A stretch of 23,930 nucleotides of DNA, taken from IMG/VR virus record IMGVR_UViG_3300032562_000176, positions 1 through 23,930 of that record; one strand, written 5' to 3'. The notes below the pieces were generated by a model. The model was not told where the DNA came from. It did no database searches and saw only the letters and a program-made list of their open reading frames with translations. Source of the stretch: a virus. Within the stretch, counting starts at the first letter, position 1. The number at the start of each line of letters is the position of its first letter. Position numbers and translations under genes: made by a program. Of the stretch, positions 1-23,930 are shown piece by piece.

Positions 1-311
1 GAGTCAATGCACTGCTCTAGCTTTAGTGGTGGCCAGCCGTACTTAGGGACACAGACGCAGTTCCAGATGGCGTACTCAAACATCGCGTTCCATGCCTGGA
101 TCTTGCCACCATCTTTTACGTGCTTTAGCAACGCATGGGAGCCATAGGTTCCTTGATGCGGACTAACTACTTCTACATTTTGGGGGGTTGTGCCGAACGC
201 AATGCACAACACTTCCGTTGTGGGGTCGTTGGCGTAGATATCCAGACCTCGGTCGGCTAGGTCGATGGCGCTACGTGTCTCAAAGTCAATACTAAAAATT
301 TGCTCTTTCAT
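1..311 (-). CDS. Family A DNA polymerase, N-terminal exonuclease part (runs off the left edge)
   Basis: The 103 visible residues match the N-terminal 3'-5' exonuclease domain of phage DNA polymerase I-like enzymes. An ExoI motif (IDFETRS, residues 8-14, with D and E as metal ligands) is followed by the usual DLADRG..IYAND stretch and an ExoII-like segment (AWNAMFEYAIW, about residues 75-85). The family copies phage DNA and proofreads. The ATG at 311 has an AGGAG ribosome site six bases upstream. The polymerase domain lies outside the window, so activity cannot be judged. It is the last gene of the leftward series, behind a 297-bp gap rich in hairpins. Confidence 0.85.
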   Translation of the reverse strand, partial: MKEQIFSIDFETRSAIDLADRGLDIYANDPTTEVLCIAFGTTPQNVEVVSPHQGTYGSHALLKHVKDGGKIQAWNAMFEYAIWNCVCVPKYGWPPLKLEQCID

Positions 312-440
312 ACATGCTCCTGTGGCAAGCCAACGTATTGGCGGTTTAATAAAAACGTACAAAATCAACTATTAGTTTACTTTTTCGTACATTTTTAAAC
401 TTTTTATTACAAATCAGTACTTTAACATACTTTTTTACAC

Positions 441-461
441 ATTAACATACTCTATGTTAAT
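441..461. repeat. 9-bp inverted repeat (possible operator)
   Basis: ATTAACATA and TATGTTAAT are perfect inverted copies separated by three bases. The dyad overlaps a degenerate copy of the phage promoter motif (453-467), so it could be a control site for the polymerase gene. Binding is inferred only. Confidence 0.5.
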
Positions 462-467
462 GTATAA
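453..467 (-). promoter_or_regulatory. Degenerate copy of the phage promoter motif upstream of the DNA polymerase
   Basis: On the minus strand this reads TTATACATTAACATA, which matches 12 of 15 positions of TTTTGCATTAATATA; the following GA also agrees. It lies 142 bases upstream of the polymerase start in the correct orientation. It is weaker than the six main copies, so it is tentative. Confidence 0.3.
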
Positions 468-470
468 AGA

Positions 471-511
471 TTTTCCCTGTAAATTGTCAAATTTCATTTT
501 TACAGGGAAAA
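471..511. repeat. 13-bp perfect inverted repeat
   Basis: TTTTCCCTGTAAA (471-483) and its exact complement (499-511) flank a 15-base spacer. As RNA on the minus strand it forms a long hairpin just downstream of the 508-535 terminator; the terminator's T tract is part of its arm. It could be a second termination or 3'-end-protection hairpin. Confidence 0.6.
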
Positions 512-535
512 AAAGGGGAGCTATGCAAGCCTCCC
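508..535 (-). terminator. Rho-independent terminator after the ribonucleotide reductase gene
   Basis: On the minus strand GGGAG pairs with CTCCC across a ten-base loop and is followed by a run of Ts. It lies about 75 bases past the reductase stop and fits an intrinsic terminator for leftward transcription. Confidence 0.65.
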
Positions 536-608
536 AAAATATCACCACCATGTGAAATACTTATTGTCGGTACTTATTGATAACTACCGACGTTTTGTAA
601 CATATTAT

Positions 609-2513
609 TTACCTAATTGGGCAAGCCCCGCCAGCGCATTCAGAATCTGCATCCATTTCTAAGAACTGTTTAATCTCAGTAATGAGTTCGGTGTTTTTAA
701 TTAAATCCTCGTAACGATCTTTAGTAATTTCCTCAATTGGAGCTTGATGAAATCCATGCTCCGAATGTAACAAGAAACTTAAAGACTTATGGCCGTTCTT
801 ATAGTTCTTTTTCAGATACTCCCGAATCTCTGGTAACTCCTCTTTGCGATAGTATACTGTACAAGATACAGAGTTATCAGACCACTCTTCTTGCATACGC
901 TTAACCTCTTTCAATTGGTCGATTGCAGTCATGTTTTCTGCCAATTTGGTTCCTTCGGGGTACGCAAATGGAAACTCAACCACCATAGTGCTGTGGTCAT
1001 CTGTACCATCAAAATTACGTTGTGGCTCTACATGGTACCCATGCTGCTTGCATGTTTCGATCAGCGGATGGCCTGCGGCAATTCGGACACGCCTGATCAT
1101 GTACTGCGCGTAAGCTGGATGAATACCGGATGTAACACCCGGAAGCAAAGACAATGAACCGCTCGGCTTTACCGTGGTCAATTTAATTGACTTGTTGAAA
1201 CCATGCTTTTCACTATACTGTTCATCAAAAATACGAAGCTCTTTATAAGCGTCAGCCAACCAGCTACGTTGTTCTTCTGTTGCTTGTAGTACGCCAGTGA
1301 CGCCAATACCCATGCGCATGTTTTTATGTACAATAGCTTCGGTTTCTTTTTGATGGCAAGGGATAGCCAAAGAGTGCTTATTAATACGATACAACAACTG
1401 CGCAATATCAATAAATTCTTCTTTAGATTTCACGTTTGATAAAAAGATTTCAGCTAAACAGCAAGTCTCATAGGATTCAAGACTTTGCTCAGCGCAAGGA
1501 TTATATACTTGAACATTCGGATCTGGGTATTGTGTTTCACCGAGGCGCCCAACTTTACGAGATAACCGCAGGTTAATCAAACCATAAGGCTCACCTTTGC
1601 CCTCATAGCCATCCCAAAAGTATTCATGTAAGTCAGAGATATCATTACAGATTACACTGTTATTTGACATTGCTCGCCAAGATGGAATATTGCCCATGTC
1701 CCAGCGTTTGGCCAGCAAAAACTCCACGTCATCAGCATCACCAATAGCGATCTGAGCTGAACGCCGCACGTTGCCTGCCACCACCACGGAACCGATAATA
1801 TTCATAATATCTAACGCGTCAATCGGACGAAGTTGTTTACCTAAACGCTTAGAAATAATTGTGCTGATCTGTTCAATACCTCGAACTAAATCTTCTGGGC
1901 CGCTGGCGACACCACCAAAGCCTTTAATCAATGCACCTTTGGAGCGAACAAGCTGAGTACTGTATGTGAATGTTGGATCCCCCTCGGCTAAAAACGCCGC
2001 CTTAAGAGTTTTACCTAATAATTTAACCCAACCCTCGCGTGTATCCGGCACAATGTAATCTGCATCCGCAGTAAGAACTCGAGTAGGTGCCACAAAATTT
2101 ACATTAACTGGCGGAAGTTTATCTACGTTTTTTCGTTGGATGTTATACCCTACCCCGGAACCCAACATAAGCATATCAAACGCCCATGTGAATGGTTTAA
2201 CTGGATTATCTACTACCACGGCCGCACAGTTTTGCAATGAAGCTAAACCTAATTTACCGACCGTGTCAGTACCTAACTGCCAAAGAAAACGGCCAGCTAC
2301 AGTACCTTTTAATTCAAGCATATACTTACGTAAACGCTTTTCTTCGTCTTTTGTAAACCCACATTTTAACTGATCTGCGCAGGCTAAAATAATTCTATCA
2401 ACTGTTTGTTCAAACTCTTCCGTGGGGCTATTTGCGTCAGCTTCATTTAAGCGGCGTGCATACGTTCTTTTGTAAACTAAATACCCGATTGTCGACCATG
2501 GTGTTTTTGTCAT
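609..2513 (-). CDS. Class II (adenosylcobalamin-dependent) ribonucleotide reductase, RTPR type
   Basis: It reduces ribonucleotides to deoxyribonucleotides for phage DNA synthesis, using vitamin B12 coenzyme to make the active-site thiyl radical. The 634 residues contain the key positions in the order known from monomeric Lactobacillus-type RTPR. C96 (LQNCA) and C351 would be the redox pair. C340 and E342 in NPCAEQ would be the radical cysteine and catalytic acid. C351 is 11 residues after C340, as in that enzyme. The C-terminal pair C626 and C631 (CxxxxC) would be the shuttle cysteines. TVKPSGS and the GIHP..A.YMIRRVR stretch are also typical. It is shorter than the roughly 740-residue bacterial enzyme, as phage forms often are. 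The ATG at 2513 has only a weak AAAAG ribosome site. It appears monocistronic, between two terminators. Confidence 0.93.
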   Translation of the reverse strand: MTKTPWSTIGYLVYKRTYARRLNEADANSPTEEFEQTVDRIILACADQLKCGFTKDEEKRLRKYMLELKGTVAGRFLWQLGTDTVGKLGLASLQNCAAVVVDNPVKPFTWAFDMLMLGSGVGYNIQRKNVDKLPPVNVNFVAPTRVLTADADYIVPDTREGWVKLLGKTLKAAFLAEGDPTFTYSTQLVRSKGALIKGFGGVASGPEDLVRGIEQISTIISKRLGKQLRPIDALDIMNIIGSVVVAGNVRRSAQIAIGDADDVEFLLAKRWDMGNIPSWRAMSNNSVICNDISDLHEYFWDGYEGKGEPYGLINLRLSRKVGRLGETQYPDPNVQVYNPCAEQSLESYETCCLAEIFLSNVKSKEEFIDIAQLLYRINKHSLAIPCHQKETEAIVHKNMRMGIGVTGVLQATEEQRSWLADAYKELRIFDEQYSEKHGFNKSIKLTTVKPSGSLSLLPGVTSGIHPAYAQYMIRRVRIAAGHPLIETCKQHGYHVEPQRNFDGTDDHSTMVVEFPFAYPEGTKLAENMTAIDQLKEVKRMQEEWSDNSVSCTVYYRKEELPEIREYLKKNYKNGHKSLSFLLHSEHGFHQAPIEEITKDRYEDLIKNTELITEIKQFLEMDADSECAGGACPIR

Positions 2514-2542
2514 TACTTTTCTTTTATTGTTATGAGTTGATG

Positions 2543-2576
2543 AAAAAGGGAGGCCATAGTTTCTATGGACACTCCC
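2543..2576 (-). terminator. Strong Rho-independent terminator after the DUF2815 unit
   Basis: On the minus strand GGGAG-tgt-CCATAG pairs through an AAA loop with CTATGG-c-CTCCC and is followed by TTTTT. It closes the transcription unit that ends at 2601 and lies 30 bases upstream of the reductase start. Confidence 0.85.
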
Positions 2577-2600
2577 TGTACTACTTACTACAAAGGCAAT

Positions 2601-2930
2601 TTACTTCTTAATCTTTGTTTCTGTACTTTTTAATACACCCTTAGCTTTTTTAAGTGGGAAAGGCTCCACGGGTTTTACTACTGTATTGGCCATTGTCTCA
2701 TAGTAATCCAAGGTCTTTGTCAAGGCACTGTGTAGCTCTTGTACAAACTTAAAGTTTGCCTTGTCATAGTCACCCAGATAAATATTAACCATATCTTTTC
2801 CAGTGCTAATTGCTAGGTTGATGTTGAAGTTTTCCTTATCGGTCCCTTCACCATAAACATCAAAAAAGCTGGGAAGATTATAGTCCTCCCCCGGAAAGAA
2901 CTTACTAGCCTTAAACTTTAATGTCTTCAT
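2601..2930 (-). CDS. Conserved-looking phage protein of unknown function next to DUF2815
   Basis: I do not recognise this 109-residue protein. It is mixed alpha/beta in character with a lysine-rich tail (KKAKGVLKSTETKIKK) and no membrane segment. Its ATG overlaps the stop of the single-strand binding protein by four bases (ATGA), so the two are translationally coupled and may act together at the replication fork. A strong terminator follows. Confidence 0.75.
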   Translation of the reverse strand: MKTLKFKASKFFPGEDYNLPSFFDVYGEGTDKENFNINLAISTGKDMVNIYLGDYDKANFKFVQELHSALTKTLDYYETMANTVVKPVEPFPLKKAKGVLKSTETKIKK

Positions 2931-3445
2931 ACAGCAAAGTCCGACGCTGCTGATGTAGACCCACCAAACTTCTCACCATCCTCTAACTTCTGCACATTGT
3001 TCAAGCCGGCAGCAATACCCTTAGAGCCGCTTGTATCGTACGGATACAAAGTGATGGATGCACGGCCATAGCAACCTGAGTAGAACTCGCTGGTGTCGAT
3101 GATTGGGTTCAGGTCTTGGTCTACAATACCTGGCTTTTCATTGCTTGATGCGTTAATGAAGTAGTGACCTGCGTACGCAGCGTCATCTTTCTCTGCATCA
3201 CCATCACGTAGTCCGCCTTTAAGGAGCTTAGGTACTGAGCCACCCCACACGGCTGCGTTGATTGTCTTGGTCTCTTCAAACGCCTTCTTAAAGCGCGCCA
3301 CTGTCTCTGTGTCTGACTTAGGGATAAGGATGGATACAGAGTACTTTAACACGCCGTTTGGTGTCTCAGCTGGCTGGAACACGTTAGCGTAAGAGAAGCG
3401 AACCTTGCCAGTTACAAACTTGGTCTTGATTGATTTTGTTGCCAT
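2927..3445 (-). CDS. DUF2815 single-stranded DNA-binding protein
   Basis: The sequence fits the DUF2815 phage family of ssDNA-binding OB-fold proteins. Visible hallmarks are KVRFSYANVFQPAE near the start, the KYSVSILIPKSD segment, and the later FINASSNEKPGIVD and SGCYGRASITLYPYD stretches. Such proteins coat single strands during replication and recombination. An ATG at 3484 is also in frame, but MATKSIKTKF at 3445 has a good AAAAAGG site and begins where the family does, so I use 3445 (172 aa). Promoter motif 3511-3525 lies about 65 bases upstream. The C-terminal tail is acidic/serine-rich. Confidence 0.85.
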   Translation of the reverse strand: MATKSIKTKFVTGKVRFSYANVFQPAETPNGVLKYSVSILIPKSDTETVARFKKAFEETKTINAAVWGGSVPKLLKGGLRDGDAEKDDAAYAGHYFINASSNEKPGIVDQDLNPIIDTSEFYSGCYGRASITLYPYDTSGSKGIAAGLNNVQKLEDGEKFGGSTSAASDFAV

Positions 3446-3510
3446 GATGATTATTACCTTTTTAACATAAAGACTGGACTTCATTTGGGGCCAGTCTGTC
3501 TACCCATACA

Positions 3511-3525
3511 CATATTAATGCAAAA
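3511..3525 (-). promoter_or_regulatory. Phage promoter motif copy (upstream of DUF2815)
   Basis: Minus-strand reading is TTTTGCATTAATATG, one base from the consensus. It lies in a short intergenic gap, pointing at the DUF2815 gene. No conserved -35 is visible. Confidence 0.65.
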
Positions 3526-3558
3526 ACAACCTACTTTTTATTTCACAATATGAGATAT

Positions 3559-3816
3559 CTAGCTATCATATAATAAACCTAGCTCCCCCAGTGCCTGCTT
3601 CATTGCTAGGGCCCTAATGAAGTCGGTCTGGTACTCAGGCTCGTACAGCAACTCAGGGTCATCTGCTACAATGTCTAAAATTTCTTCAATGGATCCCCTG
3701 ATCTGCATGACACCCTCTCGGTGTTTGCCTCCAGGGAGACCATCAAAGTCCTTCATAAACTGGTCGATTAGCAGGTCCGGAACATCAAACTCCGTGTCAT
3801 AACAAATAACCTGCAT
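3559..3816 (-). CDS. Small acidic phage protein, unknown
   Basis: The 85-residue protein is acidic and mostly helical by composition (SIEEILDIVADDPELLYEPE), with no recognised domain. An AAGGAA ribosome site precedes the ATG. It is the last gene of the unit that starts with the Cas4-like nuclease, nine bases after the small membrane protein. Confidence 0.7.
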   Translation of the reverse strand: MQVICYDTEFDVPDLLIDQFMKDFDGLPGGKHREGVMQIRGSIEEILDIVADDPELLYEPEYQTDFIRALAMKQALGELGLLYDS

Positions 3817-3825
3817 ATTGATTCC

Positions 3826-3969
3826 TTATTTAGCTACCATTACGAGCCCAATATTTCCAATTGCATACCCTAGGAACATGATACCAGTGCCTATACTACC
3901 CTTCCAGAACTGTTCACAGGCTATGTAGAAGTATACCGCGCCCATTGCTGCTATTAGCCATGTACTCAT
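3826..3969 (-). CDS. Small two-helix membrane protein (47 aa)
   Basis: Starts with MSTWLIAAMGAVYFYIACEQ and has a second hydrophobic stretch (IGTGIMFLGYAIGNIGLVMV), so it probably crosses the inner membrane twice. The ATG overlaps the stop of the preceding gene by four bases (ATGA). The function is not recognisable. Confidence 0.75.
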   Translation of the reverse strand: MSTWLIAAMGAVYFYIACEQFWKGSIGTGIMFLGYAIGNIGLVMVAK

Positions 3970-4517
3970 CTAAAACCACTCAATCTTGGCGAAAATGAGA
4001 ACGTGGCCTGGTACGGATCAGGATTTGGTTGGACGTTATCATCGACCAAAGCACGGATATTCCAACCCAAATTAATATAAATACAACGAGCAAAGCCAAC
4101 AGGGGTAATAAGAGTAAATTGAAATAGCCCATTAGCGTGTACCAGACACCATCCTGCTTTTGCATTGTCATTGTCCTTAATAGTCTTGTCACCTTGAACA
4201 CTACATTCATAGGGGGTTTCTAAATACTTAAGACCAAAGCTATACGCTGGATTACGCCATAGCCAATGGACTTGTGACCACCATTGGCCTGGGGGAAACA
4301 TTGTTTGAAAAGTAGCGTCACCATTGAGTGAATTATCTGGCGTCATAAACCAGCCTAACCAACTAGGCAAACGTGGCTCCACTGCCTCATAGCTATGATT
4401 ACCACACCAACCATATTGGGGGGTTGCAAACAATGGCAACACTGGCGCCAGTATAACGGCAAGCAATGTCACCAATAAATTGATTGGAACCAATAAAGCG
4501 TAAAGTACATAAATCAT
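3966..4517 (-). CDS. Membrane-anchored phage protein, possibly DUF7338-like
   Basis: This 183-residue protein opens with a long hydrophobic segment (residues 1-31) that would anchor it in the inner membrane. A tryptophan-rich soluble part follows, with LPSWLGWFMTPDNSLNGD and QWWSQVHWLWRNPAYSFG. The WF.TPD.SL.GD pattern recurs in phage proteins that I tentatively recall as DUF7338; no biochemical role is known to me. It is coupled by ATGA overlap to the nuclease upstream and the 47-aa membrane protein downstream. Confidence 0.75.
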   Translation of the reverse strand: MIYVLYALLVPINLLVTLLAVILAPVLPLFATPQYGWCGNHSYEAVEPRLPSWLGWFMTPDNSLNGDATFQTMFPPGQWWSQVHWLWRNPAYSFGLKYLETPYECSVQGDKTIKDNDNAKAGWCLVHANGLFQFTLITPVGFARCIYINLGWNIRALVDDNVQPNPDPYQATFSFSPRLSGFR

Positions 4518-5668
4518 ACAAAATCCTCCTTAGCATCTTCCTTAGCCCGTACCAGTTTTGGCTCACCTTCTGGTCGTAGGATCAACTCACCTAACCACGC
4601 GGCGACCTGCCCCTTAGGCCCCAACTTCTCCAGTGAGGCTATTGATTTGAGCTTCTGAGGCTCCCAAATAACTTGTGGGTCCATACCCCTCTCAACTAGC
4701 ACAACGGCCGCTAGGGCGCTGTCAGAGATCTTACGGTGTGTCTTTGTGGTGGAGAGTGTGTACCCTGGTGGAACAATGTTCTGATTAATAGCACGACTTA
4801 GAGCAAACTCTTCTACATCGTTACACCATGTCTTTAGCCCTTGAGCTTTGGCGAGGACTTCGCTGACTTCTTCTTCGGTGAGGAGGGGCGGGGCTTTGAA
4901 CTCTTGACGGGCGAGCTCGGTGTTAAAATCCGACCGGGCGCGGCACTGCGCTTTTGCGCGGCAGAACTGACACCACTCACCGGGGAGGAACTCACCGGCA
5001 CCGCCCCACGCTTTCTTGGCTTTGCTTTTGACAAAGTACTCGGCCCAGTCGATAAGTTTACGGATGCTGGTACCATCGGTACTGATACTGTCAAGTCGGG
5101 GTTGATGTATCGTGTAACTGACTTCTTGGATTTCCGGGAACTCTTCTTTGAACTTGGAGTAGGCTCCAAGTGCGTAAAGTCGTAGCTGCGGGTTATCTTG
5201 CGCATGTACCGGAATGCCTTTTCCGAACTTGAGGTCGATGACGCGAATGGTGTGCTTAGAAAGTATAACCACGTCGGCTGTACCAAAACCATCAGGTACC
5301 CAGTCACTGAAGTCCACACGCTGTTCAAATAGGGGGGTATCTCCCTCACCAATTTGGCTACGTACGTAAAGAACGTAATTGTCGACGTGAGCCTCGAAAT
5401 CGTCTCGTTCAGCGGATGAGTAGTTTTTGTAGATGGGGTGCGTCTTGATGATTTCGTATTCGCGGTCATATTCGTCGTGTCCTATTTGATTAAATTGAAG
5501 TCGTAGGCGTATTTCGCCAAGTGAGTGTGCCAGTGTACCTTCCGCAGAGAAATCAATCCCCTTGGTATTTCGTTTCTGTTCTGGTAGTGTGGCCTCAAGT
5601 CTGGCCGAGGGGGTGCAGGATAGCCACCTTTTGGAGCCTGAAGCGGATAAAAGCGCATGTGCTGTCAA
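4514..5668 (-). CDS. DUF2800 / Cas4-RecB-like PD-(D/E)XK exonuclease
   Basis: The protein (384 aa) fits the phage DUF2800 family, related to Cas4 and RecB nucleases, which cut single-stranded or end DNA in recombination and replication. The nuclease core is visible as GTAD (D132) and VIDLKFGKG (D145, K147), with an early AEGTLAHSLGE motif. C18 plus C233, C236 and C242 (CQFC....QC) could hold an iron-sulphur cluster as in Cas4. The start is TTG at 5668. It is chosen because the family begins with HALLSASGSKRWLSC; no in-frame ATG precedes this block. Promoter motif 5699-5713 is about 30 bases upstream. Confidence 0.9.
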   Translation of the reverse strand: MTAHALLSASGSKRWLSCTPSARLEATLPEQKRNTKGIDFSAEGTLAHSLGEIRLRLQFNQIGHDEYDREYEIIKTHPIYKNYSSAERDDFEAHVDNYVLYVRSQIGEGDTPLFEQRVDFSDWVPDGFGTADVVILSKHTIRVIDLKFGKGIPVHAQDNPQLRLYALGAYSKFKEEFPEIQEVSYTIHQPRLDSISTDGTSIRKLIDWAEYFVKSKAKKAWGGAGEFLPGEWCQFCRAKAQCRARSDFNTELARQEFKAPPLLTEEEVSEVLAKAQGLKTWCNDVEEFALSRAINQNIVPPGYTLSTTKTHRKISDSALAAVVLVERGMDPQVIWEPQKLKSIASLEKLGPKGQVAAWLGELILRPEGEPKLVRAKEDAKEDFV

Positions 5669-5698
5669 TTTAGTCTTTCGTGTCTGATTAGTCGTACA

Positions 5699-5713
5699 TA
5701 TATTAATGCAAAA
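5699..5713 (-). promoter_or_regulatory. Phage promoter motif copy (upstream of Cas4-like nuclease)
   Basis: Exact TTTTGCATTAATATA on the minus strand. Its T tract is also the T tract of the terminator at 5711-5739, so one unit ends where the next begins. Confidence 0.75.
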
Positions 5714-5739
5714 AAGGCACCCTTTTGAGGTGCCTTTTT
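5711..5739 (-). terminator. Perfect bidirectional terminator fused to a promoter
   Basis: AAAAAGGCACC (5711-5721) and GGTGCCTTTTT (5729-5739) form an 11-bp perfect stem with a seven-base loop and T tracts on both strands. It stops leftward transcripts leaving the terminase-like gene. Confidence 0.9.
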
Positions 5740-5764
5740 ATTTATTTTTTAGGTAGGGCGGAAT

Positions 5765-6160
5765 TTATTCTTTTAATGCCTTAATTAAAGCAGCTATTTC
5801 ACCGTTAAAATCTACCACAACTTCTTTTTTAATATCCTGCTTGATATCCATACGTTGTGAGTAGTCGTCTGGGTATTGTCCTTTTAAGGCCACTTCAGCA
5901 ACTCTAGAATTAAAGGCTTTATTGTCAATGTTAGCTAGTAGCATCATCTCCCAAAACGCCTGCCCGTAGGTAGTTGCTAGGTCTAGTACCTCAGCAAACT
6001 CCGGATCCTCTTTTTTCCACTTAGCTGCGGTGGCCTTACTGATATTAATTGCGGCGTACATGGTTTTTTGGGATGCGCCCTGCTTACCGAGTTCCAAAAC
6101 GGTCTTAGCCATTTCCTCAGTGAACATTTTTTTATTTGGTGATGGTTTTTTTGTGGTCAT
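5765..6160 (-). CDS. Small terminase subunit-like HTH protein
   Basis: This 131-residue protein has an N-terminal helix-turn-helix region (MFTEEMAKTVLELGKQGASQKTMYAAINISKATAAKWKKEDPEF). It then has the pattern common in phage small terminases: a helical stretch ending in FWE, then FNSRVAEVALKGQYPDDY near residue 90 and a short acidic/hydrophobic tail. Small terminase subunits bind the packaging site and recruit the large subunit. No large subunit is in the window, so a transcription-regulator role cannot be excluded. The ATG has only a weak AGAAAA site. It is a one-gene unit between promoter 6259 and terminator 5711. Confidence 0.62.
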   Translation of the reverse strand: MTTKKPSPNKKMFTEEMAKTVLELGKQGASQKTMYAAINISKATAAKWKKEDPEFAEVLDLATTYGQAFWEMMLLANIDNKAFNSRVAEVALKGQYPDDYSQRMDIKQDIKKEVVVDFNGEIAALIKALKE

Positions 6161-6258
6161 AATTTTTCTAATTATTGTGGGGTGCCTGGATTCTATGATG
6201 GCTCCAGGGGGCCATTAGCTTTCTTTACAGCTCGGAGAGCTTCACAGCTAGTCCTATC
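6161..6258 (-). other. Structured 5' leader of the terminase-like gene
   Basis: The 98 bases between the promoter motif and the ATG contain mutually exclusive hairpins: CCTGGA/TCCAGG (6185-6190 with 6203-6208) and ATGGC/GCCAT (6198-6202 with 6211-6215). An AGCTC/GAGCT hairpin lies nearer the 5' end. A 15-codon frame starting MAPWSHH could be read here, but nothing supports its translation. Confidence 0.4.
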
Positions 6259-6273
6259 TATATTAATGCAAAA
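6259..6273 (-). promoter_or_regulatory. Phage promoter motif copy (upstream of terminase-like gene)
   Basis: Exact TTTTGCATTAATATA followed by GATAG on the minus strand. It lies 98 bases before the ATG at 6160 and 17 bases past the stop of the previous gene. Confidence 0.75.
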
Positions 6274-6290
6274 AACCGCACCATTCCGCC

Positions 6291-6521
6291 CTAAAAATCA
6301 CCGGGCAGAATGATAGTCTTTTTAGGTGCCGAGGGTGGCGTTTTATCGCCATGCTCCCTGCGGTACCTTAACGCGTCATTTAGCATCATCTTGGTCATTG
6401 CCAGCGCTTTTTCCTGGTGCTCCTGCTCCTTTTGGGCGTTGGTTCGCTCAGCTTTTCGCTCTACTTCCTTGATGATATTGTTGCTAATTCCTGCGTGTTT
6501 AAGCAGCTGCTTGAGGTTCAC
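6291..6521 (-). CDS. Small charged helical phage protein
   Basis: About 76 residues, highly charged and probably coiled-coil (VERKAERTNAQKEQEHQEKALAM), with a proline-rich end. I place the start at GTG 6521 because AGGAGG lies at ideal distance. An in-frame ATG at 6536 would begin inside that site and is the alternative. It overlaps the preceding gene by 23 bases. The function is unknown. Confidence 0.65.
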   Translation of the reverse strand: MNLKQLLKHAGISNNIIKEVERKAERTNAQKEQEHQEKALAMTKMMLNDALRYRREHGDKTPPSAPKKTIILPGDF

Positions 6522-6714
6522 TTGGGGCCTCCTCATTTACCTGTGGTGCGCACTGTGCCTGTATGGCATTGATCAAACCAACAGATTGAACAAACGGCAA
6601 GGTGCCTAACAAATTCAAGATGGCGTTAATATCTTTAACACTAAACTTCAATGTTAAAATTTTGCTCTCTAATGGGTCTACTTCTGTTGCTGCTACGTCG
6701 ACTGTATCAGTCAT
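6499..6714 (-). CDS. Small phage protein, unknown (71 aa)
   Basis: MTDTVDVAATEVD opens a protein with a central LTLKFSVKDINAILNLLGTLPFVQSVGLINAIQ stretch and an acidic alanine/proline tail. The central block recalls short phage proteins found near tail or packaging genes, but I cannot name it. The ATG overlaps the upstream stop by four bases. Confidence 0.65.
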   Translation of the reverse strand: MTDTVDVAATEVDPLESKILTLKFSVKDINAILNLLGTLPFVQSVGLINAIQAQCAPQVNEEAPSEPQAAA

Positions 6715-6998
6715 TTTTTACTTCCTTTCTTAGGTTGTTTAATTCCAAACATTTCATATCTTGCTTCTAACTGCTTCGGGTCTGTGCAGTACTGGTTAAG
6801 CTCCATCTTCTGACAATACATATCCATTAAGGACTCGCAGCGCATGTCGTGGAGGGTCTTAATGCCAAGTAATGCGTTTAGTACATCATCTTCGCTCATT
6901 GGTACAGGGTGATCGCCGTAATGTTTGAACAATAAATTGATATCCTCACTGGTCTGCCACGCCAGCATAATGGCAGATTCTAGGTCTACTTTGGGGTT
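6711..6998 (-). CDS. Small phage protein, unknown
   Basis: A 95-96 residue helical protein with a lysine-rich C-terminus (KQPKKGSKK). The reading frame opens at the ATG at 7001, and its start overlaps the preceding stop by four bases; the extent here is approximate at that end. No domain is recognised. Confidence 0.7.
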   Translation of the reverse strand, partial: NPKVDLESAIMLAWQTSEDINLLFKHYGDHPVPMSEDDVLNALLGIKTLHDMRCESLMDMYCQKMELNQYCTDPKQLEARYEMFGIKQPKKGSKK

Positions 6999-7219
6999 CA
7001 TTTCATCCTCTTCTTAGCTTTTTTAATATCTGCGTCAAAGTTAACGCTATACCAACCACCGACTATTTTAATTGCTGGGAGTAGTACTTCCCATGAAGCA
7101 ATGTCATCCTCATGCCAAGCATCACCATTTTTCATCATGCTTGAAATACTAACATAGCTTTCTGCTAGATTGGATCTTGTAATCTCGTCTGCAAAATCAT
7201 TATCTAATTCTAATTTCAT
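6998..7219 (-). CDS. Small phage protein, unknown (73 aa)
   Basis: Starts MKLELDNDFADEITRSNLAES. The ATG at 7219 overlaps the DUF3310 stop by ATGA, and is preferred to one three codons upstream. Acidic, with a basic end (KKAKKRMK). The function is not recognisable. Confidence 0.75.
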   Translation of the reverse strand: MKLELDNDFADEITRSNLAESYVSISSMMKNGDAWHEDDIASWEVLLPAIKIVGGWYSVNFDADIKKAKKRMK

Positions 7220-7449
7220 TTCCCACACTCCTCTTCTTGTTTGTTTACTTTAATTCGTTTTGCAATCTCCCGGCCAATGTACCACTGCGCCTTGCGTAGG
7301 TCTTCTACCGCGTCCTTCTTTAGATCACATCGCCAGATATACTTTAGTGCATTACCAAGGTTAAACTCCATGTGCTCTGTGATTTGAATACACTCAACGC
7401 CACTTGGGTGCTCTGTATAGTGCTTAGGATGGTTGACTGGATCGTGCAT
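7216..7449 (-). CDS. DUF3310 protein
   Basis: The 77 residues match the phage DUF3310 family closely: an N-terminal DPVNHPKHY, then CIQITEHM, GNALKYIWRCDLKK, and EDLRKAQWYIGREI. The family is widespread in phages, and a T7 member (gp1.7) is tied to nucleotide metabolism. That would fit this neighbourhood of reductase and replication genes. It overlaps the upstream gene by 26 bases and the downstream start by four. Confidence 0.9.
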   Translation of the reverse strand: MHDPVNHPKHYTEHPSGVECIQITEHMEFNLGNALKYIWRCDLKKDAVEDLRKAQWYIGREIAKRIKVNKQEEECGK

Positions 7450-7618
7450 GTCTTAGCTCCTTAAGTTGTTTTTCCATGATCTGTAGCTCTTCCTGGCTAT
7501 CACATACCCAGACCCCCAATAAATCTTTATACATGCTAGTGTCGATATCTTCCACACCGCAAATTGTCTCCATAACATAACTGCCTCTGTAATTGTGCTC
7601 CACAATGAAATGAGTCAT
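7424..7618 (-). CDS. Small phage protein, unknown (64 aa)
   Basis: MTHFIVEHNYRGSYVMETIC opens a 64-residue acidic protein with no known motif. It is coupled to the region-4-like gene by ATGA overlap and runs 26 bases into DUF3310. Confidence 0.7.
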   Translation of the reverse strand: MTHFIVEHNYRGSYVMETICGVEDIDTSMYKDLLGVWVCDSQEELQIMEKQLKELRHARSSQPS

Positions 7619-7926
7619 AGCTTTAATTCCTTTTTAATGAACTCAACACCCTTAAAGAAATGATACCTCCAATACTTTTCTGTTACACCAACGTCAGCAT
7701 AATTTAATCCATCTAAAAACGCTTCTAATACAAATTGTTGTTTTGTTGGTAAAACATCTGATATCATTCTTCGGATATCACTTACATCTTCCGGGTTCCA
7801 AGGTAGCCACCCCTCAAGTATCGGTGGGTTGGGCTCAACGCTATCCTCTTTTTCAAGTGGGTCAATGTCCTCATCCGAAAGCCTGGGGGCAATAGCGTTG
7901 ATCTTATGCTTGGTTTTTGTTTTCAT
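7615..7926 (-). CDS. Sigma region-4-like HTH protein, paralog of 20493-20855
   Basis: This 103-residue protein and the one at 20493-20855 share a C-terminal half. RRMI (52-55) is followed 28 residues later by GVTEKYWRY (80-88), with LEAF..G in between and the same spacing in both. The layout L-x-[QE]-x-x-V-x-E-A-F-x-x-G-x-x-x-x-x-I/V-G-V-T-E-x-x-W-R-Y resembles the helix-turn-helix of sigma-70 region 4. A role as a separate -35 or RNA polymerase contact partner is an inference; a generic phage HTH regulator is the alternative. It has no ribosome site: the ATG lies three bases after the promoter motif, so a leaderless transcript, or coupling to the helicase stop, is implied. Confidence 0.6.
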   Translation of the reverse strand: MKTKTKHKINAIAPRLSDEDIDPLEKEDSVEPNPPILEGWLPWNPEDVSDIRRMISDVLPTKQQFVLEAFLDGLNYADVGVTEKYWRYHFFKGVEFIKKELKL

Positions 7927-7927
7927 A

Positions 7928-9271
7928 CTATATTAATGCAAAATTCAGGGTGTCTAGAAGGGCCTGTTGCAAATTTATTTTTCCGTCCAGTACCTTGACC
8001 ACCTGCTCGTCGATACTATTAGACACTGTTAGGTGGTGTATAATAACGGGTTTTTCCTGCCCTTGGCGGTAGATCCTAGCGTTTGCCTGGATGTAGTTCT
8101 CTGAGCTCCATGGAAGATCAAACCAGACTGTCTGCGCTGTATCACCAACGTTGCACTGAAGATTGAGCCCAATGCCTCCGGATTGCGGGTGTGCAAATAG
8201 CATGCGGATCTCTCCTCGACGCCATGCCTCAATGTTGTCGTCATCCAATACCACACCCTGTGGAAACTGAAGCCGTAGTCTTTGGAGGGAATGTTTGAAG
8301 TGGTAGAACACCAGCGTAGGGGAGGAGCTCTCCTCCATGATCGACTCAAGATATTCCAGCTTAGAGCGGTGGACTTCATGCGTGACCCCCTGCTCGTCAT
8401 AGACCGCGCCTGATGTAAATTGAAGGAGCTTGTTCGCGAGTGCCGCCGCGGTTGGAGCTGTGATCTTTTCTTTCTTGATGTCAATGACCATGTCTTTTCT
8501 AAGCTCATCGTATTGTTTCCTTACCTGTGGGTCAAAAGATATGCTGTGATATAAATAGGTACATTCCGGTAATTGCAGGTACTCATCGGCCTTAAGTGAG
8601 AAGCAAATATCTAAAATCTTATCCTGCACAATTTGGTCGCACCCGGGCTTAAACTTCCATGAGTACACGACGCGAGTATGCCTGTTCATTTGATCTGGCA
8701 TCATGTACTTATCACGAAACTTGGTAAGGCTTGTCTCCAAACGTTGCCCTAGGTCCAGTATGCCCACCTGTGACCAGAGATCCTGCATACCCTGAGGGGT
8801 AGGTGTGCCAGTTAGGATAATACGCCGTGAGAAGCCCTTTAAATGCTTCTTGAGTGCCTTGAATCGTTTGGTGCTGGGGTCCTTAAATCGTGAGGACTCA
8901 TCTATTACTAAGTTAGTGAACACTAACTTATCTGAAAGGCCACAGAGCCATGCCACATTTTCAAGGTTTATTAGGTATACGTCCGCCTCTGTCTGCAATC
9001 CAGATAACCTTTGCGTGGGGCTCCCCATGATTTTGGATATCGTAAGATGTGACAAATGTTCCCACTTCTTCACCTCCGCGTCCCATACTGTCTCCGCTAC
9101 CCTCTTGGGCGCGATGATTAACGTCTTCCCAGTGAATTGTTCCGCAATGATGGTGAGTGTCGTCGCGGTCTTCCCTAAGCCTGGCGGCAAAAAGAGCCCG
9201 ACGTTTGGCGTCTGCTTGGCCATTGATATCAGATCCTTCTGATACTGATGTAGTTGTGTTCTCTTTAGCAT
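7928..9271 (-). CDS. SNF2-type superfamily 2 DNA helicase
   Basis: The protein has two RecA-like domains with the SNF2 motif set. Motif I is PPGLGKT near residue 30 and motif II is VIDESS. Motif III is LTGTP, motif V SGGIGLNLQ, and motif VI QANARIYRQGQ. Such phage helicases translocate on double-stranded DNA and help replication or recombination; the exact role is not known. An ATG at 9325 is also in frame, but MLKRTQLHQYQ at 9271 begins at the normal N-terminus of the family (447 aa). The gene starts inside an HNH frame that continues to 8961. The stop codon is part of a promoter motif. Confidence 0.88.
   Translation of the reverse strand: MLKRTQLHQYQKDLISMAKQTPNVGLFLPPGLGKTATTLTIIAEQFTGKTLIIAPKRVAETVWDAEVKKWEHLSHLTISKIMGSPTQRLSGLQTEADVYLINLENVAWLCGLSDKLVFTNLVIDESSRFKDPSTKRFKALKKHLKGFSRRIILTGTPTPQGMQDLWSQVGILDLGQRLETSLTKFRDKYMMPDQMNRHTRVVYSWKFKPGCDQIVQDKILDICFSLKADEYLQLPECTYLYHSISFDPQVRKQYDELRKDMVIDIKKEKITAPTAAALANKLLQFTSGAVYDEQGVTHEVHRSKLEYLESIMEESSSPTLVFYHFKHSLQRLRLQFPQGVVLDDDNIEAWRRGEIRMLFAHPQSGGIGLNLQCNVGDTAQTVWFDLPWSSENYIQANARIYRQGQEKPVIIHHLTVSNSIDEQVVKVLDGKINLQQALLDTLNFALI
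7929..7943 (-). promoter_or_regulatory. Phage promoter motif copy inside the helicase stop
   Basis: Exact TTTTGCATTAATATA, which here also encodes the last helicase residues (F-A-L-I) and runs into its TAG. The next ATG is three bases further. Confidence 0.65.
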
Positions 9272-9614
9272 GTGTGTGATTCCATATCCAGTCTGCAATG
9301 TCGTAGTGGTCCTGCATTGTCCCATTGTCCTTCATCTTGTTTGCCTTGCTGCTGATAAACGCGATGTTACCAACGACGTACCCAATCTCGGGGTGTATCT
9401 TATCTAGCTGGGGGGTATCGAGGCGGGTCTTTCCCTTACCCAGCCCCGACGCACCCCATACAAATGGTGTATTAAATATGGGGCACTCATCGGTTGCAAT
9501 GTCTACTAGGTCCTTAAGCGTGAGATTAAATGGGACATTGTCCCTAATGGACCTGGCCCTTGCGTTGCCTAGGTATGCCTTAAGGTGTTGTAGCTTTGTT
9601 GATAAAATCATCAA
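8961..9614 (-). CDS. HNH-type phage nuclease with a long overprinted tail
   Basis: Residues 1-112 fit small phage HNH proteins: LGNARARSIRDNVPFNLTL, then CPIFNTPFVWG, then QLDKIHPEIGYVVGNIAFISSKANKMK, which corresponds to the SLDRIDP.KGYV.GNV.VIS..AN..K signature. These act as free-standing or homing-like DNA nucleases. The family would normally end near residue 112. Here the frame runs on for about 104 codons across the start of the helicase gene, in another frame. This tail is rich in H, D, G and R and matches nothing I know, so it may be an extension or simply an absent stop. The start overlaps VRR-NUC by 35 bases. Confidence 0.72.
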   Translation of the reverse strand: MMILSTKLQHLKAYLGNARARSIRDNVPFNLTLKDLVDIATDECPIFNTPFVWGASGLGKGKTRLDTPQLDKIHPEIGYVVGNIAFISSKANKMKDNGTMQDHYDIADWIWNHTHAKENTTTSVSEGSDINGQADAKRRALFAARLREDRDDTHHHCGTIHWEDVNHRAQEGSGDSMGRGGEEVGTFVTSYDIQNHGEPHAKVIWIADRGGRIPNKP

Positions 9615-9870
9615 TTTGCTCCTTGCTTCTTAGGATTTGTACCTCAAAGCCCTGTTCATTTAGTTGGGAAAAAACTATCGTCTGCCTTGGAGATATCTTG
9701 CCAGTCAAAGTCTTTAGCTCCACTAGATACACCTGCCCCGCTAGGAAAACTAGACGATCCGGTACCCCCGACACTGAGCTGATCCACTTGAAGCTCAGGC
9801 CCTTTGACTCTTTTACTTTTTTGTTTAAGTAGCTTTCCACTTGCTTTTCTAGCATGTTTTTCTTTCTCAT
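9580..9870 (-). CDS. VRR-NUC nuclease
   Basis: The 96-residue protein is a stand-alone VRR-NUC domain, a virus-type PD-(D/E)XK nuclease believed to act on DNA junctions. The core is GVPDRLVFLAGQVYLVELKT (D38, E51, K53), with Q63 in ISPRQ. The helix MLEKQVESYLNKKV needed by the fold begins at residue 6, so the start must be 9870 or 9855. Hence the first 70 codons overlap the end of the metallopeptidase-like gene in a different frame. Confidence 0.88.
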   Translation of the reverse strand: MRKKNMLEKQVESYLNKKVKESKGLSFKWISSVSGVPDRLVFLAGQVYLVELKTLTGKISPRQTIVFSQLNEQGFEVQILRSKEQIDDFINKATTP

Positions 9871-10252
9871 GTAAACAGATCTTAAAGATCTGGCCGGCTA
9901 AGTGACCGGATAGGTAGGCCCGGGTCTCATTGACAAAGTTATCCTCTTCACCTATATGCTCGGCCAGATGATCCACAGCGTGACTAACTTCGTGAGCAAT
10001 CGTATCAACCAGCTCGCTAAGGTTATCGTTAACAAGAGACATATCAAAAACCAAAATAATGATAGCATCTTTTCCGTCGCCAATGAGGTGCGTCTCAGCA
10101 ATTCCACAATCCAGCGCGTTAGCTTTAAGGGTAACATCGTGATCCTTTAGTATCTGTTGAAAGACAGTATTGTCAAAGCATAGCTTAACGATGTCTGGAA
10201 AGAATCCGACGTTGAGCTTGTAGTAGTTATACTTTTTATTTTTGATGGCCAT
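9656..10252 (-). CDS. Zincin metallopeptidase-like protein
   Basis: Residues 85-115 carry IAHEVSHAVDHLAEH, an HExxH zinc site (H87, E88, H91), and a NETRAYL segment (E109) suited as third ligand. This is the pattern of small phage zinc peptidase-like proteins; the substrate is unknown. The first 125 residues appear to be the domain. The last 70 residues overlap the VRR-NUC gene in another frame and are low in complexity (GGTGSSSFPSGAGVSSGAKD). The ATG at 10252 shares one base with the TAA of the gene before (TAATG). Confidence 0.75.
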   Translation of the reverse strand: MAIKNKKYNYYKLNVGFFPDIVKLCFDNTVFQQILKDHDVTLKANALDCGIAETHLIGDGKDAIIILVFDMSLVNDNLSELVDTIAHEVSHAVDHLAEHIGEEDNFVNETRAYLSGHLAGQIFKICLHEKEKHARKASGKLLKQKSKRVKGPELQVDQLSVGGTGSSSFPSGAGVSSGAKDFDWQDISKADDSFFPTK

Positions 10253-10464
10253 TAGTGTCTCGTGTTCTTTGGCTTGTTTAGTTGGGCCAGGATCTCTTCT
10301 CGCTCCTCGTCATCAAGGTCATCGACTGAGACAGACTCCTCAAAGATTTCACCTGTCTCAACAAGCTGCGTAATGCCACGCACGAGCTCCATGTACTCCT
10401 CCTCACCTAGGTCCAACTCATCGGCCCAACCCTCCACAAATACCACCGGCATCTTCTTGGTCAT
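10252..10464 (-). CDS. Small very acidic protein, unknown
   Basis: A 70-residue protein with many D and E (ELDLGEEEYMELVRG, VDDLDDEEREEIL). The ATG overlaps the upstream stop by four bases. Acidic phage proteins sometimes mimic DNA, but nothing specific supports that here. Confidence 0.72.
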   Translation of the reverse strand: MTKKMPVVFVEGWADELDLGEEEYMELVRGITQLVETGEIFEESVSVDDLDDEEREEILAQLNKPKNTRH

Positions 10465-10691
10465 CTATTTCCCCTTAATATATTTAGCATGCGTTTTGTG
10501 TAGGAATCTTTTGGTGTTTTTTCCTGCTCAATGTGTTGCTTTAGGAGTGCAATAACACCAATCTCAACGAGCTTACTGGTTGTGAATTCATTGAGGTCAA
10601 GGTTGTAATTTGCGGAGCCGTCATCATTCTCACTGACGTAGGTCATTGTGAACTGGATGTCGTTTGTATCTGATAAATAGGGCTTTGTCAT
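10461..10691 (-). CDS. Small phage protein, unknown (76 aa)
   Basis: MTKPYLSDTNDIQFTMTYVS opens the protein. A strand-rich first half is followed by a helical second half (KLVEIGVIALLKQHIEQEK). ATGA overlaps are present on both sides. No domain is recognised. Confidence 0.72.
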   Translation of the reverse strand: MTKPYLSDTNDIQFTMTYVSENDDGSANYNLDLNEFTTSKLVEIGVIALLKQHIEQEKTPKDSYTKRMLNILRGNR

Positions 10692-10951
10692 TTCTTTAGT
10701 CCTTTACGTAGTTCATGTGAGTGTAGTTTTTTGCCTGGGTCCTTTACCTCACCGGCCGACTTGGCCACCTTGGCGGCCTTTGTGCGACCGACAACTTCAC
10801 CTGTGGATAGTACAAAGTCATGCTTGGCTCCCTTGGCGCCCTTGCCGGCCTTTTTGATGATGTCGTCGTGGCTCTGTGATGGTGTGCCCTTGACTACCTT
10901 GCCGGACTTCTCTTTAATTGCTGGCTCAATTACTTTAACTTTTTTAGTCAT
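10688..10951 (-). CDS. Small lysine-rich basic protein
   Basis: Of 87 residues many are K, A and G (KAGKGAKGAKHDFVLSTG, KAAKVAKSAGEVKDPGKKL), so it may bind nucleic acid. MTKKVKV at 10951 is preferred to an ATG at 10984 because it gives the ATGA overlap with the preceding stop. Confidence 0.7.
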   Translation of the reverse strand: MTKKVKVIEPAIKEKSGKVVKGTPSQSHDDIIKKAGKGAKGAKHDFVLSTGEVVGRTKAAKVAKSAGEVKDPGKKLHSHELRKGLKK

Positions 10952-11130
10952 CTCTTTTCCTTTTGTTGTACGTGCCACTGACATAGCTCCTTGTAGTACT
11001 TAATCTCTTCTTGGTACTTCTCATATCGCTCTTCGTATATGCGTTGCTGTTCTTGTTCGTCTTTACCCTGTGGCCTAAGTACAAGGCAGGCAGTAAAGCC
11101 GATGATGATGCCGATGACGTAGTCAATCAT
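10948..11130 (-). CDS. Single-pass membrane protein with coiled-coil tail (60 aa)
   Basis: MIDYVIGIIIGFTACLVL is a membrane anchor, and it is followed by a charged helix (EQEQQRIYEERYEKYQEEIKYY). The layout resembles an inner-membrane spanin in outline, but it is short and has no partner gene nearby, so lysis is not claimed. Confidence 0.7.
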   Translation of the reverse strand: MIDYVIGIIIGFTACLVLRPQGKDEQEQQRIYEERYEKYQEEIKYYKELCQWHVQQKEKR

Positions 11131-11339
11131 TTACTGTATTCCTCCATTGCCTTTTTAATTCTTTCTTCATACTCTGCCCTGTTTAAATTCCCTTTGTGCC
11201 CGCTTGCCCAGTAGCTGTTGAGATAATTTTGTGTTCTTTGCATATTATCCCACTCACGCACTCGGTACTTGTACAGCTTGGTCCATGGCATGTGGTTTGC
11301 CTGCAACCTGACCCACCACACGTAGAGTTTAGTATTCAT
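11127..11339 (-). CDS. Small aromatic/basic protein, unknown (70 aa)
   Basis: Rich in W and Y (YVWWVRLQANHMPWTKLYKY) with a helical end. It is coupled by ATGA overlap on both sides. Not recognised. Confidence 0.68.
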   Translation of the reverse strand: MNTKLYVWWVRLQANHMPWTKLYKYRVREWDNMQRTQNYLNSYWASGHKGNLNRAEYEERIKKAMEEYSK

Positions 11340-11545
11340 ATCTCCTCCGGATCATAGCCTTTTGATTTCAGCCAGTTGTCAATCAGTTCATGCGCCTCGT
11401 CTTCTAATTCTTCAGGCACACGACGCTCAACGTATGTGTAGTCAATGCTTTCAGATTTAGCTTTCATAATTGGATAGTTATCAAGGTTTAAATCCCCAAT
11501 ATCAAACACCACTGGCTGTCCTTCGGGTTTTGGTTGTGATTTCAT
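11336..11545 (-). CDS. Small acidic protein, unknown (69 aa)
   Basis: MKSQPKPEGQPVVFDIGDL opens the protein and EELEDEAHELIDNWL follows later. The ATG at 11545 has GGAGA at good distance and overlaps the preceding stop (ATGA). A TTG four codons upstream is the less likely start. Confidence 0.68.
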   Translation of the reverse strand: MKSQPKPEGQPVVFDIGDLNLDNYPIMKAKSESIDYTYVERRVPEELEDEAHELIDNWLKSKGYDPEEI

Positions 11546-11661
11546 ACATTTCTCCAATATGTGTCGTTAGGGTTGGCCAGCATGCTGGCAATAAGCTCGT
11601 CTGCGGTTTGGAACCACTGGATGACTTTGAGCCCGTCGGACTGGATGATGGTGAAGCTCAT
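11542..11661 (-). CDS. Very small protein (39 aa)
   Basis: MSFTIIQSDGLKVIQWFQTA opens the frame, which ends in NPNDTYWRNV. Both ends use ATGA overlaps with real neighbours, which supports translation. Function unknown. Confidence 0.6.
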   Translation of the reverse strand: MSFTIIQSDGLKVIQWFQTADELIASMLANPNDTYWRNV

Positions 11662-11834
11662 AGCTTAACCTGATTTTCTTCTGCCCATAGTAATGCCTCG
11701 GCCAGCTCTTTGTATTGTTTAGGATCTATTACCTCACACTTGCCATCTGCTGTAAAGCGCAAAAAGCCTTGGCCGTAGATCAGCGCGTTGTGCATAACAT
11801 GGTTGTAAAGTTGTACTGCGTCTTGCTCGTTCAT
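11658..11834 (-). CDS. Small phage protein, unknown (58 aa)
   Basis: MNEQDAVQLYNHVMHNALIY opens the protein. Its ATG is preceded by GGAGAATAGG, supplied by the first copy of the seam repeat at 11836. It is coupled by ATGA overlap to the 39-aa gene. Confidence 0.65.
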   Translation of the reverse strand: MNEQDAVQLYNHVMHNALIYGQGFLRFTADGKCEVIDPKQYKELAEALLWAEENQVKL

Positions 11835-11835
11835 C

Positions 11836-11976
11836 CTATTCTCCTATTCCGTGGGCGCGTTCGATGGCCCTAATCAATGTAAAGATATCGCATCCATCTG
11901 GGTTGACGATTTTATCAACAAGTAGTGTTATCTCATCTGCTGTCAACGGCTTTAATTTTTTGCAATTACAATCCAT
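11836..11976 (-). CDS. Small protein ending in the RAIERAHGIGE module (46 aa)
   Basis: MDCNCKKLKPLTADEITLLV opens it and it ends IRAIERAHGIGE. The C-terminus is shared with 12186-12359, and this FARAIE.AHGI type of tail recurs in unrelated small phage proteins. CNC near the start is notable. Function unknown. Confidence 0.65.
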   Translation of the reverse strand: MDCNCKKLKPLTADEITLLVDKIVNPDGCDIFTLIRAIERAHGIGE

Positions 11977-11987
11977 AATCTATTCTC

Positions 11988-12182
11988 CTATTCCGTGGGC
12001 TCGTTTTCATCGAAGGCCATTATTACATCGACCGCTTTGTTGGGTATGACAAAGTGCGCAATATATTTTTCTGTACCTTTAACTAATACTGATCCTATTG
12101 TATATTTATCTTTATGCTTATACGTTTCAAGATTTTTCTCTGCCTCTTCCACAGTGGCAAACCCACCTAAAAATGCTATCAT
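11988..12182 (-). CDS. Small phage protein, unknown (64 aa)
   Basis: MIAFLGGFATVEEAEKNLETYK opens, with KYTIGSVLVKGTEKYIAHFV in the middle. Its last residues (NEPTE) come from the same DNA repeat that encodes AHGIGE in its neighbours but in another frame, so it stops at the inner TAG of the repeat. Confidence 0.68.
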   Translation of the reverse strand: MIAFLGGFATVEEAEKNLETYKHKDKYTIGSVLVKGTEKYIAHFVIPNKAVDVIMAFDENEPTE

Positions 12183-12185
12183 AGT

Positions 12186-12359
12186 CTATTCTCCTATTCC
12201 GTGGGCACGTTCGATGGCGCGGGCGAACGCCATGATGCAATGCTTAAAGCCATAATTGCCTATTGTTCCATAAAAAGGCGCCCATAAGGCCATCATTTCC
12301 TCTAACGTCAACGGGGTGCGTTGTGCATCTTGCCGGTCTTGTGTGGTGAAGGTGGTCAT
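12186..12359 (-). CDS. Small protein ending in the FARAIERAHGIGE module (57 aa)
   Basis: MTTFTTQDRQDAQRTPLTLE opens it, followed by WAPFYGTIGNYGFKHCIMAFARAIE. It shares its end with 11836-11976. The ATG overlaps the TAA of the previous gene (TAATG). Function unknown. Confidence 0.68.
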   Translation of the reverse strand: MTTFTTQDRQDAQRTPLTLEEMMALWAPFYGTIGNYGFKHCIMAFARAIERAHGIGE

Positions 12360-12712
12360 TAATTTTTATCCTTTACTTGGTGCCATTTAACAAAATCTAC
12401 TGCGTCCCAGAAGCCGTTCTCATAATCTGTTGAGTTACTGCCTGTCATGGTAATGTCTTGATACCAGACAATCATCTTTTCTAGGTGTGCAAGTCGGTCC
12501 TGCATCTTCTTTAGCTCATCACATGGTACACCTACTACGTTGTTAGGTCTTTTCAACGCCTCTATTTCGGCTTGTTGCTGGTTTATCTTTGCCTCTACCG
12601 CACGCAGTTCAGCTACCATGCTTTCATTGATTGTGCATATTAGACCGTGGTCAACACGATAAAACCGCAGTATGTAGTCGTTGCCAAAACAGTATTCCTC
12701 AAATGCGTTCAT
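12359..12712 (-). CDS. Phage protein with coiled-coil core (117 aa)
   Basis: MNAFEEYCFGNDYILRFYRV opens it. A central helix (VEAKINQQQAEIEALK, then CDELKKMQDRLAHLEKM) predicts a coiled coil. The QQQAEIEALK block recurs in 14036-14266. Function unknown. Confidence 0.7.
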   Translation of the reverse strand: MNAFEEYCFGNDYILRFYRVDHGLICTINESMVAELRAVEAKINQQQAEIEALKRPNNVVGVPCDELKKMQDRLAHLEKMIVWYQDITMTGSNSTDYENGFWDAVDFVKWHQVKDKN

Positions 12713-13083
12713 TTCTCTTGTGCCTTTCTTAGTATGTCCTCAACAATAAACTTAAGTCCAAGAACATTGATGTCTGCCGAACTTGGGTGAACCTGACAAC
12801 ACAAAACCATGCGGTGTGTAAAGTCGCCTATTTCCTCATCTGTTAGTGTCTTTGCTGGTGGTTTTTTCCATAACACTTCAACAATCCTATGTTCGTCATC
12901 TGTATAAGTAACGGCTAATAGTTCACCTGTTTCTTTACTTTTTTGAAGTGATAGGTGTAGTTCTTTTGCTGGGTGGGTATAGAGTGGAATATAGCCGTTA
13001 GGCATATCTTCATTTAATTCAACAACAAGCCACATTTTTGCGGTTTCAATGTATTTGCCATACGCTACTGGTTCATTGTTCAT
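12709..13083 (-). CDS. Modular phage protein with EPVAYGKY / PLYTHPAK / TLTDEEI segments (124 aa)
   Basis: An EPVAYGKY start, IPLYTHPAKEL, and AKTLTDEEIGDFTHRMV are combined with a C-terminal ILRKAQEK. These segments are common in small phage proteins and are reused in 13452-13697, but no function is known to me. ATGA overlaps lie on both sides. Confidence 0.72.
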   Translation of the reverse strand: MNNEPVAYGKYIETAKMWLVVELNEDMPNGYIPLYTHPAKELHLSLQKSKETGELLAVTYTDDEHRIVEVLWKKPPAKTLTDEEIGDFTHRMVLCCQVHPSSADINVLGLKFIVEDILRKAQEK

Positions 13084-13235
13084 TTCTCTTGTGCCTTTCT
13101 TAGCTCATAAAATTCTATGATTGCCTCTGCAAACATCACAGGAAAGTCTGCATCAGAACCTGCTCTTAATAAACCTTCCGCTATACCGCCTTGATGTAAA
13201 TAAATATTGTGTATTTCTTCAGTAGTTAATTTCAT
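13080..13235 (-). CDS. Small phage protein ending LRKAQEK (51 aa)
   Basis: MKLTTEEIHNIYLHQGGIAE opens it. The ATG at 13235 overlaps the preceding stop and is preferred to one 12 codons upstream. Function unknown. Confidence 0.66.
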   Translation of the reverse strand: MKLTTEEIHNIYLHQGGIAEGLLRAGSDADFPVMFAEAIIEFYELRKAQEK

Positions 13236-13357
13236 TTCTCTTGTGCCTTTACCGTAGGTATTGTTTCCCATTCAGTCCAGCAATATGTAGTGTCTGGTCT
13301 TTCCCTGTACTGCAAAACTTTTCCATCTTTGGTTTCTAACCATCTCAAATCAATCAT
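13232..13357 (-). CDS. Small phage protein ending VPTV-type plus KAQEK (41 aa)
   Basis: MIDLRWLETKDGKVLQYRER opens it and it continues CWTEWETIPTVKAQEK. The LQYR....W..IPTV pattern is familiar from many small phage proteins of unknown function. Both ends use ATGA overlaps. Confidence 0.68.
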   Translation of the reverse strand: MIDLRWLETKDGKVLQYRERPDTTYCWTEWETIPTVKAQEK

Positions 13358-13455
13358 TTCTCTTGTGCCTTTCTCATTGCATAACTTACAAACACATGAC
13401 AAAAATAACCCAATGCAAAAGCAATGTCGTAGCTAATCATGTCTATTCCACTCAT
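13354..13455 (-). CDS. Tiny membrane protein ending RKAQEK (33 aa)
   Basis: The 33 residues contain one hydrophobic segment (DIAFALGYFCHVFVSYAM). The gene fits exactly between neighbours by two ATGA overlaps. Function unknown. Confidence 0.6.
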   Translation of the reverse strand: MSGIDMISYDIAFALGYFCHVFVSYAMRKAQEK

Positions 13456-13697
13456 TTCTCTTGTGCCTTTCTTAGTATTGCTCTAGCAAATAAAGGTAAC
13501 TCAGCATTTAGCATAACAACCGCTGGATGCGTTTCATTCCAACATTTAAGTATTTCCTCATCTGTTAGTGTCTTTGCTGGATGGGTGTAGAGTGGAATAG
13601 GCTCTGTTGTTCCTGTAACTTTCCACGCAAACTTAATGTCGTAGACTGTTGCACCTTCACCTTCGGGGTAAAAATGTCCTACTGGTTTTATATTCAT
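13452..13697 (-). CDS. Modular phage protein with PLYTHPAKTLTDEEI (81 aa)
   Basis: MNIKPVGHFYPEGEGATVYD opens it, then PIPLYTHPAKTLTDEEILKC, then FARAILRKAQEK. It is a shortened relative of 12709-13083. MNIKP at 13697 is chosen because an independent small gene occupies the upstream bases. Confidence 0.68.
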   Translation of the reverse strand: MNIKPVGHFYPEGEGATVYDIKFAWKVTGTTEPIPLYTHPAKTLTDEEILKCWNETHPAVVMLNAELPLFARAILRKAQEK

Positions 13698-13713
13698 TTT
13701 TTTTGTGGCTTCC

Positions 13714-13803
13714 TTAACTAAATCTAGCAATGATATAAACAATAACCGCACCAAGTAACCACCATTTAAAACTGCCATCAAATACCCAGTTTATAAAGTT
13801 CAT
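13714..13803 (-). CDS. Tiny single-pass membrane protein (29 aa)
   Basis: The segment WWLLGAVIVYIIARFS is hydrophobic. The ATG overlaps the preceding stop by four bases and the GGAA after it could serve the next gene. Small, so confidence is moderate. Confidence 0.5.
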   Translation of the reverse strand: MNFINWVFDGSFKWWLLGAVIVYIIARFS

Positions 13804-14039
13804 TTCTCTTGTGCTTCTTTTTCTAATTGATGTACTTTGCTCATTGCCTGTGTTGCCAAGTTGTGCATATCTTTGTACTTGCGTTTCCATTCTTCTATAT
13901 CAAGTGCTTGCTGTTTAACAATGCTTTCTGCAAGCCCAAATTGGCGCAACATATTGGCGGCTTTACCAACTAAATGCTCAGATGTATAGGGTTTTTGTCT
14001 AGATTTATCTAATTCATCAGCTAGTTCATTTGCGTTCAT
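13800..14039 (-). CDS. Helical phage protein starting MNANELAD (79 aa)
   Basis: MNANELADELDKSRQKPY opens it; the rest is helical (ANMLRQFGLAESIVKQQALDIEEWKRKY), with EAQEK at the end. The first eight residues are identical to those of 14036-14266, a start module. Function unknown. Confidence 0.68.
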   Translation of the reverse strand: MNANELADELDKSRQKPYTSEHLVGKAANMLRQFGLAESIVKQQALDIEEWKRKYKDMHNLATQAMSKVHQLEKEAQEK

Positions 14040-14266
14040 TTCAGCGCCTCCTTAGCCCACCTAATATGGTCATCGCACTGCCACTTAATCTTGTCATGGC
14101 TAAGCTCAACGTGCTCGTTGGCAATAGACTGTAGTACCTGTTTCAATGCTTCTATTTTAGCTTGTTGCTGGCATAGCATTTCAATAGCTTGTTTAACTGC
14201 TGGTAAATACCCAACAGAAAGCATCTTTTCAAACTCCTTTAAATCAGCTAGTTCATTTGCGTTCAT
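14036..14266 (-). CDS. Helical phage protein starting MNANELAD (76 aa)
   Basis: The start module MNANELAD is followed by LKEFEKMLSVGYLPAVKQAI and by CQQQAKIEALKQVLQSI, which resembles part of 12359-12712. It looks like a mosaic of reused helices. ATGA overlaps on both sides. Confidence 0.68.
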   Translation of the reverse strand: MNANELADLKEFEKMLSVGYLPAVKQAIEMLCQQQAKIEALKQVLQSIANEHVELSHDKIKWQCDDHIRWAKEALK

Positions 14267-14394
14267 TTTCTCACCTGTAAAAGTATTGGCCCGAATCTAT
14301 AAACATAGTATAAATCGCCACCATTAAAGCGCACTGAGTTCCACTGTAATGGCTCGCCTTTAAACCACGGAGCCTTATAAAATCGTATGTTCAT
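14263..14394 (-). CDS. Very small phage protein (43 aa)
   Basis: MNIRFYKAPWFKGEPLQWNS opens it, then VRFNGGDLYYVYRFGPILLQ. Strand-rich. It fits between ATGA overlaps at both ends. Function unknown. Confidence 0.6.
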   Translation of the reverse strand: MNIRFYKAPWFKGEPLQWNSVRFNGGDLYYVYRFGPILLQVRK

Positions 14395-14891
14395 TCACCA
14401 TCCTCCACCATAATACCATTATCTCGGCGGTAAATTTCCTCGTCGGTAAACACCTTGGCTATGTGCTCAGGGATGTGGGTCTGCGTCATGCGGATGTTGT
14501 GGATGTGCATGTTAGACAGCGAGCACACTGGGCGGTATTCCAGTGGTGATCTGCCATCCTTGCCACGACAACCCCAGTGAAAATCAGTACGGATCTTTTC
14601 GTGTGGGTCTGTGTCGTACACGCAGGCATCTGTGTGTGGCGCGTCATCGTGCACGTTGGTGCGCTGGTAATCTAGCCCCCCGTCTATCATGTACTCCTTA
14701 CCATTGGCGTCTACGTAGGTCTTGTAGTCGTGTCTGTTGTAGCTCTGCATCACTGTGCCATCCGGTGTGATGATGCGGTTGGCTAATAACTTAGGCTCCT
14801 TCTTAAAGATTGCGTCCCACTGTGCGTTGAACTGCTCTTTGTTTTGTGGGGTAATTTGTTTGTCACCCTTACCTCCGTCGTGCTTTGTCAT
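14391..14891 (-). CDS. Conserved-looking phage protein (166 aa), unknown
   Basis: MTKHDGGKGDKQ at 14891 is preferred to an ATG at 14936, because AGGAGA lies just before it. The second half has FHWGCRGKDGRSPLEYRPV, HIHNIRMTQTHIP and FTDEEIYRRD. The WG.RGKDG.. ..H...I..TQ pattern recurs in phage proteins of unknown role. Cysteines and histidines in the centre could bind metal, which is untested. Confidence 0.72.
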   Translation of the reverse strand: MTKHDGGKGDKQITPQNKEQFNAQWDAIFKKEPKLLANRIITPDGTVMQSYNRHDYKTYVDANGKEYMIDGGLDYQRTNVHDDAPHTDACVYDTDPHEKIRTDFHWGCRGKDGRSPLEYRPVCSLSNMHIHNIRMTQTHIPEHIAKVFTDEEIYRRDNGIMVEDGE

Positions 14892-14892
14892 G

Positions 14893-15138
14893 CTATCTCC
14901 TAAACAGTGCTGTTGATTTACGTCTGCCGTATACACGGCGAATGCGTAGCGCTTGTATCATGCCGAATGTCTTGTTGCGGTGGCCTTGATGCGCCCTACG
15001 GATTTGCTGCATCTTAAAGCGCAGTACTAGACTAATTGATTTTTGTCTAGTAACAAGTGTCCTACGCCGACCAAACCCCCCAAACACGGAGGTGAAGTCG
15101 TTGCGCTTAATAAACTTGCGCCGGTTAAAGTGTTTCAT
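14893..15138 (-). CDS. Small very basic protein (81 aa)
   Basis: MKHFNRRKFIKRND opens it. It is rich in R and K throughout (GRRRTLVTRQK, IRRAHQGHRNK, RIRRVYGRRK), suggesting nucleic-acid binding. The start overlaps the HNH stop (ATGA) and the stop lies one base before the next start. Confidence 0.65.
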   Translation of the reverse strand: MKHFNRRKFIKRNDFTSVFGGFGRRRTLVTRQKSISLVLRFKMQQIRRAHQGHRNKTFGMIQALRIRRVYGRRKSTALFRR

Positions 15139-15674
15139 TTTTTAATACCTTTTACCATTGCTTCTAATATGGGCAATGCTTGTTCTTGTGTGCATTCATT
15201 TAAAGCCCTATTTGCAAAAGACAAAATTATTCGGCAATTATCTTTTGTATAATTTCTGTTTTTTGGGTCTATTCTATCAATAGATGGGCCATAAGGATTG
15301 GTTGTGTATTCCGTAACGCTTTCTAATTCAAAAGGTATATTAGTTAATTCGCACAATCCTTTTTCCAGTCTTTCTTCTATCCATTGGCTATCTATTGTGC
15401 ATAATGATTTTGATTTTTTTGCTCTTGTTTTTGCACCCTGTAAAAGCATTTTGGCTCTACTTGTAAAATTATTTCGCCTTATTTTATGATCTTTTTCACC
15501 CCAAAGTTTTAGCTGATTTATTTGCAGCTTAAAATCTTCAGGCGAAAACCATCTTTCTAATAAAAACTTAGTTTTGCAAGATGAGGAAACATAGCTTAAA
15601 AATACAAAGCCGTCTTCTTCGCGTATGTCTCCGCGCTTAAAAGGTAAACCTGTGTTGGAATTGATTCGTTTCAT
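15135..15674 (-). CDS. HNH-type phage endonuclease (179 aa)
   Basis: A C-terminal HNH-like region is clear: LLQGAKTRAKKS, GLCELTNIPFE, then GPSIDRIDPKNRNYTKDNCRIILSFANRALNE. That is the small phage HNH signature also seen in 8961-9614. The first 60 residues (GDIREEDGFVFLSY...FSPEDFKLQI) look like an extra DNA- or metal-binding part. Such genes are often mobile free-standing nucleases. It heads a long operon, behind promoter 15764 and a hairpin-rich leader. Its AT-rich sequence differs from the genes downstream, as is usual for a late arrival. Confidence 0.85.
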   Translation of the reverse strand: MKRINSNTGLPFKRGDIREEDGFVFLSYVSSSCKTKFLLERWFSPEDFKLQINQLKLWGEKDHKIRRNNFTSRAKMLLQGAKTRAKKSKSLCTIDSQWIEERLEKGLCELTNIPFELESVTEYTTNPYGPSIDRIDPKNRNYTKDNCRIILSFANRALNECTQEQALPILEAMVKGIKK

Positions 15675-15763
15675 TTTGATACTCCAGTAAAGTAATAGAT
15701 ATTAGAGGGGCTAGTCATGTTACTGGCATGACAGGGGTTGCAACCCTTTTCGCCTTCTCTATC
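15675..15763 (-). other. Hairpin-rich 5' leader of the HNH operon
   Basis: Two perfect dyads occur: GTCATG/CATGAC (15714-15719 with 15727-15732, seven-base loop) and the palindrome GGGTTGCAACCC (15735-15746). They may stabilise the mRNA or be an operator. No start codon upstream of 15674 looks used. Confidence 0.5.
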
Positions 15764-15778
15764 TATATTAATGCAAAA
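15764..15778 (-). promoter_or_regulatory. Phage promoter motif copy (head of the long central operon)
   Basis: Exact TTTTGCATTAATATA followed by GATAGAG on the minus strand. It lies eight bases after the primase stop. Confidence 0.75.
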
Positions 15779-15785
15779 TATCACT

Positions 15786-18086
15786 TTAAAATGCCCCATT
15801 ATCAAAAGATTCAATGGACTCTACATACTTCATCGCTTTTTCTGATAACTTAATACCGACATATATGTGAACCCGCTCTCCTTTTTCTCTAAGAAGATCC
15901 GAAGTTACTGCATGCTCTTGAATTGCTGCTAAAAATCTGCGTTTAAATGCTAATTCTGTTCCTGGCGGTAAACTTCTGTGCAAAGCCCAACGTTTGTAGC
16001 ATGTAAACACATCGTCTTTTGCAACACTACCCATCGGATCGACTACTAACGCATCATCAATGAACGAACCTATTGGATTTCCAATTTCAGACATTAATTC
16101 TAAGTACTCTTTTCCAGATGTTGGTTGTATAAAATAACCACCTCTAGATATCCGTCTTCTCAGCCCCTCCATGGCCCAATTAAAGATTCCTGATAGTTCC
16201 TTATCTAACTTACTTGATAACTCTGTATCTTCCTTCCCGTAAAAAGACTTGTTCATTTTAAATACAATCATCCGACCAGTCAGTGCGTTTGAGTTTTCTG
16301 TTAGCTGAAGCACCTCATTGGAATAAATTACAATTCGAGTTGGCAAGTAACCAGACCAAGCCTCCTTGTTTTTTCGGTTTACTGTTACTGTATCACCACC
16401 AACGATTCGCAGTAGTTGAGATACTACGGCAGATCCATTTCTTGATGGTGCCCTTGCATCGGTAAATGATGCTAATAGCTTGGATATCCAAGGTTGCAAA
16501 CCGAAAGTATCACATAATTCAGATAATTCAGGAGCTACTGTATTATGCTGACCCAATAAAGCTACGAGCACTTTATTAATAGTTCCCTTACCCGCACGTC
16601 TAGCTCCAACAATATTAAAGAATTTTTGTTGCTTTGTGTCCCCCGATAGAATATATCCAAACATTTCCTGTAAGCAATCAATAGATTCTAAATCATCTGG
16701 CCACACAGACTTCAAAAATGCCTCCCATGTAGGACATTCTGCCGCGGGTGAATACTCAAATGGTAAAGAGTTTTGAGTAAAGAATCCCAATGAATGCGGT
16801 ATTAAAATACTATCCTCTAAATGAAACAGTCCATTCTGTAAACTAACTAGCTTTGATGCTTCCGGTTTTGTGCTAGAATACCCAAGTAACCAAATCGGTG
16901 GCTTGGTGTTCGGATGGTTTGGTAGGTGTACAAGTGCCTGTATTGCATCTAACGCGCCCGATACACTGGCCGGTGCTGGATTAAATGGTATTAAAGATCC
17001 CTGCTTACCAGATTTCTTGCACTTATCTAAGAATGAATACACTTGCGAACGAATTGTGGCCGATTCTACTATCTCATAGTGTGTACCTACATGGATAAAG
17101 AAGTCGTCCGCGTAGTGCACCAGCTTGTAGCCCTCCTCTGAGGAGTAGTAGTTATCCAAGAACGTGCGTGCGTGGTTCATGGTGCCCGCGTCTAGGATAA
17201 TCTCACCTCGTTGTAGTGCCTCGGTGCGCACCTGTTGGTTTACTTGGAATATCAGTGATCGCAGGGTAGCCCCCGAGCCCTTGAACGTCCTCCACTTGTT
17301 CTCGCATGAGTAGTCCCCAGTTGAGGTGTAGGAGGAGCCCAGTGAGCTCCATCTGTCCCATGCCTCGCATGCCTCCACATCACCCTGAAATTGGTGGTGT
17401 AGTATGGCGCCGACCTTAAGCCACTCATGGTACCCACAGTTCGGGTCTAGCTTAGATAGTATCTCGGACTCTACGCACCCAATGTCCCAGTCCTCCAGTG
17501 GCGCCACGTAATCACCGAAGGCGTCACCTGTATGCCTCAGTGTACGTGCTGGGATTACACTGGTGAGGTCCTGCGCCTCGGTTGGGATAGTGCCTGATAG
17601 ATGGTGCCCAGTGACAGTAAAGAATCGTCCGGTTGAGTATGCCTCAAACCCAATGGAGTGATCCGCATGGGACGCGAACAGTCTGGAGCGGGTAAATATC
17701 TTTACTCCGGTACCACTGGGGCTAATCTCCATGTACCCGTCCACTGTGCTGGATAGGTCCTGCATTGCTGGATTGGTGAATCCCTCGGTGGTGTAATCAT
17801 AGCAATCATCAAGGTCAATACCCACTAAGTCATCGTCCTTGCTGAACACAAACCCAATACCAGAGAATTTGTCTGTTGAGTAGGCGTCCTCTACTGTCAA
17901 GAAGTCTGTCCATGTCTCCGGATTGGTGGAGGAGGCGGGTCTGCCATTGGTCTGCAACGGCATCTTAGACCATCGTTTGTTATCTCCCTCACCAACCTCC
18001 ACGAATGACCACACCACCCAGCGGGGTACTTTTTTGAGGGTAGCCGGTATGTTCTGTGTCAAAACGGGTAATGTTGTTGGTTTCAT
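15786..18086 (-). CDS. Primase-polymerase/SF3 helicase replication protein (NrS-1/P4 type)
   Basis: This 766-residue protein should start phage replication. The N-terminus is a prim-pol domain: GIGFVFSKDDDLVGIDLDDC (D91, D93 as metal ligands) and ISPSGTGVKIF, then YSTGRFFTVTG. A PriCT-like linker follows (GYHEWLKVGAILHHQF...W..WSS....KW.TF). The C-terminal superfamily 3 helicase has Walker A GARRAGKGT (about 494-502), an acidic SFTDAR stretch and RIVIYSNE as sensor. Composition changes sharply near 17095 (residue 330), between the linker and the helicase part. The ATG at 18086 has an AAGGAA site. Its own promoter motif (18105) and a repeat-rich gap lie upstream. Confidence 0.88.
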   Translation of the reverse strand: MKPTTLPVLTQNIPATLKKVPRWVVWSFVEVGEGDNKRWSKMPLQTNGRPASSTNPETWTDFLTVEDAYSTDKFSGIGFVFSKDDDLVGIDLDDCYDYTTEGFTNPAMQDLSSTVDGYMEISPSGTGVKIFTRSRLFASHADHSIGFEAYSTGRFFTVTGHHLSGTIPTEAQDLTSVIPARTLRHTGDAFGDYVAPLEDWDIGCVESEILSKLDPNCGYHEWLKVGAILHHQFQGDVEACEAWDRWSSLGSSYTSTGDYSCENKWRTFKGSGATLRSLIFQVNQQVRTEALQRGEIILDAGTMNHARTFLDNYYSSEEGYKLVHYADDFFIHVGTHYEIVESATIRSQVYSFLDKCKKSGKQGSLIPFNPAPASVSGALDAIQALVHLPNHPNTKPPIWLLGYSSTKPEASKLVSLQNGLFHLEDSILIPHSLGFFTQNSLPFEYSPAAECPTWEAFLKSVWPDDLESIDCLQEMFGYILSGDTKQQKFFNIVGARRAGKGTINKVLVALLGQHNTVAPELSELCDTFGLQPWISKLLASFTDARAPSRNGSAVVSQLLRIVGGDTVTVNRKNKEAWSGYLPTRIVIYSNEVLQLTENSNALTGRMIVFKMNKSFYGKEDTELSSKLDKELSGIFNWAMEGLRRRISRGGYFIQPTSGKEYLELMSEIGNPIGSFIDDALVVDPMGSVAKDDVFTCYKRWALHRSLPPGTELAFKRRFLAAIQEHAVTSDLLREKGERVHIYVGIKLSEKAMKYVESIESFDNGAF

Positions 18087-18104
18087 AATTCCTTTCTTCT
18101 TACC

Positions 18105-18119
18105 TATATAAATGCAAAA
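18105..18119 (-). promoter_or_regulatory. Phage promoter motif copy (upstream of primase-helicase)
   Basis: Minus-strand TTTTGCATTTATATA followed by GGTAAG; one change from the consensus. It lies 18 bases before the ATG. Confidence 0.7.
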
Positions 18120-18204
18120 ACTAGTGTATTTGTGGTTTCATAATGTGAAATATTGCCAAAATTTGGTTTATGTTGCACTGCATCCATACTACCCATACAA
18201 ATTA

Positions 18205-18224
18205 AATAAGAATCATTCTCATTG
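18205..18224. promoter_or_regulatory. Fur-box-like sequence
   Basis: AATAAGAATCATTCTCATT resembles bacterial Fur boxes (AATGAGAATCATTCTCATT type), with an AGAAT-C-ATTCT dyad. It sits about 120 bases before the primase start. Chance in an AT-rich gap is quite possible. Confidence 0.3.
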
Positions 18225-18308
18225 ACATTCAATATAATCAAGCACTTAAAAATTATTTGTACCAGTAGTACTAGTAGTACCCCTTACTTTATCATTTTTA
18301 ATATTTTT

Positions 18309-18359
18309 AAAAAAAATAAAAACGTAGTGGTGGGTAAAGTGCGTTTATACCCATACTAC
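18309..18359 (-). terminator. Rho-independent terminator of the early operon
   Basis: On the minus strand GTAGT-a-TGGGTA pairs with TACCCA-cc-ACTAC over an 11-base loop, then G and TTTTTATTTTTTTT. It lies about 50 bases after the last early gene. Confidence 0.75.
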
Positions 18360-18409
18360 CCGTACTACTAGTACAATTGAAATTCCCGCCCCAATGGATT
18401 AAAATAAAG

Positions 18410-18574
18410 TTAGATGCAGACGTACGTCCCAATGGTAGTCCAAAAGCAGGTATGGATTTGACCATCGGGGGTCTGTACTGTATCAGCCAATGCGTAGGCA
18501 ATGTGTCCTAAGAAGTATAGTGCGGCAAATAGTAGCACCCACTTAATGTACTTATCCCATGGGTCTTGGTTCAT
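18410..18574 (-). CDS. Small exported peptide with two cysteines (54 aa)
   Basis: MNQDPWDKYIKWVLLFAALYFLGHIAYALA looks like a signal peptide ending in ALA, followed by about 25 residues TVQTPDGQIHTC...YVCI with two cysteines. It would be periplasmic, or a membrane-anchored peptide. Small phage proteins with a TPDG....C....C end are common, of unknown role. The ATG overlaps the upstream stop (ATGA). Confidence 0.68.
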   Translation of the reverse strand: MNQDPWDKYIKWVLLFAALYFLGHIAYALADTVQTPDGQIHTCFWTTIGTYVCI

Positions 18575-18771
18575 AGTTTCACCTGATAGTCTAGATTGTT
18601 GTTTAGGAAGTTGTACGCCCATTTTCTAAATGCCTCTCGGTTCTCGCTCGTTTGCTCATCGTTTTCGTCCCACTCTGCAAATAAGACAAACTCACCCTCT
18701 AAATTGTTAAACTCGATGCCAATAAGGTCACCATCTTGGTAGATATCGGTTGGTATTACTTCTTGTTTCAT
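18571..18771 (-). CDS. Small acidic protein, unknown (66 aa)
   Basis: MKQEVIPTDIYQDGDLIGIE opens it. Residues 20-50 are strongly acidic (EGEFVLFAEWDENDEQTSENRE). Coupled by ATGA at both ends. Not recognised. Confidence 0.7.
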   Translation of the reverse strand: MKQEVIPTDIYQDGDLIGIEFNNLEGEFVLFAEWDENDEQTSENREAFRKWAYNFLNNNLDYQVKL

Positions 18772-19067
18772 AGTTGCTCCTTGGTTAGTTGCTTCTCGTC
18801 CCAGCTATCGGGTGATCCATAATCACCACGACTGGAGCGCATACGCTCCTCGTCTCGGTATCGTGGCTCTACTGCCCACCACGCCAGTGAGGACTCCTTG
18901 TACTCTAAGAACTCATCGTTGGGCTCAAACAGGGGGTGGTTCATGCCCTCGATGTCGACTGTACACACCACGTCCGCCTGCCGTACCCATGGTGTTCCAT
19001 TGATCCGGTTGCGTGCTCGAATGAAGCGATTGTATGCCTTGGTCTGCTCCGTTGATAGTTGTAGCAT
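18768..19067 (-). CDS. Small phage protein, unknown (99 aa)
   Basis: MLQLSTEQTKAYNRFIRARNRINGTPWVR opens it; the N-terminus is basic and the rest acidic. It directly follows the sigma factor gene (no gap), so the two are co-translated. Function unknown. Confidence 0.7.
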   Translation of the reverse strand: MLQLSTEQTKAYNRFIRARNRINGTPWVRQADVVCTVDIEGMNHPLFEPNDEFLEYKESSLAWWAVEPRYRDEERMRSSRGDYGSPDSWDEKQLTKEQL

Positions 19068-19649
19068 TCATTCCTCATTTTCTTCTAAGAACTTCTCATT
19101 TTCGAGTGAGTCCAATGATACTGGCTCACGGCTGATATAACCCCTAAGTTGGTGCACCCTCGATACGCTAATATCAAGTATGGCAGATAGCTCTGTCACT
19201 GTTGGCTCGCGCCCTAATAGCTGGGATAGTACACGCTCCTCGTACTTCATCTTCTTGATGTTCAGCATGATATTGACCGGCAGTCGGATGATGTTTGAGG
19301 TATTGTTAAGCTCGCGCAGTACAAAGCGCCTGATAAACGCGCAAGCATAGCTAGAGAATCGTACGCTCTTGGTTGGTTTCCAGCTACGTGCCGCTAATAG
19401 TAGCGCCTCGTTGCCCATACCAATCAAGTCCTCGAGCGGTGTCTTGCCATGGTGCCACGCCGTCATCTTGGAGGATACCATGTACGGCACCAGTCTGAGG
19501 TTATGTGTCACAAGCTCGTTGAACGCCTCCTCGTCACCCTTGGCGATACGACGCCCTAGCTCGTGCTCGTACTCCATTGGTAGCTTAGAGATATCCATGC
19601 GTAAGAGCTCTTGCAGGTAGTCTGACTTGATGTCGTTGTTGTCACTCAT
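19068..19649 (-). CDS. Phage sigma-70 family factor lacking region 4
   Basis: The 193-residue protein contains sigma regions 1.2 to 3. Residues 10-48 carry YLQELLRMDISKLP...GDEEAFNELVTHN. Residues 50-115 show region 2 (LRLVPYMV, PLEDLIGMGNEALLLAARSW, VRFSSYACAFIRRFVLREL). RLPVNIM and GREPTVTELSAILDISVSRVHQLRGYISREPVSLDS form region 3. It ends with EENEE where region 4 should begin, so it can recognise a -10 but not a -35 by itself. Host RNA polymerase would be the partner. It is in the early operon, and I infer that it reads the TTTTGCATTAATATA promoters, perhaps with a separate region-4 protein. MSDNNDI at 19649 is chosen over an upstream ATG. Confidence 0.85.
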   Translation of the reverse strand: MSDNNDIKSDYLQELLRMDISKLPMEYEHELGRRIAKGDEEAFNELVTHNLRLVPYMVSSKMTAWHHGKTPLEDLIGMGNEALLLAARSWKPTKSVRFSSYACAFIRRFVLRELNNTSNIIRLPVNIMLNIKKMKYEERVLSQLLGREPTVTELSAILDISVSRVHQLRGYISREPVSLDSLENEKFLEENEE

Positions 19650-19806
19650 TGTGGTTTCTCCTAAACAAAATCTCAACACGCGCCAGTATCTCCTCGTACA
19701 TTACAATGGCAATACCCAAGATAAGCCAAATGAGCTCTGAGAATTGAAAGCCCTTATCGAGCTCCGCCCACGCGAATATAATCATTAAGAATCCAAATAT
19801 CTTCAA
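19642..19806 (-). CDS. Small two-helix membrane protein (about 54 aa)
   Basis: The frame opens at TTG 19806, overlapping the previous stop, and contains IFGFLMIIFAWAEL and SELIWLILGIAIVMY as two hydrophobic helices, with a basic tail. An ATG at codon 8 is an alternative start. It runs eight bases into the sigma gene. Confidence 0.58.
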   Translation of the reverse strand: MKIFGFLMIIFAWAELDKGFQFSELIWLILGIAIVMYEEILARVEILFRRNHNE

Positions 19807-19982
19807 ATTAGTGCCTCTTTAAGTAGTAGTGTAGCCATCTCGTATGGATTGGCTTTGGGCTGGCGTGGCAGTGCCTTTAAGACCATGCCACTGGTTAGGT
19901 AGGGGGTAGCCTCCAGCTTAGATACAAACTTCCGGCAGGCACCCCCAAACTCGTCAATTAACAGGTAGCGATACTGGCTCAT
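19803..19982 (-). CDS. Small phage protein, unknown (59 aa)
   Basis: MSQYRYLLIDEFGGACRKFVSK opens it, with KALPRQPKANPYEMATLLLKE at the end. The R.F.....A...L pattern is familiar from small phage proteins of unknown role. It overlaps the upstream gene by 29 bases. Confidence 0.65.
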   Translation of the reverse strand: MSQYRYLLIDEFGGACRKFVSKLEATPYLTSGMVLKALPRQPKANPYEMATLLLKEALI

Positions 19983-20115
19983 TGGCTCGTTGCTCCTGTT
20001 TCCATTTAGTCCACACGTCCAGTAGGTTTACGTCCGGCACGGGGGTTGATAGGATGTGATCAATAAAGTCCTGCTCTGTCTTGTTGAGTCTCTTGATGGT
20101 GTTTAGTCCGTGCAT
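19954..20115 (-). CDS. Small phage protein, unknown (53 aa)
   Basis: MHGLNTIKRLNKTEQDFIDH opens it. The start at 20115 is chosen because the preceding gene ends just inside it. Function unknown. Confidence 0.6.
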   Translation of the reverse strand: MHGLNTIKRLNKTEQDFIDHILSTPVPDVNLLDVWTKWKQEQRANEPVSLPVN

Positions 20116-20246
20116 TTTGATAGCCTCTCTGTTGGTACATCTTTTAGTATCTGAATGACAATATCCCACTGCTTTTGTGTTGGTCTAACACCTTGGAATC
20201 TTTCGTTAAATGCTTTAATAAAAACCACAAATTTATTTGTATTCAT
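20103..20246 (-). CDS. Small phage protein, unknown (47 aa)
   Basis: MNTNKFVVFIKAFNERFQGV opens it and it continues RPTQKQWDIVIQILKDVP. The PT..QW..I...L stretch recurs in small phage proteins. The ATG shares a base with the upstream TAA (TAATG). Confidence 0.65.
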   Translation of the reverse strand: MNTNKFVVFIKAFNERFQGVRPTQKQWDIVIQILKDVPTERLSKCTD

Positions 20247-20509
20247 TATACCTCCAGTGGTTTAACGATTACTGCCTTGATGTGTTGGATGGTGGTCACC
20301 GAGCGCACAAACTGCTCGTCCGATAACTTACGCACCAGTGGCGCGCTGATGTTCTCGCGGTCGTACTCCTGCACCTCGGCAAAGAACGACTCGCCTTGGT
20401 ACTCACCCACGCCTCGGGCAATGAGCTCTGCCTTTAGCTTGCTCTTGATGATCTCCAGCTCGTTGATCTGCTGGTTGATGATGCCGTACTGGTCAATGAT
20501 GTTGTTCAT
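20246..20509 (-). CDS. Helical phage protein with Gam-like outline (87 aa)
   Basis: MNNIIDQYGIINQQINELEIIKSKLKAELIARGVGEYQGESF opens it: a coiled-coil helix followed by G...EG..F. The final part (VTTIQHIKAVIVKP) is strand-like. Phage proteins with this layout are common; a DNA-end-binding role is only a guess. It overlaps the region-4-like gene by 17 bases. Confidence 0.68.
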   Translation of the reverse strand: MNNIIDQYGIINQQINELEIIKSKLKAELIARGVGEYQGESFFAEVQEYDRENISAPLVRKLSDEQFVRSVTTIQHIKAVIVKPLEV

Positions 20510-20855
20510 AATTTCTCCTATTAAAATCATATTTTACTTTAAGTTGATGCGGTGTGTCAACAAGTTTTTCACGCATTGTTTCTAGTGCATTTCCGAGCCA
20601 ATATCTCCAGTGTTTTTCAGTCACCCCTATCGTGGTATGCGTCTGACCTGCCATAAACGCCTCAATGACCCTGCGCTCTAACGGATTGAGACAATCACGG
20701 ATCATGCGCCTTACTACAATCCTCTTCATGCTGAGGATGTTAGTGTCGGGGATGGTTGCTTCGTCATTGTTAATAAAGTCCAGTTCGGTTGGATCCCACT
20801 CCTCCTCCCATAACTTGGGTGAGCGTGGTTTATGAATCAATGGATGTCTGTACAT
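20493..20855 (-). CDS. Sigma region-4-like HTH protein, early paralog
   Basis: The 120-residue protein starts MYRHPLIHKPRSPKLWEEEW with an AGGGGGTG ribosome site. Residues 48-98 resemble sigma region 4: RRMIRDCLNPLERRVIEAF, then a helix-turn-helix at GVTEKHWRYWLGNALETMREKL, like the ALxxLR end of that domain. It shares RRMI-x28-GVTEK-x-WRY with 7615-7926. It lies in the same operon as the sigma factor that lacks region 4. A split sigma is therefore possible; T4 gp55 with gp33 is a known parallel in logic only. It might instead be an unrelated HTH repressor. Confidence 0.6.
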   Translation of the reverse strand: MYRHPLIHKPRSPKLWEEEWDPTELDFINNDEATIPDTNILSMKRIVVRRMIRDCLNPLERRVIEAFMAGQTHTTIGVTEKHWRYWLGNALETMREKLVDTPHQLKVKYDFNRRNYEQHH

Positions 20856-20859
20856 TATT

Positions 20860-21093
20860 TCACCCCCTATGTTGTTTGAATGTAAGTATGTATTGTACAT
20901 TATCTTCGTCCACCGCGTCAAGTGATACGTAAGACTCACTGCCACTGCCTGTCCAATAGTCCCACGCCTCTTGTGGGGTATCAAAGTCCTTCGCCTCGTT
21001 GATGTTGTGAATGATGGCCAGTGGGCTAGAGTCCTTACTGCCCTCTATGCTAAACCGACCAAACTCGATGTCACCAAAATAATACGTAGTCAT
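20860..21093 (-). CDS. Small phage protein, unknown (77 aa)
   Basis: MTTYYFGDIEFGRFSIEGSK opens it; TPQEAWDYWTGSGSESYVSLDAV follows. It looks like a compact alpha/beta fold. Start and stop overlap or adjoin both neighbours. Confidence 0.7.
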   Translation of the reverse strand: MTTYYFGDIEFGRFSIEGSKDSSPLAIIHNINEAKDFDTPQEAWDYWTGSGSESYVSLDAVDEDNVQYILTFKQHRG

Positions 21094-21404
21094 TATTTCA
21101 CTCCCGCCATGTTGGTTGCCCAGTCCTTACCACTTCGCTCCTTGACATACTCCCAAGAGCCCTTGGTGCCCTCCTTGACGTGCAGGCGCGATGGGATGGT
21201 GTTGCCGTATGCGTCCTTGGCGTCTTTGAGTCCTAAGAGGCACTTGCCGTCACTGATAGCCTGCATCATGGTGCGACCATATGATCCCTGTAATCCCCAC
21301 ATGCCCGAGTTAATGGCGCGCTGGATGGATGTGTAGTACTCCCCCTCGTCCACACTGTCGTCTGTCTCGATGTTGTTGATGTCTTTGATTGTGAATGATG
21401 TCAT
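21093..21404 (-). CDS. Phage protein, unknown (103 aa)
   Basis: MTSFTIKDINNIETDDSVDEGEYY opens it. It continues INSGMWGLQGSYGRTMMQAISDGKCLLG and ends with a basic stretch. MTSF at 21404 gives an ATGA overlap and is preferred to an upstream in-frame ATG. Function unknown. Confidence 0.7.
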   Translation of the reverse strand: MTSFTIKDINNIETDDSVDEGEYYTSIQRAINSGMWGLQGSYGRTMMQAISDGKCLLGLKDAKDAYGNTIPSRLHVKEGTKGSWEYVKERSGKDWATNMAGVK

Positions 21405-21559
21405 ACTGCCTCCTCTCTTACAATACGGCATGATAGTGTGCCGTGTTTTTGTTCGTGAAATTTACAAAATATTTTAGCGTTGGCATAAGTCGGGACTTGT
21501 TTTGTGTGCCATTCATTATCTAAAAAGTATCGTACAAAATTATGATATGTTTTCTTCAT
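21401..21559 (-). CDS. Small basic protein, unknown (52 aa)
   Basis: MKKTYHNFVRYFLDNEWHTKQ opens it behind GAGGAG. CKFHEQKHGTLSCRIV holds two C and two H, spaced as a possible small metal site; this is weak. Confidence 0.66.
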   Translation of the reverse strand: MKKTYHNFVRYFLDNEWHTKQVPTYANAKIFCKFHEQKHGTLSCRIVREEAV

Positions 21560-21560
21560 G

Positions 21561-21704
21561 TTAATTCTCCTCATGTAATTGAATTCGTGCCTGCTCGGGG
21601 TTATTGTACCACCTATTGGCGATCTCCCACGCGTCGTCCTCATCATGCGCGTAGATGGTCGTGCGGTACTGGTCTGCTAGTAGTAAGTCGTACAGTGCAC
21701 CCAT
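21561..21704 (-). CDS. Small acidic phage protein (47 aa)
   Basis: MGALYDLLLADQYRTTIYAH opens it, then DEDDAWEIANRWYNNPEQ. It shares a base with the upstream TAA (TAATG). Function unknown. Confidence 0.65.
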   Translation of the reverse strand: MGALYDLLLADQYRTTIYAHDEDDAWEIANRWYNNPEQARIQLHEEN

Positions 21705-21859
21705 TATTCTGTCTCCTCTACTTGGTGTGTCACGTCGTACTCAAGAATTGCCTCGCCGTCCTGTAACTGCTCTTGGATAGCCTCGTATATCCATGGTGAC
21801 TTAAGCAAGTAGCCGTCGTCGTCCAGCCGTACCTCGATTTTGATTGTGTATGTTGTCAT
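21704..21859 (-). CDS. Small phage protein with WI.EAI.E.L.DGE pattern (51 aa)
   Basis: MTTYTIKIEVRLDDDGYLLK opens it and PWIYEAIQEQLQDGEAILEY follows. This resembles short phage proteins seen in many phages, of unknown function. Confidence 0.7.
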   Translation of the reverse strand: MTTYTIKIEVRLDDDGYLLKSPWIYEAIQEQLQDGEAILEYDVTHQVEETE

Positions 21860-22086
21860 TTTGTTATCTCCACTATTCTAAACTCTTCTCTGTCGTATGG
21901 GCTTTCAATGTTGCCCTCCTTGAATGCCTCCTGCTCGTCATCCAAGAAGCTATCGAGCTCGTTTAGCGCATCCTCAAAGCTATCGTACGTGCTAGGTGTC
22001 TCGTTGCCGTCCTCGTCATAGTCTGACCACGTATTGATCCATCCGTCGCATAGCGTGTAGTGTTGTACCTCGTATCTCTTAGTCAT
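21856..22086 (-). CDS. Small acidic phage protein (76 aa)
   Basis: MTKRYEVQHYTLCDGWINTWS opens it, followed by a strongly acidic part (FEDALNELDSFLDDEQEAF) and YDREEFRIVE at the end. Phage proteins with the YD.EEFR.V. tail are common. The start at 22086 gives TAATG. Confidence 0.72.
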   Translation of the reverse strand: MTKRYEVQHYTLCDGWINTWSDYDEDGNETPSTYDSFEDALNELDSFLDDEQEAFKEGNIESPYDREEFRIVEITK

Positions 22087-22313
22087 TATGCCTTCTCCTC
22101 TTCGTACTGGCGACGTGTCATGTACACGATGCCCATACCGCTCAGTGTGTTTGGGTTTGGTTTGCACACCCCGATGATGTCATCAGGTGACTGCACTGGC
22201 TTAGTGTACTGGATTGGGTATGATACATCGGGCGTTGTTGGGGTGCGTCCCCAAGTGCGTGATACATAGCGCGCCTCGTCGCGTGCCCTGCATATTGAAT
22301 TAAGTGATCTCAT
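22086..22313 (-). CDS. Small phage protein, unknown (75 aa)
   Basis: MRSLNSICRARDEARYVSRTWG opens it. SPDDIIGVCKPNPNTLSGMG is in the middle, and RRQYEEEKA at the end. Not recognised. Confidence 0.68.
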   Translation of the reverse strand: MRSLNSICRARDEARYVSRTWGRTPTTPDVSYPIQYTKPVQSPDDIIGVCKPNPNTLSGMGIVYMTRRQYEEEKA

Positions 22314-22321
22314 ACTGCCTC

Positions 22322-22627
22322 CTAGATAAATTGAAAGTACTCAGGGTTAAACTCGCCCCACTGCTCTGCCTTGTCGCCGATCAGCGAGCCCTTACCGAGC
22401 TCGTGGTCGAATACTGCCACGCAGTCCTGATCCAGTGCCGTCGCCAGCACGTCCAGCGACCCCTTGTGGCTGATGTACTGGATGATGACTGTAGGCTCGT
22501 CCCCATCATAAGAGACGCGCAGGTTGACAATGTCCTGCACAAATACCAGCGCGACCTCGAGTGTCTTATCGACACTGTTAGTGTTGCCAATGAATGGATT
22601 GTTTAATCCGATGTTGAGTGTGTACAT
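22322..22627 (-). CDS. Phage protein, third cistron of the early operon (101 aa)
   Basis: MYTLNIGLNNPFIGNTNSVDK opens it, with VTIIQ-type strands and LDQDCVAVFDHELGKGSLIGDKAEQWGEF later. The YTLNIGLNN...QDC.AV....G.LIG pattern recurs in phage early regions, function unknown. AGGAG precedes the ATG, and the whole upstream gap is ribozyme copy A, so after cleavage this gene's mRNA would start with a hairpin about 45 bases before its ATG. Confidence 0.75.
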   Translation of the reverse strand: MYTLNIGLNNPFIGNTNSVDKTLEVALVFVQDIVNLRVSYDGDEPTVIIQYISHKGSLDVLATALDQDCVAVFDHELGKGSLIGDKAEQWGEFNPEYFQFI

Positions 22628-22644
22628 ATATGCTCCTGTTGTTT

Positions 22645-22695
22645 GGTCTCATCAGTATACTCGAAAAGTATAGACCACGTCAAGTGGTTTCGACC
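22645..22695 (-). ncRNA. Type II hammerhead ribozyme, copy A
   Basis: Read on the minus strand from 22695: GGTC (stem II, 5' side), GAAA, CCAC-TTGAC-GTGG (stem III), TC (cleavage), TATACT-TTTCG-AGTATA (stem I), CTGATGA (conserved core), GACC (stem II, 3' side). Every core base of the hammerhead is present, CUGAUGA and GAAA included, and the cleavage triplet is the canonical GUC, cutting between 22673 and 22672. The open stem is II, the type II layout. It begins two bases after the stop of 22698-22844. Confidence 0.9.
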
Positions 22696-22697
22696 TG

Positions 22698-22844
22698 TTA
22701 GCCTTGGAAAATTCTAAACTGGCTGGCTGGGAAGTCCTGCGAGTGTTGAGCTATCAGCCTGTTAGCCTTGAACTCACTGGCAACAACGTTAACAGTAATC
22801 CAGCCGTTTATAACATACTCTTGCACTTTGAATTTGAATGACAT
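22698..22844 (-). CDS. Small protein, second cistron of the early operon (48 aa)
   Basis: MSFKFKVQEYVINGWITVNV opens it, with VASEFKANRLIAQHSQDFPA behind. AGGAG precedes the ATG. It is bracketed by the two hammerhead ribozymes, so its mRNA would be cut free on both sides. Function unknown. Confidence 0.72.
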   Translation of the reverse strand: MSFKFKVQEYVINGWITVNVVASEFKANRLIAQHSQDFPASQFRIFQG

Positions 22845-22863
22845 GTTAGGGCTCCTATGTATT

Positions 22864-22915
22864 GGTCTCATCAGTCAGCGCATTACGCTGAGACCACGTC
22901 TCCGTGGTTTCGACC
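22864..22915 (-). ncRNA. Type II hammerhead ribozyme, copy B
   Basis: Read on the minus strand from 22915: GGTC, GAAA, CCAC-GGAGAC-GTGG, TC, TCAGCG-TAATG-CGCTGA, CTGATGA, GACC. Stem III can be CCACG/CGTGG capped by a GNRA-type GAGA loop. Cleavage is expected between 22892 and 22891. Four of six stem I pairs differ from copy A with pairing kept. It begins three bases after the stop of 22919-23167. Confidence 0.92.
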
Positions 22916-22918
22916 TGC

Positions 22919-23167
22919 TTACTCAAACTCTCTGACCATCTGCTCTACTGCGTAGAACGCATAATCTAACTTCTGTTTTAGATCATAGTTTGCTTGCTGT
23001 TGATCTACCAAGTACTCGAGGCGCTCAGGGTTGCCCTTGAGTGCGCTCTTGACTATTGCATCGTGGGTGTATGTTGCGTGTGCCTGCACCCTGCGTTCTG
23101 CCTTAAGTACTTCTAAGATGGTCATTAGATGTGCGTAGGACAATGCTGTCTTGATTGCTGTTGTCAT
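22919..23167 (-). CDS. First cistron of the early operon, helical protein (82 aa)
   Basis: MTTAIKTALSYAHLMTILEVLKAERRVQ opens it; the whole chain reads as helices (EYLVDQQQANYDLKQKLDYAFYAVEQMVREFE). As the first gene behind a strong host-type promoter it should be made at once after infection, a position where host-takeover proteins are common. That role is inferred only. AGGAG precedes the ATG. Confidence 0.78.
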   Translation of the reverse strand: MTTAIKTALSYAHLMTILEVLKAERRVQAHATYTHDAIVKSALKGNPERLEYLVDQQQANYDLKQKLDYAFYAVEQMVREFE

Positions 23168-23373
23168 GGTATAGCTCCTGTGTGGTTGTGTATTAGTACT
23201 GCCTCGAGCTCACTGGTATCAATGAGCTCTGAGCATTACTATCTATCCACTGTTGAGAATGCTTAGCTCCGTGGGTAACTCTTCACTAGCATCTATGCAC
23301 TAGGTCTGCCACATGATTAGAGAGGTTGGTACTTAGTCGCCTCTTGAGTGGATTAGCCACTGCACTTCCGATG
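23168..23373 (-). other. Structured 5' leader of the early operon
   Basis: About 205 bases separate the promoter from the first ATG. Hairpins include AGTGG/CCACT (23347-23351, 23357-23361), AGCATT/AATGCT extended by GAGCT/AGCTC (23224-23237 with 23258-23269), and GAGCTCA/TGAGCTC (23206-23212 with 23223-23229). The last two compete for 23223-23229, next to the ribosome site. No gene seen. Confidence 0.55.
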
Positions 23374-23379
23374 TAAAAC

Positions 23380-23408
23380 AGTATACCGACCTTGGAATGG
23401 AATGTCAA
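23380..23408 (-). promoter_or_regulatory. Near-consensus sigma70 early promoter
   Basis: On the minus strand TTGACA (23403-23408) is separated by exactly 17 bases from TATACT (23380-23385). It faces the early operon. Transcription should begin near 23373. Confidence 0.88.
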
Positions 23409-23687
23409 CACCTATTTAATACCTGACTAAACTGTGGGGTTATGTGGTAAATAGTGGGCGGGATTGCGTTGTGACTAATAGCCCACACTCGCCCACCCAC
23501 CAGTCTGCCTCCTCGCGTACGCGTGACCTGTGAGCCCTTATAGTATATGATAGGCAAGCGATCAGCGCACACCCTAGGCTACCCCCTCACCTCATAGCCA
23601 CTCTACCCACAGAGCCCTTCTCGTGCCTCCTATCCGTCAATAGGTACATACCCTTAGTGCCACTTAAGTTAGTAGCCACTAACATCA

Positions 23688-23851
23688 TGCACCACATTGG
23701 TGCGCTGGTCTGCGTTTCACATTGTGAGATAACATACCACAATGTGAAACGTTTGGGCGCGAGGCTATGTGGAGTGAGTGCTTACTTACATCATGCACCA
23801 CATTGGTGCGCCCCAGTGAGTACTCACTTACTTAGTGCACCACATTGGTGC
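23688..23851. repeat. Three copies of TGCACCACATTGGTGC dyad
   Basis: Exact copies lie at 23688-23703, 23794-23809 and 23836-23851. Each is a dyad GCACCA-CAT-TGGTGC. Copies 2 and 3 lie in longer repeat units, AGTGAGT..CTTACTTA..dyad, 42 bases apart. Protein-binding sites are the likely meaning. Confidence 0.85.
23713..23751. repeat. 14-bp perfect inverted repeat sharing CACATTG
   Basis: CGTTTCACATTGTG (23713-23726) and its complement (23738-23751) flank an 11-base spacer. It contains the CACATTG heptamer of the nearby dyads in both orientations. A large operator or a hairpin is possible. Confidence 0.8.
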
Positions 23852-23930
23852 ATAGACTGTGTGGGCTACTCTGCTCGGCAGGGCGCGGGGCTATGTGCCA
23901 ATGTGTCACGTTCAAGCATGCTTTCCTTGG

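Follow-up and report, generated by a model that had tools for sequence, protein, structure and literature searches.

The closest described relatives of the system reported here are the hammerhead ribozymes, type II examples included, that Perreault et al. (2011) found clustered around single genes in prophages (PMC3088659). Cleavage in vitro was seen in that study for three tandem arrays (C. scindens, A. caulinodans and A. tumefaciens) and in E. coli for the last of them, and the processing of long phage transcripts into single-gene or operon-length mRNAs was already proposed (PMC3088659). Four of the 18 hammerheads that resembled the consensus showed no cleavage, and the majority of type II ribozymes carry a pseudoknot in which loop I forms at least four pairs with the 3′ tail (PMC3088659). 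In the haloviruses HF1 and HF2, the 5′ end of an early mRNA falls within 3 nt of the cut made by a variant hammerhead, HHphage (PMC3088659). A later review (De la Pena 2017) describes hammerheads that flank small ORFs, ties them to phages and leaves their role open (PMC6155905). The HDV-like theta ribozymes of gut phages are likewise self-cleaving phage RNAs, but they belong to a different class, linked to tRNA-based recoding and not to the separation of protein genes (PMC10879173).

The window analyzed here, the whole 23 930-nt stretch of DNA from an uncultured phage, contains two predicted type II hammerheads on its minus strand. HHR1 (22864-22915) is identified by descriptor, covariation, covariance model and fold, and HHR2 (22645-22695) by descriptor and covariance model, with a weaker fold. 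As in the clusters of Perreault et al., the two hammerheads flank one gene and lie on the same strand of a phage operon. The locus differs from those clusters in coming from an uncultured phage, in its position at the first junctions of an operon, in the tight spacing to stop codon and Shine-Dalgarno site that we measure below and in its covariation within the phage family. It also differs in loop I, which in most relatives is a UNANG-like pentaloop and not a long pseudoknot partner. Like HHphage, whose 5′ end was mapped at the cut site, a hammerhead here would front an early polycistronic phage mRNA; unlike the window's ribozymes, HHphage is a single element with a variant core that precedes the first ORF and is not repeated between genes. 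An earlier note on this DNA knew of no phage operon with serial ribozyme punctuation; the claim that nothing of the kind had been described is wrong, the arrays, their cleavage and the same idea all being in Perreault et al. 2011 (PMC3088659). What we did not find described in the open-access literature are the tight fit between stop codon and Shine-Dalgarno site, the runs of up to ten ribozymes and the sharing of stem II.

Both ribozymes are built in the order GGUC, GAAA, stem III hairpin, UC, stem I hairpin, CUGAUGA and GACC. In HHR1 (52 nt), stem II pairs 22915-22912 with 22867-22864, GAAA occupies 22911-22908 and stem III pairs 22907-22903 with 22898-22894. The GUC triplet ends at 22892, stem I pairs 22891-22886 with 22880-22875 and CUGAUGA lies at 22874-22868, so that the predicted cut falls between 22892 and 22891. 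The corresponding elements of HHR2 (51 nt) are stem II at 22695-22692/22648-22645, GAAA at 22691-22688, stem III at 22687-22684/22678-22675, the end of GUC at 22673, stem I at 22672-22667/22661-22656 and CUGAUGA at 22655-22649, with a predicted cut between 22673 and 22672. The hammerhead core (CUGAUGA, GAAA, and U16.1 and C17 of the GUC triplet) is complete in both, and the topology is that of type II, with loops closing stems I and III and stem II opening to the flanks. The predicted 5′-OH ends, 22891 and 22672, agree with those given in the earlier note. HHR2 stem III had been flagged as terminator-like; we rejected it as an intrinsic terminator, HHR1 and most relatives being without a T run.

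Our type II descriptor matches the window exactly twice and has no match in 200 dinucleotide shuffles of it; neither the descriptor nor the covariance model detects a third hammerhead in the window. The minimum free energy (MFE) fold of HHR1 is the hammerhead fold. The predicted fold of HHR2 is weak, with a probability of ∼0.2 with flanks and ∼0.6 alone; it is less secure in isolation than that of HHR1, and its MFE structure in a 77-nt segment is a different fold. Loop I of either ribozyme can form at most ∼3 pairs with the 3′ tail, as judged by inspection. The Rfam hammerhead families (RF00008 and its clan) give no match to HHR1 or HHR2 at gathering thresholds, and permissive settings yield a weak type III match to HHR2 only (20.3 bits versus the 48.5 needed). 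Rfam-based annotation misses this type II subclass although the architecture is present, and the subclass is therefore probably under-counted.

The operon that contains the ribozymes starts with a sigma-70 type promoter, TTGACA-17-TATACT, at 23380-23408 of the minus strand (11 of 12 consensus matches), which predicts an early transcript beginning near 23373; a comparable −35/−10 region lies upstream in most relatives. Between the promoter and gene 1 is a structured, conserved untranslated leader of ∼200 nt (23168-23375, minus strand). It contains the strongly conserved motifs GACTAAGTACC, GTGGCAGA and GATAGTAATGCTC and hairpins with compensatory changes in relatives; 12 of its 41 consensus pairs are changed on both sides. 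The leader has no credible Rfam match; it may serve the early transcript as a regulatory or antiterminator-like RNA. Gene 1 (82 aa; 22919-23167, minus strand) has no PHROG match and ends with TAA at 22921-22919. It is followed by GCA, HHR1, AATACAT, the AGGAG of gene 2 (22852-22856) and gene 2 itself (48 aa; 22698-22844), all on the minus strand. Gene 2 ends with TAA at 22700-22698 and is followed by CA, HHR2, AAACAAC, the AGGAG of gene 3 (22633-22637) and gene 3 (101 aa, phrog_11722; 22322-22627), which heads a long run of overlapping genes on the same strand. HHR1 thus begins 3 nt and HHR2 2 nt past a stop codon, and both end 7 nt before an AGGAG, the near-equal spacing remarked on in the earlier note. 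These are the only two long gaps among otherwise overlapping small genes, and the ribozymes fill them.

The promoter at 23408-23380, the leader and the position of gene 3 homologues at the start of autographivirus genomes support, by analogy, but do not prove, the assignment of this operon as early. Among cultured phages the homologues of gene 3 are all distant, in autographiviruses and one other phage; in Achromobacter phage Axy23 and Acinetobacter phage Acibel007 (both Autographiviridae) they are among the first genes. A search of pieces of four phages with distant gene 3 homologues detected no type II hammerhead, and the window has no cultured close relative at the DNA level.

Relatives were retrieved through the proteins of genes 1, 2 and 3, independently of the ribozymes. 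Among 14 loci with a gene 3 relative (49–100% identity), a type II hammerhead adjoins the gene in 13, before it, after it or on both sides; the search used here found no ribozyme in the remaining locus, L135. Hammerheads in the window's phage group are confined to the first one to three junctions downstream of promoter and leader, and the later genes overlap. Across seven loci, junctions with a ribozyme have gaps of 67–77 nt, versus a median of −1 nt for those without, in line with the earlier statement that the remaining early genes overlap or nearly touch. In one relative (L129, 3600-3720), a deletion seems to have removed gene 1 together with most of the leader, and HHR1, which follows shortly after the promoter, is retained despite the loss of its upstream gene.

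The pairing of the stems is maintained as their sequences are rewritten; stem III, for example, changes from CCACG/CGUGG to CAGUC/GACUG in L123. Among 33 distinct 52-nt ribozymes, 100% of the cells are paired and 10 of 16 pairs show double changes, giving a covariation score of 0.673, compared with 0.120 in shuffles and no more than 0.100 when the structure is slid. This support comes from stems I and III, since stem II is invariant in the 33-ribozyme set, partly through the search pattern; alternative stem II sequences pair in other phages. As a control for circularity we used raw pattern matches in which stem I was left unconstrained: the 17-nt stem I has at least six pairs in 100 of 100 of these, versus 4.3% with shuffled partners. 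The covariance model recovers HHR2, which was absent from its training set, at E = 3e-12. Relatives preserve the catalytic core (CUGANGA, GAAA, and GUC or GUA), whereas their stems are free to vary. In the wider set of 159 hammerheads described below, a conserved A is found on both sides of stem II (154/159 and 129/158). Hammerhead variants in which an additional U separates CUGAUGA from stem II (CUGAUGAUGACC) occur in the related phages L136 (3446-3498), L137 (2134-2186 and 2783-2833) and L138 (3663-3715 and 4312-4362).

The same placement recurs well beyond this family. We surveyed 333 phage hammerheads in two sets (159 and 174), with genes called by a simple ORF and Shine-Dalgarno caller, not curated, and with some loci interrelated; about 60% have a stop codon before them and a Shine-Dalgarno site after them, versus ∼3% of random places. 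In the first set, which comprises distinct hammerheads, in most of which the search pattern dictated stem II, an ORF stop codon is found within −3 to 40 nt in 133, mostly −1, 0, 2 or 3 nt from stem II. A downstream Shine-Dalgarno site and start are present in 119 of these 159, and both sides are occupied in 100, versus 3.1% of random same-strand positions. The second set, from a looser pattern, has a stop codon in 141, a Shine-Dalgarno start in 116 and both in 97. The longest run is in contig L212 (3925-6750, minus strand), where ten type II hammerheads occupy ten consecutive gene junctions and stem II begins directly on or beside the stop codon in most copies; L180 and L229 have eight each. 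Predicted hammerheads at gene junctions are thus a common arrangement in uncultured phages, in runs of up to ten. The exact GGTC pattern matches five stretches in the genome collection (bacterial chromosomes) versus at least 119 in the viral scan, so the subclass appears to be mainly viral.

L180 and L030 have no cultured matches. Rhodobacter phage RcWaterboi (MW677528.1, 10394-10459) came to light through a BLAST match to an L212 ribozyme; in it a type II hammerhead, recognized by eye, lies 1 nt past the gene 19 stop and just before gene 20. Our descriptor missed it because of an internal mismatch in its stem III. RcWaterboi shares the window's topology and placement; only one hammerhead was seen in the 20 kb examined.

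HHR1 and HHR2 are probably functional type II hammerheads that cut the operon RNA at its first two gene junctions. From their sequence, structure, conservation and position, which are directly observed, we infer cleavage in the cell, its timing and an effect on expression. Cleavage would most likely be cotranscriptional and would uncouple genes 1, 2 and 3. The first piece would carry the structured leader and gene 1 (∼480 nt) and the second gene 2 (219 nt); the third would start 45 nt before gene 3 and continue through the rest of the operon. The monocistronic pieces proposed in the earlier note are thus expected for genes 1 and 2, and the third piece would be polycistronic. The last element of each upstream RNA would be the stem III hairpin, and each downstream RNA would open with the stem I hairpin and a 5′-OH, the arrangement of ends that the note had described and that type II topology requires; that these hairpins might protect both ends was a further proposal of the note. 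Hammerhead chemistry leaves a 2′,3′-cyclic phosphate at the 3′ end of the upstream product.

The placement also suggests how cleavage may relate to translation. Because it lies 2–3 nt from the stop codon and 7 nt from the Shine-Dalgarno site, each ribozyme fills the space between terminating and initiating ribosomes. Judging from general ribosome footprints, a ribosome at the stop codon should cover part of stem II, and one at the AGGAG should crowd the other stem II strand. The ribozyme therefore fits exactly between two translated genes, and its folding should compete with terminating ribosomes unless the RNA is nascent. The cut would separate the fates and translation of the flanking genes, and the later, overlapping genes would stay coupled. 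The cleavage of comparable arrays in vitro and in E. coli and the halovirus mRNA end are precedents in favor of processing (PMC3088659). Against it we count the weak HHR2 fold, the short loop I–tail pairing, the ribozyme-free locus and the four hammerheads of the 2011 study that did not cleave. If the proposal is true, a virus of bacteria with a DNA genome splits its mRNAs by catalytic RNA and not by a nuclease. The role of phage hammerheads becomes directly testable with a phage family in which two ribozymes are conserved at fixed junctions and with contigs that have runs of up to ten.

A single helix, stem II, connects the two cleavage halves, and within a contig it tends to be common to the copies while stems I and III differ. 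Across 34 contigs with at least two hammerheads, the second stem II pair is identical with a frequency of 0.86 within a contig versus 0.35 between contigs; for copies that differ in at least four of six stem I pairs, the figures for identity are 105 of 118 within a contig versus 33.5% between. This pattern bears on the best of the alternatives, in which the ribozymes serve mainly as gene-cassette connectors that retain activity. Because the cut splits the ribozyme into two self-contained halves joined by stem II alone, genes with compatible halves would be exchangeable, stem III going with the upstream gene and stem I and CUGAUGA with the downstream gene. In L123 and L124 the same ribozyme pair indeed encloses an unrelated gene in place of gene 2, 42 of 75 related hammerhead pairs share one flank only (ribozyme junctions alone were compared), and L137 and L138 pass from unrelated to identical between stem III and stem I. 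However, phage genomes are commonly mosaic at gene boundaries, and a within-contig excess is also seen for the basal pairs of stem I, which fits simple descent. The divergence between L123 and L124 is gradual and not located at the ribozyme, so a sharp recombination breakpoint at HHR2 was rejected. We regard connection as the main role as unlikely; it would in any case be compatible with RNA processing.

Shared stem II sequences and gene exchange around the ribozymes together suggest interchangeable halves with a phage-specific key. A wider proposal, which we put forward tentatively and rate as rather unlikely, is that type II hammerheads form a general punctuation and plug system of phage operons, in which stem II is the phage-specific key and cleavage yields single-gene mRNAs. 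Each gene would then follow the 3′ half of one ribozyme and be followed by the 5′ half of the next. Were this true, genes could be gained, lost or reordered with RNA processing kept.

HHR2 contains a promoter-like site, TTGACG-18-TATACT (22654-22683, minus strand), with 10 of 12 consensus matches. HHR2 could accordingly act mainly as a promoter for gene 3 and later genes, with an RNA start near 22647, its ribozyme form being either a relic or a solution common to DNA and RNA. Although the loop that holds the TTGAC motif is unconstrained, relatives retain the motif, and the site reads TTGACA-18-TATACT in L124. Such sites occur in only 6 of 334 distinct hammerheads, all of TTGAC or GTGAC type with an 18-nt spacer and mostly from the window's phage group, and HHR1 has none. 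The region is also generally richer in promoter-like sites than its shuffles, and HHR2 keeps its stem I pairing and an intact core, neither of which a promoter alone would need. We consider this explanation improbable, clearly more so than the connector role, although gene 3 might have a second RNA source, given that HHR2 is the weaker folder and carries the promoter-like site. That HHR1 and HHR2 are structured translational spacers or mRNA stabilizers with incidental or rare cleavage is the least credible reading and very improbable: the ribozymes do adjoin the stop codon and Shine-Dalgarno site and their hairpins are stable, but relatives keep the exact catalytic core while the stems vary, and plain hairpins would not need CUGANGA, GAAA, GUC or GUA.

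Cleavage at the two junctions thus remains the reading we prefer. Two further features of the window were recorded. A DUF2815 RNA motif (RF03084, 73.8 bits) lies at 3443-3506 of the minus strand, at the start of a 185-aa ORF (2927-3484). The segment 23667-23853 is a control region with three 39-nt repeats containing the palindrome GCACCACATTGGTGC; within it, 23713-23751 includes a perfect, operator-like 14-nt inverted repeat (CGTTTCACATTGTG/CACAATGTGAAACG). Palindromes resembling those of this region are also found in L129 and L136.
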